In this document: piece after piece, positions 1 to 64,000 of the stretch
How positions within the stretch are numbered: the stretch's first letter is position 1
Layout: each line of letters opens with the position of its first letter
Notes under the pieces: generated by a model
Database searches by the model: none
The model's input: only the letters and a program-made list of their open reading frames with translations
Told to the model about the DNA's origin: nothing
Made by a program: the position numbers and the translations under genes
Source: Methanosalsum zhilinae DSM 4017
GTDB taxonomy: Archaea > Halobacteriota > Methanosarcinia > Methanosarcinales > Methanosarcinaceae
Length of the DNA: 64,000 nucleotides
Assembly (NCBI RefSeq): GCF_000217995.1
Contig: NC_015676.1
Coordinates: forward strand, 1,843,708 to 1,907,707
Direction of reading: 5' to 3'

Positions 1-264
1 ATTCCCATTGACAAAATAGATCTTGTAGACCTGCTCATATTATTCAAAGATCAGTTTTCAGTATACAGACTGGTAAATAATATAGAGATCAATCTCAAGC
101 CGGGAAATGAAACTTTAATAGTACATCACGACTACCGTGATAAGAGAGCCATATCCACAATCACCAAGTATTTTTCATCCATATTTGAAGCAAGTGGATA
201 CAGATTCAATGCAACCCATACATCCACTCTAATAATATTTGAGAGGATTGAGGATAGTAAATAA
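1..264 (+). CDS. Unknown protein, C-terminal part only
   Basis: The gene is cut by the window start. Frame 1 is open from base 1 to a TAA at 262-264 and gives the last 87 residues of a soluble-looking protein. It contains HHDYRDKRA near its middle and ends in a hydrophobic strand followed by FERIEDSK. There is no membrane segment or cysteine cluster. I do not recognise the family and give no function. It runs in the same direction as the next gene, 47 bases downstream. Confidence 0.6.
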   Translation: MPIDKIDLVDLLILFKDQFSVYRLVNNIEINLKPGNETLIVHHDYRDKRAISTITKYFSSIFEASGYRFNATHTSTLIIFERIEDSK

Positions 265-311
265 TAATCACTGGATAAAATTAATATTTATTCAGTCACC
301 TATCGTAATTC

Positions 312-881
312 ATGACAGATTTTATAATTATCTGGGATTCACCCATACTTTTTGAAAAGTTGTTTCAGGAGCATGGATTTACCTGTACAAGAGTGCATTC
401 AAGTGCATTGAATACTCCATACCTGCCTCCATGCAGAAGTATAATCATACCCACAGGATTTGCAAATCCAGACTACACAAAAATCCTGCCAGATATTGAA
501 AAATGCTCAGATAAACTCAAGAGGTTCGTTGAAGACGGAGGAATGCTTGTCATATACGGGCCTGCAGTCGAATCCTATGAATATAAATGGCTGCCTTTTG
601 ACATACAATACAGGCAAAACCATGAATCAACCCTGCTGAATGTGGCCGGAGAAGATGAGCATGGAGCACACTCAATTGTTGAGAATACTGATATACCTGT
701 AGAATGTGATGGATACTTTTCCGGATGCCATGATCCAGCCATCTGCAATGATAGAGGCGAGCCTGTAATGATCATTGAAAAACTGGGTCAAGGAGCAGTT
801 ATACTTACCTCAATACATGAGTTTCCTTCAGCTTCGTTTCTTAAGTGGATTGCAGATAATACACAAAAAACAAAAATATAA
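312..881 (+). CDS. Conserved hypothetical protein, Rossmann/glutamine-amidotransferase-like pattern
   Basis: This 189-residue protein alternates hydrophobic strands and helices. The strands include FIIIWDSP at the N-terminus, SIIIPTGFAN near 45-53, GGMLVIYGP near 77-85 and GAVILTSIHEFP near 165-176. That pattern resembles class I glutamine-amidotransferase-like (ThuA/GATase) folds, but I see no convincing nucleophile-elbow cysteine, so enzymatic activity is doubtful. No Shine-Dalgarno sequence precedes the ATG. An AT-rich TATA-like stretch at about 284-293 lies 20-25 bases upstream, which would suit a leaderless mRNA. Function unknown. Confidence 0.6.
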   Translation: MTDFIIIWDSPILFEKLFQEHGFTCTRVHSSALNTPYLPPCRSIIIPTGFANPDYTKILPDIEKCSDKLKRFVEDGGMLVIYGPAVESYEYKWLPFDIQYRQNHESTLLNVAGEDEHGAHSIVENTDIPVECDGYFSGCHDPAICNDRGEPVMIIEKLGQGAVILTSIHEFPSASFLKWIADNTQKTKI

Positions 882-890
882 TGATATTAT

Positions 891-1184
891 TCAGGTCTCT
901 TTAATCACATCCCTGCCTGACCTTAATCTTTCGATTTCATCCTGAGCATCTTTAACTTCCAGAACGAACAGACCAATACAGGGTTTGATGAACCTGAAAA
1001 CAATTGAAGAGCCCCTGGTACCAACCGGAATGTATTCACTTCCAATCAGGGGAATATCATATATTTTATATCCTGCAGGCACAAAATATACTTCTTCACA
1101 CACATCCCGTATAAGCTTTTCACACTCATCAGGTGTGGCATCCCTTAGCAGGATTTCATAATTAAGATCATTTAAACATACCAT
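891..1184 (-). CDS. Small methanogen protein, DUF1894-like
   Basis: This 97-residue protein carries the pattern EVYFVPAGYKIYDIPLIG, then PVGTRG and FIKPCIGLFVLEV, and ends in a charged helix. It resembles the DUF1894 family of small methanogen proteins, an assignment made from memory of the family pattern. No biochemical role can be read from it. It lies 26 bases after purM on the same strand and probably ends a lysC-purM transcript. It converges with the gene ending at 881. Confidence 0.55.
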   Translation of the reverse strand: MVCLNDLNYEILLRDATPDECEKLIRDVCEEVYFVPAGYKIYDIPLIGSEYIPVGTRGSSIVFRFIKPCIGLFVLEVKDAQDEIERLRSGRDVIKET

Positions 1185-1210
1185 TATTGATTACACAACC
1201 TCTTTAGTGC

Positions 1211-2212
1211 TTATTCAATCACAAGGTCCCTGACCTTTATTCCATCCTCACAGATACTGCCAACCACTTTTCCATTGACCATTTCAGCAGCCATTTCTGC
1301 CATTTCCCTGGGAACAACAATCACAAAACCCATTCCCATATTAAATGTTTTATACATTTCCAGGTCATCAACATTTCCCTCTTTTTGCAGGAACTTGAAG
1401 ATATCAGAGGATTCAATTGGATCATGAATGTCAAACCCAAAGTCTGTAATACGTCTCAATTTTAGCAGTCCGCTTCCTGTAATATGGGCAAGCCCATGTA
1501 CTTCCATCTTCCGGATAACGTCAAGTACCTCCATGTAGATCCTGGTAGGTTCAAGCAAAACATCACCAATTGTCCTGGATGTATCAAAGGGAAATGGATC
1601 ATGATATGAATAATCTGAAGCTTCCATTATCTTTCTTACAAGAGTGTATCCATTACTGTGAACCCCGCTGGAAGGAATACCAACAATAGCATCTCCAGGC
1701 CTTATATTCTCACCGGTAATTATTTCCTCTTTTTTTACCATTCCAAGGCATGCACCTGCCAGGTCAAAGCCCCTGATTATCTCCGGAAGAGTAGCAGTTT
1801 CACCTCCAACTATTGACATCTTTGAAATCTGGGCACCTTTTACCAGTCCTTCTCCTATCTGCTCTGCAAATATTTCACTGTGGGATTCAAGTGCCAGGTA
1901 ATCAACAAAAGCAACCGGTTCAGCGCCTGTTGCCAGCAGGTCATTCACATTCATTGCTATACAGTCAATACCGACCGTGTTCCACTTTTTCATCTCATTT
2001 GCTATCAGTACCTTGGAACCTACTCCATCTGTAGTCATGGCAAGAGCATATTCTCCAAAATCAATCAGTCCTGCATAGTGTCCAACATCCATCAAAGCCG
2101 AACCCAGACCTTGTCTTCGGTATACAAACTTGCTTGTCAGTGCTTTTATTGTTGATTCTTCCTGTTGGATATCAACACCGGATTCTGCATATGTTAGGTT
2201 TTTTCGGTTCAC
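1211..2212 (-). CDS. purM: Phosphoribosylformylglycinamidine cyclo-ligase (AIR synthetase)
   Basis: PurM closes the imidazole ring of FGAM with ATP to give AIR in purine biosynthesis. The 333 residues carry the family signatures in order: YAESGVDI at the N-terminus, TDGVGSK, a GGETATLPE segment, SSGVHSNGYTLVRK and, near residue 245, HITGSGLLKL, where most bacterial enzymes have HITGGG. Length is normal. Its ATG overlaps the aspartate kinase stop by 4 bases, so the two are translationally coupled although they belong to different pathways. Confidence 0.95.
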   Translation of the reverse strand: MNRKNLTYAESGVDIQQEESTIKALTSKFVYRRQGLGSALMDVGHYAGLIDFGEYALAMTTDGVGSKVLIANEMKKWNTVGIDCIAMNVNDLLATGAEPVAFVDYLALESHSEIFAEQIGEGLVKGAQISKMSIVGGETATLPEIIRGFDLAGACLGMVKKEEIITGENIRPGDAIVGIPSSGVHSNGYTLVRKIMEASDYSYHDPFPFDTSRTIGDVLLEPTRIYMEVLDVIRKMEVHGLAHITGSGLLKLRRITDFGFDIHDPIESSDIFKFLQKEGNVDDLEMYKTFNMGMGFVIVVPREMAEMAAEMVNGKVVGSICEDGIKVRDLVIE

Positions 2213-3621
2213 TTCTCATGCCTCTCAAAATCAGATTCAAGTTCAAATTCACTGTGCAGGATACGTACAGCTCTGACAGAATCCCTTTCATGTACAACAA
2301 AAGAAATATTATGCTGAGAAGAACCCTGGCTGATCATGATCACATTTATTGTTTCGGTTCCAAGAGCACCAAATACCCTGCCTGCAACTCCGGGAATTCC
2401 TGCCATACCTGCACCAACCACTGCTACCACGCATATATCCTTATCGGAAGCCACCCTCACAACGTCCCTTCCAAATTCAGATTTGATCACTCTAACAGCA
2501 GCATCAAGATGTTTTTCATCCACCACTATGGACATGTTAGCCTCGGACGAGCCCTGACTGATCATGATAATATTGACACATGCATTGGCAAGTGCTGTAA
2601 ATACCCTTGCAGCAGTTCCTATAGCACCTACCATTTCTGCACCTGAAATATTGATCAGAGCAACCTTATCTATCAATGTGACCGCCTTTACAACATCCTC
2701 GATCTGCATTTCATCAGCCACAATAAGTGTACCCTCAAATCCAGGATCAAAAGTATTTTTCACACGCACAGGTATCCCATTTCTAATGGCAGGCTCTATT
2801 GCCCGCGGATGGAGTACCTTTGCACCAAAATAAGACAATTCCATAGCCTCCTTGTAGGATATCTGGGAAATTGTTCTGGCTTGCGGAACGATCTTTGGGT
2901 CACTGGTCATGATACCATGTACTTCCTTCCACAACCATATTTCATCTGCATCAATGGCAGCTGCAATGATTGATGCACTAAAATCAGATCCACCTCTTCC
3001 AAGAGTGGTGATGATACCATCCCTATTCTCGGCAATAAAGCCTGTAACAATTGGTATGTGGTCTGCAAGCAAAGGAGAGATTCTCTGGTTTACTGTATCA
3101 TAAGTGCTGTCTATGGGTTTTGCATTGCCGTATTCATTATTGGTGATAATTCCTGCGTCCCCGCCGGTAAACCCCCCGGATTTTATACCCTGGGATGATA
3201 CAGCTCCTGCTACTATAGGAACAGCCAGGCGCTCACCGTAAGATGAGATATAATCAATTGATCTAGATGTAAGTTCACCAAGATAACATATTCCTATCAG
3301 CGCTTTTTCAAGTTCATCTATTCTACGGTCAATGTTCTCAATGGTAGCATCAGCAGTATGCTTATCATCAATAGCTGCTCTTGCTGCATTATAGTGCTTT
3401 TCTTTTAAAATGTTAATGAGTTCCTTCACCTGAGGTACTTTTCCGTTCTGAGATACTTCACATGCTGTGTTCAGGAGTAAATCAGTGACACCACCCAATG
3501 CCGAGGTCACTGCCACAACTTCATGCCCCTCATTATGGAAACGCTTCAACAGACCAGCAACATGACGAATTTTTTCACCATCTGCTATTGAGGTGCCACC
3601 GAATTTCATAACCAGTCTCAT
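2209..3621 (-). CDS. lysC: Aspartate kinase with two ACT domains
   Basis: Phosphorylates aspartate, the first step toward lysine, threonine and methionine. The 470 residues start with the kinase signature KFGGTSIADG and contain GRGGSDFSA, EVHGIMTSDPKIV and GAKVLHPRAIEPA in the catalytic part. Two tandem ACT domains follow (about 320-385 and 395-460), each with NVIMISQGSS or NIIMISQGSS, the usual site of allosteric feedback by lysine or threonine. It is the first gene of a minus-strand unit with purM. The specific effector cannot be read from the sequence. Confidence 0.95.
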   Translation of the reverse strand: MRLVMKFGGTSIADGEKIRHVAGLLKRFHNEGHEVVAVTSALGGVTDLLLNTACEVSQNGKVPQVKELINILKEKHYNAARAAIDDKHTADATIENIDRRIDELEKALIGICYLGELTSRSIDYISSYGERLAVPIVAGAVSSQGIKSGGFTGGDAGIITNNEYGNAKPIDSTYDTVNQRISPLLADHIPIVTGFIAENRDGIITTLGRGGSDFSASIIAAAIDADEIWLWKEVHGIMTSDPKIVPQARTISQISYKEAMELSYFGAKVLHPRAIEPAIRNGIPVRVKNTFDPGFEGTLIVADEMQIEDVVKAVTLIDKVALINISGAEMVGAIGTAARVFTALANACVNIIMISQGSSEANMSIVVDEKHLDAAVRVIKSEFGRDVVRVASDKDICVVAVVGAGMAGIPGVAGRVFGALGTETINVIMISQGSSQHNISFVVHERDSVRAVRILHSEFELESDFERHEK

Positions 3622-3714
3622 AGTATGATCACATTTTATCCAAATTATTTAAAATATTTTATCAATCTGACCTATAAAAAGTAAACAGAAGATATAAATA
3701 TTTTGAATCGAAGC

Positions 3715-3749
3715 AAAAATAGCAGAAGCAGGTCCTGGTTAAAGACCTG
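3715..3749 (-). terminator. Hairpin plus T-run after the 3751-4983 gene
   Basis: On the minus strand, directly after the stop of the surface-protein gene, CAGGTC and GACCTG (3729-3734 and 3744-3749) form a short hairpin, followed by a run of five T at 3715-3719. It is consistent with an archaeal T-run terminator. Confidence 0.5.
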
Positions 3750-3750
3750 T

Positions 3751-4983
3751 TCACTGTTTCTGCATCATGTAAATTATAAATCCAACTATTGATGCAAATG
3801 CGATCAATACAGCTGAGATTACTGATACAAAAGAAGGAGAATCAGATAGGTCAGGCTCTTCTGAGTCTGAACTGTTATTATTTCCTGATTCCCAGAATCT
3901 AAGCTTTTCAGTTGCATAATTCCTATCCATTGAATCAGATTCACTGATATTGTTATCGTATACAGATGCATCTGATGAATATACAATCAGTTTTATGGAT
4001 TCGGATTTTGCCGATCCGTGCGAAGATACAACCTGTACCTTAATATCATATTCGCCAGCTTCAATATTTTCCAGTACAGCAAAATAACTACCTGAATCTG
4101 GATTACGGCGCAGATCCATTACATTGTCATCAATCAATACTGCAGCTTCCTGTAAATTATTTCCCTCTATGTGATAGCGAACTATTATCAGCTCATTCTC
4201 ATATACTGATTCATTCTCATGATTTACAATATCAATATCAATATCAACAATATTCTCATCTATCGTATGGTCTCTCTGGGATATCTGCTCCAGGAATACC
4301 AGCTCTGAATCCCTGCTTGAAAAAACATCAGATACCCTGGCAATGACTAGAGATGTAACTTTCCCATCAACTTTCTGATTATAATAAAATACGTCACCTA
4401 TACTGATATCCTTATCAGCAAGAGTATGCCCATTCCTCTCAAGTCTAAGACTTACATGATCTTTTGAATTTTTCACATGATCATATGCATGGAGAACATA
4501 ATCATTTTCCAGTTTTGTAGAAGACCCGATCTCAACAGTCCGGGATCTGTCAAAGAGCAGAAAATCTTCTGTATCCATCAGAGGATCACGGTACTGTTCA
4601 ACAGCGATTTTGATACTGCTGGATTCACCTGTACCAATTATTTCCATCGGGGTAAGTCTTAACACAAGATACCCAGTATCTTTATCGTTCCTGGAATGGG
4701 TTACAGTATATTCAAGTGCAGAGTTCTTCCTGGCAATATGTTCATCCAGTTTAAGCCGGTCATTCTGATGATAGATCTCCACCATTGCTGATGGACCGCT
4801 TGTTCCAATATCAATGACCTTAAAAGAGTATTCCTGTTCAAGCAAAAAGTCCTCCCCAATTCCGATTTCACTCTCGGAATAATGAATAAGGGCATTCCTT
4901 TCATATCCAAATGCACTGGAGGCTGTTGCCAGTACCAGAAATACTGTGAGAGAGACAATGATTATAAATTGCACATTCTTCAT
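3751..4983 (-). CDS. Secreted, membrane-anchored surface protein related to S-layer proteins
   Basis: This 410-residue protein has an N-terminal signal peptide (residues 1-26, ending SSAFG), a long beta-rich extracellular part, a serine/aspartate/asparagine-rich stalk (about 345-380) and a C-terminal transmembrane helix (about 383-404) followed by MMQKQ. The segment SDVFSSRDSELVFLEQISQ resembles the end of Methanosarcina-type S-layer domains, compare FRGTQTDAVFIEGIFQ in the S-layer protein of this window. A bacterial-type Ig-like segment with EAGEYDIKVQV precedes the stalk. Probably a minor cell-envelope protein. No partner is visible; its neighbours are housekeeping genes. Confidence 0.7.
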   Translation of the reverse strand: MKNVQFIIIVSLTVFLVLATASSAFGYERNALIHYSESEIGIGEDFLLEQEYSFKVIDIGTSGPSAMVEIYHQNDRLKLDEHIARKNSALEYTVTHSRNDKDTGYLVLRLTPMEIIGTGESSSIKIAVEQYRDPLMDTEDFLLFDRSRTVEIGSSTKLENDYVLHAYDHVKNSKDHVSLRLERNGHTLADKDISIGDVFYYNQKVDGKVTSLVIARVSDVFSSRDSELVFLEQISQRDHTIDENIVDIDIDIVNHENESVYENELIIVRYHIEGNNLQEAAVLIDDNVMDLRRNPDSGSYFAVLENIEAGEYDIKVQVVSSHGSAKSESIKLIVYSSDASVYDNNISESDSMDRNYATEKLRFWESGNNNSSDSEEPDLSDSPSFVSVISAVLIAFASIVGFIIYMMQKQ

Positions 4984-5111
4984 ACGATCACGGATAATAT
5001 ATTGATTTAAAGAAAACTATTTCACAACTCCATACTTTTTATATTAACAGATTAATGTATCGGTACATGTTATGGCCAAAATAACATTTCCAGCTAACAA
5101 AAGGTGACCCC

Positions 5112-6305
5112 ATGAAATATTTAGTGCTCATTGGCGATGGAATGGCAGATTATCCTATCGGTGAGATCGAAGGCATGACCGTATTGCAGTATGCCAGAAC
5201 TCCAAACATGGATTATATTGCAGACAATGGAATTAATGGGTTGTCTCAAACAGTTCCTGAAGGGATGGCCCCGGGAAGTGATGTTGCAAACATGTCAATT
5301 CTTGGATATGATCCCGAAAAATATTATTCAGGCAGAGCACCGCTAGAAGCTGCAAGCATGGGGATAGTTCTTGAAAAAGATGATGTGGCATTTCGATGCA
5401 ATCTGGTCACTTTAAAGGACGATATCCTTGAAGATTATAGTGCAGGCCATATATCCACCGAACTTGCAGAAAAACTGATCAATTCTATAGACTCTGATAT
5501 CGGTTCTGAAAGTATAAGATTTTATGCCGGAATGAATTATAAACATCTTCTGCTTTTAAAGGATAGGAAGGGTATTGAAGCAGTATGTACTCCTCCACAT
5601 GACATCATGGGACAGGAATGGGAACTGTATCTTCCACATGGAAAAGATGGCGAATTTCTCTCTAAGATAATAAGAAGAACCCATGGCATCCTTTCAGGGC
5701 ATCCTGTCAATATTGAAAGAATAAAGAACAGAGAAAAGCCTGCAAACTCAGTCTGGCTATGGGGTCAGGGATATGCACCTGCATTTCCAAAATTCAAACA
5801 GCTTTACGGACTGAATAGTGCTGTTATTTCAGCTGTTGATCTTGTAAAGGGTATAGGCATTTATGCCGGATTTGATGTTATTGAGGTTCCTGGAGCAACA
5901 GGATACTTTGATACGGACTACAGGGCAAAGGCAGAATATGCAATCAAAGCACTTGAAGATCATGATATTGTTTTCGTGCATGTTGAAGCTCCTGATGAAG
6001 CGGGACACATAGGAAGTATTGAAGAAAAAATAAAAGCAATTGAAAATTTTGATCAGAAAGTTGTGGGAACCATACTGTCAAATATACTAGCCAGTGACGG
6101 GGAATATACAGTACTTATAACTGCAGACCATCCAACTCCCATCTCACTCAGGACACATACAACAGACCCGGTCCCCTTCGCGATCTATTCTACATCTCTT
6201 ACAGAGAAGGACAATGTTTCTGCCTTTGATGAAGATTCTGCATCCAATGGATCAATGAGGACTGTCAGGGCAAGCAACCTGATAAAGATCCTTCTTGAAT
6301 TATGA
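5112..6305 (+). CDS. apgM: 2,3-bisphosphoglycerate-independent phosphoglycerate mutase, archaeal type
   Basis: Interconverts 3- and 2-phosphoglycerate in glycolysis and gluconeogenesis. The 397 residues match the archaeal ApgM subfamily in length and motifs: the metal-binding IGDGMAD at the N-terminus, the nucleophile region APGSDVANMSILGYDP near 55-70, HVEAPDEAGH near 295 and ITADHPTP near 338. These place it in the alkaline-phosphatase superfamily with two divalent metals. An AAGGTGACC sequence directly before the ATG fixes the start. It is divergent from the surface-protein gene upstream. Confidence 0.95.
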   Translation: MKYLVLIGDGMADYPIGEIEGMTVLQYARTPNMDYIADNGINGLSQTVPEGMAPGSDVANMSILGYDPEKYYSGRAPLEAASMGIVLEKDDVAFRCNLVTLKDDILEDYSAGHISTELAEKLINSIDSDIGSESIRFYAGMNYKHLLLLKDRKGIEAVCTPPHDIMGQEWELYLPHGKDGEFLSKIIRRTHGILSGHPVNIERIKNREKPANSVWLWGQGYAPAFPKFKQLYGLNSAVISAVDLVKGIGIYAGFDVIEVPGATGYFDTDYRAKAEYAIKALEDHDIVFVHVEAPDEAGHIGSIEEKIKAIENFDQKVVGTILSNILASDGEYTVLITADHPTPISLRTHTTDPVPFAIYSTSLTEKDNVSAFDEDSASNGSMRTVRASNLIKILLEL

Positions 6306-6439
6306 TATTTTTTTTGAGTTAATGAAATTATATTCTTTTAATTATTTAAATAAAAAAATATATATTTGGGTATTACCAATTAAGTGATATGCCATCTTGG
6401 TGGTAGAATTATCTAAATGATTAATAAGGAGTGGTGAGT

Positions 6440-6904
6440 ATGAGAAAATTAGGATTACCAGGAAGAAGAGGTCTACTGGGTCCATGGGATCCATTTGAGG
6501 AGATCAGAAGAACACAGGAGCGGCTGAGTGAACTGTTTGAGGAGGTCAGCTCAGAGACTGGTATGGTCAGAGGGCAGGTAATGGCACCTCTTGTAGATGT
6601 GGAAGAAAAGGATAACAATATCGTAGTTACTGCAGACATTCCCGGTGTTGATAAAAAAGATATAGATATTAATGTAAGGGATGATATGCTTGAGATCAAT
6701 GCCAGATGCCAGCGGGAGCTGGAGACTGAAGAAGAAGGATATGTGCGTAAAGAGCGTTCATACAGTATGTTCTCAAGATCGGTTTCTCTTCCAGCACCTG
6801 TAAAGGAAGAAGGGGCAAAAGCAAAGCTTGAAAACGGTGTACTGAAAATAACTCTTCCAAAATCAGAAATCGAAGAGGAGAAGAAAAAGATAATTGTGGA
6901 ATAA
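6440..6904 (+). CDS. Small heat shock protein, Hsp20/alpha-crystallin family
   Basis: This 154-residue chaperone has the alpha-crystallin core from about residue 50. It includes IVVTADIPGVDKKDI, then EEGYVRKERSYSMFSRSVSLP and the C-terminal signature ENGVLKITLPK. The preceding residues with FEEIRRTQERLSELFEEV are the usual variable N-terminal arm. The start is ATG 6440 because AAGGAG lies 8 bases upstream; an in-frame GTG at 6431 overlaps that ribosome site. It is probably a single-gene transcript, followed by an inverted repeat and an eight-T run. Confidence 0.92.
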   Translation: MRKLGLPGRRGLLGPWDPFEEIRRTQERLSELFEEVSSETGMVRGQVMAPLVDVEEKDNNIVVTADIPGVDKKDIDINVRDDMLEINARCQRELETEEEGYVRKERSYSMFSRSVSLPAPVKEEGAKAKLENGVLKITLPKSEIEEEKKKIIVE

Positions 6905-6937
6905 TCATTCCAGCTTCTAAGTTGTCAGATAATCAAT

Positions 6938-7004
6938 GTGCCGGCCTACCATGGTCCGGTACATCTCTCTGACCTTCCATTGCCGGCTACTGATAATTTT
7001 TTTT
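6938..7004 (+). terminator. Inverted repeat and T8 run after hsp20
   Basis: An imperfect palindrome at 6938-6962 (outer arms GTGCCGG and CCGGTAC, with one G-T pair) lies 34 bases after the hsp20 stop. A run of eight T follows at 6997-7004. The spacing is too long for a bacterial intrinsic terminator, but archaeal termination needs mainly the T-run. The rest of the 300-base gap before cofE holds no credible gene. Confidence 0.4.
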
Positions 7005-7108
7005 ACAAATGAAAATATGGTTTGCGGCATCAGTTAATAGGTTATCATCATCTTTTGCTCAGTCGGGGTAACTGTCATCATCGCCGCGATCAGAAATATA
7101 GAAATAAT

Positions 7109-7118
7109 ATTATTTATA
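7109..7118 (+). promoter_or_regulatory. Probable TATA box for cofE
   Basis: ATTATTTATA-type box about 90 bases upstream of the cofE ATG. Transcription would begin near 7140 and give a leader of roughly 65 bases. This is the only strong TATA-like element in the gap. Confidence 0.35.
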
Positions 7119-7205
7119 ACTAAAGCCTTGACCATCATATCCTGAAGAATTTCTGAAATCAGGCTAACTGTTTTATCTGGAAATGGTTACAGAAAATATA
7201 TTCAG

Positions 7206-8003
7206 ATGGCACAGGTTGCTGTCAGTAAAAGAGGTATCACATTGAGAATCGAGTTGTTTACTGTAAATGACATACCAATGATCAGAGAAGGAGATGACCT
7301 TGCTGCTATTATATGCAATAATACTTCACTGGAAGACGGGGATATAGTAGTTATTGCATCCACAATAGTAGCAAAGGCTGAAGGAAGAATCTTTTCACTG
7401 GAGAATATAGTTCCTGGCAGGCGTGCAATAGATATTGGGCACAGGTGTGGCAGAGATCCTGCATTTGTACAGGCAGTACTTGATAGAAGTGTTGAATGTC
7501 TTGTGGAAGCTCCTTTTATACTGGTCCAGCTTGAAAGTGGACAGATATGTGTAAATGCAGGAATTGACGATTCAAATGTTGAAGAGGGATTATTTCTGGA
7601 TCTTCCTGAAGATCCTGATGCAAGTGCCAGGCGTATTGCTGCAGATATCAAAAAAATGACCGGTATGAGAGTGTCTCTTGTGATCACAGATACAAATGGA
7701 AGAGCATTCAGGATAGGGCAGACTGGAATAGCCATTGGTATTGCAAACATTGAACCTGTCAGGGACTGGATAGGAGAAAGCGACCTTTTCGGAAACAGAC
7801 TTCAGATAACTCAGGAAGCTGTTGCAGATGAGGTCGCTTCTGCTGCAAATCTATTGATGGGAGAGGGTAGCGGCGGAACTCCTGTAGTGATAATGAGAGG
7901 ATTGAACATACACAATACGACCGGATCTATCCAGCAAATTTACCGTATCGAAGAGGAAGATATTATTAAGAAGGGACTTAAGTGTCTGCAAAAGGATTCC
8001 TGA
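7206..8003 (+). CDS. cofE: Coenzyme F420-0:L-glutamate ligase
   Basis: Adds the gamma-linked glutamates to F420-0 with GTP, completing the deazaflavin electron carrier of methanogenesis. The 265 residues show the family pattern: EGDDLAAII near 28, GDIVVIASTIVAKAEGR near 45, then GHRCGRDPAFVQAVL, VNAGIDDSNV and ITDTNGRAFRIGQTGIAIG near 160-178, and the C-terminal GEGSGGTPVVIMRG. Length is normal for archaeal CofE. No Shine-Dalgarno sequence is seen before the ATG. It stands alone between hsp20 and the convergent dCMP deaminase. Confidence 0.95.
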   Translation: MAQVAVSKRGITLRIELFTVNDIPMIREGDDLAAIICNNTSLEDGDIVVIASTIVAKAEGRIFSLENIVPGRRAIDIGHRCGRDPAFVQAVLDRSVECLVEAPFILVQLESGQICVNAGIDDSNVEEGLFLDLPEDPDASARRIAADIKKMTGMRVSLVITDTNGRAFRIGQTGIAIGIANIEPVRDWIGESDLFGNRLQITQEAVADEVASAANLLMGEGSGGTPVVIMRGLNIHNTTGSIQQIYRIEEEDIIKKGLKCLQKDS

Positions 8004-8060
8004 AATATTCAATTTTTAGAGCAGGAGTCTGTTTTTGTAAGGTAGGAGTAGTTGACATCC

Positions 8061-8519
8061 TTATCCAGGCTGCTCAGAGTAATTGATCACTTCTACACTG
8101 GCATCTGAAAAGAAGGTAAGTGAATCGCTGTCGGGATAATCTGCAAGGTACACAACTCTTTTGATATTGGCATTAATTATCATTTTGGTACAAAGAATAC
8201 ACGGCTGGTGTGTGCAGTATATTGTTGCGCCTGCCGTGGATACGCCATGGATTGCCGCCTGTATGATCGCATTCTGTTCTGCATGGACTGCCCTGCATTT
8301 TTCATGCCTGGTTCCGGATTCAATATTCTGTTGCTGCCTTATGCATCCAATTTCAAGGCAGTGCTCCATATTGCTTGGAGCACCATTATAACCCGTGGAC
8401 AGTATCCTCTTATCCCTTGCAACCACAGCACCTACTTTGTTTCTAAGACAGGTTGACCTTTTTGCAACAACTGAAGCTATTTCAAGAAAATACTCATCTA
8501 TTCCTGGTCTTTCAGCCAT
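8061..8519 (-). CDS. Deoxycytidylate (dCMP) deaminase family protein
   Basis: Deaminates dCMP to dUMP for thymidylate supply. The zinc site is complete: HAEQNAI (catalytic HxE) and HQPCILC (PCxxC), with an N-terminal [22 protein letters not shown] typical of the dCMP deaminase/ComEB group. I place the start at ATG 8519 (152 residues) because an AT-rich TATA element at about 8540-8555 would put transcription at or next to this ATG. A TTG at 8537 extends the frame by six residues. Single gene, convergent with cofE. Confidence 0.88.
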
Positions 8520-8785
8520 CAGCTCAAATAAAAACAAAGTAATATAAATAAATATTTATCACAATGGATTGTGGTACATGTCATCCTAATTCACATCATG
8601 ATCCTTATATGCGCACCAAAATCCTGCAACACTTCATATATACCCAGATAATGGAAATACTTTTATATAATTCAGGATAGATGAGTACCATCTTCTAACC
8701 ATATTAGATTTAAATTATATATTACATCATAAAGTTAATATAAACACTGTTGTGATGTTAACACTATCCGGAGCAGATTAAAAAG

Positions 8786-9685
8786 ATGGAATTCAGCCTG
8801 TATAAGTATCTGGACTCTTTTGTAAAGAGTAAGAGCAATAAAGAGATCATTGCCATACCATTGGCAGTATTTGTTATCGCAATCATCATCCTGTCCTTTA
8901 CGTTTGCAACTACAGGTGCGCCTGTAGAACTTGGAATGGAATTCCAGGGCGGAACTCAGATAACCATTGAAACCGATGAAACATCACAGGCTCTTGAAGA
9001 AAGATATTCAGAATACCCTATAAACAGTGTACGTATAACAGGCGACAGGGCCATTCTGCAGTTTGGTCCAATGGATAGAGAAACCTATGAAAGTCTTGAG
9101 GGAGAGATAAGGCAAGCATATACTTCAATTGATATCAAGCTGATCGGAGCAGTGTATGGCCAGGACCTTCAGATACAGGCCCTTCAGGCCCTGATAATCT
9201 CCTTTATAGGAATGGCGATCATTGTCTTTTTAATATTCAAAACATCTGTTCCTTCAATGGTAGTAATATTATCCGCAACATCTGATATTGCAATTGCTCT
9301 TGCTTTTATGAACATTGCCGGTATTGAGCTTACCCTTGGGACTGTTGCAGCATTGCTCATGATAATCGGTTATTCTGTAGACAGTGACATTCTGTTAAAC
9401 ACCAGGATTTTAAAGCGCAGAGGCAGTACAGATGAGAAAGTATCAAGGGCCATGGAAACCGGTCTTACCATGACCACCACAACCCTTGCCGCCCTGGTTG
9501 TAATGTATCTTGTATCCACATATCCCCATGTTGTGGTTTCATCACTTACTCCCATCAGCCTGCTCTCGGAAATATCCATAGTTCTGATATTTGGACTGGT
9601 AGCTGACATAATGAACACATGGATGCTGAATACAGGAATACTTCGATGGTATGTGGACAAACCTGGAAGGAGGCTTAAGGCATGA
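8786..9685 (+). CDS. secF: Protein translocase subunit SecF
   Basis: SecF, with SecD, assists Sec-dependent protein export at the membrane. The 299 residues have one N-terminal transmembrane helix, an external domain with LGMEFQGGTQITIE near 50 (the family's conserved FQGG segment), then five helices from about residue 130 including IIGYSVDSDILLNTRILKR and TGLTMTTTTLAAL. The order secF-secD, with secF first, is the usual archaeal arrangement. Its TGA overlaps the secD ATG by 4 bases. A GGAG lies 12 bases before the ATG. Confidence 0.93.
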   Translation: MEFSLYKYLDSFVKSKSNKEIIAIPLAVFVIAIIILSFTFATTGAPVELGMEFQGGTQITIETDETSQALEERYSEYPINSVRITGDRAILQFGPMDRETYESLEGEIRQAYTSIDIKLIGAVYGQDLQIQALQALIISFIGMAIIVFLIFKTSVPSMVVILSATSDIAIALAFMNIAGIELTLGTVAALLMIIGYSVDSDILLNTRILKRRGSTDEKVSRAMETGLTMTTTTLAALVVMYLVSTYPHVVVSSLTPISLLSEISIVLIFGLVADIMNTWMLNTGILRWYVDKPGRRLKA

Positions 9686-11385
9686 ACTCAAAAGATGAAG
9701 AGCCTCCTGGACTGCTGAAAGATTTCCGTGTAAGAATATTTATAATTGTACTTCTGCTTGCAGTTATTGCAATACAGCCATGGTATTCTTCAGATGAAGG
9801 ATTTACCTCAAACCTTCAGTATGGACTTGATCTGGAAGGCGGTTCATGGCTGCAGTTGAGACTTGCAGGTGGTGTGGCACAGCTTGATGCAGACCCTGGA
9901 GAACTGGTCAAAGAAATGATCGAATCCATTACAGGAGAAGATGTTACCATTGAAGAGGTGAGACCGGCTACGGGTACCAATGGTGAAACATACATCAGGT
10001 TCACCACTACCGCGGAGCTGATGCAGTTCGAGCTGGAAAGGCTTGGCATGAGTGATGTGTCCATCAGTCAGGATAACGGACTAACAGTTGTTGAAGTTAC
10101 ATCCACTACTGAAAGACTGATACTTTCCTATCTCTCAGAGACTCTGGATACCGAAGTTGTAACATTTACAGAACCCGATGGAACATACTATGAGATCAGA
10201 TCCGAAATAACCCAGGAAGAGCTTGAGGAACTGATGAACAGGGTTGGAGGATCCATTGTCAGGGACGAGGACGGCAATCCGATATTCAGGGAAGGAGTTA
10301 CAAGAGAAACCCGCGACCTGACCCAGAAGATACTCAGCGACAAGATGAATGCCATGGGCTTGAAGGATATTCCGGTCAGGACTGTTGGTGATGATTATAT
10401 ACTAATTGATTTTGCCGGTATAGACCTTGCAACCGCCCGTGAAATTACCGAACAGCCTGGCAGATTCGAAATGCGAATACAGGTTGATGAGCAGAGAACA
10501 CGTCATGTGCTTTACGGGGATGATGTGGTCAGTGTAGGAATGCCTGCATTCCATGATGAACAGTGGCATACACCATTCAGGCTGAACGAAGAAGGAGCAC
10601 GTAAGCTTCAGCAGGTTGCAATTGAGACAGGGGCTGTGGATAATCCTACAGCTCACCACCTTATAATGTACCTTGATGACGATGAGATCTACAGTGCCCC
10701 GCTAAGCTTCTCAGCTGCCCGAAGCCTTAAAGAAGCACCAATATATTCCTGGCAGGCATCAACCGGAGGAGACGAAGATAGCAGGGAGAGGGCAGAACAG
10801 CTCCAGATACACCTTCGTGCAGGTGCTCTTCCTGTCAATGTTGAGATCATAGGTGCAGGTCAGGTTGATGCAACCCTTGGTCAGCAGTTTAAGAGCCAGT
10901 CTCTTATTGTAGGACTTTTTGCGCTGTTTGCAGTTGCTTCTGCTGTGTTTATAAAATACAGAAGGAAGGAAATACTTGTACCCATGGTAGGAATATCCAT
11001 TGCTGAAGTTGTGATGATACTTGGGTTTGCAGCTGCGATCGGCTGGCAGCTCGACCTTCCAAGCATAGCTGCAATTATTGCAGTGATAGGTACCGGAATT
11101 GATCACCTGATAATCATCACAGATGAGGTGCTGTACGAAGGTAAGCTACCGCCAACCAAGGTATACCTTGCAAGGATCACAAAGGCCTTTGCTATAATCA
11201 TGGGAGCTGCTGCAACAACAACTGTGGCAATGGCGCCACTGGTAGTACTTGGGTTTGGAGCACTTCAGGGTTTTGCATTAACCACCATTGTAGGTGTAAT
11301 GCTAGGTGTATTCATTGCCAGACCGGTCTACGGCAAGGTTATAAAGAAGGTTCTTGAAGACTCTGAAAAATCAGCAGCCAGCTAA
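9682..11385 (+). CDS. secD: Protein translocase subunit SecD
   Basis: Partner of SecF in the export machinery. The 567 residues have an N-terminal transmembrane helix, the LQYGLDLEGGSWLQL signature near 47, a large external domain up to about 400, including LSDKMNAMGLKD, and five C-terminal helices with GIDHLIIITDE and AFAIIMGAAATTTVAM. Large external domains of this size are usual for archaeal SecD. It is coupled to secF by the ATGA overlap, and the clamp-loader gene begins 17 bases later, so the operon may continue. Confidence 0.93.
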   Translation: MNSKDEEPPGLLKDFRVRIFIIVLLLAVIAIQPWYSSDEGFTSNLQYGLDLEGGSWLQLRLAGGVAQLDADPGELVKEMIESITGEDVTIEEVRPATGTNGETYIRFTTTAELMQFELERLGMSDVSISQDNGLTVVEVTSTTERLILSYLSETLDTEVVTFTEPDGTYYEIRSEITQEELEELMNRVGGSIVRDEDGNPIFREGVTRETRDLTQKILSDKMNAMGLKDIPVRTVGDDYILIDFAGIDLATAREITEQPGRFEMRIQVDEQRTRHVLYGDDVVSVGMPAFHDEQWHTPFRLNEEGARKLQQVAIETGAVDNPTAHHLIMYLDDDEIYSAPLSFSAARSLKEAPIYSWQASTGGDEDSRERAEQLQIHLRAGALPVNVEIIGAGQVDATLGQQFKSQSLIVGLFALFAVASAVFIKYRRKEILVPMVGISIAEVVMILGFAAAIGWQLDLPSIAAIIAVIGTGIDHLIIITDEVLYEGKLPPTKVYLARITKAFAIIMGAAATTTVAMAPLVVLGFGALQGFALTTIVGVMLGVFIARPVYGKVIKKVLEDSEKSAAS

Positions 11386-11402
11386 TTCGGAGCAGGTCTT
11401 AA

Positions 11403-12434
11403 ATGGAAACAGGTAATGATATATGGACTGTTAAATATCGACCACGTTCCCTGGCAGATATTGCAGGAAATGAAAAAACGGTGGATCTTCTCAACCAGCT
11501 GGTAGAATCGAATAATCTGCCACACCTGGTTTTCCACGGTTCATCAGGTACGGGTAAATCATCAGCTGCCTTTGCTCTTGCACATGATCTCTATGGAACT
11601 GAATACGAACGAAATTTTACATACTTTAATGCTTCTGATTTTTTTGATATGGGTAAAAGATATATTGTCCGGGATAAAAGGTTCAGACGTATTATAGGTA
11701 CCGATGATCCAAAAAAAGTGAGAGTTAGTGTCATTTCCATCTTCAAACAGGTTGTCAATGAATATGCAAGTATGAGTCCTATTGACCATGACTACAAGAT
11801 CATTTTCATTGATAATGCAGAATCTCTGGATTCAAATTCACAGCATGCCCTTAGGAGAATCATGGAAAGGTATACATCGGCCACCCGATTCATTCTTGCT
11901 ACAACCCAGCCTTCAAAATTGATATCACCTCTCAGATCGAGAGGACTGCAGCTATACTTTTCCCATGTACCTGAAAAGAAATTCATTGAACACATGGAAA
12001 ACATTGCACTATCTGAAAACATGAAAGTTATGGATAGTGGACTGGAAGCACTTTTTTATCATTCTAAGGGGAATATAGAAAAAGGAATTATCACACTTCA
12101 GCTGGCATCTACATTCACTGATGGATCAGATATCAATCAGGAGCATATATACGAAGCAGTCCTAAACCAGGTACATGAAAACATAATTCCCCTATTTGAA
12201 GCAGCTATTTCAGGAAATGTTCAAGAAGCCAGGAAAATTATTGATACCTTACTTATTGACAGCGGGATGTCAGGTGCTGAAATAATTGAACATCTATATC
12301 ATACCCTCATTGAATCCAATGAGCAGGACAGGGATATTGCCAGAATGATGACTGTTATTGCAATTACTGATTACAGAATGATCAATGCTGCCAACGACAG
12401 GATACAGCTGGAGAACATGATCGCAAACTTTTGA
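11403..12434 (+). CDS. Replication factor C small-subunit-like protein, second type
   Basis: AAA+ clamp-loader protein that would help load the PCNA sliding clamp. The 343 residues start with the RFC signature WTVKYRPRSLADIAGNE, have Walker A GSSGTGKS at 46-53 and the C-terminal collar from about 230. Two motifs deviate. Walker B reads DNAE at 137-140 instead of DEAD, which removes the catalytic glutamate. The SRC motif is SRG at 179-181 but keeps the arginine finger. It therefore looks like the divergent second small subunit (RfcB-like) found in Methanosarcinales rather than the main ATPase subunit. It lies 17 bases after secD. Confidence 0.82.
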   Translation: METGNDIWTVKYRPRSLADIAGNEKTVDLLNQLVESNNLPHLVFHGSSGTGKSSAAFALAHDLYGTEYERNFTYFNASDFFDMGKRYIVRDKRFRRIIGTDDPKKVRVSVISIFKQVVNEYASMSPIDHDYKIIFIDNAESLDSNSQHALRRIMERYTSATRFILATTQPSKLISPLRSRGLQLYFSHVPEKKFIEHMENIALSENMKVMDSGLEALFYHSKGNIEKGIITLQLASTFTDGSDINQEHIYEAVLNQVHENIIPLFEAAISGNVQEARKIIDTLLIDSGMSGAEIIEHLYHTLIESNEQDRDIARMMTVIAITDYRMINAANDRIQLENMIANF

Positions 12435-12465
12435 TTATCCTAAAATTGACTAAAACACAGATACA

Positions 12466-14109
12466 ATGCCTGAGAACACACACCAGAAACATCTTGCATG
12501 CAGAGAACTTCTTGAAATGGTACTTGATGGATCCATCTCCAGCACACTTGAGTTAAATGCTGCAAAGAAAAGGGTTAGCCAAAAATATAAATTACCTACA
12601 CTTCCGAGTAATCCTGATATCACCATGGCAGGAAATGAAGCCGAACAGAAAAAAGCTCGGGAAATACTTAGAAGAAAACCAGTGCGTACCATCTCCGGTG
12701 TAGCAGTAATTGCAGCAATGACCTCACCTGCGCCCTGTCCACATGGAGCATGTGTTCCCTGTCCTGGCGGACCAGATTCACGATTTAATTCACCCCAGAG
12801 CTATATGGGCCAGGAGCCTGCTGCCATGCGAGCAATCCACCACAATTATGACCCCTATTCCTCAGTTACATCCAGACTCACGCAGCTTCAGGAGATCGGA
12901 CATGACATCCATAAGGCAGAGCTTATAGTCATGGGAGGTACCTTTACCTCACGTTCACTGGATTATCAGGAATGGTTCACAAAGCGCTGTCTTGAAGCAA
13001 TGAATGATTACTATGGTAAAGATTGGAGGGATGGTGTAGGTTCCGGCAACACTTTATATATAACATTGGAAACTGTCCAGAAAGCAAACGAGGTGGCTGC
13101 TGTAAGAAATACAGGCATTACCTTTGAAACCAGACCGGACTGGGCAAGAAAAGAACATGTGGACAGAATGCTAAAACTGGGTGCCACAAAGGTTGAGATA
13201 GGAGTTCAGAGCATCTATAACTATGTACTTACCAGAATTAACCGGGGACATACAGTTGAAGATACCATTGAAGCAAACAGGATACTCAGGGACAGCGGAC
13301 TGAAGGTAGGATTTCATATGATGCCACATCTGCCTGGTATGAGCACTGAAAGGGATCTTCGCAGTTTCAGAACACTTTTTGAAGATTCAAGATTTATGCC
13401 CGATTATCTAAAGATATATCCCACCCTTGTTACTGAAGGAACAAAACTGTACGATATGTGGAAACAGGGAGAATACAAACCACCGGATGATGTACAGAGT
13501 GCACAGCTTCTTGCAGATATCAAAGAATGTCTTCCGGAATGGGTCAGATTGCAGCGTATTCAGAGAGATATTCCGGCACATCAGATATTTGCAGGTAACC
13601 GGAAAAGCAATATCCGCCAGCTGGCCAGAAACATTCTGGACCAGAGAGGAGCAAAATGCAGATGTATAAGATGCAGGGAAGTGGGACACAGAATATTACA
13701 GGGCAGTGAACCTGACCCTTCAAACATAGAAATGAGAGTTCAGAAATACCAGGCATGCGGCGGTACTGAACATTTCATTACATTTGAAGACACAGTCCAG
13801 GATCTCCTGGTAGGATTTCTAAGACTTCGATTTCCTGCATTACCCCACAGACCTGAACTTGAAAATGCTGCAGTTGTCAGAGAACTTCATGTATACGGAT
13901 CAATGGTACCTGTTGGCCAGAAGGCCGGTGAGAGAGACTGGCAGCACAGAGGATACGGAACCGAACTGCTGGAACATGCAGAATCAATCGCAGAGGAGGC
14001 AGGCTACAACAAACTGGCCATAATCAGTGGTATTGGAGTCAGGGATTACTATCGTAAACTTGGATATGAATCTGATGGGCCATATATGTCCAGAGAACTG
14101 AATCATTGA
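12466..14109 (+). CDS. elp3: tRNA uridine(34) 5-carboxymethyl modification enzyme Elp3, radical SAM/acetyltransferase
   Basis: Archaeal Elp3 modifies U34 in tRNA anticodons using acetyl-CoA and radical SAM chemistry. The 547 residues show the cluster motif CPHGACVPC with cysteines 91, 96 and 99. The radical SAM barrel follows, with TFETRPDW and KVEIGVQS. A Zn-binding CRCIRC lies near 400, and the C-terminal GNAT domain has QHRGYGTELLEHAESIA and RDYYRKLGYES. Full length with all domains present. Archaea have no Elongator complex, so it acts alone. It starts 31 bases after the clamp-loader gene. Confidence 0.94.
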   Translation: MPENTHQKHLACRELLEMVLDGSISSTLELNAAKKRVSQKYKLPTLPSNPDITMAGNEAEQKKAREILRRKPVRTISGVAVIAAMTSPAPCPHGACVPCPGGPDSRFNSPQSYMGQEPAAMRAIHHNYDPYSSVTSRLTQLQEIGHDIHKAELIVMGGTFTSRSLDYQEWFTKRCLEAMNDYYGKDWRDGVGSGNTLYITLETVQKANEVAAVRNTGITFETRPDWARKEHVDRMLKLGATKVEIGVQSIYNYVLTRINRGHTVEDTIEANRILRDSGLKVGFHMMPHLPGMSTERDLRSFRTLFEDSRFMPDYLKIYPTLVTEGTKLYDMWKQGEYKPPDDVQSAQLLADIKECLPEWVRLQRIQRDIPAHQIFAGNRKSNIRQLARNILDQRGAKCRCIRCREVGHRILQGSEPDPSNIEMRVQKYQACGGTEHFITFEDTVQDLLVGFLRLRFPALPHRPELENAAVVRELHVYGSMVPVGQKAGERDWQHRGYGTELLEHAESIAEEAGYNKLAIISGIGVRDYYRKLGYESDGPYMSRELNH

Positions 14110-14196
14110 CCTAATATCAATTATTTTATATTGAAATCTATTTATATATTATTTTGAGTATAGTAATTCACTAAAAATAAGCTATCCGGGATTTAA

Positions 14197-14535
14197 ATGT
14201 GTGAAAGCGAAACCATTGAGATGATATTAAAGAATCTCACAGAAATGAATGAAAAGCTGGATAAATTAATACAGCTAAAAACAGATATTAATGAAAAAAG
14301 TAATTCTGAAAAGGTTTCACTTGATGTGATGACACTGATATCACTCCCGGATCATCTGCGAACAACTGCTGCCACCTTATTTGAACTTGGAACAGCAACT
14401 GCGGATTCTGTAGCTGAAGTCACACAGAAGGAAAGAGCTGTTGAAAGCAATTATCTAAACCAGCTGGTCCGGATGGGACATGTCAGAAAACAGAGAACGG
14501 GGCGCAAGGTATACTTTTCCATCAGGGAGAACTGA
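14197..14535 (+). CDS. Small winged-helix regulator with N-terminal coiled coil
   Basis: This 112-residue protein has an N-terminal helix (ILKNLTEMNEKLDKLIQLK) that looks like a dimerising coiled coil. A winged helix of ArsR/MarR/TrmB type follows in the second half: the segment LRTTAATLFELGTATADSV, then a recognition region with ESNYLNQLVRMGHVRKQRTGRKVYFSI. There is no metal-binding cysteine pair. The target is unknown; the ATPase gene 180 bases downstream on the same strand is the obvious candidate. Confidence 0.65.
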   Translation: MCESETIEMILKNLTEMNEKLDKLIQLKTDINEKSNSEKVSLDVMTLISLPDHLRTTAATLFELGTATADSVAEVTQKERAVESNYLNQLVRMGHVRKQRTGRKVYFSIREN

Positions 14536-14715
14536 AAATCCTGAATATTCACATAGATTGAAATGGTCCATAAATTTCTTTCGCATATGGAATGTTTTAC
14601 CCGTTCCAAAGCCCTGCAAAACATGGGCGATAATTTGGGAGATTATCTAAAAATTATATGGGTCCGGCATTATCCAATACATATAGAGAATACAAATTTA
14701 TTACGTAGGTGTTAT

Positions 14716-15468
14716 ATGAGCTTAACAATAGCGGTACACTCAAGCAAAGGCGGAACCGGAAAAACGAGTATTGCAATAAATCTTGCAGGAGCATATCTAT
14801 CTGCAGGTAAAAGTGTTTGTATAATGGACATGGATTCAAAAGGACCATCCATGCACACATTCTTTGACCTCGATCCAGAATGCTATATAAATGATTATGT
14901 GCTGGGCAATTGCAGTACAGAAGAAATGATGCATAAGATTGACACTATAGACACCTCCGGAGAACTATATGTTGGATTTTCAGACCCTGACATTGCTTCC
15001 ATAAGAGAGTTTTCTACAATGGACCGGAAATGGCAGACAAGGATCCTGAAAAGAATGATTGATGCAAAAAAGGATCTCTATTCTGCAGGAATTGACGTGG
15101 TCATTCTGGATACAAGCCCGGGCGTGGAATTCGGGTCAGTTAATGCAGTAGCGGTTTCTGATTTTGTATTAATTACAATCAAGCCCAATATGATATGTTT
15201 TAATAGTATAGAGCAGGTCATTAACGGAATATATTTGATGCTGGACAAGAAATGCGCTATTGTTGAAAATATGTGTCCAGCAGATCATTTTTCCAGGGTC
15301 ATTTCTTCAGACCTGTTTGATATACCGGTAATGGAATCAATATCCTGCATGTGTGATGTGGCTTGCAGAACCGATGATGAAATACTTACCATAAACGATC
15401 CCCAGCATCCATATTCAAAGTCAGTGTTCAAAATTGCAGAAAAAATTGAAAAATACATTGAAGATTAA
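14716..15468 (+). CDS. MinD/ParA-like P-loop ATPase
   Basis: This 250-residue ATPase has a deviant Walker A SKGGTGKTS near 10-18, the switch segment DMDSKGPS and a Walker B-like VVILDTSPGVEFGS. It belongs to the SIMIBI class (MinD, ParA, CooC). The start is ATG 14716, after a GTAGGTG ribosome site; the open frame continues upstream over a promoter-like AATTATAT stretch and is not coding there. Near the C-terminus a SCMCDVAC segment puts three cysteines close together, and another cysteine is in ENMCPAD. This raises metal or Fe-S binding as in maturation ATPases, but that is inference. No partner such as MinE or ParB is nearby. Confidence 0.75.
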   Translation: MSLTIAVHSSKGGTGKTSIAINLAGAYLSAGKSVCIMDMDSKGPSMHTFFDLDPECYINDYVLGNCSTEEMMHKIDTIDTSGELYVGFSDPDIASIREFSTMDRKWQTRILKRMIDAKKDLYSAGIDVVILDTSPGVEFGSVNAVAVSDFVLITIKPNMICFNSIEQVINGIYLMLDKKCAIVENMCPADHFSRVISSDLFDIPVMESISCMCDVACRTDDEILTINDPQHPYSKSVFKIAEKIEKYIED

Positions 15469-15485
15469 GTTTCAAAAAAAATCAT

Positions 15486-16316
15486 TCATTTCTTCTTTTT
15501 TTCAGATTCTTCCTCAAGCATCTTCTTTACATCCTTTCTGATATAATCACACAGTTTTCGTTTTTTACTATTATCAGTTATATCTTCCACCAGGTGGATA
15601 TGCATAAAAGAGGAATATATTATTGAAATCAGAAGGTACATAACCAGTGCTGCTACAAATGCCAGTATAAAACGTTCAATGGGATAGATGAAAATAACAG
15701 CACTGTAGGCATCCACAGGTATGTCCAGTAATATCTGGGCCATAATGCTTCCTGCCATATGATCGGACAATGCAGCAATAACAGATGTCATAAGTAAAAT
15801 TGCGAAAGTATGGAATCCAATTCCTCTGGCATTATCCCATAAACGGGTGCGAACCAGCAAAAACAATATAAGAATTGCAATATGGAACCAGGGATAATAA
15901 AACACTTCTCTTCCAGCATCTAAGAGATACCATAAGAATATCAGGGATGTATAGATGAGAAGTGCGATTCTTTCTTTTCTTCTTATAATAAAACCTGCTA
16001 CAACCGATGAAATCACAACATACAGCGGGGAAATAAGAAAAAATGTATGGTATCCCAGTCTCTCAGGACTGGTGATAAAATGGGCAGAAATTCCCACAAA
16101 GGTTACCATTCCTCCAAGATAGGGACCAAGTAGCATACCGTTTAGAGGACCAAACACAGCAGTTGAGCTGATAATTGCACTCTCAACTCCTACTACATGA
16201 TCAAAATCAGGAAGCCAGCTTCCAAAATATGTCATGAGCAATGCAATTAACACATATATGATCTTAATGTTGCGAGATCTCATCAGTCTGTTGTGTAGTT
16301 CTATTGCCACCATCAT
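15486..16316 (-). CDS. Multispanning membrane protein, ECF transporter S-component-like
   Basis: The 276-residue protein has about six to seven hydrophobic helices and a charged C-terminal tail rich in lysine and glutamate. The segment FGPLNGMLLGPYLGGMVTF near residues 55-73 is the glycine-rich pattern seen in substrate-binding S components of energy-coupling-factor transporters. No EcfA or EcfT gene is adjacent, so it would share a general energising module or do something else. Substrate unknown. A TATA box lies about 20 bases before the ATG, so the mRNA is probably leaderless. Confidence 0.6.
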   Translation of the reverse strand: MMVAIELHNRLMRSRNIKIIYVLIALLMTYFGSWLPDFDHVVGVESAIISSTAVFGPLNGMLLGPYLGGMVTFVGISAHFITSPERLGYHTFFLISPLYVVISSVVAGFIIRRKERIALLIYTSLIFLWYLLDAGREVFYYPWFHIAILILFLLVRTRLWDNARGIGFHTFAILLMTSVIAALSDHMAGSIMAQILLDIPVDAYSAVIFIYPIERFILAFVAALVMYLLISIIYSSFMHIHLVEDITDNSKKRKLCDYIRKDVKKMLEEESEKKKK

Positions 16317-16330
16317 TCTATAAGAATGAA

Positions 16331-16340
16331 TCTTATAAAT
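16331..16340 (-). promoter_or_regulatory. TATA box placing transcription at the start codon (leaderless)
   Basis: Minus-strand TATTTATAAG centred near 16336. Archaeal initiation about 22-27 bases downstream falls at 16309-16314, on the ATG/ATG/GTG start cluster of the membrane-protein gene. No Shine-Dalgarno sequence is present. Confidence 0.45.
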
Positions 16341-16472
16341 ACACTCTTATCATGCTATCATTATTATGATCATCATTATTAAAATTTCATACAGAATCCT
16401 CTATCAATTAAGAATTTATCCCAATAATTTTATAAAGAACAATCTTTATATAGTAATTTGTATATACAGTAT

Positions 16473-16495
16473 TCTAGTAACTAGATAATTTTTTT
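16473..16495 (+). other. 13-bp palindrome followed by T7 run in the DUF1699 upstream region
   Basis: TCTAGT-A-ACTAGA at 16473-16485 is followed three bases later by seven T at 16489-16495 and then by TATA-like sequence. It could be an operator close to the promoter or a short-transcript terminator. The rest of the 235-base gap between the divergent genes is AT-rich with several TATA-like elements and no gene. Confidence 0.3.
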
Positions 16496-16551
16496 ATATA
16501 CATACATAAAAATGCTTTAAATATTGAAGAAACAAAAAGAGAGTGGTTATA

Positions 16552-16950
16552 ATGAAAATCAGAGTTGTAAGCTCAAAGGAAGAGATCAATACACTTGGCC
16601 CTGATGAAGAAATTGTTCATCTCGCATTCAGGCCCTCAAATACAGATATCTTTTCACTGGTTATGAAATGTCCGGATGTCAAGGCACTCCATATCCCTAG
16701 CTCCTACAAGAAAACAATATCCAAATCAGCCCAGATGTATTTGTCAATGCAGGGTATTGACCTTCTTGAAGGCGATGTGTGGGGTCACAGAAAAGACATA
16801 AATGAGTATTCTGAAGTATCCAGAAATGTGTTCAACCGTATAATAGAGTTAAGATCTGAAGGTCTTGCTGAAGATGTAATAGCCGACAAGATGGCAAAGG
16901 AAACAAGACTCAGTCAGGATTTTATAGAATTCCTGATGAAGCACGAATGA
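16552..16950 (+). CDS. DUF1699 family protein
   Basis: This 132-residue protein matches the Methanosarcinales-specific DUF1699 family through EEIVHLAFRPSNTDIFSLV, VKALHIPSSYKKTISKS and LLEGDVWGHRKDINEY. A helical tail follows with an HTH-like spacing (EGLAEDVIADKMAKETRLSQ). The start is ATG 16552; GAGTGGT upstream serves as ribosome site, and a GTG nine bases earlier lies inside that site. Function is unknown in the family. Confidence 0.8.
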   Translation: MKIRVVSSKEEINTLGPDEEIVHLAFRPSNTDIFSLVMKCPDVKALHIPSSYKKTISKSAQMYLSMQGIDLLEGDVWGHRKDINEYSEVSRNVFNRIIELRSEGLAEDVIADKMAKETRLSQDFIEFLMKHE

Positions 16951-17071
16951 TGCTGATACCATAATAGATGGACAGCAAATTATTTTTTCAGATATATGAT
17001 CTATATATCGACCTTTTTTCTGGAATTAGCAAAAGTAACAGTCATACCTCTATCAGCATATCTATATTAGG

Positions 17072-17491
17072 TTAATCTCCAACTATCTGAACTGTGACCT
17101 TTCTGTTTCTTGGCCTTACATCGAGATCTATCAAAATGATCTGCTGCCATGTCCCAAGTTCCACCTGGCCATCAATAATCGGAAAAGAGCAGTCCTGACC
17201 CAATAGAGCTGCTCGTATATGAGAGTGACCGTTCCCGTCATGCCAGCGCTGGTTATGAAAGTATTCAATATCCTGGGGAGCTAGTCTCTCAAGTGCATCC
17301 TTTAGGTCGGTTACAAGACCCGGTTCATATTCCAGAGTAGTAATAGCTACTGTGGAACCTGGAGTAAATACCAGGACTATCCCGTTCCTGATACCGGATA
17401 TCCCGACAGACTGAATCACGTCAGAAGTAATGTCCCTGATGTCATTATTTCCAGATGTTTCATAGTTCAGGCTTGCAGTCACTGCAGACAT
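17072..17491 (-). CDS. YjbQ/UPF0047 family protein
   Basis: Small enzyme-like protein of the YjbQ family, linked to a secondary thiamine-phosphate synthase activity in bacteria. The family residues are present: VLVFTPGSTVAITTLEYEPGLVTDL, HNQRWHDGNGHSHIRAALLG and ELGTWQQIILIDLD. The histidine cluster in the middle would bind a metal or phosphate. I choose ATG 17491 (139 residues, the usual family length) because AAGTGATC, complementary to the 16S tail, precedes it. An upstream GTG at 17498-17500 lies inside that site. It follows a small membrane-protein gene in the same direction. Confidence 0.88.
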   Translation of the reverse strand: MSAVTASLNYETSGNNDIRDITSDVIQSVGISGIRNGIVLVFTPGSTVAITTLEYEPGLVTDLKDALERLAPQDIEYFHNQRWHDGNGHSHIRAALLGQDCSFPIIDGQVELGTWQQIILIDLDVRPRNRKVTVQIVGD

Positions 17492-17500
17492 TTTGATCAC

Positions 17501-17683
17501 TTACTCAGGGATATTGGCAAGTTTTATGCCAACTACCGTAGTGACAAGTATAAATGCCAGCAGTGAGAGAACAAAACCTATGTTCTCCTGTGGGATGTTT
17601 GCCAGATTAACCGCTATCAGCAGCACAGTCAGAAGCAAAACCATGCCTACAGATGAGAGTATTTCAATATGCTGTTTCTTCAT
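17501..17683 (-). CDS. Small two-helix membrane protein
   Basis: A 60-residue protein from ATG 17683, with two hydrophobic helices (about 10-28 and 36-54) separated by NIPQEN. It ends IKLANIPE, so the phrase LANIP occurs twice, once after each helix. It lies 9 bases before yjbQ on the same strand. Family not recognised. A TTG start at 17695 would add four residues. Confidence 0.5.
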   Translation of the reverse strand: MKKQHIEILSSVGMVLLLTVLLIAVNLANIPQENIGFVLSLLAFILVTTVVGIKLANIPE

Positions 17684-17789
17684 TGTAGAATACAATAGAT
17701 GATTTACTACATCAATTTAACGCAGCTGAGAATGACAAATCTTAAAAGTGATATCTCACATCTATGAATCCAATTAGTGATGGAGCAAT

Positions 17790-18290
17790 ATGACAGAGTT
17801 CGAACGACTGCTGGTACAATCATTTAACCTGTTTTTTGAAAAGAACAATGTAAAGGGAATTGCATACAGGATCAAGCAGCACAGATTCACTCATCAGTAC
17901 CTGGACATACTTGTAGATTCACTTCACCCGGATTATTATATAGGAATAGAGTGCAAGAGCATATCTGTCAAAAAGGGTGCTACTGCACTCTACTTTACCC
18001 AGCACTTTACAACCGATAAGAACGGAACACATCAGATCGACAGGATATCAGATTTTCTGAAGCGATCAGGCAGGACAGGATACCTTGCAGTAGAACTTCG
18101 CATGGGAGCAGGCAGAAGCAGAAAAGCATATGTAATTCCCTGGACGCAGCTTAGTGAAAAGTTCATATCAGAGGACTCAGTAAAACTATCCATTTCTGAG
18201 ATTGAAGATTTTCCAATGATCGAAAGAAACGGAGGAAATTATATAATCGATCCTGCAGGGTGGAAAAAGGGAACACGTATACTTGAATAG
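17790..18290 (+). CDS. PD-(D/E)XK nuclease, Hjc-like
   Basis: The 166-residue protein has the core of the PD-(D/E)XK nucleases: E5, D39 (YLDILV) and E54-x-K56 (IGIECKSI), arranged as in archaeal Holliday-junction resolvase-like proteins. It is longer than typical Hjc (about 120-135 residues) and has an extra C-terminal part with SEIEDFPMIERNGGNYII. Eleven bases separate it from a RecJ-like nuclease gene, so it probably acts in recombination or repair. The stop is TAG; suppression would add twelve residues before TGA. Confidence 0.7.
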   Translation: MTEFERLLVQSFNLFFEKNNVKGIAYRIKQHRFTHQYLDILVDSLHPDYYIGIECKSISVKKGATALYFTQHFTTDKNGTHQIDRISDFLKRSGRTGYLAVELRMGAGRSRKAYVIPWTQLSEKFISEDSVKLSISEIEDFPMIERNGGNYIIDPAGWKKGTRILE

Positions 18291-18301
18291 GTGAATAACC
18301 A

Positions 18302-19699
18302 ATGTCCAATACATATCAATACATGAAACAGAGAGCCAGTAAATGCGCTGAGAAGATCAGGAATCAACAGGCAGTGCATGTGGTCTCACATATCGATGCT
18401 GATGGCCTGACCTCAGCAGGAATTATCTGCAGGGCACTGGAGCGTGCCAATATTGAATATTCAGTACAGTTTGTAAAACAACTGGATGAGATGATAATCA
18501 CAAAGATCGCTGACCAGAACCCTGAACTGGTGATCTTTACAGATCTTGGAAGCGGAATGCTTGAAACCATAGAAAACTGTGGAATCAATGCAATTGTATC
18601 TGATCACCATCATCCAAAGGGAGACACTGAATTTCATCTGAACCCACACCTGTTTGGAGCAAATGGATCCAGTGAACTGAGTGGTTCAGGAACAACATAT
18701 ATTCTGGCATCACAGATGGGAGATAATACCGATCTTGCAGACCTGGCAATTGTTGGTGCTGTGGGAGATCTACAGCATGTGAAAAAAGGAAAACTGACCG
18801 GATTAAACCGGGAAATACTTGCAGAGGGCGTGAAGATAAATACACTTAGCTGTGCCCGGGACATTACGCTATTTGGTAAACAGACAAGACCTGTATTCAA
18901 ACTTCTGCAGTTTGCTTCAGATCCCTATATTCCAGGTCTTACAGGAAATGAGGATGGGTGCATCGAGTTTCTTGCAGGTATGGATTTACCCCTTGGAGGT
19001 GATGAGAGATGGAGACGGTGGATAGATCTTGAAAGAGAAGAGAAACAGAAGATCGTTTCAGCACTGTTCCAGCATTCACTTCGTGCAGGAGTTGAACCTT
19101 ACAAGATCGAAAGACTTGTAGGAGAAGTATATACCCTCCTCAATGAAAGAGAGGGTACAGAGATGCGTGATGCCTCAGAATATTCAACCCTGCTCAATGC
19201 AACTGCACGTTATGATCATGCAGAAGTGGGACTTGCAGTATGCATGGGTGACAGGGAACAAGCTTACGAATCAGCCCGCAGGCTCCTGAGCGAACACAGA
19301 CAGAACCTCGTTCAGGGGCTGCTTTTTGTAAAAGAAAACGGAGTTATACAGCTCAATAACCTTCAGTACTTTGATGCAGGGTCCAGTATCCGGGAAACGA
19401 TCGTTGGAATCATTGCAGGGATGAGCACCTCAATTGTTGATAACAGAAACCTTCCGATCATAGCCTTTGCAGATACTGATGATGGAGTAAAGGTCTCTGC
19501 AAGGGCAACACAGGATCTTATACGTAAAGGAATAAATCTGTCCAGGGCTCTTTCACAGACATGTGAGGAAATCGGAGGCAGTGGAGGAGGACATGATATT
19601 GCAGCAGGCGCTACCATCCCCTCAATTCTTAAAGAAGAATTCATAACCAGACTGGATGAGATAATAGGAGCCCAGATATCTTCAAAAAGAGGTTCCTGA
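18302..19699 (+). CDS. DHH-family RecJ-like single-strand nuclease
   Basis: This 465-residue protein has the metal-binding motifs of the DHH superfamily: SHIDADG at 29-35, D81 in FTDLGSG and DHH at 101-103. A C-terminal DHHA1 segment, GGSGGGHDIAAGATI, starts near residue 428. It corresponds to archaeal RecJ-like proteins (GAN/Cdc45 relatives) that degrade single-stranded DNA or RNA. All catalytic motifs look intact, so it is a nuclease rather than an inactive Cdc45-like form. It is in an operon with the Hjc-like gene 11 bases upstream. Confidence 0.85.
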   Translation: MSNTYQYMKQRASKCAEKIRNQQAVHVVSHIDADGLTSAGIICRALERANIEYSVQFVKQLDEMIITKIADQNPELVIFTDLGSGMLETIENCGINAIVSDHHHPKGDTEFHLNPHLFGANGSSELSGSGTTYILASQMGDNTDLADLAIVGAVGDLQHVKKGKLTGLNREILAEGVKINTLSCARDITLFGKQTRPVFKLLQFASDPYIPGLTGNEDGCIEFLAGMDLPLGGDERWRRWIDLEREEKQKIVSALFQHSLRAGVEPYKIERLVGEVYTLLNEREGTEMRDASEYSTLLNATARYDHAEVGLAVCMGDREQAYESARRLLSEHRQNLVQGLLFVKENGVIQLNNLQYFDAGSSIRETIVGIIAGMSTSIVDNRNLPIIAFADTDDGVKVSARATQDLIRKGINLSRALSQTCEEIGGSGGGHDIAAGATIPSILKEEFITRLDEIIGAQISSKRGS

Positions 19700-19746
19700 T
19701 AGAGGATGTTCAGAAATATATAACAAAAAGATCATTCATTCTCAAA

Positions 19747-20505
19747 TTATATGATTTCCCCTATGGGCCTCATCTCATCAATGCCGATCAGAGTGGACAT
19801 GGCATTGGTACGTATGTATATTCCACTCTCCTGAACCACTGCCATCGGATTGGTTCCCCCTATCACAACAATTCCAAAATGATCCCTTTCAACTGATACA
19901 TCCAGTATCCTGGTATTGGGTTCACCGACCTCAAGTATTCCGCTAATACCTGCATCCATCATATCAGCAAGGACGCTTTCAACCTTCTCCCGGGCAATCA
20001 TGGGAGCACCTCTCAGGTTTGCCAGTATCTTTCCGGAGCCGGTCCTGAGCATCCGGGTAACAGAGGTTACCTCCTGGGACATGAGTACTTCCAGGGGATC
20101 TATTGTTGTACTGGCATACCTTAAAACGTCAGTAAATCGTACCGGCATACCATCTCTTATCTGAACAAGTCCCCCAAAGTGAGGCTTTACAAGGACACCG
20201 GATTTGAGAAGTATACCATCAATGGTAATACTGCACACCGTAGCAATTCCAGCCATACCTTCCTCAATCCTGTAGCCTGCAATGGTATCCCCGCAATGGA
20301 GCATTTTTACATAGGGACTGACTGCAAGTCCACTGGAAATGGTTGTTTTAAAAATGTTCAGCACATCTTCAAGATCTTCCTCCCTGAAAAGAGATAGATT
20401 AACTATAAGATCTCCATCCCCGGACTTTGGATCAAATGTAGTTCTGTACATCAGATCCTCAATCTTGCTTGATGTAAACTGAAGTCTGTAACCCTGGTCC
20501 TGCAT
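19747..20505 (-). CDS. nrpRII: NrpR-domain protein without DNA-binding domain (NrpRII)
   Basis: NrpR represses nitrogen-assimilation genes and is released by 2-oxoglutarate. This 252-residue protein is one NrpR/DUF128 domain: it starts after a short tail and contains [50 protein letters not shown] and [12 protein letters not shown]. No winged helix precedes it. In Methanosarcina the repressor is split; NrpRI carries the HTH and NrpRII, without HTH, bridges to the basal transcription factors. This gene has the NrpRII architecture. It stands alone, convergent with the recJ-like gene. Confidence 0.85.
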
Positions 20506-20610
20506 ACTCGTACCTCAGATAATGTATAGATTACCTGAGTACAGAGACCTTCATATAGTTTACCATATTCTGATGATCTAATCAAATTATATACTGGTGA
20601 TCACAGATAT

Positions 20611-21348
20611 TTAGTACATTCTTTCAAAAATCTCAGTATAGTTCTGGGGCGATCTGAGAAAATCAAGTTTTTCAATATCATTCACCAGTTCGTACATGTC
20701 ATGACCTTTGATAAGCCCGAATTCCTCCAGATCTTGCGGACTAAGGTACCTGCTATCAGGTATGTGCCTGTATTCAGTGTTTCTGATAAATCCCGTCTTT
20801 ATAAGATAATAGGCTGCACCCCTGCATTTTTTTATAGAATCATATACCGATGAAAAATCACTGCAAACCCAGTTAGCCATTTTCAGGTCAGCATCAGACT
20901 CATTGACAGTAACATGGCCATAATAGGGTGGAACTACAACTACATCACCCGGTCCGGCATGGATAATGATCACATCTTCGATCATGCGGTCATCATTTTC
21001 ATTTTTTCTTTTCTGGAGCAGGTATGTAGCATTTCCCTCCAGTACCTGATAAACTTCCGGATATGTGACATCACTACCTTGAACTTTCGGGTGATAATGA
21101 CCTGCAGTCTTGATATACTCAATACCCAGCAAACCTGATGGTATTACGGTGATATCATATCTTAAATGATTTTTCTCCATGATCTCAAGATCATTATCAG
21201 TTCTGTAGAGATTGCGGTACATATAGTACAGTTCAGTATTCTCAGCTGATTTTAGCCAGCTCTGGTCGTATACAACGTCCTGCATATCATAGAGCATTCT
21301 TACATCAGCATCCCTGCTGATATTTCCAAATTTTAGTTCATTTACCAT
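20611..21348 (-). CDS. pgiA: Glucose-6-phosphate isomerase, archaeal cupin type
   Basis: Interconverts glucose-6-phosphate and fructose-6-phosphate. The cupin metal site is complete: H84, H86 and E98 within GHYHPKVQ and YPEVYQVLEG, and H145 in YYGHVTVN. The 245-residue chain is longer than the about 190-residue thermococcal enzymes, with extra sequence at both ends (first 55 residues and the last 50). The gene is monocistronic, about 100 bases upstream of nrpRII on the same strand. Confidence 0.92.
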   Translation of the reverse strand: MVNELKFGNISRDADVRMLYDMQDVVYDQSWLKSAENTELYYMYRNLYRTDNDLEIMEKNHLRYDITVIPSGLLGIEYIKTAGHYHPKVQGSDVTYPEVYQVLEGNATYLLQKRKNENDDRMIEDVIIIHAGPGDVVVVPPYYGHVTVNESDADLKMANWVCSDFSSVYDSIKKCRGAAYYLIKTGFIRNTEYRHIPDSRYLSPQDLEEFGLIKGHDMYELVNDIEKLDFLRSPQNYTEIFERMY

Positions 21349-21500
21349 TGTCTAACCCCTTTATATCCCACTTTTTAGTAAAGCTGTCTGATCTTTAAAG
21401 AATCATTTGAACTTAGTTTAGAGATTTTGTGTATTAAGTGTTACTATAAATAATATCTTCAGTACGCATATCCGTGCATTGATCTGGACTAAAACAAAAA

Positions 21501-23318
21501 TTAATTTTTCAGATAAGCCAGGATCTGTTCTGCCAGTTTTCTACTTATCCCTGGAATGCGGGCCAGTTCCTCAACAGAGGATCTTTCAATCCTATCAACC
21601 GACCTGAATTCTTGAAGAAGAGCTCTTTTTCTGTTCTTTCCAATACCAGGTATACTGTCAAGTCTTGAATGTGTCAGCTTTGCAGCTCTTTTTCTCCTGT
21701 GAGCCGAGAGTGCAAACCGGTGAGCTTCATCCCTGATCCTCATCAGCAGGGTACGTGCAGAAGACGTGGAAGGAAGATTCACTGTTTTAGAGCTGTCAGG
21801 CAATACTATTGTCTCGAATTTCTTTGCAAGACCAATGACCTGAATATCAACTCCAATTTCATTAAGCGATCTGCAGGCTGCCTGTACCTGTCCTGCCCCA
21901 CCATCAATGAGCACAAGATCAGGCAAATTCCCACTCTTTTCCACAATTCCTGAATAGCGCCTTTTTACAACCTCTGCAATCATAGAAAAATCATCCGGAC
22001 CCTGCACACTTCTTATATTGTACTGCCTGTATTTACCATTCAGAGGATTGCCATCCTCAAAGACCACTACTGAGCCTACTGCATCTGTACCCGATATATT
22101 CGATATATCGATACCCTCAATATGATACGGAGGTGAGGGTAGTGAGAGAACACTTTTCAGCTCCTCGAGAGCTTGTCTGATGTACTGACCTGAATCTGCA
22201 CCTTGTCTGGCCTGTCTACCAAACATTAGTGCATTCTTTTCTGCCATTTCAAGCAGTTTTTTCTTGTCACCTTTTACAGGAACATGGATGCGAACATCTT
22301 TTCGCCCTTTTCCGGAAAGCCATTTCTGGATCAGTTCTTTTTCAGGAATATGGAGAGGTACAAGGATCTCGGATGGAACCGGAGAATCCTGATAATACTG
22401 TTTAATAAATTCAGCCAGTACTTCACCTGAAAATTCTTCATTTTCAAGACCTGCTAGTGAAAAATCCGCCTTTCCAACGATATTTCCTTCCCTTACATAG
22501 AAAAGCTGGACATATATATTTCCTGCTTCAGAAATGCCTGCTATCACATCCCGGTCATCCCAGCCACTGGTTGTTATCTGCTGATTTGATATTTCCTCAA
22601 CTGTTATGATCTGATCCCGGATCATTGCAGCAGATTCATATTTCATCTCAGAGGAAAATTGATTCATGCGCTCCTCCAGCCTGTGGATCAGACTGGACGA
22701 ATCTCCCTGGAACAGTTTCACAACCTCGCCAACCATTTCCTGATACTCCTCCTCGACAATTTCACCTGAACACGGTGCAAGACACTGTTTTATATGGAAG
22801 TTCAGGCAGGGACGGGTATACCTGTTATCTGCACCTATCTTCTTTTTACATCTTCGTATTCCAAATATTCTGGCAAGGATATCAAGGGTTTTTCTAACCG
22901 GTGTGACATTGGTATAGGGACCAAAGTACAGTGCACCATCATCAAGCCTTTTACGTGTCAAAAATATCCGAGGATATCTGGAATTGGTAGTTATTTTGAC
23001 ATATGGATAACGTTTGTCATCCTTGAGTCTTACATTATATCTGGGACGGTGTTTCTTGATCAGATTGGCTTCAAGAATCAGGGCATCGATCTCAGTGCCT
23101 GTAACAATATAATCCACATCAGCGATATTCTTAACAAGAACGCGTGTTCTTGGATGGTGATTCTTCTGAGACTGGAAATATTGCCGTACCCTTTTTTTCA
23201 GTGAAAGGGCCTTACCTACATATATTACGTCCCCGCTACTATCTTTCATCAGATAGACACCGGGTTCATCGGGAATCCTGTCAGAAATCTCTGAAAATAG
23301 ACTGTTCAAGTAGACCAC
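21501..23318 (-). CDS. uvrC: Excinuclease ABC subunit C
   Basis: UvrC makes both incisions in nucleotide excision repair with UvrAB. The 605 residues have the N-terminal GIY-YIG nuclease (GVYLMKDSSGDVIYVGKALSLKKR near 20-43), cysteines in RRCKKK and CLNFHIKQCLAPC, a UVR motif near 205-235, an RNase H-like nuclease with GIDISNISG and LVLIDGGAGQVQAA, and tandem HhH motifs at the end (SIPGIGKNRKRALL, IPGISRKLAEQI). Full length. The start is a GTG at 23318, 8 bases after the upstream nuclease gene. UvrA and UvrB are not in this window. Confidence 0.95.
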   Translation of the reverse strand: MVYLNSLFSEISDRIPDEPGVYLMKDSSGDVIYVGKALSLKKRVRQYFQSQKNHHPRTRVLVKNIADVDYIVTGTEIDALILEANLIKKHRPRYNVRLKDDKRYPYVKITTNSRYPRIFLTRKRLDDGALYFGPYTNVTPVRKTLDILARIFGIRRCKKKIGADNRYTRPCLNFHIKQCLAPCSGEIVEEEYQEMVGEVVKLFQGDSSSLIHRLEERMNQFSSEMKYESAAMIRDQIITVEEISNQQITTSGWDDRDVIAGISEAGNIYVQLFYVREGNIVGKADFSLAGLENEEFSGEVLAEFIKQYYQDSPVPSEILVPLHIPEKELIQKWLSGKGRKDVRIHVPVKGDKKKLLEMAEKNALMFGRQARQGADSGQYIRQALEELKSVLSLPSPPYHIEGIDISNISGTDAVGSVVVFEDGNPLNGKYRQYNIRSVQGPDDFSMIAEVVKRRYSGIVEKSGNLPDLVLIDGGAGQVQAACRSLNEIGVDIQVIGLAKKFETIVLPDSSKTVNLPSTSSARTLLMRIRDEAHRFALSAHRRKRAAKLTHSRLDSIPGIGKNRKRALLQEFRSVDRIERSSVEELARIPGISRKLAEQILAYLKN

Positions 23319-23326
23319 TTATATAC

Positions 23327-24091
23327 TTATTTCCCATCAAAGGCATTCCTTACCAGTTCAGGATATATCATTTCAACAATGGTTTCAAGATTTACAATAT
23401 CCTCACGGTTATACTCAAGCAGGGTATCAAGTGCACCATCACAGCCTCTCTCATGTTCATGCCAGAGACGAACAGCATCAAACCCGGTTATTCCACAGGT
23501 TTCATCACTTCTTGATATCCCAAGTTCCTGCTCAATTATCTTGAGTCCGCCTTTTAAGCCAATGCGTTTTAAAGGATACATGAGATCCAGATGAAGCTGA
23601 TCGAATTCGATTTCCGGAAATTCTTTTTTTATAAAGGGAAGATCAAACCTTGAACCATTAAATGTTACAAGGTACCTGTACTTTGAAAGTTCATCTGCAA
23701 CCTCCTCAATATTATCTCCTCTTACATATGCTCTGGCATCTTTTCCATCATAGATTCCAATGACAGTGATACAGCTATGTTCCGGAGAAAGACCTGTAGT
23801 CTCAATATCCACATAGGCTACAGAGTCGGAAAATGAATGGAAGGCCCTCCAGTGCTCAGACCCTGGCAGGGATTTTGCAAAAAAATCAGAATCTCTCGAA
23901 TCAAGGCAACAGATAGAGTGTTCAATACCTTCTATTATGGTTTTTCTCTTGCCTGCAGAAACAGGAACTTCATGTCCCTGTTCAATAAATTCATACCATG
24001 TCCTTATACCACTGGCCCATATTCTCTTTTCAGTGGTCCTGCCAACGGACGGAATGTGTATATAAGTGCTTGGAAGCATATCCTGATACAT
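23327..24091 (-). CDS. YprB-type RNase H-like 3'-5' exonuclease
   Basis: The 254-residue protein has an N-terminal HhH-like part (SVGRTTEKRIWASGIRTWYEF) and then a DEDD exonuclease core: VDIETTGLSP near 93, FNGSRFDLPFIKKEF near 140 and YNREDIVNLETI near 232. This matches the RNase_H_2/YprB family. It shares a transcript with uvrC, which begins 8 bases downstream, so a role in DNA repair is likely. The HhH-like start suggests DNA binding. Confidence 0.8.
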   Translation of the reverse strand: MYQDMLPSTYIHIPSVGRTTEKRIWASGIRTWYEFIEQGHEVPVSAGKRKTIIEGIEHSICCLDSRDSDFFAKSLPGSEHWRAFHSFSDSVAYVDIETTGLSPEHSCITVIGIYDGKDARAYVRGDNIEEVADELSKYRYLVTFNGSRFDLPFIKKEFPEIEFDQLHLDLMYPLKRIGLKGGLKIIEQELGISRSDETCGITGFDAVRLWHEHERGCDGALDTLLEYNREDIVNLETIVEMIYPELVRNAFDGK

Positions 24092-24127
24092 AATTTGTTC
24101 CTGTTATTAATTTAGATAGAAAACCCA

Positions 24128-24793
24128 CTAAATGTCTGTTTCCTGAAAGTTAAGTTCTTTGAACATGTGGTAGGCTGTAAAAAGGGGACAGCTTTTCTTA
24201 TCGATTATGTTAAAACCATATCTGGAATATATTTTAGTATTTAAATAATCTCCGGTGAATAAATATATACCCTTACATTTATTTAATGAACTTCCATGAC
24301 AGATCAGTGAATTGAGCAATTCACCACCTACGCCTCTACCCTGGTAGAAGGGCAAAACTCCGATAGCTTCCAGAAAAATATATGGACCATGCAGATTATC
24401 CGGCTTTCTGGCCAGCTTAAATATACTGTACATATTCCTGAATTTTACATATTTCAGCAACTGAAGCAGATGCATAAGAAGTAGTGGTGCCTGGGATACT
24501 GATCGCTTAAAGGGAAGCTCTGTGGAGACTGCACTTGCCACTGCAAATCCTATAATCTCATTATCAGCCATTGCGATAAAAACTGGATGTGAAACATCAA
24601 TATATGAATTAAGTCTGTAAGACAGGGCTTTAGTAAGTGCCCTCTTTGCTCCTGGCGAGGTCAGATTATAGATGTGTTTTGTAAATGCCTCATCCGCAAA
24701 GGTGGATAAGAATACTTCGCAGGTTGCAGGTATATGAGATTTTTCCAGAGGAACGACTGAAATTTCATAACTATCATCCATAGACTTTAACAC
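24128..24793 (-). CDS. GNAT-family N-acetyltransferase
   Basis: The 221-residue protein has the GNAT core in its second half, with FLEAIGVLPFYQGRGVGGELLNSLI as the acetyl-CoA-binding motif A and a terminal IYSRYGFNIIDKKSCPLFTAYHMFK. Substrate unknown. It is upstream of the nuclease-uvrC pair on the same strand with a 36-base gap. The stop is TAG; suppression would add seven residues to a TAA. Confidence 0.8.
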   Translation of the reverse strand: MLKSMDDSYEISVVPLEKSHIPATCEVFLSTFADEAFTKHIYNLTSPGAKRALTKALSYRLNSYIDVSHPVFIAMADNEIIGFAVASAVSTELPFKRSVSQAPLLLMHLLQLLKYVKFRNMYSIFKLARKPDNLHGPYIFLEAIGVLPFYQGRGVGGELLNSLICHGSSLNKCKGIYLFTGDYLNTKIYSRYGFNIIDKKSCPLFTAYHMFKELNFQETDI

Positions 24794-24985
24794 AAGGATT
24801 TTATGTTATTCAATCATATTAAAATGATTGGTGAGACAGGGATTTATAGATTTGAATGATACGATGAAAAGTATAAGGTAAATAATTTATACTGCCGTTT
24901 ATTATTCTGATATCTAAGATTCAATATCGAAGTTAAACCTTATTTGTTCACTTGTTTAAAGTGGATATATTTCCGGAGGATTATA

Positions 24986-25912
24986 ATGAAAAAAATTACA
25001 GTTATTGGAGCAGGTAATGTTGGTGCCACTGCAGTCCAGAGAATGGCGGAGCTTGAAATGGGAGATCTCGTAATGTTGGATATTGTAGAAGGAATTCCCC
25101 AGGGTAAAGCACTGGATCTCATGCAATCAGCCCCTCTTATGGAATATGATAGCCATATTCGTGGTACAAACGATTACAACGATATTACTGGATCTGATGT
25201 AGTTGTGATTACTGCAGGAGTTCCCCGTAAACCTGGCATGGATCGCAAAGACCTGCTTAAAATAAATTCGAATATAATAAAAGATGTCTGTACCAATATT
25301 ACAGAATATGCTCCTGATGCAGTGGTTATTGTGGTCACAAACCCACTTGACCCCATGACATATCTTGCATCCCGGGTTCTGGACATGCCCGACAATCGGG
25401 TATTTGGAATGGGAGGTATGCTTGACTCCACCAGGTTTGCTACTTTTGTAGCAATGGAACTTGGATGTTCGGTCAAAGATATAAGTGCAATGGTCATTGG
25501 AAGTCATGATAATCTGATGCTTCCACTTCCACAATACACAACCGTCTCAGGGATTCCAATAACAGAATTGATGGATGAAGATACAATACAGGAACTTGTT
25601 GATAGAACAATAAACGGTGGAGCTGAAATTGTTAAGTATTTCAAGAATGGCAGTGCTTTCTATGCACCTGCAGCATCCATAACACATATGGTGGAATCCG
25701 TGATCAGAGATTCGAAGAGAATAATGCCAGCAACTGCATATCTTAAAGGAGAATACGGATACGACGGAGTCTATGCTGGGGTACCTGCAAAAATAGGCAG
25801 GGAGGGGGTTGAGGATATAATCGATCTCAAACTTAGTGACAAACAGAAGGAATTACTTACAAAATCAGTGGTAAATATTCAGTCAAGCATAGAACTGCTG
25901 GAATTGGAGTAA
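24986..25912 (+). CDS. mdh: Malate dehydrogenase, LDH-like
   Basis: Oxidises malate to oxaloacetate with NAD(P). The 308 residues start with the Rossmann motif VIGAGNVGATAV. They carry GVPRKPGMDRKDLLKIN with the substrate arginines, VTNPLDPMTY, the arginine in DSTRFATFVA and the catalytic histidine in GSHDNLMLP. The ATG at 24986 is fixed by GGAGGA at 24975-24980; the upstream frame from 24944 is not preceded by a ribosome site. Single gene followed by a PRC-barrel gene about 100 bases later. Confidence 0.93.
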   Translation: MKKITVIGAGNVGATAVQRMAELEMGDLVMLDIVEGIPQGKALDLMQSAPLMEYDSHIRGTNDYNDITGSDVVVITAGVPRKPGMDRKDLLKINSNIIKDVCTNITEYAPDAVVIVVTNPLDPMTYLASRVLDMPDNRVFGMGGMLDSTRFATFVAMELGCSVKDISAMVIGSHDNLMLPLPQYTTVSGIPITELMDEDTIQELVDRTINGGAEIVKYFKNGSAFYAPAASITHMVESVIRDSKRIMPATAYLKGEYGYDGVYAGVPAKIGREGVEDIIDLKLSDKQKELLTKSVVNIQSSIELLELE

Positions 25913-26012
25913 ATATTTAACAAATAAATTCATAAACTATATGTTTATTAATGACTGGTATATACGTAATAAAGAAATAATAATGAAAAGCTAAATTTTG
26001 CCAGGGGATATA

Positions 26013-26285
26013 ATGCTCATAGAAATAACATCGCTTTTTGGACTGAATGTATATACTAATTCAGGAACTTATGTTGGAAAGGTCAGTGACATTGTACTTG
26101 ACATAAACGAAAGGAAGGTCAGAGGTATTGCAATATCTGAAGTAAACAGGGACCTGTTCGATGTACAGGGGAAAGGAGTGATCATACCATACAGATGGGT
26201 GATAACTGCCGCGGATATCGTACTGATCAGAGATATCTTTTCAAGATTCAAAAAGAAAACAAAGGCTGAAGAGCAAGAAGCCTGA
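26013..26285 (+). CDS. PRC-barrel domain protein
   Basis: The 90-residue protein is one PRC-barrel: MLIEITSLFGLNVYTNSGTY, VGKVSDIVLDINERKVRGIAIS and VIIPYRWVITAADIVLIRD, with a lysine-rich tail. Free-standing PRC-barrel proteins are common in archaea, and their partners (RNA, ribosome or cell-division factors) are mostly unproven. ATG 26013 follows AGGGG with 5 bases spacing; a TTG 15 bases upstream is less likely. Thg1 starts 13 bases downstream, so the two are probably co-transcribed. Confidence 0.82.
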   Translation: MLIEITSLFGLNVYTNSGTYVGKVSDIVLDINERKVRGIAISEVNRDLFDVQGKGVIIPYRWVITAADIVLIRDIFSRFKKKTKAEEQEA

Positions 26286-26298
26286 ATCCAACAATTAT

Positions 26299-27033
26299 AT
26301 GAAAATACGTGAGATATATGCAGATATCCGGTGTTTGCCTCCTGTGATCGTGCGAATTGATGGTAGAAACTTTAAAAAGACACTATCACAATTTGGATTC
26401 AAGAAACCTTATGATAAAAGGTTTTCACAGGCAATGGCAGATTCTGCAGAACTTTTTTTTAAATATAGTGGATTAAATCCCCTCTTTGCCTATACATTCT
26501 CAGATGAGATCAGTTTTCTGTTCACTGAACTGGAATTCGATGGAAGGATAGAGAAACTGGATTCAGTCATCCCGAGTTATATAAGCAGCGCACTGGCAAT
26601 AGAGCTTGATCTTGAGAGACCGGTCGCCTTTGATTCCAGAATAATTCCTTTAAACCAGAATAATATCCAGGAGTACCTGATATGGAGACAGAACGAAACA
26701 TGGAGAAATTTTGTAAGTTCCTATGGATATTATACAATGCTTGAAGAGGGAATGAGCCCTGATGAAGCCTCTTCATTCCTGAAGGGAAAAAAGTCGTCTG
26801 ATATTCATGAACTCATGTTTGAAAGAGGTATCAACCTTGCAAAGCTCCCTCTCTGGCAAAGAAGAGGGATTGTTTTGCATAAAGAGAGATATACTATTGA
26901 AGGATTCAACCCAAAATTGAACAAAAGAACGCTGACAACACGCAGCAGGGTTGTGCAGAACTGGGATATTCCGGAGTTCAGTTCTGATGAGGGGACTGAT
27001 TTCCTTCAGAAATATATAGGCCCCTCACTTTAG
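26299..27033 (+). CDS. thg1: tRNA(His) guanylyltransferase family protein (Thg1)
   Basis: Thg1-family enzymes add nucleotides to the 5' end of tRNA in the 3'-5' direction. The 244 residues have the polymerase-palm metal motifs RIDGRNFKK (D21) and FSDEISFLF (D70, E71), with ETWRNF and HELMFERGINLAKLPLWQRRG further on, in the archaeal pattern. The frame is open throughout and ends in TAG at 27031-27033; suppression would add only four residues. This contrasts with Methanosarcina acetivorans Thg1, which is known to have an in-frame UAG read as pyrrolysine. Confidence 0.92.
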   Translation: MKIREIYADIRCLPPVIVRIDGRNFKKTLSQFGFKKPYDKRFSQAMADSAELFFKYSGLNPLFAYTFSDEISFLFTELEFDGRIEKLDSVIPSYISSALAIELDLERPVAFDSRIIPLNQNNIQEYLIWRQNETWRNFVSSYGYYTMLEEGMSPDEASSFLKGKKSSDIHELMFERGINLAKLPLWQRRGIVLHKERYTIEGFNPKLNKRTLTTRSRVVQNWDIPEFSSDEGTDFLQKYIGPSL

Positions 27034-27071
27034 ATTTTTTACAGCTAATATCTATATGTTTTACTTCAGAT

Positions 27072-28700
27072 TCATGCCAGCCTGTCTGCTGCATGGGATG
27101 CTGCGTCAACAAACGGCATGAACACAATATCTGCTCCTTCAGTATAAAAGAACGAAGCATCAGCTTCATTGTGGGCTGTGAGTGCTATTTTCCCATCATA
27201 GCCATGTGAGCGCAGTGCCCTTAGAAGAGTGAGATTTGTATGACGCTGTGGTATTGCACTGACAATCCAGCTGGCCCTGTGGATGGGTAAAGTATCCAGA
27301 AACTCCATATCCTCTGCATCACCATACTGTACCCTGTAGTTCATATCCATCAGGTGATCAATAATCTTGGGGTCAAAATCAATTCCATATACCTTTTTAC
27401 CCCTTACATGCAGATTCTTACCAAGATTGCTTCCAAAACGTCCCATGCCAAATAAAATTATATCCACATTTTCCAGGTCATCAAGATGTGATCTACCTTT
27501 AGAAGGCGACTTGCGTTCAAATATACTAAGCCAGGGAGCTAACCGATCATAGAGCTGGTGGGAGTATATTATCATGTAAGTGGAGGTACCAATCGTAATA
27601 AGACCCACCAGAGTGATCATACCAACAATATCAGTACCTATATGACCCAGTGTCAAACCAAGGGCTGCCAGTATCAATGAAAATTCACTGATCTGGGCAA
27701 CTGTGAGTCCTGCAAGAAACCCGGTTCTCTTTCTGTACCCCATAAAGCCCATGATTGTCATCACAATAATAGGATTACCAATAAGAACAAATAGTGAGAG
27801 TATGATTGCAGGGACTATTTGGGCACCCAGTATGCTCATGTCCAGCTGGGATCCGAGGTGAATGAAGAAAAACAGCAGAAGAAAATCACGTACACTCACC
27901 AGCCGGGATCCGATTGCTTCGCGAAAATGGGTTGAAGCAAGAGAAACACCACCAAGGAATGCACCAACTTCCTTACTGAACCCAAGAAAATCACCAATTG
28001 AGGCCAGAGAAAGAGCCCAGCCAATTGCAAAGAGTACCAGGAGTTCCTGGGATTTTGCCAGGTGGCGCAGGAGTATCGGAATTACAAAAACCATCATTAT
28101 ACCTATTGCACCAAGAAAAGCAAAGCCGGTCAGCATGAGGAACAATACTTCCCTTACAATTTCATCATCTGCAGCTGTTCCTGCCCCCAGTGCAGATAAT
28201 CCTATCATCACAAGCACCACCACAATATCCTGCACTATCAGGAATCCCACTGCAATTCGTCCATGGAGTTCATCAATCTCCTTTTTATCTGACAGCAGTT
28301 TGACAATAATAATGGTACTTGAGAATGTCAGTGCAACTGCTACATATATAGCAGATATTGTTGACAGGCCCAGTCCAGTGGCAATAAAAAAGCCAACAAC
28401 TGATGTGAAAATCACCTGGCCCATTCCTGTTGCAACTGCCACAGGCCCCATGGTACGTATCAGATGCAGGTCAAGCTTTAGACCAACCACAAATAAAAGA
28501 ATTGCAATACCCATCTCTGCCAGCAGTTCAACCTCTTCTGTGGCTTCAATCCACCCAAGGACACTGGGACCTACCAGAATACCAATCACAATAAAAGCAA
28601 CAATTAGCGGCTGGCGAAGCCGCAGCATTATGGCACCAAAAACAGTAGCAAGCAGAATCAGAATAGATATCTCATAAAATACGTTTTCAAAAAAAAACAT
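27072..28700 (-). CDS. Kef-type monovalent cation/proton antiporter with RCK (TrkA-N) domain
   Basis: CPA2-family membrane antiporter. The 542 residues have about 12-13 helices up to residue 390 with the family segment GIAILLFVVGLKLDL, and then a cytoplasmic NAD-binding TrkA-N domain (IILFGMGRFGSNLGKNLHVRGKKVYGIDFD). No TrkA-C domain follows. The start is ATG 28700, preceded by AGGAGATC; the longer frame from a GTG at 28733 has no ribosome site. In a salt-adapted methanogen it would handle K+ or Na+ and pH balance; the ion is not readable. Confidence 0.88.
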   Translation of the reverse strand: MFFFENVFYEISILILLATVFGAIMLRLRQPLIVAFIVIGILVGPSVLGWIEATEEVELLAEMGIAILLFVVGLKLDLHLIRTMGPVAVATGMGQVIFTSVVGFFIATGLGLSTISAIYVAVALTFSSTIIIVKLLSDKKEIDELHGRIAVGFLIVQDIVVVLVMIGLSALGAGTAADDEIVREVLFLMLTGFAFLGAIGIMMVFVIPILLRHLAKSQELLVLFAIGWALSLASIGDFLGFSKEVGAFLGGVSLASTHFREAIGSRLVSVRDFLLLFFFIHLGSQLDMSILGAQIVPAIILSLFVLIGNPIIVMTIMGFMGYRKRTGFLAGLTVAQISEFSLILAALGLTLGHIGTDIVGMITLVGLITIGTSTYMIIYSHQLYDRLAPWLSIFERKSPSKGRSHLDDLENVDIILFGMGRFGSNLGKNLHVRGKKVYGIDFDPKIIDHLMDMNYRVQYGDAEDMEFLDTLPIHRASWIVSAIPQRHTNLTLLRALRSHGYDGKIALTAHNEADASFFYTEGADIVFMPFVDAASHAADRLA

Positions 28701-28732
28701 CAATTGATCTCCTGCGCCTCCGCTCTTTGCCA

Positions 28733-28767
28733 CCGATTATTTCAAGTACTAAACAGTAAATAATCGG
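28733..28767 (-). repeat. 10-bp inverted repeat in the antiporter promoter region
   Basis: CCGATTATTT at 28733-28742 and AAATAATCGG at 28758-28767 are perfect inverted arms with 15 bases between. On the minus strand a CTATATATAAAAAG TATA element lies just upstream (about 28768-28781), so the arms surround the expected transcription start of the antiporter gene. Operator for a dimeric repressor or a 5'-leader hairpin are both possible. Confidence 0.5.
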
Positions 28768-28802
28768 CTTTTTATATATAGTTTTATAGACAAAGCGTAA
28801 AA

Positions 28803-28833
28803 CCCCTCAGTCTTTAGCTCAGGAGTAGTTCAC
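28803..28833 (+). other. Possible decayed IS200/IS605-type end
   Basis: CCTCAG, a seven-base loop and CTCAGG (stem with one mismatch) followed by AGTAGTTCAC resemble the right-end hairpin plus TTCAC cleavage site of archaeal IS605-family elements, judged from memory. No transposase or TnpB frame is nearby. If real, it is a solo remnant. Confidence 0.22.
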
Positions 28834-28903
28834 GTTAATCTGATGTTACTCTAATACAAAACCTTATTTATCATTTAAAACATTGACTACAGAAGGTGAT
28901 TCA

Positions 28904-29326
28904 ATGGCAAAAGAACTTATGAGGATTGGAGTATCGCTCCCTGAAAACCTTTTAACAAAATTTGATAAAATAATTGAAAAAAGGGGTTATTCTTCCCGTT
29001 CTGAAGGCATACGTGACTCCATACGCAGCTATATAGCACATTATGAATGGATGGGTGATGTGAAGGGACGACGTGTTGGTACAATTTCTCTGGTATATGA
29101 TCATACCAAAAGAGGTCTTGCCAATTCTCTTACAGATATCCAGCATGACTATTCACAGATGATAAAATCTTCAATTCACATACATCTGGATCATTCTAAT
29201 TGCCTTGAAGTCATAATTCTTGATGGTGAAGGTGAAGATATAAAATCTCTTGCTGAAAAGCTCATGTCACTCAAAGGTGTAAATTACGTAAAGCTGCACA
29301 CAGCTCCCCCGGGTGAAAAAATTTAA
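28904..29326 (+). CDS. nikR: Nickel-responsive regulator NikR
   Basis: Ribbon-helix-helix repressor that senses nickel. The 140 residues have the N-terminal DNA-binding strand-helix-helix ([33 protein letters not shown]) and the ACT-like metal domain. The high-affinity nickel ligands are complete with exact spacing: H81, H92, H94 and C100, matching H76, H87, H89 and C95 of E. coli NikR. The start is ATG 28904 after AAGGTGAT. No nickel transporter or hydrogenase gene is adjacent. Nickel is needed for cofactor F430 in any methanogen. Confidence 0.93.
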
Positions 29327-29688
29327 AGTTCTCGATAATCCTCTTTAATGGATTTTATTACTGATTGGCCCATTTCAGTCAGGTAATATATCTGAAAGCT
29401 CTTCTCTCTCTTTGAATCAATAAGTCCGGCATCTTTGAGGAGTTTTAGATGGTATGATAGAGCAGAATACTTGTAGTCCGTGATCCCAACAAGAACACAT
29501 ACACACAATTCCTGTATGTCAAGTGCTTTGATTATATTCAGCCGTACAGGATCTGATAGCAACTTAAATATTGCTGCTATCTTGCTCATATCCTCGGATA
29601 AAGCTGATTCCACTTCTGCAAGTGTTCTGTTATCGATCTGATAGTCACTGCTGATGCCTTTTATTTGTCTGTCCTGCATTGTGTCCAT
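29323..29688 (-). CDS. ArsR-family winged-helix regulator with CxC motif
   Basis: The 121-residue protein has a disordered start and a winged helix from about residue 40: [30 protein letters not shown], then [35 protein letters not shown] matches the alpha-3 metal-binding box ELCVCD of metal sensors, but the aspartate is replaced by valine, so binding may differ. Its stop overlaps that of nikR by 4 bases, tail to tail. Target unknown; the Tes-like gene lies divergently at 29831. Confidence 0.82.
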
Positions 29689-29830
29689 TCAATCCACTTA
29701 TTTATAGCATTTAATTAATAATTTATCCCTTTACCTGAAGAACCGGTATAATATCCTTTTTCATAAGCGGTTATCACTGTGAAAATATTAAAATATCATT
29801 GAAGATATTCTATCATAGGGAGTAGGATAT

Positions 29831-31378
29831 ATGAAGAGTATAAAGTCACTTTGTCCGGAGTGTCATTTTCCTATAGATGGAAAGCTGTTTGAAGAACATG
29901 GAAAATTGATGGTGGAAAAAACATGCAGCGAACATGGCAGCTACAGAGATATATACTGGTCAGATGCTGACCTTTTTCATCGATTTGATAAATACTCAGT
30001 ATCCGGAGATGGACTTTCCAATCCAATAACATCAGATGATTCACACTGTCCTGAAAATTGCGGAATCTGTTCAGCTCACAGGACAACCACTATCCTTGCA
30101 AATATAGATGTCACAAACAGATGTAATATGAAATGCCCTGTCTGTTTTTCCAATTCAAATGCAAAGGGGTATCTATACGAACCCAGCAGGGATCAGATCC
30201 GGGATATGCTGGAAATTCTGCGAAATGAGAAGCCTGTCAGGTGTTTTTCAGTACAGTTTTCAGGTGGAGAACCAACAGTTCGCAGCGATCTTCCAGATAT
30301 TGTTTCAATGGCCCGTCAGATGGGTTTTATTCAGATCCAGATAGCTACAAACGGAATTGTACTTGCCAGAAACCTGGACTTTGCAAAAAAACTCCACCAT
30401 GCCGGACTTGATACAGTTTATCTTCAGTTTGATGGTGTTTCAGAGGAACCTTACCTTAAAACAAGAGGCTTCAATGTTTTCCCTATTAAAGAAAAAGCTA
30501 TAGAAAACTGCAGGAAAGCAAATATCAGGAGTATTGCCCTTGTTCCAACACTTGCAAAAGGTGTTAATGATCATCAGGTAGGGGATATGATAGACTTTGC
30601 ATCACAGAGACTTGATGTGGTTAAGGGAATCAATTTCCAGCCAATGGCATTTACAGGCAGAGTTGATCAGGATACACGTGAAAACAGAAGAATCACCATA
30701 CCTGACCTCATCAAACTGGTAGAGGATCAGACCGATGGTCAGGTTAACAGAGATGCATGGTATCCTGTTCCATTTGTTGTACCTATATCCAGGTTTATTT
30801 CTCTTATGAGAAATACTCCTGTTCCTGAACTGAGCTGCCATCCACATTGTGGTACAGGTACCTATGTATTTGTAGAAAATGGTAAACTGATACCTATAAC
30901 TGATTTTGTGGATGTGGAAGGCATGACTGAATTTCTGACAGAAATTGTAGAGGAGAACAATGAAAATAATTCCAGATTGAAATCTGCATCATTAATGGCA
31001 AAGGCAGCCTACAGGATTCCAAGTTTTATTGATCAGGAAAAGGCCCCCAGGACCATAAATGTAAAAAAACTGTTCACCAACTTTTTTACAAAAGGGACGG
31101 TGGATGTAACCAAGGAGTTTCACAGAAATGCGCTTTTCCTTGGATCAATGCATTTTCAGGATATGTATAATTTTGATATTGAGAGGGTTCAAAGATGCGG
31201 GGTTCATTATGCAACTCCTGATGGACGTTTGATTCCGTTTTGTACGTACAACATCTTTTACCGGGATGAAATAGAAGAAAAGTTCTCAATACCACTTAAT
31301 TCTGCAGCAGGAATCTCTTCAAGACCTGTGAGAAAGGAGACGACTGAAGATAAATTTTCCAAAGCGGTTACTCATTAA
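29831..31378 (+). CDS. tes: Radical SAM protein, tetraether lipid synthase (Tes)-like
   Basis: Tes joins the ends of archaeal lipid chains to make tetraethers. This 515-residue protein has the Tes/MJ0619 layout: an N-terminal Zn-ribbon-like part (C8, C11, C32 and HCPENCGIC at 72-80), the radical SAM motif C98-x3-C102-x2-C105 in NRCNMKCPVC and SGGEPTVRSDL near 135. There are further cysteines in ELSCHPHCGTGTY near 335, and a C-terminal RCGVHYATPDGRLIPFC near 460. This matches radical SAM enzymes with several auxiliary clusters. The start follows AGGGAGTAGGA. The family is broad, so the exact substrate stays open. Confidence 0.75.
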   Translation: MKSIKSLCPECHFPIDGKLFEEHGKLMVEKTCSEHGSYRDIYWSDADLFHRFDKYSVSGDGLSNPITSDDSHCPENCGICSAHRTTTILANIDVTNRCNMKCPVCFSNSNAKGYLYEPSRDQIRDMLEILRNEKPVRCFSVQFSGGEPTVRSDLPDIVSMARQMGFIQIQIATNGIVLARNLDFAKKLHHAGLDTVYLQFDGVSEEPYLKTRGFNVFPIKEKAIENCRKANIRSIALVPTLAKGVNDHQVGDMIDFASQRLDVVKGINFQPMAFTGRVDQDTRENRRITIPDLIKLVEDQTDGQVNRDAWYPVPFVVPISRFISLMRNTPVPELSCHPHCGTGTYVFVENGKLIPITDFVDVEGMTEFLTEIVEENNENNSRLKSASLMAKAAYRIPSFIDQEKAPRTINVKKLFTNFFTKGTVDVTKEFHRNALFLGSMHFQDMYNFDIERVQRCGVHYATPDGRLIPFCTYNIFYRDEIEEKFSIPLNSAAGISSRPVRKETTEDKFSKAVTH

Positions 31379-31498
31379 ATTTTTTATGATGGTAGCCATT
31401 TTGCATGAACCATATAAATAATATAATACCTGTGGTATATAGTATATTTGTATAAATATTATAAATGAGGGTAAAAAATTACCTATGGGAGTGTATTT

Positions 31499-34108
31499 AT
31501 GAAAAATATTAGATTAATTAGGTTAGTTGCTGCTATGGCAATAACTGTGCTGCTATGTGCAACATCAATTGCAGCCTCAGATGTGTACGAGACTGGAAAC
31601 AGGGTATGGGATGCACAGGAAAACCTGTCTCTGACATATACCTGGACTCCGCAGAGTTATTCAGGATTCTACTATGATCTTGATACTGGCGAAGGATCTG
31701 AGAATCTTACCATCAGGCTTGACAGTGATACAGACAGGTCGATAGGTTCTGGAGATATGGAATATGTGACAAGACCTATTGATACGTCCTTTGAGAACAG
31801 AGACTGGGGTTCATATCAGGTAATAGGATTTATGGCAGAGAGATACTTTGCAGGATACACAGCAGACTCTGAATTTGCTGACAGGCAGATCAGTATGATG
31901 GCTGATGGACAGCTATCCAGAGTTCTAACAGATAGTGATGACCGTAGATCCTATTTCCCGGGGTCGTCAATAACCCTTGAAGACGGATATGTCCTGACAA
32001 TTTCAGAGATTGACCTTGCAGGTAACAATGTCCTGGTCTCCTTGAGAAAAGACGGTGTTGAAGTGGATCAGGCAATAGTATCTGCTGGATCTGACTATGT
32101 CTACGAAACAGATGTAGGTACCACAGATGATGTTCCAGTGATAGCAGTCCATATTCAACAGGTATTCAGAGGTACTCAGACAGACGCTGTCTTTATTGAA
32201 GGGATATTCCAGATTTCAGAGGACTATGTAACTATTGAGACCGGTGACCGGTTTGGCAGAATGGAGATAAGCTCTGTGACCGAGAATGAGATTATGATGG
32301 AAAACCATGCCACAGTATCACTTTCAAGGGGCAGTACCATCAATATCATGGGTAATCTCAATATTGAGGTGGCAGATGATGCAGTTCTCAGGTTTGCTCC
32401 CTTTGTTGATATGAGCCAGCCTGGAACATATGAGCTGAGAGGTACAGTTACTGAACAAGCTTCCACCTGGACACCATTAAATTTTGAAGGCTTTTACTAC
32501 AATATAGATGAGGGAATCGGAACCGAAACCCTTGAAGTGGAACAGCTGAGTGACCGTAGAATTGCTGATGAAGGACTTGTTTATACCAGTGTTCCAGAAG
32601 AAGTAAGTTTTGAGAGATCAGCCTGGGGCAAGTTTGAGGTCATTGGCTTTATGGCTGAAAAATACTTTGCAGGATATCCTGAAAATGCTCTCACAGATTC
32701 AAGGGTAAGTCTTCTTGATGCCGGTCAAATGTCAAAGGTCCTCATTGATGATGATTCTCGAAGATCTGTGTTCACAGGATCCACTCTTGCTCTGGAAGAT
32801 GGATATACACTAAATATTGTAGAAATAGACCTTGCAGGTAACAATGCCCTAATCTCCCTGAGAAAAGATGGCTCTCAGATAGAACAGGCAATAGTGCCTG
32901 CAGGAAGTAGTTATGTATATGAGACTGATGTAGGTGCAGTGTCCGATGTACCTGTAATTGCAGTCAGGTTTGATCAGATATTTAGAGGTACTGAGCTGAA
33001 TGCAGTATTCATTGGTGGTGTCTTCCAGATATCTGAAGATTATGTAAGTGTGGATGTAGGTGACAGATTTGGCAGAATGAGGGTATCTTCCATTACACCG
33101 GATGAGATCGTACTGAGAAATGACGGAGCAATGACCCTTACCCGTGGGGGTACCGTGAGTATCATGGGAGATATGAAGTTCAGGGTCGCTGATTCTCCTG
33201 ATGTGCGATACTATCCTTTTGTGGAAGTTGTTACTCTGCCAGGTGATACTCTTGAGATAGATATGCCTGATGTTCTGGCTGCAGGATCGACTACCGATAT
33301 TGTGGTGACTTCAAGAGGTGCAGCCGTTGAGGATGTTAATGTCAGATTTGCAGGGGAGCTGATCGGCACAACAGATGAAGAAGGTCTTATCAGATATGTA
33401 CCACAGGAAACTGGAACTTTTGAGGTAAGAGCTGAAAAGTCCGGATTTGTCAGTGCAAGCAGAACAGTAGAAGTTGTATCTGCTGATGATATGCAGTATG
33501 TGGTATCTATTGACGTATCTCCAGATGTGGTTTATGAAGGGGATACCATTACCATATCAGTCACCACTGCTATAGATGCAGAGCCACTTGCAGATGTTGA
33601 GGTATTCTATGATGGTGTGCATATCGGAGATACTGATGAACAGGGACAGATTTCCTATACTGTTCAAGACCCGGGTGTCCATAAAATAACAGTGGAGCCT
33701 GAAGGTTACCTTCCTGCAGAGTACAGTTTTGAAGTACTGGACAGTGATCTGATGTTTGAGATATCCAATCTGGCATTATCACCAGTTGAGGTACAGCCTG
33801 ATGAACCTGTAACAATCACTGTGGATGTGGAGAACATTGGTACAACATCCCATGAACGTGATATTGAGCTGCTTGTTAATGGAGAGGTAGCTGATACAAG
33901 GACTGTTAGTCTGGATCCAGGTGAGACAAGGACACTGGAATTTACTCACTCTGAAACCGAACCCGGTGACTATACCGTGCAGATAGGTGATGAAATAATG
34001 ACCTTCACGGTAGAGGAGCCTGAACCGGTTCCGTTTGTAGGTATACTTGCATCCATGGCTGCAGTCATTGGGGCTGTAATTTTGCTCAGATGGAAGCAGA
34101 AAAGGTGA
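31499..34108 (+). CDS. Major S-layer protein candidate with duplicated S-layer domain
   Basis: The 869 residues have a signal peptide (1-28, ending SIAAS). Two S-layer domains of the Methanosarcina type (PF07752) follow in tandem, about 45-315 and 320-585. Matching segments include SGFYYDLD / EGFYYNID, VIGFMAERYFAGY / VIGFMAEKYFAGY, LAGNNVLVSLRKDG / LAGNNALISLRKDG and FRGTQTDAVFIEGIFQISEDYV / FRGTELNAVFIGGVFQISEDYV. Then come two Ig-like repeats with GTTDEEG and GDTDEQG, a CARDB-like domain (about 750-840) and a C-terminal helix (844-862) followed by RWKQKR. It is larger than the about 670-residue Methanosarcina protein because of the Ig and CARDB domains. SD GGGAGTG precedes the ATG, and it is its own transcription unit. 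Confidence 0.9.
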   Translation: MKNIRLIRLVAAMAITVLLCATSIAASDVYETGNRVWDAQENLSLTYTWTPQSYSGFYYDLDTGEGSENLTIRLDSDTDRSIGSGDMEYVTRPIDTSFENRDWGSYQVIGFMAERYFAGYTADSEFADRQISMMADGQLSRVLTDSDDRRSYFPGSSITLEDGYVLTISEIDLAGNNVLVSLRKDGVEVDQAIVSAGSDYVYETDVGTTDDVPVIAVHIQQVFRGTQTDAVFIEGIFQISEDYVTIETGDRFGRMEISSVTENEIMMENHATVSLSRGSTINIMGNLNIEVADDAVLRFAPFVDMSQPGTYELRGTVTEQASTWTPLNFEGFYYNIDEGIGTETLEVEQLSDRRIADEGLVYTSVPEEVSFERSAWGKFEVIGFMAEKYFAGYPENALTDSRVSLLDAGQMSKVLIDDDSRRSVFTGSTLALEDGYTLNIVEIDLAGNNALISLRKDGSQIEQAIVPAGSSYVYETDVGAVSDVPVIAVRFDQIFRGTELNAVFIGGVFQISEDYVSVDVGDRFGRMRVSSITPDEIVLRNDGAMTLTRGGTVSIMGDMKFRVADSPDVRYYPFVEVVTLPGDTLEIDMPDVLAAGSTTDIVVTSRGAAVEDVNVRFAGELIGTTDEEGLIRYVPQETGTFEVRAEKSGFVSASRTVEVVSADDMQYVVSIDVSPDVVYEGDTITISVTTAIDAEPLADVEVFYDGVHIGDTDEQGQISYTVQDPGVHKITVEPEGYLPAEYSFEVLDSDLMFEISNLALSPVEVQPDEPVTITVDVENIGTTSHERDIELLVNGEVADTRTVSLDPGETRTLEFTHSETEPGDYTVQIGDEIMTFTVEEPEPVPFVGILASMAAVIGAVILLRWKQKR

Positions 34109-34117
34109 AATCAGATA

Positions 34118-34156
34118 TGCCATAACCTGCAAAACTGGTTATGGCAATATTTTTTT
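34118..34156 (+). terminator. Strong hairpin terminator after the S-layer gene
   Basis: TGCCATAACC (34118-34127) and GGTTATGGCA (34137-34146) form a perfect 10-bp stem with a 9-base loop, 9 bases after the stop codon. Seven T follow at 34150-34156. This is the clearest terminator in the window and fits a highly expressed gene. Confidence 0.8.
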
Positions 34157-34177
34157 ATATCAAAGTCAATTAAATTC

Positions 34178-34489
34178 ATGAACAGCTATATCTGTGAACT
34201 AATTCCTGAAGATTTTGAATACGCAGATCCACCACTCTCATTGGACTATGTGGTGAAAGTTTTTAAAAAATATGATCTTGAATTCATAGCCCATTTTGGT
34301 GAGGAACGCTTTTATGTATCACATACTCCGGGAGAGCCGATGATTCCTGCACCAGGTGGAATCTATCCCCTGGAAATTGAGCAGATATTTAGCTATATGG
34401 TAATGGAGAGAATTAATGTAATCCGGTGCAGGGATGGAAAAATGTACCGTGAGACTCTGGGAGAAATGCCCAGCAGGCTGGATATGTAG
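34178..34489 (+). CDS. Hypothetical 103-residue protein
   Basis: A small acidic soluble protein with the phrases PEDFEYADPPLSLDYVVKVFKKYDLEFIAHFGEERF and PGEPMIPAPGGIYPLEIEQIF. I do not recognise it. It begins shortly after the S-layer terminator and has no clear Shine-Dalgarno sequence. It ends in TAG; suppression would add six residues to a TGA. Confidence 0.5.
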   Translation: MNSYICELIPEDFEYADPPLSLDYVVKVFKKYDLEFIAHFGEERFYVSHTPGEPMIPAPGGIYPLEIEQIFSYMVMERINVIRCRDGKMYRETLGEMPSRLDM

Positions 34490-34522
34490 GCTCATATAAA
34501 GAACATATGATCAAAGCGTAAG

Positions 34523-34570
34523 CTCTCAATGCCTATTTAGCATCGCATCAAATCGAAGATTTAATGAGAG
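34523..34570 (+). other. Three-way-junction-like inverted repeats in an intergenic stretch
   Basis: An outer pair CTCTCA (34523-34528) / TGAGAG (34565-34570) encloses two small hairpins: ATGC/GCAT (34529-34532, 34540-34543) and AAATC/GATTT (34550-34554, 34558-34562). This could be a small structured RNA or chance pairing in AT-rich DNA. No gene is visible between 34490 and 34640. Confidence 0.22.
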
Positions 34571-34644
34571 TTTCATGAAGCATGATAACCAACGCATATG
34601 TATAACTGCACAATTCTATATGTTTAATTATTAAGGGAGATTTT

Positions 34645-34912
34645 TTGTCAATAACTATAGAAGCATTTTTTACCGCAGGTACAATCGTTTGGCAAAAGAT
34701 ATAGCATTAAATGGTAAAATCATTTATGAAGAGATGATCAACTCCGGTAAAACTCACTTTCTAAACTATTTCCTATTGCAGATATTATTTTAATACCTGC
34801 AGTGTTCACATTATGGTGGACTTTCCTGTACATGGGAAAAACCGGCTGGGTTGTACGGGATCCTGGAAAGCTTGATGTTCTTAAATCAAGTAAACTGGAA
34901 TCAGGTGAGTGA
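34645..34912 (+). pseudogene. Frameshifted remnant of a small membrane protein
   Basis: A TTG at 34645 after AAGGGAGA opens a frame reading SITIEAFFTAGTI. At about 34686 the reading continues one frame over as RLAKDIALNGKIIYEEMINSGK. Near 34750 it shifts again to SLSKLFPIADIILIPAVF, then TLWWTFLYMGKTGWVVRDPG, and ends LESGE at TGA 34910-34912. Both shifts have the same direction, as if one base were lost each time. Together they would make a protein of about 90 residues with one transmembrane helix near the C-terminus. The family is not recognised. Sequencing errors are an alternative, but flanking genes are intact. Confidence 0.55.
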
Positions 34913-34957
34913 AGTTTGATTGACAGACTTTGATGCAGGTTCAAAGTTTGTCACTTT

Positions 34958-35167
34958 TCACTCGAGCAGTATCTCAACTCTGCACAGGAATCTTGTTACC
35001 CTGTTATCTTCCACTTCAACATCAAAATTTTTAATATTAACTCCTGTTATTTTGCTCTTTGATTTGAATATTGGAAGTTGGGTTGCTTCCTCTACTGCAT
35101 TCTGTACTGCATCCTCCCAGTTTTGAGGTGATGAACCAATTGTCTCAATGATTTTTACAAATGTCAT
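34958..35167 (-). CDS. Dodecin-family protein
   Basis: The 69-residue protein has the dodecin pattern: KIIETIGSSPQNWEDAVQNAVEEATQ, then a strand with ITGVNIKNFDVEVEDN and a final VTRFLCRVEILLE. Dodecins assemble as 12-mers that bind flavins or, in the calcium type, ions. The single tryptophan in SSPQNWEDA is at the position that often stacks on flavin, but archaeal flavin dodecins place it differently, so the ligand is uncertain. It follows the ferredoxin gene by 23 bases in a minus-strand unit. Confidence 0.85.
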   Translation of the reverse strand: MTFVKIIETIGSSPQNWEDAVQNAVEEATQLPIFKSKSKITGVNIKNFDVEVEDNRVTRFLCRVEILLE

Positions 35168-35190
35168 TTATATGCCCCGAATTTAATGAT

Positions 35191-35559
35191 TTAACCATGT
35201 ATAAGTGCAGGAAGACAACGTGTACAAACCCAGATACTTTCCATATTGTGTCTTGCAGGTATCAGATAACGCTCAGACTCGCCTGATCTGCACATAAAGC
35301 ACCTTATAGACTCGTCTGTTTTTGCTGGCTGCGCTTCTGCCTTTTCCCTGTTGAATTCAATGGTATGTCTCTCTTCAACGGAAAGGGCACCAGTGGGACA
35401 GATCCCTACACAAAATCCCATACCATCACAAAGGTCTTCTGATACAATCTTTGCTTTTCCATCAACAATTTGGATCGCACCTTCTGCACAGGGTGCTACA
35501 CACTGTCCACATCCATTGCATTTACTCTCGTCAATTTTAACAATAGTTCTTTTTACCAT
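35191..35559 (-). CDS. Ferredoxin-like Fe-S protein with C-terminal CxxC pairs
   Basis: The 122-residue protein has a complete first motif C14-x2-C17-x2-C20-x3-C24. The second motif reads C44-x2-M47-x2-C50-x3-C54-P, one cysteine replaced by methionine, so the second cluster is probably [3Fe-4S] or unusually ligated; this variant is common in methanogen and clostridial relatives. The last 40 residues add CFMC and CTRC, a rubredoxin- or Zn-ribbon-like site. Soluble electron carrier. It lies 15 bases after the CGGC gene and 23 before dodecin. Confidence 0.85.
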   Translation of the reverse strand: MVKRTIVKIDESKCNGCGQCVAPCAEGAIQIVDGKAKIVSEDLCDGMGFCVGICPTGALSVEERHTIEFNREKAEAQPAKTDESIRCFMCRSGESERYLIPARHNMESIWVCTRCLPALIHG

Positions 35560-35574
35560 TTGATATTTCTCCTA

Positions 35575-35895
35575 TTAATGATGTGTACCTTCAACTACCT
35601 CCATCCCTGCATCTTCAATTATTTTTATTATAGAATCTATATGGGGACAGGGAGGATATTTCTTCGTCTTCATGCAGGAACTTAAATGCACTGCACTGGC
35701 TCCGTGCTTTTTAAGTGCTTTGATAAGCCTGTATACTCTTCTTCCAGGACAACCACCACAGGTAAAAAAGCCTATAATTTCGTCCTTTTTGTCGTACCTA
35801 TCAAAATGAACTTTTTTTTCATTGAATGCTTTAAAGCATCCTGTGCCAGGACACACCTCAGAAACGGTTTCACACCTGACAACTGCAATTTTCAT
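35575..35895 (-). CDS. CGGC-domain protein
   Basis: The 106-residue protein starts MKIAVVRCETVSEVCPGTGC and contains the family signature FFTCGGCPGRR and later HLSSCMKTKKYPPCPH. CGGC proteins are probable metal- or Fe-S-binding proteins in anaerobes; function is not established. The start is ATG 35895 after AGGTCAGGT; ten extra codons upstream lack a ribosome site. It is the first gene of the CGGC-ferredoxin-dodecin unit. Confidence 0.82.
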   Translation of the reverse strand: MKIAVVRCETVSEVCPGTGCFKAFNEKKVHFDRYDKKDEIIGFFTCGGCPGRRVYRLIKALKKHGASAVHLSSCMKTKKYPPCPHIDSIIKIIEDAGMEVVEGTHH

Positions 35896-36029
35896 ACCTG
35901 ACCTGCTGGTTGAAATACGATACACCTCTTTGTATTATTTCACATCGCTGTGAACTTTATTAATATATTATCTGAAGAAAATATATACTTTTTCAGATAT
36001 TATCAACATAATATTGATAAAAAAATATG

Positions 36030-36062
36030 AAAAAAAGACGGGACCTGCAACATTTCAGGTCC
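36030..36062 (-). terminator. Terminator hairpin overlapping the fprA stop codon
   Basis: On the minus strand GGACCTG (36062-36056) and CAGGTCC (36047-36041) form a 7-bp stem extended by a CG pair, followed by seven T (36036-36030). The TGA of fprA sits inside the first arm. Confidence 0.65.
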
Positions 36063-37272
36063 GTGTTTGATCTAAACTGGCTATATCTGCGAGCCTGATC
36101 CCAAGTTCCCGGCATGCTTTCAGATCTTCTTTATCCGGTCCAAACTTTATCTGAATTCCCTTTTCAACGATCTCAACACCAGTATTTTCAAGTTCGCTTT
36201 CTGCAAACTTCACACCTCCACCACCCCATCCGTATGATCCAAAGACTGCTGCTTTTTTGTTTTTTGGTCTCAATCCTTTCAGATGTGTGAGAAAACCTGC
36301 AACTGAGTGAAGAGGCCCATTGTTGATTGTTGTGGATCCTATAGCAATGACCGGTGCTTCAAGTATTTCCCTTATTATCATGCTCCATTCATTCTTTCGA
36401 AGATGAAGAAGCTGTGCTTCTATACCCTTTGAGGTAATACCTTCAACAACTACCTTTGCCATCTTTTCAGTACTGCCCCACATACTGTCATATATCACAA
36501 GCACCTTTGGTACAGTTTCACCTGATGCCCATTTGCGGTATGCATCAATTATCTGCCCCGGGTTGTCTCTCCATATAATTCCATGTCCTGTTGCTATCAT
36601 ATCTATCTCAATGTTCAATTTTTCAACCTTTTCCAGTAAATTGAACACAGGCTTGCTAAAAGGCATCAGAATATTTGCATAGTATTCTGATGCTTCCTCA
36701 AGTGCATTATCAACTTCATCATTGAACCTGTGGGATGAAGCCAGATGCTGGCCAAATCCATCGTTTGAAAACAGGATCCTGTCTTCCTTAAGATAGGTCT
36801 GCATGCTGTCAGGCCAGTGAAGCATTGGAGTTTCAATAAACGCAAGTGTACGTTTTCCAAGATCCAGTTCATATCCAGTATCTACCACTTCAAAATCCCA
36901 GGAATCACAACCATAGGGCCTGTAATACTGGCAGAGTCCATCTTTTGCGCGTTTTGTTGCAAATATTTTAGCATTCTGATTCATCTTCATAACTCTGGAA
37001 AGAGAACTTGAATGATCAGGTTCTACATGATTTGCTACCACATAATCGATTTTTGCCGGATCCACTACCTTTTCTATACGGCTGATCATCTCATCTGCCA
37101 GATGATCCTTGACTGTGTCTATAAGGGTGATCTTATCATCAAGGATCAGATATGAGTTGTATGAACTGCCTTTAGGGGTTGCATATGCATGAAAATCGCG
37201 CAGGTTCCAGTCAATCACCCCTACCCAGTATATATTCTCTGAAATTTCCACAGGATAGTATTCATCTTCCAT
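36055..37272 (-). CDS. fprA: Flavodiiron protein, F420H2 oxidase type
   Basis: FprA reduces O2 to water with electrons from F420H2, protecting the methanogen. The 405 residues have the metallo-beta-lactamase-like diiron domain with HVEPDH at 82-87, MLHWPDS near 150, SNDGFG near 170 and TGHGIIW near 230. A flavodoxin domain begins KVLVIYDSMWGSTEKMA near 257. All six iron ligands appear present. The size matches methanogen FprA. It follows the ferritin-like gene by 26 bases, so the two form an oxygen-defence unit ending at a hairpin terminator. Confidence 0.92.
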   Translation of the reverse strand: MEDEYYPVEISENIYWVGVIDWNLRDFHAYATPKGSSYNSYLILDDKITLIDTVKDHLADEMISRIEKVVDPAKIDYVVANHVEPDHSSSLSRVMKMNQNAKIFATKRAKDGLCQYYRPYGCDSWDFEVVDTGYELDLGKRTLAFIETPMLHWPDSMQTYLKEDRILFSNDGFGQHLASSHRFNDEVDNALEEASEYYANILMPFSKPVFNLLEKVEKLNIEIDMIATGHGIIWRDNPGQIIDAYRKWASGETVPKVLVIYDSMWGSTEKMAKVVVEGITSKGIEAQLLHLRKNEWSMIIREILEAPVIAIGSTTINNGPLHSVAGFLTHLKGLRPKNKKAAVFGSYGWGGGGVKFAESELENTGVEIVEKGIQIKFGPDKEDLKACRELGIRLADIASLDQTRT

Positions 37273-37298
37273 ATTGCTGATTCCTCTCTATACCTGAA

Positions 37299-37817
37299 TC
37301 ATGTCTGCATTCTAAACTCTGTTGCATATTCCAGAAATCCGTCTATAATCTCGTAATGACCCTTTTCAAATTCTGCAAGCTTTTCGAAAAATTCACGTCT
37401 TTGATCATTGGTTGATCTTTTTGCCAGTTCCCTGTAGAGATTTTCTGTTTTTTTCTCGAACCTGAGGGCAGAAAGAAGTACTCCCTCTTCATCCATCCAG
37501 TTATTTGAGAACTCCTCATCCAGCATTCCCTTAAAATCCGGAGCATCAGAGGCTACAGGCTTGAAATCGGCAATGTCATGGATATTGCCTACCTCTGAAT
37601 TTTTTTCTTTAAAGTCCTTCAGATACTGTGCATGTTTTTTTTCCTCTCCAGCCAGATATTTGAACAGATCCTTTACAGCTGGATTCTGGATCTCCGATAC
37701 TTTGTCCAGATAAAATGATCTTCCCTTTTCTTCCAGAGCAATTGCCATATCCAGAACATCCTCAAAGGACTCAAGATTGTCTATTTCTTCGATTACACTA
37801 TCCATAACATCTTTCAT
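37299..37817 (-). CDS. Ferritin-like/rubrerythrin-domain protein without rubredoxin
   Basis: The 172-residue four-helix protein has two ferritin-like motifs: MAIALEEKGRSFYLDKVSE with EEKKHAQYL, and LRFEKKTENLYRELAKRS with FEKGHYEIID. These supply the glutamates and histidines of a diiron site. There is no C-terminal rubredoxin domain. Probably a peroxidase or iron-handling protein. The start is ATG 37817, 8 bases after AGAGG; a GTG three codons earlier lies inside that site. It is the first gene of the fprA unit. Confidence 0.82.
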   Translation of the reverse strand: MKDVMDSVIEEIDNLESFEDVLDMAIALEEKGRSFYLDKVSEIQNPAVKDLFKYLAGEEKKHAQYLKDFKEKNSEVGNIHDIADFKPVASDAPDFKGMLDEEFSNNWMDEEGVLLSALRFEKKTENLYRELAKRSTNDQRREFFEKLAEFEKGHYEIIDGFLEYATEFRMQT

Positions 37818-38276
37818 ATTTGACACCTCTTTTTATCTATTTATTATTTTAATCATGATCTTAAAAATTCTTTATTGTGAATGATTCATTTCATATTTGA
37901 TTCTAAAAAGACCACCTGTAACTGATTGTTTAAGATAATTCATTCTGTATGCCAGTGAATGGTTCTGTTGATACCCCCTTCAAAGAAAACATTCTCACTA
38001 TTATAGATTTATTTTCCTATATATTTAAATAGGTATCCGTTATACTCTGTAAGTATTAGAAAAGAAGATGTCAATCAGTCACCGATGAGTACTTTTTGAT
38101 TACTGCACTGGATAATACTATTTACATTTCAAATATTATCACATATCTGAACAGAACATATATATCAATTAAGCGAATTAGAAAACTTTTTATTAAGCTG
38201 CTGTCATTAAAGACGGTGAATGGATATTCAGTTCTGGAATTTTCATTATGCTATTATCTGATCATGAGGTGAGATT
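37818..38276. other. Divergent intergenic region, no gene seen
   Basis: This 459-base AT-rich gap separates the fprA unit from inositol phosphate synthase. It holds several TATA-like elements, for example CTTTTTATTAAG near 38187-38198 and CCTATATATTTAAATAG near 38013-38029. A GAGGTGAGAT ribosome site at 38265-38274 serves the plus-strand gene. I find no open frame with a ribosome site, no RNA gene and no repeat. Confidence 0.4.
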
Positions 38277-39380
38277 ATGAATACAATTAAAATTGCAATT
38301 GCGGGTCTTGGCAACTGCGCAAGTTCATTAATACAGGGGATTGAATATTATAAATCTAAGAACTCCGAGGATGCAATAGGGCTAATGCACTGGGATGTTG
38401 GTGGCTACAAACCATTTGATATTGAAGTTGTGGCTGCATTTGATATCGACAAACGTAAGGTTGGGAAGGACATATCTGAGGCAATATTTGCACCTCCAAA
38501 CTGTACTACTGTATTTTGCAGCGATATTCCCAAAAACGGTGTGAAAGTTACCATGGGACAGATCATGGATGGTGTATCCGAGCATCTGGAAGATTATGAT
38601 GAAAAGTATAAATTTGTTCCTTCAGATGAGACGGAATCCACAAAAGAAGATGTTGTAAATGTTTTGAAGGGCTCAGGTGCTGAAATATTGCTCAATTATC
38701 TGCCTGTTGGATCAGAACACGCTGCCAGGTTCTATGCTGAATGTGCGTTGGAAGCAGGTGTTGGATATATTAACAATATGCCTGTTTTTATTGCAAGTGA
38801 TCCTGAATGGGCTCAAAAGTTTGACAAAAAGGGGATACCTATTATCGGGGATGATATAAAGGCACAGCTTGGTGCCACAATCACACACAGGACACTTGTG
38901 GATCTGTTCCAGAAACGTGGTGTTCTTCTGGAAAAGACATATCAATTGAATACAGGGGGAAATACTGATTTTTTGAATATGCTCAACAGGAGCAGGTTAT
39001 CCTCCAAAAAAACATCTAAAACAGAAGCTGTCCAGTCTATTTTGAATTCACGCCTTGATGATGAAAATATTCATGTCGGTCCCAGTGACTATGTACCCTG
39101 GCAGAAGGATAACAAGGTCTGTTATCTGAGAATGGAAGGCAAGCTTTTTGGTGATGTTCCGATGAATCTTGAACTGCGCCTGTCTGTGGAAGATTCCCCA
39201 AATTCGGCAGGTGTTGTCATTGATGCAATCCGATGCTGCAAACTGGCTCTTGACAGAGGAAAAAGCGGTGTTCTGTATTCACCTTCAGCATATTTCATGA
39301 AACACCCCCCTGAGCAATATTCAGATGATGAAGCCTACAGAATGACAAATGAGTTCATTGAAAACAAAAGAGATGATTGA
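38277..39380 (+). CDS. ino1: Inositol-1-phosphate synthase
   Basis: Converts glucose-6-phosphate to myo-inositol-1-phosphate with bound NAD, for archaetidylinositol lipids or inositol solutes. The 367 residues start with the Rossmann pattern IAIAGLGNCASSLIQGI and contain NYLPVGSE, NNMPVFIA, GDDIKAQLGATITHR, the LNTGGNTDFLNM segment and the lysine-rich SRLSSKKTSKT, followed by ECF-like closing residues DAIRCCKLALDRG. Length and motifs fit archaeal enzymes. Strong ribosome site. The following DUF429 gene overlaps its stop by 4 bases. Confidence 0.93.
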   Translation: MNTIKIAIAGLGNCASSLIQGIEYYKSKNSEDAIGLMHWDVGGYKPFDIEVVAAFDIDKRKVGKDISEAIFAPPNCTTVFCSDIPKNGVKVTMGQIMDGVSEHLEDYDEKYKFVPSDETESTKEDVVNVLKGSGAEILLNYLPVGSEHAARFYAECALEAGVGYINNMPVFIASDPEWAQKFDKKGIPIIGDDIKAQLGATITHRTLVDLFQKRGVLLEKTYQLNTGGNTDFLNMLNRSRLSSKKTSKTEAVQSILNSRLDDENIHVGPSDYVPWQKDNKVCYLRMEGKLFGDVPMNLELRLSVEDSPNSAGVVIDAIRCCKLALDRGKSGVLYSPSAYFMKHPPEQYSDDEAYRMTNEFIENKRDD

Positions 39381-40213
39381 ATAGCGATCCAATAATGCTG
39401 GAAGATAGCAGATATGTGATCTATGGGATCGATTTTAGTGGCTCACAGCATACATGCAGCAAAATATGGATAACCAAGGGTATTATCAATGGCCCTTATC
39501 TTGAACTGGCTGATTGCTATCCTCTTGAAGACATAGCAGGAAAACATCCGCAAGACTGTTATAATGCTCTAAGGGATCTGATCACAGGTGCTAATGCATC
39601 AATATTTGGTATGGATTTTCCCCTGAGCGTTCCACTGTTATTTATGGATAAATTCAGTGACTGGACTGCATTCATCAAGCAGTTTCCTGAAAGATACAGT
39701 ACTCCTGAAAACTTCAGAAAATCATTTTATTCTCTTTCCGGAGGAAAAGAACTCAAACGCATAACGGAGTCAAAGGTGAAGGCCCCTTTTTCATCTTATA
39801 ATCTTCGTCTTTTCAGACAGACATACTATGGAATATGCAATGTTATACATCCACTTCTGAACCTGAACGAAGCAAGGTTTCTTCCGATGCAAAAAGCAGA
39901 TGTTCGGTTTCCATGGGTAATTGAGATATGCCCTGCATGTACTCTTAAAAAAGAAAAGATGTATCATTCATACAAGGGCAAGAGTGTTGATAAAGCTGGC
40001 AGAAGATCTCAAATCCTGGATCGTCTCATTAATATGGGTCTGAATGTTGAACCTGATTATGAAAGCAGGATCATAGATAATACGCCTGGTGATGCTCTTG
40101 ATTCTGTTATTGCTTCAATGTCCGTCTTCTACACTCTTAAAAGGAAAAAGATCACCCAATGTGACAGATCTGATTGTGATATTTACAGAACTGAAGGGTA
40201 TATATTTTCCTGA
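39377..40213 (+). CDS. DUF429 family protein, predicted RNase H-like
   Basis: The 278 residues show the DUF429 pattern: VIYGIDFSGS near 13, ASIFGMDFPLSVP near 75, PWVIEICPACTLKK near 178 and GDALDSVIASMSVF near 238. The spaced acidic residues resemble an RNase H-like fold, hence the prediction of a nuclease, which is unproven. The TTG at 39377 overlaps the ino1 stop; an in-frame ATG at 39395 is the alternative start. It is coupled to ino1, but no functional link is obvious. Confidence 0.78.
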   Translation: MNSDPIMLEDSRYVIYGIDFSGSQHTCSKIWITKGIINGPYLELADCYPLEDIAGKHPQDCYNALRDLITGANASIFGMDFPLSVPLLFMDKFSDWTAFIKQFPERYSTPENFRKSFYSLSGGKELKRITESKVKAPFSSYNLRLFRQTYYGICNVIHPLLNLNEARFLPMQKADVRFPWVIEICPACTLKKEKMYHSYKGKSVDKAGRRSQILDRLINMGLNVEPDYESRIIDNTPGDALDSVIASMSVFYTLKRKKITQCDRSDCDIYRTEGYIFS

Positions 40214-40227
40214 TATAATCCGGTGTA

Positions 40228-40770
40228 TTATTTTTTCAGTCCAAGAATATTGTATATCTCGTCAGGATCTTTGAGGACTGTAATATTTTCCATCTCTTTT
40301 AATGCTTCAGAATTTTTCACATCGACTTCTCTCATTTTGAGGTCCATTTCCCTGCCACTTGGTGCGTAGGTCTTCACAGTTCCTCTTACCTGATCCACTG
40401 GAAGTATGTATATAGGTGTGTCACCCTTTGCAGTCTGTGCTACAACATTGGTAACCAGAGTATCTGCAATTCCATGTACTATTTTTGCCACAGAATTTGC
40501 TGTTGCAGGGGCCACAAGCAGCATATCATAGTGACCTACCTGTAGTGGACCTGCAATAAATGGTGAATTTGGGCCAGCATCGGTCTTGAAATTTGGAAAA
40601 TCCCTCTGGATGTCATCCCACATTCTGTACCATTTCATCACAGTTTCTCCTTCTTTAGAGAGAAATACCATTATCTCAATATTGGTCTGTTTCTTGATAT
40701 CGACCAGTATCTCATATGTCTCGCGTATCAGGTCACCTGATCCTGTAATTCCCCATGCTATTCGTTTCAA
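40228..40770 (-). CDS. afpA: Archaeoflavoprotein AfpA / dihydromethanopterin reductase-like flavoprotein
   Basis: The 180-residue protein belongs to the FMN-binding flavoprotein (PPC-decarboxylase-like) family: IAWGITGSGDLI at the N-terminus, PFIAGPLQVGHYDMLLVAPATANSVAKI near 70-97, and YILPVDQVRG near 121. In Archaeoglobus and methanogens such proteins take electrons from ferredoxin or reduce dihydromethanopterin. Which of the two applies here is not decided by sequence alone. It follows rubrerythrin by 17 bases on the same strand. Confidence 0.85.
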   Translation of the reverse strand: MKRIAWGITGSGDLIRETYEILVDIKKQTNIEIMVFLSKEGETVMKWYRMWDDIQRDFPNFKTDAGPNSPFIAGPLQVGHYDMLLVAPATANSVAKIVHGIADTLVTNVVAQTAKGDTPIYILPVDQVRGTVKTYAPSGREMDLKMREVDVKNSEALKEMENITVLKDPDEIYNILGLKK

Positions 40771-40787
40771 CTCAATTACTCCTTTTG

Positions 40788-41363
40788 TTAATAATTTCTG
40801 GTCCAGAGTTCAAAGTGAGATATTGGATGTGCACATGCCGGACATTCATCAGGTGCTTCTTTACCTTCATGTATATATCCGCAGTTTCTGCATTTCCACC
40901 TGACTTCTTTATCCTTTTTGAAAACGGATCCATTATCTATATTTTCAGCCAGTGCACGGAATCTGTCCTCATGACCGATCTCTGCAACAGCAATTTTTCT
41001 AAAGACCTCTGCAATTTCTGAAAATCCCTCATTCTCTGCAATTTCAGCAAACTTTGGATACATCTGAGAGTGTTCGTATTTTTCTCCCTCTGCAGCAGCT
41101 ATAAGATTTTTCTTTGTATCTGAGATCACGCCTGCAGGAAAAGCTCCGTCTATTTTAACTTCTCCACCTTCGAGGAATTTGAAAAGCCTTTTTGCATGCT
41201 CCTTTTCATTATCGGCAGTTTCCTGGAAGAAAGAGGCTATCTGTTCATAACCTGCCTTTTTTGCAACAGATGCAAAATATGTATATCTGTTTCGTGCCTG
41301 GGATTCCCCGGCAAAGGCTGTCAGAAGGTTCTTTTCAGTTTGTGTTCCCTTAATTGATCCCAT
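40788..41363 (-). CDS. rbr: Rubrerythrin
   Basis: Non-heme peroxidase that removes H2O2. The 191 residues have the ferritin-like diiron domain (AFAGESQARNRYTYFA, TADNEKEHAKRLF, AAAEGEKYEHSQMYP, IAVAEIGHEDRF) and the C-terminal rubredoxin-like iron site CRNCGYIHEGKEAPDECPAC. The length is the family standard when ATG 41363 is used. GTGGTGA upstream is the ribosome site, and the extra GTG codons are inside it. Co-transcribed with afpA. Confidence 0.95.
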   Translation of the reverse strand: MGSIKGTQTEKNLLTAFAGESQARNRYTYFASVAKKAGYEQIASFFQETADNEKEHAKRLFKFLEGGEVKIDGAFPAGVISDTKKNLIAAAEGEKYEHSQMYPKFAEIAENEGFSEIAEVFRKIAVAEIGHEDRFRALAENIDNGSVFKKDKEVRWKCRNCGYIHEGKEAPDECPACAHPISHFELWTRNY

Positions 41364-41411
41364 AAAATTCACCACATAGTAATTGATATTTAAATATTTG
41401 ATATTTACTGT

Positions 41412-42110
41412 TCAATATCCTGTAAATGATTCCTTTTTTATCTTATTTGAAGCAACATCCATGTTCTTCAAAAGACTGGCAATGGATTTTACCATGGGTG
41501 GTGGACCGCATATGTAAAAGACACGTTCTTTATAGTCTGGTATCTTATCAGATATCATGGATTCACTTATACGACCCTGGCATCCTTCCCATTCTTCATC
41601 AGGTCTGGTAAGGGTTTCAATGAATGTGAGATTGGGGTTTATTGTTTCCATCTCCCTGAGTTCCCGGCGAAATATGCAATCATTCTCATTTTTATAACTG
41701 CTGATGAGAACTATGCTGGTATCAAGACTTTTGTCAGTGCAGTATTTGCAGATACTGATCATTGGAGTAATTCCAATACCTCCACTCAGCAATCCGATTT
41801 TTTTGTACTTGTCTTCGAAAACCAGTTTTCCATAGGGTCCTTCAATAACTGCCTTATCTCCGATATCCATTTGTTCAAGCGCATTTGAAAATTCATGGCC
41901 TGTAAGCTTTTTTGTAAACTCTATGTATTCTGTATCTGTAGGGCTGCTTGATAGGGTAAATGGCTTCCTGGCTCTTTTCCCGTTGATCTCAAGTTCGATT
42001 GTGATATACTGACCAGGTTTGTAGCTGAACTCAGATGGTCTTGGAAACCTGAAACTCTTGACGTCAGCACTTCTGTATATTATCTCAATGACTCTCTCTT
42101 CAAATTTCAA
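41412..42110 (-). CDS. FAD/NAD(P)-binding oxidoreductase, ferredoxin-NADP reductase-like
   Basis: The 232-residue protein has the FAD-binding RKPFTLSSSP (RxYS variant) near 48, a glycine-rich GLLSGGIGITPMISI near 106 and the C-terminal YICGPPPMVKSIASLL. A plant-type ferredoxin or CxxxC cluster is absent. It passes electrons between NAD(P)H and a carrier, perhaps one of the neighbouring iron-sulfur or heme proteins. It follows the iron-sulfur flavoprotein gene by 14 bases. Confidence 0.85.
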   Translation of the reverse strand: MKFEERVIEIIYRSADVKSFRFPRPSEFSYKPGQYITIELEINGKRARKPFTLSSSPTDTEYIEFTKKLTGHEFSNALEQMDIGDKAVIEGPYGKLVFEDKYKKIGLLSGGIGITPMISICKYCTDKSLDTSIVLISSYKNENDCIFRRELREMETINPNLTFIETLTRPDEEWEGCQGRISESMISDKIPDYKERVFYICGPPPMVKSIASLLKNMDVASNKIKKESFTGY

Positions 42111-42124
42111 CCCGGTAACCTCTC

Positions 42125-42745
42125 TTATTCCTTCATCATAAAATGCCTGGTAATCTCGATCATTCTGTCAATGGTTCGATACATGCTCCTTAGACCCTCT
42201 TTGTCCTCGGATACACCTTCTGCACCTTTATCCTTTGACCAGAATGTTGCTCCAAGATTTGATCCAAAAGACCCACCGGAGACCGGGATCATTTCATTGA
42301 TGACATAGAAATTGTGCATTGCCTGTATTGCAGGTTCCTGTCCCCCTACCCGATCTCCTCCAGTGGCCACTCCTATTCCAATTTTGTTCTTGAACTGTTT
42401 TGGATTGCGGGCAACGACCGCACGACATCTGTCCATGATAGCTTTGGTCTGTCCGCTCAGTGTTCCCTGGTATACCGGTGTGCCTATTATCCATGCATCT
42501 GCCCATATCATCTTATCGTACAGTTCCACAAGGTCATCCTTAAAGACACACCCAATCTTTTTACGAATACAATAATCACAGTGAATGCAGAAATTTATAT
42601 TTTTACCACTTGCAGAAAAATAATCGGTTGATACTGAATATTTCTCTTCTGCATACCTTAGTCCTTCATTAACGACATAATCAGTTGCCTTTTTTCTGGG
42701 ACTTCCGGAAATTCCCAGAACCCTGATCTTTTTTTCAGATCCCAT
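42125..42745 (-). CDS. isf: Iron-sulfur flavoprotein (Isf)
   Basis: The 206 residues have the FMN-binding GISGSPRKKATDY and the compact cluster motif C53-x2-C56-x2-C59-x6-C66, which falls in the C-x2-C-x2-C-x4-7-C range of Methanosarcina Isf. This protein takes electrons from ferredoxin and can reduce O2 or H2O2. Conserved flavodoxin-like segments IWADAWIIGTPVYQGTLSGQ and GVATGGDRVGGQE follow. It shares a transcript with the FNR-like reductase downstream. Confidence 0.9.
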   Translation of the reverse strand: MGSEKKIRVLGISGSPRKKATDYVVNEGLRYAEEKYSVSTDYFSASGKNINFCIHCDYCIRKKIGCVFKDDLVELYDKMIWADAWIIGTPVYQGTLSGQTKAIMDRCRAVVARNPKQFKNKIGIGVATGGDRVGGQEPAIQAMHNFYVINEMIPVSGGSFGSNLGATFWSKDKGAEGVSEDKEGLRSMYRTIDRMIEITRHFMMKE

Positions 42746-42801
42746 TTTGTTTTCTCCGTATTTTCTATTATCTTCATGATTAGATCATGTTTTTACATAA
42801 A

Positions 42802-44187
42802 TTATCTGTTTCTGTTTGACCTAAAATATGCTGCTATACCTATTATAATGGCCACAGCAATAAACCCGATTCCAGGAAGAGGCTCATCCGGAATCTGTTC
42901 TTCCCGGGGTATATCTGGAGAAAAAATAAGATGTGTTTTTTCGGTCATTGTTATCACAGGCACCTCATAGGTACCTTCACCGAAGAGATAATCTATTTTT
43001 TCCTGGGAAGCTGATCTGTAGTTCAATCTTGCATCAACTGTCAGCCCAAAGGAAACATTTTCAGGAATCTCAAAGATATGCTCTTCATAGACAGTCCCTT
43101 CAGTTGGAATTCGCTGATCTGAAAGAACACCTTCAGCCCTCCAGAAATATGTTGTGGGTTCTCCATCTTCATCCTCCCATACTATGTTGTATATATAAGT
43201 ACCCGGATCAATATCCCCATTTTCATCAACTGTTCCATAGCTGTAGATAACATTTCCTTCTCTGTCAATTACCCTAACAGTTGTCCAGACCTCTCTGATA
43301 TCTGCAACTCCTGTGGGAATGGTGTGGCCTGCACCGGTATTTGTTATGGATATATTGGCAATTATAGTATCTGTTACTCTGGCGGTCTCTGGAGCATGGA
43401 TATCAATCGTTGCAGCATGCTGCAGATTCTCAATTGCCCTGTCTCGGTGTGTGGTTGAGCCCATTATATCGGTTATGAAGGCATTTGCTCCTACAAAATA
43501 ATGGATAGATACATGTTCTCTGGGTGGTGTATTTCCGGTCACTCTACCGGGATTTGCCTGAAACTGTGTAATTCCGGGCGTCATGTGGCAATCCTGGCAT
43601 TGTGTGCCTTCAATAGCATAGGTGCTGTTTTTCCATTGCAGGTACGTGTCATCAATTACCAGATCACGGGTTGGATGAATAACATAATGGCATCCTCCAC
43701 ATATTTCAGATCTTGTCTGCAGTTCAAGATATTCAGATTCATGTGCAGGTGTTTCTACTGGATCCTGAATTGAACCCCATTTAGTATCTCCTGGAGTTAC
43801 AATATAAGGCGCATTTCCAACTCCCACCATTCCTGATACACTGTGGCAGAAATCACAGTGTACTCCTCTAACTGATACTTCAGAAAGTGTACGATGTTCA
43901 AATTCTCCAGTAAGTACCCCAACAGGTGTATGACACTGGGCACAGTATTGGTCTGTAAGGCCATCAGTATCATGGCTTGCAATTTCAAATTCTTTTAGAT
44001 AGAATGGATCTGTCTGAGCATATGAATGCATACTCCCGCTCCACTGGCTATGCAATACTCCATGACAGGTTGAACAGTGGCCAGGTCTGTCAAATTGTTC
44101 AGCACTCAATTCTGAAGGCTGTGTGGGTGTGCCGGCATTGGTCATACCTGCAGGTATTAATATGCTCAGCAGTAGAAATGCTGCCAT
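42802..44187 (-). CDS. Membrane-anchored pentaheme c-type cytochrome
   Basis: The protein has 461 residues from ATG 44187. It has a signal peptide, five CxxCH heme sites (38-42, 82-86, 111-115, 163-167, 197-201), a beta-rich domain (about 230-425) with TNTGAGHTIPTG, and a C-terminal helix (about 437-456) preceded by PDEPLPGIGF. Its heme domain resembles cytochrome c554/c552-like multihemes. Exported and anchored, it could exchange electrons at the cell surface. The start is uncertain: ATG 44187 is 20 bases from the ribosome site and the signal peptide lacks a basic residue. Six codons upstream an in-frame ATC with ideal spacing would add an arginine. Confidence 0.88.
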   Translation of the reverse strand: MAAFLLLSILIPAGMTNAGTPTQPSELSAEQFDRPGHCSTCHGVLHSQWSGSMHSYAQTDPFYLKEFEIASHDTDGLTDQYCAQCHTPVGVLTGEFEHRTLSEVSVRGVHCDFCHSVSGMVGVGNAPYIVTPGDTKWGSIQDPVETPAHESEYLELQTRSEICGGCHYVIHPTRDLVIDDTYLQWKNSTYAIEGTQCQDCHMTPGITQFQANPGRVTGNTPPREHVSIHYFVGANAFITDIMGSTTHRDRAIENLQHAATIDIHAPETARVTDTIIANISITNTGAGHTIPTGVADIREVWTTVRVIDREGNVIYSYGTVDENGDIDPGTYIYNIVWEDEDGEPTTYFWRAEGVLSDQRIPTEGTVYEEHIFEIPENVSFGLTVDARLNYRSASQEKIDYLFGEGTYEVPVITMTEKTHLIFSPDIPREEQIPDEPLPGIGFIAVAIIIGIAAYFRSNRNR

Positions 44188-44235
44188 AATCCATATCGAT
44201 CTGATATCTCCACCCCCTCAAAAACTGAACTGGAA

Positions 44236-44260
44236 TGGCCAGGTCTCCCATCTGGCCAGA
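44236..44260 (-). promoter_or_regulatory. Dyad at the cytochrome promoter
   Basis: TGGCCAG (44236-44242) and CTGGCCA (44252-44258) form an inverted repeat with 9 bases between, and TCTGGCCAGA (44251-44260) is itself a perfect palindrome. On the minus strand a TATA-like AATATATTTATTTTTT (about 44266-44283) precedes it. The dyad therefore falls at the expected transcription start of the cytochrome gene. Confidence 0.4.
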
Positions 44261-44294
44261 TCCCTGAAAAAATAAATATATTCTTATTATAGGA

Positions 44295-44651
44295 TTACTC
44301 TTTGAGCAATTTGAGTGCATTCCTGCATGCAGCAACGGCTGGAGCACCTGATGTTATGAAGATGACCTCCATGGTTTCCATGATTTCTTCCTTTGTTGCA
44401 CCTGCAGTGAGTGCGCTTTTCATCTGGGCTACTGTACATGCTTCACACTGCTTGGATGCAACAACTGCAAGAGCCATCAATCGTTTAGTTTTTGCAGGAA
44501 GTGCTCCATCTGAGAGTAATTTCTGATCACACCTATTGTATTTCTGGAGAAATTCAGGATCTACCTCTTCAAGGACCTTGAGTATATGTGGTGTAAACCC
44601 CATTTTTCCGCCCATACTATCCAGAAGTTCATCTTTGTCTTTGTGCATCAT
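44295..44651 (-). CDS. Carboxymuconolactone decarboxylase/AhpD-like protein
   Basis: The 118-residue helical protein has the AhpD core with the redox pair CEAC in [26 protein letters not shown], followed by [23 protein letters not shown]. AhpD-like proteins reduce peroxides or act as thiol-disulfide relays. The start is ATG 44651, 7 bases after AAAGAGGA; six upstream codons overlap the ribosome site. It sits between the cytochrome and the small Zn-protein genes of the redox island. Confidence 0.87.
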
Positions 44652-44707
44652 TTTATAATCCTCTTTCATCTGTATTCTATTATAATATAAGGTTATTAAT
44701 TTTCATT

Positions 44708-44926
44708 TCAGTCAAATGCATCTACCATTATCTGATCCACACAATCTCTGCAGAGGAAACGAGGGAGGGGAATCTTGCATTCCTTGTACTCAGGATATTT
44801 TCCGGCTGATACCGGGAGCTCTATTACTTTCACATGATCCATACAAAGCCCCATTCCACATACGATACATACCGCAACTGCTTCTGTATCTTTGTTCTCT
44901 TCAAGACACTTGTAACATTTCATCAT
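44708..44926 (-). CDS. DUF2180 family small zinc-binding protein
   Basis: The 72-residue protein has four cysteine pairs or near-pairs: MKCYKC, AVCIVCGMGLCMDH and FLCRDC. This is the DUF2180 pattern of small archaeal Cys-rich proteins that probably hold two zinc ions. The start is ATG 44926, 6 bases after AGGTG; a second ATG follows at once. It is a paralogue of the next gene upstream (44944-45177), with 17 bases between them. Function unknown. Confidence 0.8.
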   Translation of the reverse strand: MMKCYKCLEENKDTEAVAVCIVCGMGLCMDHVKVIELPVSAGKYPEYKECKIPLPRFLCRDCVDQIMVDAFD

Positions 44927-44943
44927 GAATAACACCTGTGAAC

Positions 44944-45177
44944 TTAAGTGCGTACCTCGCAGACATTTTCCACGAGCGCTTCATGACAGGATTTGCATAC
45001 TATTCTGTCAATATGCTCTATGTCCTTTCCTTCAAGATGTACACTATACTCCTTGAATCCAATAATTGGAATCTCTTCTCTTATTAGATGTTCACTACAA
45101 ACACCTCTCCCACAGATAATGCATATTCCTGCAGAATCAGTGTCTTTTCCCATTTTTGCACAATCGTAACATTTCAT
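44944..45177 (-). CDS. DUF2180 family small zinc-binding protein, second copy
   Basis: The 77-residue paralogue of the neighbouring gene has MKCYDC, AGICIICGRGVCSEH and IVCKSC in the same spacing, with a longer middle loop (HLEGKDIEHIDR). The start is ATG 45177, preceded by CCGGTGATAG; the longer frame from 45219 would run over the end of the desulforedoxin gene and has no ribosome site. The tandem pair follows desulforedoxin in one minus-strand transcript. Confidence 0.8.
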   Translation of the reverse strand: MKCYDCAKMGKDTDSAGICIICGRGVCSEHLIREEIPIIGFKEYSVHLEGKDIEHIDRIVCKSCHEALVENVCEVRT

Positions 45178-45215
45178 TCTATCACCGGAATAAAGATCAA
45201 TAACTAACCTGAAAA

Positions 45216-45329
45216 TCATTTTATCAATTTCATATCTTCCCCGCAGCAGACAAGGATTCCACCGCCTACTTTAGTAACTTCTACTTCATTCCCACATATC
45301 TCGCAAACATATTGGTCACCTACCTTCAT
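45216..45329 (-). CDS. dsr: Desulforedoxin
   Basis: A 37-residue protein, [18 protein letters not shown], then [12 protein letters not shown]. The iron ligands are C9, C12 and the adjacent pair C28-C29, the hallmark of desulforedoxin and the N-terminal domain of desulfoferrodoxin. A strong ribosome site GGAGGTGGAT precedes the ATG. It is free-standing, with no superoxide reductase (neelaredoxin) domain attached or adjacent. It would be a one-electron carrier, first in the unit with the two DUF2180 genes. Confidence 0.9.
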
Positions 45330-45375
45330 TAATCCACCTCCCTCCAGATTTAAGATCTATCAAATAAAATTTGTA

Positions 45376-45436
45376 ATTTCCAGGATAAATATGTACTGGT
45401 AGACCATTGTAAAAAAGCAATATTTATTCTGGAAAT
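45376..45436 (-). repeat. CTGGAAAT/ATTTCCAG half-sites upstream of desulforedoxin
   Basis: ATTTCCAG (45376-45383) and CTGGAAAT (45429-45436) are perfect inverted arms 45 bases apart. On the minus strand one lies next to a CATATTTATCC TATA-like element (about 45385-45395) of the desulforedoxin promoter. The other is at the start of the gap, next to AATAAATATTG. The same sequence forms the compact palindrome at 45693-45711. Confidence 0.4.
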
Positions 45437-45454
45437 ACAGGTAACGATTAGTTC

Positions 45455-45649
45455 TTATTTGCTTTGAACTGCAACAAGTGACATTCCAAGCTTATCTTCC
45501 AGGTCATTGATCTTTTTTAGCTGGCTATCTGTTAGTTCAGCGGCTTTGACCATATCAGAGAATGCCAGTAATGTAATACCCATTTCCTTTTCAAGGTCTG
45601 TAATTTCTTTTATATTCTCTTCACTGAGTTTTGAAAAGCTCCATACCAT
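45455..45649 (-). CDS. 64-residue protein with internal duplication
   Basis: This small soluble protein consists mostly of two copies of a motif of about 26 residues: LSEENIKEITDLEKEMGITLLAFSD (8-32) and LTDSQLKKINDLEDKLGMSLVAVQS (39-63). Each copy is a helix followed by a short hydrophobic strand. There are no cysteines or membrane segments. I do not recognise the family. It has its own TATA box and a palindrome in the leader, inside the redox island, so a role linked to the neighbouring redox genes is plausible but unproven. Confidence 0.7.
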   Translation of the reverse strand: MVWSFSKLSEENIKEITDLEKEMGITLLAFSDMVKAAELTDSQLKKINDLEDKLGMSLVAVQSK

Positions 45650-45692
45650 CTTAATTCACCCCTTTACTGAATTTATGAGCCCCTATCGCCTG

Positions 45693-45711
45693 ACTGGAAA
45701 TTGTTTCCAGT
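45693..45711 (-). promoter_or_regulatory. 19-bp palindrome in the leader of the 64-residue gene
   Basis: ACTGGAAA-TTG-TTTCCAGT, perfect 8-bp arms. A TATATA element at about 45739-45746 on the minus strand predicts transcription from near 45717. The palindrome would then cover about +6 to +24: an operator or a leader hairpin. Confidence 0.5.
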
Positions 45712-45783
45712 GGACTAAAATAATATTGGTTTTAATGTTATATATACATTAAGAAATACTCCATCAATGCCCGTACCCATCTT

Positions 45784-46641
45784 TTACTTATCCTTGCCAT
45801 TTATCTGGTAATCCATATCTTCTTTCATTTTTTTGATCTTTTTCCGGTTACGGTAATAATTAACAATAATGATCATTGCTCCAAATATAAGAATCAGTGT
45901 ACTGTAAGTGAGTATAGATGGAGCAGATCTTGAATAGTATCCTACTGAAATAAACTCCCGGGAGTTTTCAGGATCATGGTCTAGTCTGTGCCATATAATT
46001 ACATCTCTTCCATTCTCATCCTGAAACCTTTCATCGGGATCTGGCCTGGGATATCCAAGAACCCGGTTTCCGGTGGTGTATTTTTCTGGAATAACAACAC
46101 GTACAATTTCAGGAGAAGTAAGTGTATACATGAAGTCCTGCTGACCCTGATCAAAAAGTGTGTATGCAACAAATCCTGTAACCGGTTCTTCAAAATCCAG
46201 ATATATGTGCTCCCTTCCTCTTCTGATTTCTTCTGATACGGTATATTCAGTGGCTTTTAATTCGTTGATTTCGGAATCTTTTGCAAATCGGCTGAATGTG
46301 TCTACAGTAGGTTCAGTTGTATTTGATGGGGCAGCCAGTATAACAATATCTCCGATAGTATCCCCACTGCTTCTTATTAGCCGTTCCATTGGTATGATTT
46401 CTATTCTGCTGGTGCTTATCACCATGTGAACGATTCTGACAGTATCATTATCTGTGAGATATATACTGGTGGTGTTCTGTACTGTTCCAGGTTCAATGGT
46501 CTCATCTATGAAAATTTCAAATTCATATATGCCAGGGTCTGGGATCTCCGGATCTTCAACAGGCACCAGATCATCAATGCATCCGGCAATAAGGGCTGTA
46601 AGAACCATTATTGCCAGTATGCATACGGTTTTCAATCTCAT
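45784..46641 (-). CDS. Predicted lipoprotein with C-terminal membrane helix
   Basis: The 285-residue protein has a signal sequence with lipobox-like LIAGC (C21), a proline/glutamate-rich linker, a beta-rich extracellular part (about 40-235) and a C-terminal helix (about 240-262) followed by a basic tail RNRKKIKKMK. The layout and the segment YTLTSPEIVRVVIPEKYTTGNRVLG resemble the DUF5803 proteins of halophilic archaea, but I hold that assignment loosely. It begins 8 bases after the end of the symporter gene upstream, so the two are co-transcribed. Confidence 0.6.
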   Translation of the reverse strand: MRLKTVCILAIMVLTALIAGCIDDLVPVEDPEIPDPGIYEFEIFIDETIEPGTVQNTTSIYLTDNDTVRIVHMVISTSRIEIIPMERLIRSSGDTIGDIVILAAPSNTTEPTVDTFSRFAKDSEINELKATEYTVSEEIRRGREHIYLDFEEPVTGFVAYTLFDQGQQDFMYTLTSPEIVRVVIPEKYTTGNRVLGYPRPDPDERFQDENGRDVIIWHRLDHDPENSREFISVGYYSRSAPSILTYSTLILIFGAMIIIVNYYRNRKKIKKMKEDMDYQINGKDK

Positions 46642-46649
46642 TTCAAATC

Positions 46650-48578
46650 TTACTCAGCTTTCTTGAGATCAACGATTACTCCCATCTCATGGAGTGCTTC
46701 CTGTACTTCCCTGAAAGCTATATATATCTCCTTTCTTTGAGAATCTATCAATTCTACAGGCGGCTCTGATGCAAACCATATTTCTTTCTGGGTATTACCA
46801 CGGGTTACCTTGATGCACGCAAGCATATCTGAATTTATCAGCCTGTAGATCGAATCTGAACCACCTGGAGTAACCCATACAGGATGGGCACTTTTAAGCT
46901 CATCACTAAATCTTGTCCAGTTGACCGTGGCTGATGTAGTAATTTCCAGGTCCATATGTGCACGCTCTCCGACTCTTTTTTCACGTAACAGTTTAAGATA
47001 ATCATTATATTCAGTACTTGACTCATCAACTGATCTTACCTCTTCTCTAACAAGTTCCTGTGCAGCTTCTTTGAAGAAAGGTGCAAGGTTGACATTATCC
47101 GAAGGTTTTGTCATAATAGATACCAGGAAGAATGCTGTCCCACTAAGTGCCATACTGAGAATTACTCCATGCCCCATCAGTGCAGGATGTATTGCTTCAA
47201 GGTATGGAACACCCATGACCGGTTCTTTTATACTGTCAAGTATGGTAAATCCGATCTGGAGTGTAGCACCAATGATAATTCCAGCTATGGCACCCTCTGT
47301 TGTGGCACGTTTCCAGTATATTCCTCCCATCAGAGGGAAGAAATAGGATGCACTGGCAATAAAGGTTGCAATGTGGATGGCATGGATGATACTTTCAATA
47401 AAAAATGATGTGATCGTGGCAGCTATCACGATCAGAAGAACGCTCATCCTGTTGATTACCATCATTTCCTTCATTGTTGCATCAGGTTTTATGAACCTCT
47501 GATAAATATCCCGGGACAGGCATGATGCGCCTGAAGTTGCAAATGTATCTGCACATGACATGGCCGCTGCAGCAAGTCCAATAGCTGCAAGGGCGATAAC
47601 AAACGGTGAGAATATACCTGATATGAACTCAAGAAGGGCAGGTTCTGCCTGAGCCATTCCTGCAGGATATCCAAGTTCCGCGATTGAAGGGTATATTGAA
47701 TTGAGTCCAAGCGCTATGAAAGCACATGCTCCAAATACAATCGCAACAAGCAGTGATCCACTCACCATACCGATTTTTGCAGACCTTGCATCTTTTGCGG
47801 CCCAGATCTTCTGCCAGGGGTCCTGTTCAGTTATCCATCCTGGAATGATGGCAAGCACAAATATCAGCACCATTGGCAGGCCTATAGAAAAGGGATTCCA
47901 CCAGTCAGATGACACACTGCCTGCTGCGTGAGAGAGACTTAGAGCTGAAACATCAAACAAAGTTTCAGCACCGTTTGCAGCTCCGGTAATAATTACTGCC
48001 ATCAGTATAACAAATGTTGAAAGGAACATGAACTGGAGAGCATCTGTCCAGACCACTGCATGCAGTCCGCCAAGTGTCACATAAGCTGATACTGCCAGTG
48101 CAACGATCAGTGCAGCATATACCGGACTTAGACCAAACAGGACCTCAAGCACAAGGGCAAATCCCTTGATATCAGCAACTGCAAACAGTATCATCACAAT
48201 AGTTATTATAATTGCAATGGGTGCCCTTATCTTGCTGCTGTACCTGTGCTCCAGCAGTTCTGGCTGGGTAATTGATGGCAGACTCTTTATTTTTGAGACA
48301 AATACAGCAATTATCAGAAGGGCCAGTATGTTTGGTGCAACAAAACCCCAGACTGACCCCATTCCAAGCAGCATGTAGAATCCGATCACTGAAAGAATGG
48401 CGCCTGCAGTCAGCCATGAAGCTGCAGCTGAGAACCCTATCCCAACTGCATGTACATCACGCCCTGCAAGCCAGAAATCCGTAAGGCTTCTCTGTCTTTT
48501 CGTAAAATACAATCCAATAGATATGAGTATTAATATGTATGCTGATAATAATATCAGAAAAATCTGGTAACTTTCCAT
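46650..48578 (-). CDS. Sodium:solute symporter (SSS family)
   Basis: The 642-residue transporter has about 13 helices from the start (ILLSAYILILISIGLYF) to about residue 500. It contains the SSS segments FWLAGRDVHAVGIGFSAAASWLTAG, AYVTLGGLHAVVWTDALQF and AAAMSCADTFATSGASCLSRDIY. A cytoplasmic tail of about 130 residues follows (EEVRSVDESSTEYNDYLKLL to DLKKAE), longer than in simple PutP proteins. Substrate not determined; compatible solutes, amino acids or acetate are all transported by this family. Co-transcribed with the lipoprotein gene. Confidence 0.87.
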   Translation of the reverse strand: MESYQIFLILLSAYILILISIGLYFTKRQRSLTDFWLAGRDVHAVGIGFSAAASWLTAGAILSVIGFYMLLGMGSVWGFVAPNILALLIIAVFVSKIKSLPSITQPELLEHRYSSKIRAPIAIIITIVMILFAVADIKGFALVLEVLFGLSPVYAALIVALAVSAYVTLGGLHAVVWTDALQFMFLSTFVILMAVIITGAANGAETLFDVSALSLSHAAGSVSSDWWNPFSIGLPMVLIFVLAIIPGWITEQDPWQKIWAAKDARSAKIGMVSGSLLVAIVFGACAFIALGLNSIYPSIAELGYPAGMAQAEPALLEFISGIFSPFVIALAAIGLAAAAMSCADTFATSGASCLSRDIYQRFIKPDATMKEMMVINRMSVLLIVIAATITSFFIESIIHAIHIATFIASASYFFPLMGGIYWKRATTEGAIAGIIIGATLQIGFTILDSIKEPVMGVPYLEAIHPALMGHGVILSMALSGTAFFLVSIMTKPSDNVNLAPFFKEAAQELVREEVRSVDESSTEYNDYLKLLREKRVGERAHMDLEITTSATVNWTRFSDELKSAHPVWVTPGGSDSIYRLINSDMLACIKVTRGNTQKEIWFASEPPVELIDSQRKEIYIAFREVQEALHEMGVIVDLKKAE

Positions 48579-48798
48579 GGTAAATCCTTCTGTTTTTATT
48601 TATTGAATAATATTTGTTCAATGAATTTCTGCTTAATGTAATTGTTTATTTGATTGGTATAGTGCTATTTTATCTTTTCCGAAGTATAGTTAACTCCGTA
48701 GTCTTCCATATTTTAGATATAATCAAAATTGTTATATATTGTTATGTTTTATCGAACATATCGGTTAAAATATTAATTTATATTTGGAGGTACAATAC

Positions 48799-49698
48799 AT
48801 GAAGAAAAATTTAGCTATTTTAGCAATTTTGGTTGTTGCTGTTCTTGGTGGCCTGTTCCTGATGCTCAGTGATTCAAATGATGAGTCTACTATCAGGCTT
48901 GCTACGACCACAAGTACCGAAGATTCTGGATTACTCAATGAACTGTTACCTGTTTTTGAACAGGAGACTGGCTATAAGGTTCAGGTCATAGCAATGGGAA
49001 CCGGACAGGCCATAGAAACTGCCCGTAGAGGAGATGCAGATATCCTGCTGGCTCATGCAACCGATCTGGAGAAACAGTTTGTTGAGGATGGATACGGTGC
49101 TTATAGATACTCAGTTATGTATAACGATTTCATCCTGGCTGGACCTGCAAATGATCCTGCAAATGTTGAATCTGCAGATTCTCTGGAAGAAGCTCTAAGG
49201 TCAATTGAAGATCACAAAAGTCTGTTCAATTCCAGAGGAGATGATTCAGGTACACATATCAAGGAGCAAAGTCTCTGGAATGAAGCAGGAGTTGATATAC
49301 CTCAGAGAGAGTGGTACAATTCCCTTGGTCAGGGGATGGGAGAAACGCTTATAACATCAAATGAGATGGGAGCCTACACTCTGGCAGACAGGGGTACATA
49401 TCTTTCAATGAGCAAAAATATACCTAACCTGAAAATTGTTTTTGAAGGAGATGAAAGGATGTTCAATCCTTACGGAATAATCCCTGTAAGTCCTGAAAGG
49501 TTCGATAATGTAAATTATGAGGGTGCAAGTGCACTGGCAGATTTCTTCATCAGGGATGATGTACAGGAAATGATTGGGGAGTTTGGAAAAGATGAATTTG
49601 GACAACCTCTGTTTTTCCCTGATGCAAACCCCGAAGAAGCCAATGACTATAGAAGTGAAGGAAAGATTTTAAATGAAGAGACTGTAGCAGCATTCTGA
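48799..49698 (+). CDS. tupA: Tungstate ABC transporter, substrate-binding protein
   Basis: The protein has 299 residues from ATG 48799, fixed by GGAGGT at 48785-48790. It has a signal peptide or N-terminal anchor (residues 5-23) and the TupA signature RLATTTSTEDSGLLNELLP. It continues with MGTGQAIETARRGDADILLAHA and FNSRGDDSGTHIKE, which bind the oxyanion, and WYNSLGQGMGETL. TupA rather than ModA or WtpA fits the TTTSTEDSGLL motif. Tungsten is used by formylmethanofuran dehydrogenase and aldehyde oxidoreductases of methanogens. Confidence 0.92.
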   Translation: MKKNLAILAILVVAVLGGLFLMLSDSNDESTIRLATTTSTEDSGLLNELLPVFEQETGYKVQVIAMGTGQAIETARRGDADILLAHATDLEKQFVEDGYGAYRYSVMYNDFILAGPANDPANVESADSLEEALRSIEDHKSLFNSRGDDSGTHIKEQSLWNEAGVDIPQREWYNSLGQGMGETLITSNEMGAYTLADRGTYLSMSKNIPNLKIVFEGDERMFNPYGIIPVSPERFDNVNYEGASALADFFIRDDVQEMIGEFGKDEFGQPLFFPDANPEEANDYRSEGKILNEETVAAF

Positions 49699-49725
49699 AT
49701 AAATTATTGCCGTGTGGAAATATTT

Positions 49726-50430
49726 ATGGAAAATATACTATCAGGGGCAGGTGAAGCATTAAATCTTCTTGCTTCAATGGATCCCTATGTTATGGGTATT
49801 ATTGCAGTATCACTACAGGTATCTGGTACCGCACTGATAATTGCAGCACTGATTGGGATTCCACTTGGAGCTTTTATGGGTTTGACTAACTTTCCAGGAA
49901 AGCCCCTGATAGTTGCTTTACTATATACAGGAATGGGCTTCCCTCCCGTGGTCATTGGTCTTTTTGTATTCATACTTTTATCATCAAGTGGATCACTTGG
50001 GTCTTTTGGGTGGCTGTTTACTCCATATGCCATGATCATGGCACAATCAATTATCTCATTTCCCCTGGTTGCAGGTTTTACTATGACAGCAGTAATGGGA
50101 GTTGACAGGAACCTCATCCGCCAGCTAAGATCATTGGGTGCAACTAAGACCCAGGCTACAATAGCAACTTTGCGAGAAGCTAGACTGGGAGTCCTTGTAT
50201 CTATTATTGCAGGCTTTGGAGCAATCATATCTGAAGTTGGAGCTGTCATGCTTGTTGGAGGAAACATTGAAGGTGCTACGCGTGTACTGACAACTGCAAT
50301 AGTTCTGGAGACACGAAAAGGAAATTTTGGTGTAGCTATAGCTTTTGGAATAATACTTTTAACAATTGCATTTATTGTTAACTTTGCTATGCTTCGGTTG
50401 CAGAATAAGGAGCTAAGAGGTAATGGATAA
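49726..50430 (+). CDS. tupB: Tungstate ABC transporter, permease
   Basis: The permease has about 234 residues and five to six helices, with the ABC importer EAA-type loop RQLRSLGATKTQATIATLREARLG near 145-168. It also has the family start VSLQVSGTALIIAALIGIPLGA. It lies 27 bases after tupA and overlaps tupC by 8 bases. The start is ATG 49726; an in-frame GTG at 49714 cannot be excluded. Confidence 0.9.
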   Translation: MENILSGAGEALNLLASMDPYVMGIIAVSLQVSGTALIIAALIGIPLGAFMGLTNFPGKPLIVALLYTGMGFPPVVIGLFVFILLSSSGSLGSFGWLFTPYAMIMAQSIISFPLVAGFTMTAVMGVDRNLIRQLRSLGATKTQATIATLREARLGVLVSIIAGFGAIISEVGAVMLVGGNIEGATRVLTTAIVLETRKGNFGVAIAFGIILLTIAFIVNFAMLRLQNKELRGNG

Positions 50431-51169
50431 CATCGATTTTGTCTATAAAATGAAAAATATTTCTAAAAAATATGATACTAAAACCGTATTACAAATAGAG
50501 GACCTTGCTATCAGAGAAGGTGAGATATTTTGCCTTGTTGGTCCCAGTGGAGCAGGTAAAAGTACCCTTTTGAGAATAATGAACTTTATTGAAACAACTG
50601 ATACCGGAGAAATATTTTTTCTGGGGCATAAATACACACCCGGACAAACTCCACAATTAAAGGTCACAAGAGAAGTCACTACGGTTTTTCAGAGATCTGC
50701 TCTGATGACAACCTCTGTTTGGAATAATGTAATTTATCCCCTGAAAATCCGGGGAAGAGCAATCTCTTCAACAGAAACTGAGAGAATCAAACAAATACTG
50801 GATGACCTGGGCCTAGCAGATTTAATCAAACAGAGAGCTGATAAACTATCTGGAGGAGAGGCCCAGAGAGTGGCTCTGGCAAGAGCAATTGTTTTCAATC
50901 CTTCAGTATTGCTACTGGATGAGCCAACTGCCAATCTTGACCCTGCAAATGTAGATATAATTGAAAAAATCATTTCTAAGTATGTCCAGGAGAGAAAAGC
51001 CTGTATTGTTATGGTTACGCACAATATATTCCAGGCAAGACGTCTGGCAGATAGGATTGCCCTTATGCATAAGGGAAAAATGATTGAGATTAAGGAAAAG
51101 GATGATTTTTTTGAAAATCCCGAAGAAAAAATAACTCAGGATTTTCTCTCTGGACGTCTTGTGTTTTGA
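50423..51169 (+). CDS. tupC: Tungstate ABC transporter, ATPase
   Basis: The 248-residue ATPase has Walker A GPSGAGKST near 38-46, the Q-loop FQRSALMTT, signature LSGGEAQRVALARAIV, Walker B LLLDEPTANLD and switch histidine in VMVTHNIF. It energises TupAB. There is no C-terminal TOBE domain, unlike ModC; molybdate/tungstate sensing is instead in the regulator encoded next to it. Confidence 0.92.
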   Translation: MDNIDFVYKMKNISKKYDTKTVLQIEDLAIREGEIFCLVGPSGAGKSTLLRIMNFIETTDTGEIFFLGHKYTPGQTPQLKVTREVTTVFQRSALMTTSVWNNVIYPLKIRGRAISSTETERIKQILDDLGLADLIKQRADKLSGGEAQRVALARAIVFNPSVLLLDEPTANLDPANVDIIEKIISKYVQERKACIVMVTHNIFQARRLADRIALMHKGKMIEIKEKDDFFENPEEKITQDFLSGRLVF

Positions 51170-51176
51170 TATGATG

Positions 51177-51188
51177 TATCTTAAGATA
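51177..51188 (+). promoter_or_regulatory. 12-bp palindrome between tupC and the ModE-like gene
   Basis: TATCTTAAGATA, perfect, in the 81-base gap and within an AT-rich promoter-like stretch. Candidate autoregulatory site for the ModE-like protein or a coincidence of AT-rich DNA. Confidence 0.3.
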
Positions 51189-51259
51189 GATATATTATTA
51201 AAAAAATAGATAGGACTAAACTCAAGATATTTGGTATTAAAAACTCGTAGTTGATTTTA

Positions 51260-51817
51260 ATGGACGCAAAGACAAAGGTATGGCTTAACAGAAATGGCAA
51301 ACCCATCATGGGAGAGGGGAAAGCCAGACTTCTTCAGGCCATTGATGAAGAAGGATCACTTAACAAGGCCTGTAAAAGGACGAACATTTCCTATAAGCAT
51401 GCATGGAATATGATCCGAAGCATTGAGGATAATAGTGGTGAAAAAGTTGTTACTACAGTCAGAGGGGGAAAAAATCAGGGTACCTTTCTGACCGAATGTG
51501 CCAGAAAACTGCTCAATGAATATGAATCATGTAAGAATATGGCTCATGAAACAGTAGAAGACGATACTTTCTGGGAAGGGGTGGGTCTCAGGATCACTGC
51601 CAGAAATCAGATTCCTGGAGAGGTGATAGAGATTGACAGTGGGGATGTCATTTCCAAGGTCAAAATCGCAATAGATCCGTCTCTGATAACGTCTGTGGTT
51701 ACACGGGAAGCTGTGGATAAACTGGATATTAAAAAAGGAGATAAGGTGTATGCTGTTATTAAATCAACTGAAGTGATGCTGGCCAAAGAAGTTAAAGACA
51801 GTAGACCTTCAATCTGA
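51260..51817 (+). CDS. ModE-like molybdate/tungstate-responsive regulator
   Basis: The 185-residue protein has the ModE N-terminal HTH (EGKARLLQAIDEEGSLNKACKRTNISYKHAWNMIRSIE) and one C-terminal Mop/TOBE domain (about 110-180: RNQIPGEVIEIDSGDVISKVKI, VTREAVDKLDIKKGDKVYAVIKSTEVML). Bacterial ModE has two Mop repeats; this one has a single repeat, as in many archaeal forms that would bind oxyanion as oligomers. It follows tupABC, so it probably controls tungstate or molybdate uptake. The start is ATG 51260; a TTG is three codons upstream. Its end overlaps the convergent gene by 9 bases. Confidence 0.88.
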   Translation: MDAKTKVWLNRNGKPIMGEGKARLLQAIDEEGSLNKACKRTNISYKHAWNMIRSIEDNSGEKVVTTVRGGKNQGTFLTECARKLLNEYESCKNMAHETVEDDTFWEGVGLRITARNQIPGEVIEIDSGDVISKVKIAIDPSLITSVVTREAVDKLDIKKGDKVYAVIKSTEVMLAKEVKDSRPSI

Positions 51818-52879
51818 TCCACCGCTTCCTTTTCTATAAGCCAGGTAAGCGATCATCCCTGCAATAATGATTGCGACAGCTACACCTATAGCTATGTATG
51901 TATCTCTCATAGGCTCAGGAGGCAATACCTCAGTACGCACCCTTATTATATCTGTGATCCGATCATGACCATCAGTATCCTGATACCGTATCTGGCTTGT
52001 TATAGAATACATCTTAGGTATAGCAGTATCTAAAACATCCAGCCTGAACACTGCTACCTCGCTCTGCCCAGGTTCAAGGAGTCCAAGATATGCCTGGTCA
52101 TCTGTGGTGCTGAAAGGATCAGCCACCGTGATTCTTACTATAGAATCCCTAGCAGGCATTTCACCTGTATTTTTGTAGGTTACATAAAGAAGTCCGTCAT
52201 CGCCTGCATACAATTCACTTCTGACATCTGTTACTTCGAATTTTGCCTCATCTTTAACTTTCAAAGGCAGGGTTACATTCTGGCTCCTGACCTCATACCA
52301 GATTCCTATTTCCATATTTGTGACTCCAAGATCAGTTTCATCATCTCCGCTGACCTGTACATTTTCCTGATATCCATATAGTATGTTCAATACAAGGGGG
52401 TATGTACCTGAAGCTGCATTTTTGGTAACTTCAATATCAAATTCAAGAGGATTTGAGGTTTGCTCACCTGATCTGAGTGTCCCTGCCTCCTGAGGTCCTG
52501 ATCTTACCTTTATTTCAGGGTGGGGTGAGGCAAGGATAGCTACAATTCCTATTGCTGTGGTACGCTGTGCTTCATATTGCATCTCCGTTTGCTGCAATTT
52601 TATGTCAAGATCACTTGATCTTGCATCTATATCTGACCTGAAACCTGTAATTACACCTTTGTTCATGAGATTGATATCAACCGTTGCTCTGTCTCCTCTT
52701 GAAAACTCGTTGTTTCCAACAATACTGGCAGAGACATCAGGGTAACCAAAAGTTGTGTAATAATTTTCCCCAAAATCAAAGTGCTGGGGCGGCTGGGCAA
52801 CTGCTGGAATAGTACAGATTATAAAAAGGAATATAATTGTTACTCCCACAAATGCTTTCGTAATGTATGACCTGTTCAT
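51809..52879 (-). CDS. Secreted COG1361-type protein, efflux cassette, copy 2
   Basis: The 356-residue protein has a signal peptide (1-28, ending AVAQP), beta-sandwich repeats of COG1361 type and a C-terminal helix (about 328-348) with a short basic tail. Segments such as YPDVSASIVGNNEFSRGDRATVDINLMNKGVITGF, AGDDGLLYVTYKNTGEMPARDSIVRI and YLGLLEPGQSEVAVFRLDV match the neighbouring 372-residue protein closely, so the two are paralogues. They lie directly after an RND pump gene in one transcript and may act as extracytoplasmic partners of the pump, which is inference. Confidence 0.8.
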   Translation of the reverse strand: MNRSYITKAFVGVTIIFLFIICTIPAVAQPPQHFDFGENYYTTFGYPDVSASIVGNNEFSRGDRATVDINLMNKGVITGFRSDIDARSSDLDIKLQQTEMQYEAQRTTAIGIVAILASPHPEIKVRSGPQEAGTLRSGEQTSNPLEFDIEVTKNAASGTYPLVLNILYGYQENVQVSGDDETDLGVTNMEIGIWYEVRSQNVTLPLKVKDEAKFEVTDVRSELYAGDDGLLYVTYKNTGEMPARDSIVRITVADPFSTTDDQAYLGLLEPGQSEVAVFRLDVLDTAIPKMYSITSQIRYQDTDGHDRITDIIRVRTEVLPPEPMRDTYIAIGVAVAIIIAGMIAYLAYRKGSGGSD

Positions 52880-52913
52880 GAATACACCTTATCTTCTTTG
52901 TTTTAGTTCATAA

Positions 52914-54032
52914 TTATTTGTAATGATCAATATTTCTTATTACACTAAATATCAGATATATTCCAAGAATGAAAATACCAATAAGTGCAATAAGTCCTGG
53001 GCTGATGCCTGCTCTTGTAGGCTCAACTTCAATTCCTATTTTCATATCATCTGAAAATTTCAGATCATTGTTGTTATCAAGATATCTGATCTCGGAATTG
53101 ATATTGTATTTTTTTCCAACTGCATCAGACTCTGCAAAAACCTGGAAGTTAACTGTTCTTTCCTCACCTGGCTCCATGTTTCCTAGGTATGTTGTTGATC
53201 TGTCTGTACTCAGTGGTAGTATAGCAATAGTTCTAAGTATAGCATCCTCAGCTGCTACTTCTCCTATATTTTGGTAGGTTACACTGAGGGTTTTGGTGGA
53301 GCCTGGATACAGCTTTTCTGAGCTGGATATCTGTGTGATCTCAAATTTAGGACTTTCCTTTATTCTGATGGGAACGTACAGTGTTTTGTTAACATTTGTA
53401 TAATGTGCTGTATGATCCATACCTGGCATCCCTATCAGTGCAGTCTGGCTACCTGTCATACGCGCCTGGCTCTGGTATTTGTAGGATATAGGTATTGAGA
53501 GGATGTATTCACCAGCAGGAGCATTGTTTGAAATTGTAATCATGAATTCAAGAGGATCTTCAAGAAGTTCTCCTGGAACTAGTTTTTCCACTGTGTGACT
53601 GCTTGTTGCAGGATCAATTTTAATGTAGTCTGTATCGGATTTCAGCTCTGCTTTCAAACCAATGGCTGTTGTACGTCTTGATTCATATTCAAGTTCCTTA
53701 AGTGAGAGTTCATGGGCCCCAGTATCATCACTGCCAACCCTTTTATCTGCCTTGAATCCGTAGAGTACTCCTCTGTTGACCAGGTTGATTTGAAGCATAG
53801 CAATGTCTCCCCTTTCAAATTCAGGGTCTCCTATCAGGGAAAAGTTGATGTCCGGCTCTCCATATCCTCTGTAATAGTTGGTAGAAAATCCATATCCTGG
53901 AGCCAGTAAATCATTATTATCCGCAGCCTGAGCTGCAATGGGCCCAGCTGCAAAAACCAATATCATAATAATCGTAATTGCAGCCAGTGAAATGTATATT
54001 GCTGCCTTTGAAATGCGATTCCAGAACCTCAT
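52914..54032 (-). CDS. Secreted COG1361-type protein, efflux cassette, copy 1
   Basis: The 372-residue protein has a signal peptide (about 1-36, ending AAQAA), a beta-rich exterior with YGEPDINFSLIGDPEFERGDIAMLQINLVNRGVLYGFKAD, PGSTKTLSVTYQNIGEVAAEDAILR and YLGNMEPGEERTVNFQV, and a C-terminal helix (about 345-363). It is paralogous to the following gene (51809-52879), with the same order of domains, and 34 bases separate them. It starts 20 bases after the RND pump gene. No catalytic motif is visible. Confidence 0.8.
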   Translation of the reverse strand: MRFWNRISKAAIYISLAAITIIMILVFAAGPIAAQAADNNDLLAPGYGFSTNYYRGYGEPDINFSLIGDPEFERGDIAMLQINLVNRGVLYGFKADKRVGSDDTGAHELSLKELEYESRRTTAIGLKAELKSDTDYIKIDPATSSHTVEKLVPGELLEDPLEFMITISNNAPAGEYILSIPISYKYQSQARMTGSQTALIGMPGMDHTAHYTNVNKTLYVPIRIKESPKFEITQISSSEKLYPGSTKTLSVTYQNIGEVAAEDAILRTIAILPLSTDRSTTYLGNMEPGEERTVNFQVFAESDAVGKKYNINSEIRYLDNNNDLKFSDDMKIGIEVEPTRAGISPGLIALIGIFILGIYLIFSVIRNIDHYK

Positions 54033-54052
54033 TTAAATCAACCTTCCTGTTT

Positions 54053-56374
54053 TCAAACCGTATTAATATTAATTTCAGTCTCATGCCTGTTTTTTGCTGC
54101 TACCCTTCGATCTCTCCACTGATCCAGAACCAGCATAACTGCAGGAAATACAACAAATGTTGCCATAAGGGCAAGACCTACACTTATAACTGTAACCAGA
54201 CCAAAGTTCTGGTTCATGGGGAAAGGAGATGCAAGCAGGGCGGAAAATCCAAACATGGTGGTAAGTCCGGAAGTTGCTATTGCTTTTCCTATTTTAACAT
54301 TTGCCTCGTGCATAGCTTGAAAATGCGACATTCCTTTCTCCTTTTCTTCATAGTATCGTTCCATCATAAGTATCGCATATTCTGATCCAATTCCCAGTAT
54401 AAGTGCTCCCAGCGTGGCGGTCATTGGTGTATATTCGATTCCTGTATAATACATTACACCACCATTCCAGCCAATGACCATCAGCATTGTGATCACAGGA
54501 GCCAGTGCCTTTACAGGATCCCGGTATATTATTAGGAGCCCAAAAAAGACAAGAGTGAGCCCAAAGAGTGTCATCAGCGTTCTTCCACTGGTCAGTGCAA
54601 ATATTACTTCAGTGAACACAACAGGATCACCTGTTGCGGTAATCTGGACTCCTGGAGGCGGTGGCATCCATTTGAGATCATCTTCAATAATTTCTACAAG
54701 AACCTCCATTCCTTCAAGTCCCAGAACTCCAAACGCATCACCTATTTGGAGGTTGATGTGCATCATGGTTCCTCCATAGATATACATGTCCTTTTGGGCA
54801 TCAGGCAGACTTTCATAGATGTCTTCAACCCGCTGGGATGAATCGGGAATTTTACCATTGTTATGTGCTTTTACCAGATGAACTATGCTGGATGATCCGT
54901 GAACATGGCTTCGCCTATCCACAAGATGAGATTCAAAATCATCCATCCACCTGAGCAATTCAGGATCTGCATTGTTATCAGTCATTACAATGAGATTTAT
55001 TGAATCTTGACCACCCAGATATCCTCCCAGGCGATTAAGATCAATCAGTTCAGGCATATCCTGAGGTACAAATGTGCGTATATCAGCTTCAAGAGGTACA
55101 TAGAAATCTGCATAGAGTCCCCCAATACATAAAAATCCTGCAATTGCAAGAATTATTGCAGGATGTCTGGCTGTGATGATAGATATCTTGCTGAGAATCT
55201 GAACCATCTTTTCATTTTCAATGTCATCTTCCTGTGATTTCTTTTCCCTTCGGGAAGGAATCAGGAACTTGAGATTATATTTGCGTGCAAATTCTCCTCT
55301 TCTCTTTCTGATTCTATGCAGTCCGTAAATCAGTGATACTCCAACAAAAAGCGTTGTCAGAAAGCACAGTGCAATTCCTATAAGAAGCAATTTTGCAAAG
55401 TCCTGTATCATTGGGACTGTTGATGTCAGGAGTGAAACAAAACCAAGAGATGTTATGATCAGGGCAATAAGCACTGCAGGACCTGTATGCTTGATTGTCT
55501 CAATAACTGCCAGTGCTTCATTGTCATTTCTGTGCAATTCTTCCTCAATACGGCTGTGGAACTGGATTGCATAGTCAATTCCAAGACCAATAAGTATGGG
55601 AAACGCTGCCATTGAAGCTGTTGTCAGTGGTATCTCCAGGTAACCCATGGCTCCAAATGTGTATATTATTCCAAGAAATACCAGTGGAAGTGGCAGAATT
55701 CTCCATCTTACATGCCTGAATACTGCATAAAGTGCGATAATCATGAACAGTCCTGAGACTATCAGCAGATTTCCTGTGGTATCATTCATCAGGTCTTCCA
55801 TTGCAATATTGAAGGCGGTAAAACCAGTAAGTGTAACAGTGTATCCAGGGGGAAACTGTGCAAGGTCAATGGAATTTAGAATTTCATCATTTATTTGCCG
55901 GAGTTCATTTTCACCAACATTTCTTTCCATATTGATGTACATTATTGTGACACTTTTCTGGGGTATCAGGCCAGTTGTGTCACTGGACTTGAGATAAAAT
56001 TCTATCTTTTCCCTGCTATCAGGAATTTCATATCTGCCGTTTTTCTGGAAATTCATTTCCTTTACAATCAATGCAGTGCTTGTGGTATCAACCACACCTG
56101 GGATCGATCTTGTAAGATGATCCATTCTATCAATTGCATTAAGAAGCTCAGGGTTGCTGGCATCTCCACCTTCTATCATTATTGGAATGGAGTGGGTGCT
56201 GAAAATATTAAGGTAGAGGTGTTCAAAATCCTGGTACAGTCTTGAGTCTTTCTCAGCAAAGGTTTCTGTGCCGGTTTCCATCTCAATGTACTGGGTTCCG
56301 TGCACAGCTACAACCGTCAGCAGTATAGCAATTGTAAATATAATGAGCTTATTATCTTCGATAAAAATTCCCAA
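54053..56374 (-). CDS. RND-family exporter, HAE3 (MMPL/SSD-like) type
   Basis: The 773-residue membrane protein has two similar halves, each with a transmembrane helix, an extracytoplasmic domain and a five-helix bundle. The bundles carry FPILIGLGIDYAIQFHSRIEEEL (near 260) and GALILGIGSEYAILMMERYYEEKEKG (near 640), and the GIDYAIQ/GSEYAIL segments hold the proton-relay region. It matches the HAE3 archaeal RND group. As framed, it starts with TTG 56374. Seven codons upstream an in-frame ATT (56395) lies 6 bases after AGGAGAG and would give the family-typical start xKNIFEKLGIFIEDNKLI, so an AUU start is possible. Confidence 0.87.
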   Translation of the reverse strand: MGIFIEDNKLIIFTIAILLTVVAVHGTQYIEMETGTETFAEKDSRLYQDFEHLYLNIFSTHSIPIMIEGGDASNPELLNAIDRMDHLTRSIPGVVDTTSTALIVKEMNFQKNGRYEIPDSREKIEFYLKSSDTTGLIPQKSVTIMYINMERNVGENELRQINDEILNSIDLAQFPPGYTVTLTGFTAFNIAMEDLMNDTTGNLLIVSGLFMIIALYAVFRHVRWRILPLPLVFLGIIYTFGAMGYLEIPLTTASMAAFPILIGLGIDYAIQFHSRIEEELHRNDNEALAVIETIKHTGPAVLIALIITSLGFVSLLTSTVPMIQDFAKLLLIGIALCFLTTLFVGVSLIYGLHRIRKRRGEFARKYNLKFLIPSRREKKSQEDDIENEKMVQILSKISIITARHPAIILAIAGFLCIGGLYADFYVPLEADIRTFVPQDMPELIDLNRLGGYLGGQDSINLIVMTDNNADPELLRWMDDFESHLVDRRSHVHGSSSIVHLVKAHNNGKIPDSSQRVEDIYESLPDAQKDMYIYGGTMMHINLQIGDAFGVLGLEGMEVLVEIIEDDLKWMPPPPGVQITATGDPVVFTEVIFALTSGRTLMTLFGLTLVFFGLLIIYRDPVKALAPVITMLMVIGWNGGVMYYTGIEYTPMTATLGALILGIGSEYAILMMERYYEEKEKGMSHFQAMHEANVKIGKAIATSGLTTMFGFSALLASPFPMNQNFGLVTVISVGLALMATFVVFPAVMLVLDQWRDRRVAAKNRHETEININTV

Positions 56375-56581
56375 TTTTTCAAAGATATTTTTAATGCTGA
56401 ACTCTCCTGCCGGCTGTAAAGAATAGATTTTTGATTATCAGGTTTTGATGTGTACTGCCCTAGATAATATACCTGTATTTAATTGTTACCAAAGAACAGA
56501 GTACAGTATAAATTATAAACTGAACTCATTTTCCAGATACATATATCCTGCAATCACTAATTTTGGCAGATATATATTTGA

Positions 56582-56604
56582 TGACCAAATAAATATTTTG
56601 GTCA
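56582..56604 (-). promoter_or_regulatory. 23-bp TetR-type operator candidate before the RND gene
   Basis: TGACCAAA-N7-TTTGGTCA, perfect 8-bp arms, between the TetR gene and the pump gene. On the minus strand the TATA-like CAAATATATATCTG (about 56567-56580) follows directly, so a bound repressor would cover the BRE/TATA region of the pump promoter. The remaining 200 bases of this gap hold no gene. Confidence 0.6.
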
Positions 56605-56626
56605 GAGAGTCACAGCGCACTGATGC

Positions 56627-57232
56627 TTATCTGCAATGTCCCCTACAGACAATTCCTGCAGCTATAATCTCAAATAGGCGCTTTTCCACCTGAGAACACT
56701 TTCCCTCTTTTATTTCTTTTGATTTCAGCAGGCCCAGTACCACTGCACGAAACATTCGGGCTACAGTTTCAGGTTCATCCATAAGTACACCGGCACCCTG
56801 CCATCTCCTGACAAAAGGTCTCATAAATTCAGATTCCTGGATATATATCTGCTTTAATCTGTCATCTGAAATTTTCCGGGTAAGGGAATCAATCACTTCT
56901 GCAAGCATTATCTCTTTTAATATAGGCTTTGTTCTGATGAGTTCCAGATTGTAGTGCAGAAAATATTTGATTTCCTTTTCTGGATCATCGATTTGCTGAA
57001 GTTCTTTCAGCAGAGGCTCAATTAGCTTTCTGCGTTCTTGCTGGATAATTTCCAGGTAGAGTTCTTCCTTTGATTCAAAAAAGCTATAAAATGAACCTTT
57101 GGATATTCCTGCCGAATCTGCAAGTTCCTGAACTGTTGTCTTCTGCAGGCCATATCTGCTAAAAAGTTCAAATCCGTATTCAATAAGTAATTTTTTGATA
57201 TGTTGCTTCCTTTCCTGGGTAAAACCATTCAT
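56627..57232 (-). CDS. TetR-family transcriptional regulator
   Basis: The 201-residue protein has the TetR HTH (LLIEYGFELFSRYGLQKTTVQELADSAGISKGSFYSFFESKEELYLEII) at residues 14-62, followed by a helical ligand-binding domain. It is encoded upstream of the RND pump on the same strand, with a 23-bp palindrome between them, so repression of the pump is the natural inference. The ligand is unknown. TetR regulators are uncommon in methanogens, and the cassette may have been acquired as a unit. Confidence 0.9.
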   Translation of the reverse strand: MNGFTQERKQHIKKLLIEYGFELFSRYGLQKTTVQELADSAGISKGSFYSFFESKEELYLEIIQQERRKLIEPLLKELQQIDDPEKEIKYFLHYNLELIRTKPILKEIMLAEVIDSLTRKISDDRLKQIYIQESEFMRPFVRRWQGAGVLMDEPETVARMFRAVVLGLLKSKEIKEGKCSQVEKRLFEIIAAGIVCRGHCR

Positions 57233-57321
57233 ATGACAGTATATATCATCCGATAAACATAAAACCTGCTTTCATGTTAAATTGTTCATAAATATATACT
57301 ATGAGTACAAGGAGTATAATT

Positions 57322-58002
57322 ATGGAAAATGAAGATTCTGTAAAAGTGGGTAATGTTACCATCAAATGGCTGGGCCATGCAGGGTTCATGATAAAAGGAG
57401 AGGATAAGACCGTATACATTGATCCTTATTCTCTTCCTGAGTATATTGATTTTGAGGACAGGGCTGATCTGATACTGATAACACACGATCACTATGACCA
57501 TTGCAGCCAGGAACAGGTTCAAAAACTATGGAAAGGAGATGCTACTGTCCTGGTGCCCGAATCATGTGATCTCCGATTTGTAGGTGATACTCGTACTGTA
57601 AATTCCGGGGATCATCTTGATGAAGAACTTAAGGTGAAGGATTTTGAAATCGAGATAGTGCCTGCATATAATATTGATAAACAGTTCCATCCATCTGGAA
57701 GAGGTGTTGGATACATCATTACGATAGAAGATATTAGGATATATCATGCAGGAGATACTGATTTCATACCTCAGATGAAGGAAATTTCTGCAGATGTTGC
57801 ATTGCTTCCAATAGGCGGGACCTATACTATGGATGAGGAAGAAGCTGCAGAAGCTGCAGTTGCTATCTCGCCCAGGATGGTAATTCCCATGCATTATGGT
57901 ATGATAGATGGTACGAAAGCCGATCCTGAACTTTTCAGGCAGCTGGTACATAGGAAAAATCCCGAAATTGAGGTTTCGATTCTGAAAGTAACTACTAAAT
58001 AA
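57322..58002 (+). CDS. Metallo-beta-lactamase-fold hydrolase (UPF0173 type)
   Basis: The 226-residue protein has the UPF0173 pattern: IKWLGHAGFMI, YIDPY, the metal motif LITHDHYDHCS (HxHxDH), HAGDTDFIPQM and PMHYGMIDGTKADPELF. Substrate unknown. The start is ATG 57322 because AAGGAG precedes it by 8 bases; the frame continues seven codons upstream through a stretch next to a TATA-like element. It is followed after 14 bases by the RNase P protein gene. Confidence 0.87.
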   Translation: MENEDSVKVGNVTIKWLGHAGFMIKGEDKTVYIDPYSLPEYIDFEDRADLILITHDHYDHCSQEQVQKLWKGDATVLVPESCDLRFVGDTRTVNSGDHLDEELKVKDFEIEIVPAYNIDKQFHPSGRGVGYIITIEDIRIYHAGDTDFIPQMKEISADVALLPIGGTYTMDEEEAAEAAVAISPRMVIPMHYGMIDGTKADPELFRQLVHRKNPEIEVSILKVTTK

Positions 58003-58016
58003 GGTAGAGATAATCT

Positions 58017-58346
58017 ATGGGTAGAAACAGAAGGAAAAAGAAGGCTATTATCAGAGACCTTGCATCTCAGCGAATTGAACGACTATTTAAGCTTGCAGAA
58101 CTTGAGCATGCCAGTAACCCCCAGCGCAGTAACAGATACGTATCACTGGCCAGAAAAATAGGTATGCGACACCGAGTCAGTATACCTTCCCATCTCAGAC
58201 GCAGAGTATGCAGGTGTTGTGATACTTTTCTTGTACCTGGATCCAGTTCAAGAATTCGTCTTCGCAGAAACTATATACTGATCACCTGTCTAAACTGTGG
58301 CAGGCATATGCGATTCCCTTATGACCTTAAATTAGAAGATAGCTGA
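58017..58346 (+). CDS. rnp4: Ribonuclease P protein component 4 (Rpp21)
   Basis: The 109-residue basic protein is RNP4: GRNRRKKKAIIRDLASQRIERLFKLAE at the N-terminus, YVSLARKIGMRHRVSIP in the middle and a zinc ribbon of CRCC and CLNCGRH. It binds RNase P RNA with Rnp1 and helps 5' maturation of tRNAs. It lies 14 bases after the hydrolase gene. Confidence 0.92.
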   Translation: MGRNRRKKKAIIRDLASQRIERLFKLAELEHASNPQRSNRYVSLARKIGMRHRVSIPSHLRRRVCRCCDTFLVPGSSSRIRLRRNYILITCLNCGRHMRFPYDLKLEDS

Positions 58347-58366
58347 GAAACCTGATAAAACAGTTT

Positions 58367-58594
58367 TCATCCTGCAAGGGCTGTTAGCAGTTTTGAGATA
58401 ATATATGCTACCAATATCATCACCACACCACTGACCAGGTAGATTGTAATTGTTCTGATCACTTCATCTTTTTCTGCACCTGCTGTGATTCCAAAGATTT
58501 CACCACTGCAGCCCCCGCTCCCACAGCCTCTTCTAGATCTGTTATTGCTGTTTTCGTCAGATTCTGATCGGGTTACTGTCGGCAGTACTTTCAT
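58367..58594 (-). CDS. Small membrane protein with CGSGGCSG motif
   Basis: The 75-residue protein starts MKVLPTVTRSESDENSNNRSRRGCGSGGCSGEIFG and has one transmembrane helix (about 49-70). The Cys-Gly segment could bind a metal or be modified, but I do not recognise the family. ATG 58594 follows CAGGTAACT; the longer frame to 58687 would overlap the tRNA-Ser gene and is rejected. It is convergent with rnp4. Confidence 0.5.
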   Translation of the reverse strand: MKVLPTVTRSESDENSNNRSRRGCGSGGCSGEIFGITAGAEKDEVIRTITIYLVSGVVMILVAYIISKLLTALAG

Positions 58595-58642
58595 GATAGT
58601 TACCTGGTAATTGTTGTAAAATATAAGATTTGCTGTAATGTA

Positions 58643-58730
58643 TGGCGACGAGAGGGGGATTCGAACCCCCGAGGTGCAGAGCACCACAGGATTAGCAATC
58701 CTGCGCCATACCGGGCTTGGCTACCTCGTC
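58643..58730 (-). tRNA. tRNA-Ser (anticodon GCU)
   Basis: On the minus strand the gene begins GACGAGGTAGCCAAGCCCGG. It has an acceptor stem GACGAGG paired with TCTCGTC (one G-T), discriminator G, an anticodon arm CAGGATT-GCT-AATCCTG, a long variable arm as expected for serine, and a T-loop GGGGGTTCGAATCCCCC. The CCA end is encoded (58643-58645). It reads AGC and AGU codons. It lies 121 bases after the SRP RNA gene on the same strand. Confidence 0.95.
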
Positions 58731-58851
58731 TCTGAAAATTGTGTTAAATTATTGAATCAGATATTCACAAATGCAGTAGAGATATATAATTCTTTTCTTG
58801 ATGATCCAGTTTATGATGGTAATTGGATTTGCATTGAATAGTTGTAATTAG

Positions 58852-59172
58852 AAGCGGCAGGCATGCCGCAGGTCGATGTCTCGCACAGACACGGATGATC
58901 TGTGATCTCGTCTCCACTCCGTGACCCTGCAAGCGACGTATGCCCGCAGTTGGTCTGCTCCCTTCCGGGCCTTGACCGGTTCCCGCAGTGAGGACACAGA
59001 GACCTGCTCTCCAGCAAGCCCCTGTATCTACATCGTCCAAGCAGGACGGAGCTTCTCAGTTGAGTTCACAGGTCCGTGCCTGATTGAGGCACCTTCCCTT
59101 GGCTTCGTCCCCTACATATCGGCGATTTTAGGTTACAGGTAACGCCGAGCTACCCGGACTAGCCCGCCAACA
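58852..59172 (-). ncRNA. ffs: Signal recognition particle RNA (7S)
   Basis: The minus strand holds the conserved helix 8 sequence GGCCCGGAAGGGAGCAG near the middle (about 58950-58966), which binds SRP54, and the archaeal Alu-domain sequence ATCGCCGATATGTAGGGGAC near the 5' end. The 5' GGCGGGC (59162-59168) pairs with GCCTGCC near the 3' end (about 58854-58864), forming helix 1. The length of about 320 bases and a TATA box 25 bases before the 5' end support the boundaries. Ends may be off by a few bases. Confidence 0.93.
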
Positions 59173-59189
59173 CTAGAATATATCTGACC

Positions 59190-59200
59190 ATATTAAAAGT
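59190..59200 (-). promoter_or_regulatory. TATA box of the SRP RNA gene
   Basis: Minus-strand ACTTTTAATA centred near 59195, about 24 bases before the inferred RNA 5' end at 59172. Confidence 0.45.
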
Positions 59201-59278
59201 ATTCCCCATAAAGGAGGACCCAATTTACAGGACATAAACTAGTTATATCAGGTTCAATAAATATTAGATTGTGAGATC

Positions 59279-59518
59279 ATGGATGAACTGATAGGATTTG
59301 TTACAGGAAGCAATAACCGCCAGAAATTGCTGGGATTGCTGGGATCGAAGGGGGAAGCAGATGCTGACCGCATTGCAAAGATGATGCATGTGTTCCGTCC
59401 ATCTGTGGAGAAAATACTCGATGAACTCATGGAGAGGAAACTTGTAGAGAAAAAAGGTGAGGTATATCAACTGACAGAACTCGGGGAAGAGGTCAACGGA
59501 CGCATTCATGCTCTTTGA
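59279..59518 (+). CDS. Small winged-helix DNA-binding protein
   Basis: The 79-residue protein is a single winged helix: NNRQKLLGLLGSKGEADADRIAKMMHVFRPSVEKILDELMERKLVEKKGEVYQLTELG. It resembles archaeal MarR/ArsR-like one-domain regulators with no sensor part. The target is not apparent; neighbours are the SRP RNA and, convergently, another small wHTH gene. Confidence 0.75.
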   Translation: MDELIGFVTGSNNRQKLLGLLGSKGEADADRIAKMMHVFRPSVEKILDELMERKLVEKKGEVYQLTELGEEVNGRIHAL

Positions 59519-59612
59519 TCTTGTGCTGGATTTAGTTTGAGAAAAGATAAATGATCAACAATATCTGACCGGCATATGAAATATTAATGCCGGTCAATTT
59601 AATAGAACCTTT

Positions 59613-59906
59613 TTAAGTATTCTGTCCAGATGCTGCAGCTCTGGCAGTACCATTATCCTTTACTCCATAGAGAATCTGTCTTGCATCCCTGAAGCAGAAC
59701 TTTTCCATCAGGAAATTACCCCCTTTAAGCCTGCTTAACGCGTATCTTACAGTCCTTGGTGGAAGCTGACTTTCTCTGGCAATTTCTTTTGGGGTCAGAA
59801 ATCCCCTGTATTCAAGAACTTTGTATACAAGCTTTGCAGATGGTGGCATATCTTCAATGCCCTTATGACTGTTCTCCCGATTGCTGATATCTGTTTCGTT
59901 ATACAT
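59613..59906 (-). CDS. Small winged-helix regulator, divergent from the sensor kinase
   Basis: The protein has about 97 residues, with a disordered start and a MarR-like winged helix: MPPSAKLVYKVLEYRGFLTPKEIARESQLPPRTVRYALSRLKGGNFLMEKFCFRDARQILYGV. Its promoter region is shared with the kinase gene and contains a 15-bp palindrome, so it may regulate both. I use ATG 59906; a GTG at 59915 is possible. Confidence 0.72.
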   Translation of the reverse strand: MYNETDISNRENSHKGIEDMPPSAKLVYKVLEYRGFLTPKEIARESQLPPRTVRYALSRLKGGNFLMEKFCFRDARQILYGVKDNGTARAAASGQNT

Positions 59907-59962
59907 TTTATTCACTGACCTGTCAACAAAAACGATCCCTCATTTTGCATTCACCATCATCA

Positions 59963-59990
59963 GTTAACGCCGTTAACATATATATAAATT
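59963..59990. promoter_or_regulatory. 15-bp palindrome next to a TATA element in a divergent promoter
   Basis: GTTAACG-C-CGTTAAC at 59963-59977 abuts ATATATATAAATT at about 59978-59990. For the plus-strand kinase gene the palindrome lies just upstream of TATA. For the minus-strand wHTH gene it lies between TATA and the start of transcription. This is a good position for co-regulation of both genes. The kinase leader would be about 110 bases. Confidence 0.5.
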
Positions 59991-60120
59991 ACGGGTTTCA
60001 TCTTTTCATACCAGTAAATGGTCATGTTGGTATGGTTGTACTCCTGCTTGAACACCATGAAACCAATGATGTTATATACTTTGATAAATTACCTGAAATT
60101 TGAAAGTAACAGGTTAAATA

Positions 60121-61767
60121 ATGAATGATAGAGACTATCGAGAATTAGATAAAATAATTAACAGCAGTCCTGCAGTCATATTTCTGTGGAAGGCTGAAAA
60201 CGGCTGGCCTGTTGAATTTGTATCAGATAATATTCTCCAGTTTGGATATGAAGCTGAAGAGTTTATCTCAGGAAAATTGAAATTTGCGGATATAATACAC
60301 CCGCATGATCTGGGCAAGGTTGTTAAGCTTTTTTCAAAATCAAATATGACTGATTATCCAGGATTTACGATCGATTACCGAATAATAACCAAATCCGGTG
60401 ATGTAAGATGGGTTAATGAGAGAACACTGATTCGCCGTGATGATGATGGAAACCTGATCAATTATGAGGGTATTATTTTTGATGTTACAGATCGCAAAAA
60501 ATCAGAACATGAGATGAAACTGAATAAGGAACTTATGGAATCGCTTCTGAAAATGAACCAGATGATCGGTGCAACTTTGCAGGAAATCACTGATTTTGCC
60601 CGTGAAGAAGCCGTCAGGCTTACAGATAGTAAACTGGGGTATCTGGCATTCACAAATGCTGATGAAAGTGTCCTTACAATGCATTCATGGTCAAAAAATG
60701 CAATGAAGGAATGTAAGATCGAAGATAAGAAATTTGTTTATCCTCTAAAGACCACAGGTCTCTGGGGAGAGTCGGTAAGGCAAAGGAAACCGGTGATCAC
60801 TAATGATTACAGTGAACCTGATCCGTTGAAAAAAGGATATCCTGAGGGTCATGTAGAACTGAAAAATCATGTAACGGTACCCATATTTGATGGGGATCGC
60901 ATCGTTGGAGTTGTGGGAGCAGGCAATAAATTAAGTGATTACGACGATTTTGATTCTTTAAAACTTACACTGCTTATACAGAATATGTGGAAACTGATAC
61001 AGCGAAAACACCTTCTTGAAGCTCTTAACAAATATTCCCGGGACTTATCCAAGGCGAATGCTGAACTTAAATCGTTTACAAAGATAAAAAAAGAATTCAT
61101 TGAAGGACAACGTCTAAAGCAATCACAGGGTGATTACAATAAACTACTCCAGGACGACATGCTTGAGTCAATTGAAGAACAGCACAGGAATTCAATGGCA
61201 AAATCTTTGATGTTCTCTGAAAAACTTAATCGTCTGATCGATTCTCTGATGTTTTTAAGTACTGAGCAGGCAGGAAAACTTGATTATCATTTTGGTCCGG
61301 TGAATATTGAAAAAATAGTGAACAATTCCCTTATGAATTTGATTCTCATAATAGATGAAAAGGATATTGAGATTGAGAATGAGGTTCCTGCCGATTTACC
61401 TTCTGTTAGGGCTGATAGTGAGAAACTGACAAACGTTTTGATCAATCTTCTTGAAAATGCGGCAAAATATAACGAACCCGGAGGAAAGATTGTTATTAAT
61501 ATATGGAATGAGGATAACTATGTGCGTTTGAGCATAAGGGATACTGGAAAAGGTATTCCTGAGAAGATAATCCCCCATCTGTTCCAGAGTATATACCAGG
61601 TCGATGATTCCATAACCCGCAGATATGAAGGTATTGAATCTGGACTATATCTATGCAAAAAAGTGATAGATGCACATGGTGGAAAGATCTGGATTGAAAG
61701 TGAACTGGGTGAGGGAACAACAGTTCATGTAAAACTCCCTGTATATGAAAATGTATCGCAGGCCTGA
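60121..61767 (+). CDS. PAS-GAF sensor kinase of the MsmS/RdmS type
   Basis: The 548-residue cytosolic protein has a PAS domain with PAC tail (about 10-125), a GAF domain (about 140-295), a coiled linker, a dimerisation region (about 320-400) and a HATPase domain. The ATPase has N-box LINLLENAAKYNEPGG (439-455), G1 DTGKGIP (474-480) and an altered G2 GIESGLYL (504-511). The expected H-box after KKEFI (323-327) reads EGQRLKQSQGD, with no HExxxP histidine. The GAF domain has a cysteine at 198 (KECKIED). Methanosarcina kinases next to mts genes (MsmS, RdmS) are heme- or thiol-dependent redox sensors. The msr and mts genes follow downstream. Confidence 0.85.
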   Translation: MNDRDYRELDKIINSSPAVIFLWKAENGWPVEFVSDNILQFGYEAEEFISGKLKFADIIHPHDLGKVVKLFSKSNMTDYPGFTIDYRIITKSGDVRWVNERTLIRRDDDGNLINYEGIIFDVTDRKKSEHEMKLNKELMESLLKMNQMIGATLQEITDFAREEAVRLTDSKLGYLAFTNADESVLTMHSWSKNAMKECKIEDKKFVYPLKTTGLWGESVRQRKPVITNDYSEPDPLKKGYPEGHVELKNHVTVPIFDGDRIVGVVGAGNKLSDYDDFDSLKLTLLIQNMWKLIQRKHLLEALNKYSRDLSKANAELKSFTKIKKEFIEGQRLKQSQGDYNKLLQDDMLESIEEQHRNSMAKSLMFSEKLNRLIDSLMFLSTEQAGKLDYHFGPVNIEKIVNNSLMNLILIIDEKDIEIENEVPADLPSVRADSEKLTNVLINLLENAAKYNEPGGKIVINIWNEDNYVRLSIRDTGKGIPEKIIPHLFQSIYQVDDSITRRYEGIESGLYLCKKVIDAHGGKIWIESELGEGTTVHVKLPVYENVSQA

Positions 61768-61824
61768 AGATGGGAGGTATGAACCAATTAATTCTCATCT
61801 GATAGAAGTAGATGGAGTGGAATA

Positions 61825-62616
61825 ATGAAAGCTGAACTACTTGGAACTCTTTTTCTGTCTGAAAAGAGAAAAAACCTTCTGTTATTGCTCAAAGAAGGTG
61901 AAAAAGACATAGATGAGATCAAAAGAGCCCTTAATGTAAACACAAGTGCCATTATGACCCAGATTAACATTCTGATGAGCCAGGGCCTGATTGTATATCA
62001 GAATAATGAATACGGACTTTCTTCTATGGGTGGGGTGATCGTTAAGAAAATGCAGCCCCTACTGGAGACCCTGAACCTCTATGAAGATAACAGACTTTAC
62101 TGGGAGAACCATAAGATAGAGGCCCTTCCATGTCATCTTTTAAATAGAATAGAGGAACTGGGTAGCTGTGAATTTGTCGAGCCAGATCTTGATAGGATGT
62201 ATGACCTTCCAAAGAGGTTTGAAGAAAATCTGGAAAAATCAAAATATATTCATGAGGTATCATCATACTTCAGCCCTGCTTATTCAGGTCTTTATAAGAG
62301 ACTTGTAGAAAAGGGAATTGAGATTTCATTGATCCTTACAGAAACTGTTTTTGAAAGACTGAAGAATGAATATCAATCAGACCTGGCCTTTTATCTGGGT
62401 TCTGGCTATGTTAACCTGTATGTTTGTACGGAGAAGATAGAACTGGCATCGGGGGTAGTTACTGATCGGTTCCTTGCATTATCTCTTTTCTACAACACAG
62501 GAATTTATCACAATCACACAATGATGAGCTTTGAATCCAGTGCAATCAATTGGGGCAAGGATCTTTTTTCCTATTATCTGGATATATCTAGAAAAATATC
62601 ACAGGATGATTTCTGA
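61825..62616 (+). CDS. Msr-type methyltransferase regulator (HTH plus FilR1/DUF1724 domain)
   Basis: The 263-residue protein has an N-terminal winged helix (KRKNLLLLLKEGEKDIDEIKRALNVNTSAIMTQINILMSQGLI) and a C-terminal domain with RFEENLEKSKYIHEVSSYFSP and LVEKGIEISLILTETVFERL, the pattern of the methanogenesis-regulator FilR1/DUF1724 domain. The Msr proteins of Methanosarcina acetivorans have this layout and control methanol and methylsulfide methyltransferase genes. GGAGTGG precedes the ATG. It lies between the kinase (57 bases away) and the fused methyltransferase gene (256 bases away), which is its likely target. Confidence 0.87.
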   Translation: MKAELLGTLFLSEKRKNLLLLLKEGEKDIDEIKRALNVNTSAIMTQINILMSQGLIVYQNNEYGLSSMGGVIVKKMQPLLETLNLYEDNRLYWENHKIEALPCHLLNRIEELGSCEFVEPDLDRMYDLPKRFEENLEKSKYIHEVSSYFSPAYSGLYKRLVEKGIEISLILTETVFERLKNEYQSDLAFYLGSGYVNLYVCTEKIELASGVVTDRFLALSLFYNTGIYHNHTMMSFESSAINWGKDLFSYYLDISRKISQDDF

Positions 62617-62660
62617 TTCTTAATGTAGAAAGTATAGCAGAGCAATTAACTCTCTTATTC

Positions 62661-62677
62661 GATCAAAGTCTTTGATC
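62661..62677. repeat. 17-bp inverted repeat after the msr gene
   Basis: GATCAAA-GTC-TTTGATC, perfect 7-bp arms, 44 bases after the msr stop and upstream of the mts promoter. There is no T-run after it, so an operator is at least as likely as a terminator. Confidence 0.4.
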
Positions 62678-62700
62678 TCATTAACATCTATGATCTGATT

Positions 62701-62714
62701 GTATGATATCATAC
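62701..62714. promoter_or_regulatory. 14-bp perfect palindrome upstream of the mts promoter
   Basis: GTATGATATCATAC lies about 55 bases upstream of the TATA-like cluster at about 62765-62785. Candidate binding site for the Msr-type regulator encoded next to it. Confidence 0.4.
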
Positions 62715-62764
62715 TATTATGCTATTTAATTATATTATGAAATTTAATAAATAACCAAGAATTA

Positions 62765-62785
62765 TTATATATATATTTAAATTTA
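62765..62785 (+). promoter_or_regulatory. TATA region of the fused methyltransferase gene
   Basis: A TATATATATATTTAAATTT-like stretch is the strongest promoter candidate. Transcription near 62805-62810 would leave a leader of about 65 bases with a GGAGAG ribosome site at 62858-62863. Confidence 0.4.
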
Positions 62786-62872
62786 AAATCACTTTGAATA
62801 ACGCTGTGAATTCCTGGATAATTCAGGTGTTATTACCTAACAGTACAGATAGGATATGGAGAGTATGTATTT

Positions 62873-64000
62873 ATGAAAGAAGAAATACTGAACCAATTAG
62901 CGGATGCTGTAGTTTCTGGTAGTAAGGAAAGTGCAGCAGAGCTTTCAAAAAAAGCTCTTGAGGAAGGAATAGACCCCCAGGAAGCACTGGTGAACGGGCT
63001 TGCTAAAGGTATGAACATAATGAGTGATAAGTATGAGACTGGAGAAGCCTTTGTCCCTCATCTATTGATCGCATCCGGTGCAATGTATGCTGGTATGGAA
63101 GTGCTTATACCCCACCTAAAGAAAGAAGGAGCTGGCAGACCTGCAACAGGGGTTATAGGTACTATTGAAGGAGATGTACATGACATAGGCAAGAACCTTG
63201 TCAAAACAATGCTCAGCGCAGCAGGATTTAATATGATAGATCTTGGTAACGATGTTCCTCTTGAGGACTTTGTGAAGGCTGCAAAGGAAAATAAGGCTGA
63301 TATCATATCCATGAGTGCACTGATGACTACTACAATGGTGGGCATGGAAAAGGTCATTGAAAGCCTTCAGGAAGAAGGTATCAGGGATGCGGTAAAGGTA
63401 ATGGTCGGTGGAGCACCTGTTTCCGAGGAATTTGCAGAAAAGATTGGTGCTGATTCAACCCATCCTGATTCTATGGGTGCAGCTGACTGGGCTACAAATG
63501 CTGTAAAAAGTATGCCACCTGCAGATGAGAGATGGACTGAGGAGAAGATAAGCCTTGGAAAGGTCAAATACAGGGATGTTCTGGCAAAGAAAAAAGCCAA
63601 GGTTGGAGCTGCAAAGGATATTGGCCTTGAGACTGCCCGTGAGATCATAGATGAGTTTGAAAAAGTAGGTGTAAAGAAGAAAGAGGAAATGACCCATATA
63701 GACAGGGTAGTCTCATCCCTTGGAGACAAAAAGGTTGACCGTCTTCCTGTATACCCACTTGCCTGTGGAGTTCTGAGAAAGTTCGTACCTACAACCTATA
63801 GAGAATATACAACTGATCCGGAAATGTTTGCCCAGAGTGCCTACCTGGGAGTAAAATACATGGACCTTGACATGTTTGTAGGTCTTGTTGATCTGTCAAT
63901 TACATCCTCTGACCTTGGATGTAAGGTAAGTATACCGGATGAGGATACTCCTGCGTCAGTGGGTCACCTGGATGACTATGATAAAATAGAAATTCCCGAG
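62873..64000 (+). CDS. Fused corrinoid protein/methylcobalamin:CoM methyltransferase, Mts type (5' part)
   Basis: The first 376 residues are present and the frame runs off the window end. Residues 1-210 are a corrinoid protein: a helical cap (ILNQLADAVVSGSKESAAELSKKALEEG), then the B12-binding motif D101-x-H103-x2-G106 in EGDVHDIGKNLV, followed by MSALMTTTM and GGAPVSEEFAEKIGAD. After a linker, a UroD/MtaA-like domain begins near 240 (MTHIDRVVSSLGDKKVDRLPVYPLACG). Such fusions are the MtsD/MtsF/MtsH proteins of Methanosarcina, which move methyl groups between methylated sulfur compounds and coenzyme M. The zinc-binding C-terminus lies outside the window. Confidence 0.88.
   Translation, partial: MKEEILNQLADAVVSGSKESAAELSKKALEEGIDPQEALVNGLAKGMNIMSDKYETGEAFVPHLLIASGAMYAGMEVLIPHLKKEGAGRPATGVIGTIEGDVHDIGKNLVKTMLSAAGFNMIDLGNDVPLEDFVKAAKENKADIISMSALMTTTMVGMEKVIESLQEEGIRDAVKVMVGGAPVSEEFAEKIGADSTHPDSMGAADWATNAVKSMPPADERWTEEKISLGKVKYRDVLAKKKAKVGAAKDIGLETAREIIDEFEKVGVKKKEEMTHIDRVVSSLGDKKVDRLPVYPLACGVLRKFVPTTYREYTTDPEMFAQSAYLGVKYMDLDMFVGLVDLSITSSDLGCKVSIPDEDTPASVGHLDDYDKIEIPE

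Follow-up and report, generated by a model that had tools for sequence, protein, structure and literature searches.

A five-heme cytochrome c of the Methanosarcinaceae and its recurring oxygen-defence gene setting

The window, a stretch of 64,000 nucleotides from Methanosalsum zhilinae DSM 4017, encodes a pentaheme c-type cytochrome (PHC) amid genes of oxygen defence. We propose, with about even confidence, that PHC sits anchored at the cell surface as the electron-transfer cytochrome of an oxygen-stress gene set, taking electrons from the membrane and passing them to oxygen-derived oxidants. The sequence, family and fold of the protein are observed, as are its gene setting and the conservation of that setting. 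The identity of the cytochrome is already known; what deserves attention is the recurrence of its oxygen-defence setting. The gene neighbours of PHC in several archaeal lineages suggest a role in oxygen survival rather than in mineral respiration.

Results

The cytochrome and its gene run

PHC and the genes around it are listed below by their coordinates in the window.

44944..45219, minus strand: DUF2180 protein a (PF09947, 1.5e-22)
44708..44935, minus strand: DUF2180 protein b (PF09947, 4.3e-24)
44295..44669, minus strand: AhpD/carboxymuconolactone decarboxylase-like protein, CMD (PF02627, 4.2e-19)
42802..44187, minus strand: PHC, pentaheme c-type cytochrome, 461 aa, ATG start
42125..42745, minus strand: iron-sulfur flavoprotein-like protein with an FMN_red domain, FMNred (PF03358, 1.6e-30; CxxCxxCx5C motif by eye)
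41412..42110, minus strand: FNR-like FAD/NAD(P) reductase (PF00175 and PF00970; no membrane segment by hydropathy)
40788..41375, minus strand: rubrerythrin (NF045767, 3.7e-90, above cut-off)
40228..40770, minus strand: archaeoflavoprotein AfpA (TIGR02699, 7.1e-81, above cut-off)
37299..37826, minus strand: rubrerythrin/ferritin-like protein (PF02915, 5.6e-16)
36055..37272, minus strand: FprA-type flavodiiron protein, O2 or NO reductase type (PF19583, 1e-27; PF00258, 2.8e-17)

The genes from DUF2180a to AfpA form a same-strand run whose successive gaps measure 8, 38, 107, 56, 14, 36, and 17 nt. Past AfpA lie two genes on the opposite strand, then the ferritin-like gene and then the gene for the FprA-type protein, which also matches NF008887 at 1e-135 but under the cut-off of that model.

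PHC consists of an export-type N-terminus, a five-heme domain at residues ~30-230, an Ig-like domain at ~255-425, and a C-terminal hydrophobic segment. The five CxxCH motifs start at residues 38, 82, 111, 163, and 197, contain all 10 cysteines of the protein, and are conserved among its relatives in our alignments. When the protein was shuffled 200,000 times, more than two CxxCH motifs never appeared, and a chance origin of the five is ruled out (0/200,000 shuffles reached three). By hydropathy, the N-terminal hydrophobic segment is weak (mean 1.61 from residue 1) and the C-terminal one is strong (2.30 from residue 437). The two segments fit a protein that would be exported and held in the membrane. 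The first-pass annotation had described five CxxCH motifs, an export-type N-terminus and a C-terminal hydrophobic segment, all of which are confirmed on the 461-aa ORF. Its proposal of export and anchoring is borne out by the hydropathy of both ends.

The true start of PHC is uncertain because the signal segment that follows the annotated ATG has no basic start and the frame stays open for ~10 codons upstream (open frame 471 aa). This upstream frame has no common start codon. By eye, nothing at positions 44187-44230 makes a convincing ribosome-binding site with the usual spacing to the annotated ATG.

Surface anchoring and cytochrome c maturation

In close relatives of PHC, the C-terminus carries (S/T)PGFG followed by a hydrophobic stretch and a basic tail, which resembles a PGF-CTERM sorting signal. 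An archaeosortase (TIGR04125, 257 bits, cut-off 75) is encoded in the same genome as PHC. The PHC relative in locus L011 matches PF18204 (PGF-CTERM) at 21.1, above the cut-off of 18.8, and TIGR04126 at 19.8, below the cut-off of 24.5. The window PHC itself matched no sorting-signal model in the Pfam and NCBIfam scans. Judged from these features, the C-terminal helix of PHC may be removed and a lipid anchor put in its place, and lipid anchoring appears likely.

The genome is a single contig of 2,138,444 bases. It encodes two proteins of the Cytochrom_C_asm family (CcmC/CcmF type; 117.9 and 114.1 bits) and one CcmE (54.4 bits). A cytochrome c maturation system, whose absence would have spoken against the heme reading of the first-pass annotation, is thus present. 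Across the 111 family genomes surveyed, CcmE occurs in 83 and PHC or a remnant of it in 75. CcmE accompanies PHC in 74 of the 75 PHC-positive genomes, the exception (G100) being 60% complete, and is found in 9 of the 36 genomes without PHC, one of the nine with internal stops.

Family, fold, and known relatives

The start of the PHC heme domain falls into the Pfam family Cytochrome_C554 (PF13435; 32.8 bits, gathering score 20.8). A 24-row PHC alignment searched against PDB sequences matches the pentaheme cytochrome c552 of Thermochromatium tepidum (5ze8) at 4.5e-44, the multiheme selenoprotein MccSep at 6.3e-26, and cytochrome c554 at 3.6e-8; NrfA scores are weak, 5.6e-5 and worse. The AlphaFold2 model of PHC (mean pLDDT 72.2, pTM 0.74) resembles 5ze8 over nearly the full protein (Foldseek E 9.8e-16; VIA Z 28.2, 337 residues, rmsd 3.1). 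According to this modeling, the architecture of PHC is one already known from 5ze8. The two proteins share five hemes followed by an Ig-like domain but differ in sequence, with ~20% identity in the structural alignment. The T. tepidum cytochrome is water-soluble and lacks an archaeal sorting tail. The other matches in the structure search are mostly generic Ig-like folds, among them the putative superoxide reductase 2amu (rank 33, E 1.5e-3), which was set aside.

Cytochrome c554 of Nitrosomonas (1bvb), which names the Pfam family, has four hemes in a single domain without an Ig-like domain, whereas PHC has five motifs and the Ig-like domain. The ExtKL/MccSep selenoprotein (NF040886; PDB 9wt8) shares with PHC a profile match that includes the GHxxPTG segment. 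However, PHC reaches only 28 bits against the ExtKL model, whose cut-off is 250, and has no cysteine outside its heme motifs. A literature search on the MccSep selenoprotein found nothing relevant. An NrfA-type enzyme was rejected, as PHC has no CxxCK active-site motif.

Genome G074 (5,751,492 bases), which we take to be M. acetivorans C2A, encodes a five-heme orthologue with 44% identity to PHC over the full length (207/466 columns) and five CxxCH motifs in each protein. This orthologue is presumably MA3739. Published reports give MA3739 as the five-heme cytochrome of M. acetivorans (PMC6703419) and MM_0633 as the multiheme cytochrome of M. mazei (PMC6962339). By sequence, then, PHC is the methanosarcinal five-heme cytochrome of the MA3739/MM_0633 family and no new kind of cytochrome.

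PHC and MmcA are both exported multiheme c cytochromes of Methanosarcinaceae, but MmcA has seven hemes and adjoins rnf. In the genome of the window, MmcA is a separate gene (L193:6651-8225; TIGR04314, 697 bits) followed by RnfC, RnfD, and RnfB (L193:6651-13162). In contrast to this locus, no rnf gene lies among the scanned neighbours of PHC in the window. TIGR04314 (methano7heme) is absent from the matches of PHC at E 0.01, and BLASTP finds no meaningful similarity between the two proteins (E 0.17). That PHC is MmcA was therefore rejected, in agreement with the first-pass annotation, which had held them to be different proteins. The genome thus carries both a seven-heme and a five-heme cytochrome. 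One study relates MmcA to the OTR family (PMC11024163).

Heme ligands

We compared histidines in an archaeal alignment of 87 rows, which are not independent: they include four incomplete fragments, the window PHC a second time (L039), and some genomes twice. Besides the motif histidines, four others, H54, H149, H229, and H288, occur in every archaeal row that has a residue at the position, and in 19, 17, 24, and 24 of 24 bacterial rows, respectively. H54, H229, and H288 also align with histidines of 5ze8 (HMMER alignment read by eye). H225 is kept in 83/87 archaeal rows, with N in three, and in 1/24 bacterial rows. Four firmly kept histidines for five hemes suggest that one heme has a replaceable or missing sixth ligand. 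O2, peroxide, or NO might bind at such a heme.

Conservation of the oxygen-defence setting

Neighbourhoods were sampled in 40 of the 75 PHC-positive family genomes, favouring longer contigs, and four stretches are cut by contig ends. Rubrerythrin, ferritin-like protein, FprA, superoxide reductase, catalase, peroxiredoxin, and ferritin served as strict markers within a distance of 7 kb. At least one of these lies near PHC in 34/40 Methanosarcinaceae loci, compared with 1/40 same-family control stretches, which were placed at round coordinates or contig starts and are not random. Inertia of gene order within the family may reduce the 34 loci to far fewer than 34 independent events. Among the six loci without a strict marker, L085, L086, L087, and L109 belong to a single genus, presumably Methanohalophilus, L093 lies at a contig end, and the last is L102. 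DUF2180a, DUF2180b, and CMD are found within 7 kb of PHC in 40/40 loci, and FMNred and AfpA each in 39/40. The DUF2180 pair that is kept in all 40 is a tandem (44708-45219 in the window).

In M. acetivorans- and M. mazei-type loci, a desulfoferrodoxin/superoxide reductase gene lies directly upstream of PHC; in M. mazei, this gene (methanoferrodoxin) is presumably MM_0632. These loci share with the window the DUF2180 pair, CMD, the iron-sulfur flavoprotein-like gene, AfpA, the ferritin-like gene, and FprA. Between these shared genes they carry neither an FNR-like nor a rubrerythrin gene, whereas the window has both and lacks the superoxide reductase gene upstream.

The setting recurs in the ANME-1-type loci (L002-L013), a set without controls of its own. 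A superoxide reductase-like gene lies directly downstream of PHC in 12/12 of them, and an EncFtn-like ferritin gene directly upstream in 11/12, the twelfth (L012) being cut at its start. Where the PHC start is intact, the EncFtn-like gene overlaps it by 4 nt. Genes for catalase, peroxiredoxin, ferritin, a PerR-like protein, and FprA are near PHC in many of these loci. The EncFtn-like gene encodes 93 aa in both L008:5654-5935 and L011:5654-5935. Two contigs assigned to Candidatus Methanolliviera (L006, L007) hold cytochromes near-identical to ANME-1 ones (L008, L010), a possible case of misbinning.

Among order-mates, superoxide reductase or FprA is nearby in 5/9 loci (L124, L126, L128, L130, and L131). 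The order-level controls, counted over the whole stretch and including four that come from shorter contigs or nearly duplicate another genome, contain one or the other in 3/20 stretches, one of them strong. A tenth order-mate locus, L132, carries a distant PHC paralogue with neither gene nearby.

Panel markers are absent from the loci of bacterial PHC relatives (0/24), five of which were inspected closely. The relatives in L016 and L017 adjoin Rieske and cytochrome b genes. There the cytochrome gene stands directly before Rieske and a split cytochrome b (L016:5968-8659, L017:4014-7047), like the c subunit of a bc-type complex. In L020 and L021, the relative adjoins a molybdopterin oxidoreductase gene, which in L018 is one small gene away. 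The five settings fit an electron-transfer subunit on the quinol side.

A PHC tree of 51 rows, drawn from a selection of loci and omitting rows with stops or shorter than 380 aa (330 for bacteria), groups the window PHC with Methanohalobium (99/97) and places the ANME-1-type rows in one clade (100/100); the deep order is open. Because the lineages are few, the association with oxygen defence should be counted as no more than about four independent settings rather than as dozens. Within that scope, the oxygen-defence cluster noted at first pass is borne out by the family loci with their controls and by the ANME-1-type loci.

The run can outlast the cytochrome. In the genus-mate G072, PHC is cleanly gone (L113) while DUF2180a, DUF2180b, CMD, FMNred, the FNR-like gene, and AfpA stay. 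In G044 and G050, remnants of PHC lie inside an otherwise whole gene run (L116, L117). The cytoplasmic partners therefore work without PHC.

Discussion

We propose that PHC would carry five covalent c hemes on one domain, followed by an Ig-like domain, in the manner of pentaheme cytochrome c552. It would be exported and sit beneath the S-layer on the outside of the cytoplasmic membrane, probably held there by an archaeosortase-type lipid anchor. Electrons would reach it from the membrane pool, either from methanophenazine or from a membrane cytochrome, if known methanosarcinal electron transport is a guide. PHC would then pass them to oxygen-derived oxidants outside the membrane, either directly at one weakly ligated heme or via a partner protein. 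The inside of the cell would be handled by the co-encoded cytoplasmic enzymes, namely rubrerythrin, flavodiiron protein, and, in relatives, superoxide reductase. In this mechanism we infer the chemistry of the anchor, the donor, the acceptor, and the protective role. Several observations weigh against that role: gene order may be inertial within one family, four loci of a single genus have no strict marker, the other genes of the run persist where PHC is lost or decayed, and the 24 bacterial loci carry no panel marker.

The first-pass annotation had PHC fed by the adjacent FNR-like reductase and iron-sulfur flavoprotein. By hydropathy, neither has an export or membrane segment while the hemes would lie outside the membrane, and direct feeding is therefore unlikely. 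If these partners feed PHC at all, they would do so only via a membrane relay.

The same annotation had favoured extracellular acceptors. PHC would then be a conduit to Fe(III), humics, electrodes, or partner cells, perhaps redundant with MmcA. PHC is indeed a surface multiheme cytochrome, and published work reports that the MA3739 transcript is up 4.14-fold with AQDS (PMC6703419), that its expression is up 80% in an mmcA deletion (PMC11024163), and that it is up in DIET (PMC8546582). However, the published mutants look normal. Deleting each of the four other M. acetivorans cytochromes, MA3739 among them, left AQDS reduction (PMC8546582) and methane from Fe(0) (PMC10989991) unaffected. In M. 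mazei, the 633 knock-out grew normally on methanol and acetate and also behaved normally in DIET and at a cathode (PMC6962339). In M. mazei zm-15, the five-heme gene is highly expressed, yet down with ferrihydrite (PMC11921357). These mutants and expression data argue against a required extracellular-transfer role for MA3739/MM_0633, although redundancy is still possible. Extracellular acceptors as the main role of PHC are not supported by the published deletions. In addition, the gene setting of PHC is one of oxygen defence, not rnf. Overall, we regard the conduit as quite improbable. The expression changes of the orthologues would fit general redox regulation just as well as a response to oxygen. 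Our search of the open-access literature found no oxygen-stress study of MA3739 or MM_0633. In favour of the protective role, the title of a 2011 thesis characterising the MM_0633 knock-out reportedly names protection from oxygen radicals.

Alternatively, PHC could serve electron transfer in methanogenic energy metabolism generally, for instance as a membrane-complex subunit working with flavoproteins on acetate, unrelated to stress. The two bacterial relatives beside Rieske and cytochrome b genes fit such a role, as does the retention of PHC next to the iron-sulfur flavoprotein and AfpA genes. In M. mazei, a concanavalin A eluate contained the MM0633 protein, and the cluster that encodes it is reported to be up on acetate (PMC4350412). 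We nevertheless consider this role unlikely. PHC is lost in a genus-mate and decayed in two other family genomes while the gene run is kept, the M. mazei knock-out grew normally on methanol and acetate, and the co-encoded flavoproteins have no export segment. A nitrogen-oxide reductase outside the membrane, acting on nitrite, hydroxylamine, or NO like the relatives of cytochrome c554 or NrfA, would agree with the Pfam and profile matches to c554, with the weak ones to NrfA, and with the nearby flavodiiron protein resembling anaerobic NO reductase. Against it, all five motifs are CxxCH, the NrfA scores are weak, and the scanned neighbours in the window include no other recognisable nitrogen-oxide gene. 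To us this function seems very improbable.

Our preferred reading of PHC as an oxygen-stress cytochrome can be extended, though doubtfully. Strictly anaerobic methanogens and the methane-oxidising ANME-1 would share a membrane-fed surface PHC branch that reduces oxygen-derived oxidants on the outer side of the membrane. This would be a small respiratory side path scavenging oxygen, using one replaceable heme ligand and paired with superoxide reductase and ferritin-like partners.

The five-heme Methanosarcina cytochrome has been deleted in two species in studies of extracellular electron transfer, without effect; its setting points to oxygen instead. Several archaeal lineages, ANME-1 among them, retain the oxygen-defence setting or have rebuilt it from other genes of this kind. 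If the protective role is true, an orphan cytochrome would have its function, and the case would show how strict anaerobes meet oxygen at the cell surface.

Follow-up and report, generated by a model that had tools for sequence, protein, structure and literature searches.

The closest described relatives of the kinase studied here are RdmS (MA0863) and MsmS of Methanosarcina acetivorans. Georgiev et al. (2025) describe kinases of this kind, MA_type 2, as having no H-box (PMC11784639). Tyrosine autophosphorylation under oxidizing conditions was reported earlier for both proteins (reviewed in PMC6944256; PMC7278568). However, the claim was withdrawn for RdmS in 2025: according to that article, the modification was cysteine-dependent and non-specific, occurred in non-kinase proteins as well, and gave a signal only when the stop buffer contained no reductant (PMC11784639). 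In the same article, RdmS, the one protein for which such data are presented, bound and hydrolyzed ATP in vitro and had no autokinase activity. The authors proposed an undiscovered protein substrate instead, and the article reports no substrate (PMC11784639).

Two further systems are related in part. FilR1 of Methanosaeta harundinacea is built as wHTH-DUF1724-REC (PMC5847659), and shares the wHTH and DUF1724 (FilR1_middle) domains with the Msr regulators. FilI, its partner, autophosphorylates as ordinary kinases do, and FilR1 carries a REC domain (PMC11784639; PMC5847659), whereas the pair examined here has neither the His nor REC. The Caulobacter pseudo-histidine kinase DivL offers another likeness, as a histidine-kinase fold that regulates without kinase activity (PMC4211667). 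In DivL the H-box frame is preserved, Tyr taking the place of His, and the N, G1, F and G2 boxes are all normal, whereas the present kinase has lost the H-box and has a changed G2. Further, DivL binds a REC protein, whereas the neighbor of the present kinase has no REC domain.

The kinase gene lies in a window of 64,000 nucleotides, the whole stretch of Methanosalsum zhilinae DSM 4017 DNA that we analyzed (Table 1). A partial copy of the protein in a Methanosalsum sp. MAG is 96% identical. Pfam assigned PAS_3, GAF_2 and HATPase_c domains to the window kinase and found no HisKA domain in it. When the whole genome (one contig of 2,138,444 bases) was searched for HisKA at E<=10, there was no match at 60121-61767, and nine other kinases scored above the cut-off. 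Residues 323-338 read KKEFIEGQRLKQSQGD, without HExxxP, and EGQRLKQSQGD stands where relatives with an H-box have NVSHELKTPL. Nor does the window kinase have a DivL-type Tyr in an otherwise normal H-box: the residue there is Leu332, which lies in a variable-length spacer. The G2 box is EGIESGLY, compared with GGTGLGLY in relatives, and departs from the GxGxG pattern (GIESG). The N-box Asn446, the G1 motif DTGKGI and the F-box Phe488 are kept. No REC domain was found inside the window; all nine REC places in the genome fall outside 1843708-1907707. Of the features of a canonical two-component system, the window kinase has neither the H-box His, nor a GxGxG G2 box, nor a nearby REC regulator. 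These results agree with a preliminary description of this DNA, which had claimed a missing H-box, intact N and G1 boxes, an altered G2 box and no response regulator in the window. Residues 292-548 were modelled with AlphaFold from the single sequence, but confidence was low (pLDDT 47, pTM 0.30) and the model was not used as evidence.

Table 1. Features of the kinase-Msr-mts locus; positions are those of the window.
Feature	Positions	Strand	Size or basis
H-box-less sensor kinase, RdmS/MsmS (MA_type 2) family, PAS-GAF-DHp remnant-HATPase_c	60121..61767	+	548 aa
PAS_3 domain, residues 33-119	60217..60477	+	Pfam, 60.6 bits
GAF_2 domain, residues 151-293	60571..60999	+	Pfam, 86.7 bits
Cys198 of window kinase (GAF)	60712..60714	+	aligned with MsmS residue 656
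EGQRLKQSQGD, residues 328-338, in the place of the H-box	61102..61134	+	alignment
His355 of window kinase	61183..61185	+	acceptor proposed in the preliminary description
HATPase_c domain, residues 432-541	61414..61743	+	Pfam, 99.7 bits
N-box Asn446, retained	61456..61458	+	alignment
G1 box DTGKGIP, intact	61540..61560	+	alignment
Changed G2 box EGIESGLY	61627..61650	+	alignment
Msr regulator, ArsR-type HTH + FilR1_middle (PF08350), no REC	61825..62616	+	Pfam
mtsD/H-like fused corrinoid/methyltransferase gene, running past the window end	62873..64000	+	full 636 aa, L031:3581-5491

The kinship with RdmS and MsmS suggested in the preliminary description was borne out by alignment. The window kinase was 53% identical, over residues 102-540, to a Methanosarcina kinase that we identified as RdmS because an in-frame TAG falls at codon 216 when counting starts at its Met, the same position as named by RdmS_O216K in the literature (PMC7542351). 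RdmS resembles the window kinase in the absent H-box, the Cys at the position of Cys198 and the changed G2 box (LESG), and is likewise followed by an Msr gene and, further down, by mtsD. In contrast to the window kinase, which has one PAS domain, one GAF domain and no TAG, RdmS is a longer protein with more N-terminal sensor sequence and the pyrrolysine codon 216. A second M. acetivorans kinase, encoded at L034:7568-8899, was 51% identical, and its Cys aligned with Cys198 counts as residue 656. Molitor et al. in 2013 are said to have placed the heme-attachment Cys of MsmS at C656, and on this ground we take the second kinase to be MsmS. MsmS, a heme-based MA_type 2 sensor, also lacks the H-box, has the LESG motif in the G2 region and is followed by an Msr gene and an mtsH-like gene. 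However, its N-box Asn is replaced by His, whereas the window kinase keeps Asn446. Genes similar to mtsD and mtsH stand close to the RdmS and MsmS loci, in agreement with the gene numbers MA0859/MA0863 and MA4558/MA4561. Judged from sequence, the window kinase is a member of the MA_type 2 (RdmS/MsmS) kinases, a sensor kind already published.

We took 121 distinct homologues of the kinase domain from genomes of the Methanosarcinaceae and sorted them strictly by the H-box, which was absent from 71 (H-less) and present in 50 (H-box relatives). The G2 box was changed in 71/71 H-less domains and normal in 50/50 H-box relatives (Fisher p ~3e-35; the rows are related, and the p value shows only that the split is not noise). 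Because the same absence holds in 71 homologues, the missing H-box is not due to chance or sequencing error. The lost H-box and the changed G2 box are features of the whole clade and not an oddity of the window kinase. One badly aligned H-less domain (L107) was excluded from residue counts, for which n = 70. The spacer that replaces the H-box comprised 16-24 aligned residues in H-less domains, and the same stretch was 24 residues in 50/50 H-box relatives. Some genus g11 kinases (e.g., L055 and L104) have a spacer His in a GHD motif; we rejected it as an H-box, as it is not aligned with the H-box His and is replaced in sister sequences. The Cys198 position was occupied by Cys in 69/70 H-less relatives and also in 31/33 close H-box relatives, and the conserved GAF Cys therefore does not define the H-less group.

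An unrooted tree was constructed from 42 thinned rows; its 395 columns contained neither the H-box nor the G2 box. All H-less rows, including RdmS and MsmS, grouped on one side of a single branch (support 100/98), and the H/no-H state changed once in 100% of the bootstrap trees. Histidine kinases had the H-box ancestrally, so that one loss of it would be the natural reading of this tree. Deep sampling covered the family Methanosarcinaceae; among 296 genomes sampled from the phylum, strong whole-length matches were found almost only in this family, and most matches outside it covered the GAF part. A DNA pattern for the G2 motif, searched across the order, gave scattered and uninformative matches. 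Further, in-frame TAG codons, likely encoding pyrrolysine, were seen at differing positions in L007, L042, L043, L044, L049 and L050, as at codon 216 of RdmS; in the H-less kinases L042-L044 the TAG takes the place of Trp190, a conserved residue in the GAF motif MHSWS.

The adenine and Mg/phosphate sides of the ATP site, assigned according to the HATPase_c fold, were conserved to different degrees. On the adenine side, D474 and G476 were each present in 70/70 H-less relatives and G478 in 67/70. On the Mg/phosphate side, N446 was present in 55/70, K449 in 36/70 and the lid Gly508 in 44/70, each being present in 50/50 H-box relatives. The N-box Asn was replaced by S, D, Y, G or H in 15/70 H-less relatives, including MsmS (His), and the second H-less kinase of the window genome (L032) has Gly at this position; the members that have lost this Asn may be catalytically dead. 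The GxG of G1 was broken in three H-less members (L045-L047). The earlier statement of intact ATP-binding boxes is right for N and G1 of the window kinase, but the clade overall is losing phosphate-side residues. In G2, the canonical Gly-Leu was replaced by Glu506 (61/70) and Ser507 (65/70), with Gly506 in 50/50 H-box relatives. Because Glu506 and Ser507 are conserved, the ATP lid appears to have been remodelled under constraint and not simply to have decayed. We infer that the H-less clade has probably retained nucleotide binding and relaxed its phosphate chemistry, the latter with the limit that RdmS hydrolyzes ATP in vitro (PMC11784639). The accessible part of that article does not discuss the replacement of the N-box Asn in MsmS and others.

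The preliminary description had named His355 or a tyrosine as a substitute phospho-acceptor, and here conservation argued against it. His355 was present in the window kinase only, the position being Q in 60/70 H-less relatives, and the DHp region of 15/70 contained no His at all. Tyr339 was found in 25/70. The well-conserved Tyr/His columns of the H-less relatives were 305, 378, 389, 492, 502, 510, 519 and 536. The Tyr columns 305, 378, 389, 492, 502 and 510 were about equally conserved in H-box relatives, and the window kinase itself has Phe at column 378. Because all eight columns are well conserved in H-box relatives too, they appear to be structural. No His or Tyr conserved specifically in the H-less clade was found (n = 70). 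His355, Tyr339 and the other tyrosines were ruled out as acceptors by this pattern.

In the protein encoded at 61825-62616, Pfam detected only wHTH and DUF1724, and the neighbor is thus a REC-less Msr protein, as previously described. Among the FilR1_middle frames in the window genome and in M. acetivorans, none was long enough to hold a REC domain as well. The mts gene of the window encodes a B12-binding/URO-D fusion that is 72% identical to that of the MtsD gene near rdmS in M. acetivorans. An Msr gene was next downstream on the same strand in 57/71 H-less kinases (58 if L060, at +658, is included) vs. 0/50 H-box relatives; after thinning to <80% identity, the values were 21/24 and 0/18. An mtsD/H-like or corrinoid gene lay downstream on the same strand in 42/43 H-less/Msr pairs with enough downstream DNA, the exception being L050, whose mts match is on the other side. 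Five of the 42 (L032, L037 and L042-L044) matched mts weakly, at about 240-280 bits, and the downstream gene of L032 encodes a stand-alone corrinoid protein according to Pfam. In genus g13, 12/12 genomes with a strong H-less kinase match had an mts gene at >=70% identity; among the remaining genomes of the genus, only G087 had such a gene, which starts 577 bases from the contig end. The distance matrices of kinase and Msr were correlated (Mantel r = 0.90, 0/2000 permutations); part of this correlation comes from the common inheritance of linked genes. The window genome has only two kinases of the H-less type, and both are beside an Msr gene. Together, the kinase, msr and mts genes make up a conserved unit.

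In the DNA examined, 13 H-less kinases had no adjacent Msr gene, and 10 of them had an FGE-sulfatase-like gene instead; Msr is therefore not the sole possible partner. The FGE-sulfatase-like neighbors belong to genus g11 (L053, L055, L104, L105, L106, L108, L111, L112, L113 and L114) and are ~240-266 aa long; the SUMF1 domain was assigned by Pfam in L055 and the others by a similar start. L055 also has a RACo-like corrinoid activator gene upstream. The H-less kinases of genus g11 have possibly changed partner.

Other genes surround the window locus. Upstream of the kinase are a short winged-helix-like ORF (59279-59518, +; recognized by eye) and a 100-aa winged-helix-like ORF (59613-59915, -) with weak Pfam HTH matches. 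Past the mts gene, L031:5773-10965 encodes a hydantoinase/oxoprolinase-like protein and a Cpn60/TCP1 chaperonin, followed by a URO-D methyltransferase and a CobW-like GTPase. A 564-aa PAS-GAF-HisKA-HATPase_c paralogue (L031:11046-12740), 49% identical to the window kinase and with H-box and G2 intact, lies ~9 kb downstream and is a natural control for biochemistry.

On balance, we lean towards the reading that the window kinase is a non-relay sensor, which would steer its REC-less Msr partner by nucleotide-dependent contact. It would be a redox/heme-type sensor in the cytoplasm, belonging to the RdmS/MsmS family and working outside the histidine-aspartate relay. The shape of the dimer would be altered by the PAS/GAF sensors, a heme probably being attached to Cys198, and nucleotide in the HATPase_c domain would work as a timer or conformational ligand. 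Direct contact would carry the signal to the adjoining Msr protein, and Msr would then switch the downstream mts methyl-sulfide methyltransferase gene. The heme input via Cys198 and the output on mts are suggested by analogy with MsmS/RdmS and by the gene order. Contact fits better than phosphotransfer because the kinase lacks the donor His and Msr lacks the acceptor REC. The "unconventional relay" of the preliminary description was rightly called unconventional but is probably not a relay, and its other proposal, conformational signalling to Msr, gains support as a live option.

Phosphotransfer by another route was weighed against this reading. The kinase could place phosphate on one of its own residues other than an H-box His, such as His355, a tyrosine or a site dependent on cysteine, and then relay it, as the tyrosine autophosphorylation once reported for MsmS and RdmS would suggest (PMC6944256; PMC7278568). 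However, that claim was withdrawn (PMC11784639), the conservation of His355, Tyr339 and the DHp histidines described above offers no common site, and the window and Msr contain no REC acceptor; we consider such a relay highly improbable. The His might instead be donated by a separate protein, or the kinase might have a phosphatase role, in a heterodimer with an H-box paralogue (e.g., L031:11046-12740) that tunes a REC-only regulator. The nearby paralogue with its normal H-box and G2 favors this idea, as do the histidine-kinase-like proteins DivL and RetS among the PDB matches, DivL being a regulator without kinase activity. The conserved neighbor, however, is Msr, which is neither an H-box kinase nor a REC protein, and the segment with which ordinary kinases dock REC is replaced by the variable spacer, so that this arrangement also appears improbable.

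The suggestion of Georgiev et al. (2025) has more in its favor: the window kinase would be an active protein kinase that phosphorylates Msr or another partner directly, in a MAP-kinase-like manner, with no autophosphorylated intermediate. Because RdmS hydrolyzes ATP (PMC11784639) and 55/70 H-less relatives, including the window kinase, keep the N-box Asn, there is room for catalysis on another substrate. The retained Asn446, G1 box and Phe488 are in keeping with this, and the conserved, non-random change in G2 suggests that the lid retains a function. On the other hand, the N-box Asn is lost in 15/70, including MsmS, and the G1 GxG is broken in L045-L047. We know of no HATPase_c-group kinase that phosphorylates a separate protein without phospho-His. 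Further, the article reports no substrate (PMC11784639). We regard direct phosphorylation of a partner as rather unlikely. Extending the contact reading to the family is more tentative: a Methanosarcinaceae lineage of histidine-kinase-derived sensors may have dropped phosphotransfer in step with receiver-less regulators, leaving a contact pair in which nucleotide would be a conformational ligand only.

The question at stake is how RdmS-type sensors signal without a histidine, now that the tyrosine answer has been withdrawn and a substrate kinase proposed in its place (PMC11784639). The comparative data narrow the options: the loss of the H-box is coupled with a remade ATP lid, Msr is the conserved neighbor, no conserved substitute acceptor was found among the H-less relatives, and the Mg/phosphate side is eroding in several members, including MsmS. 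Signalling by contact thereby becomes directly testable with one kinase-Msr pair. The answer also matters for understanding how methanogens turn on the production of methane from dimethyl sulfide and methanethiol.
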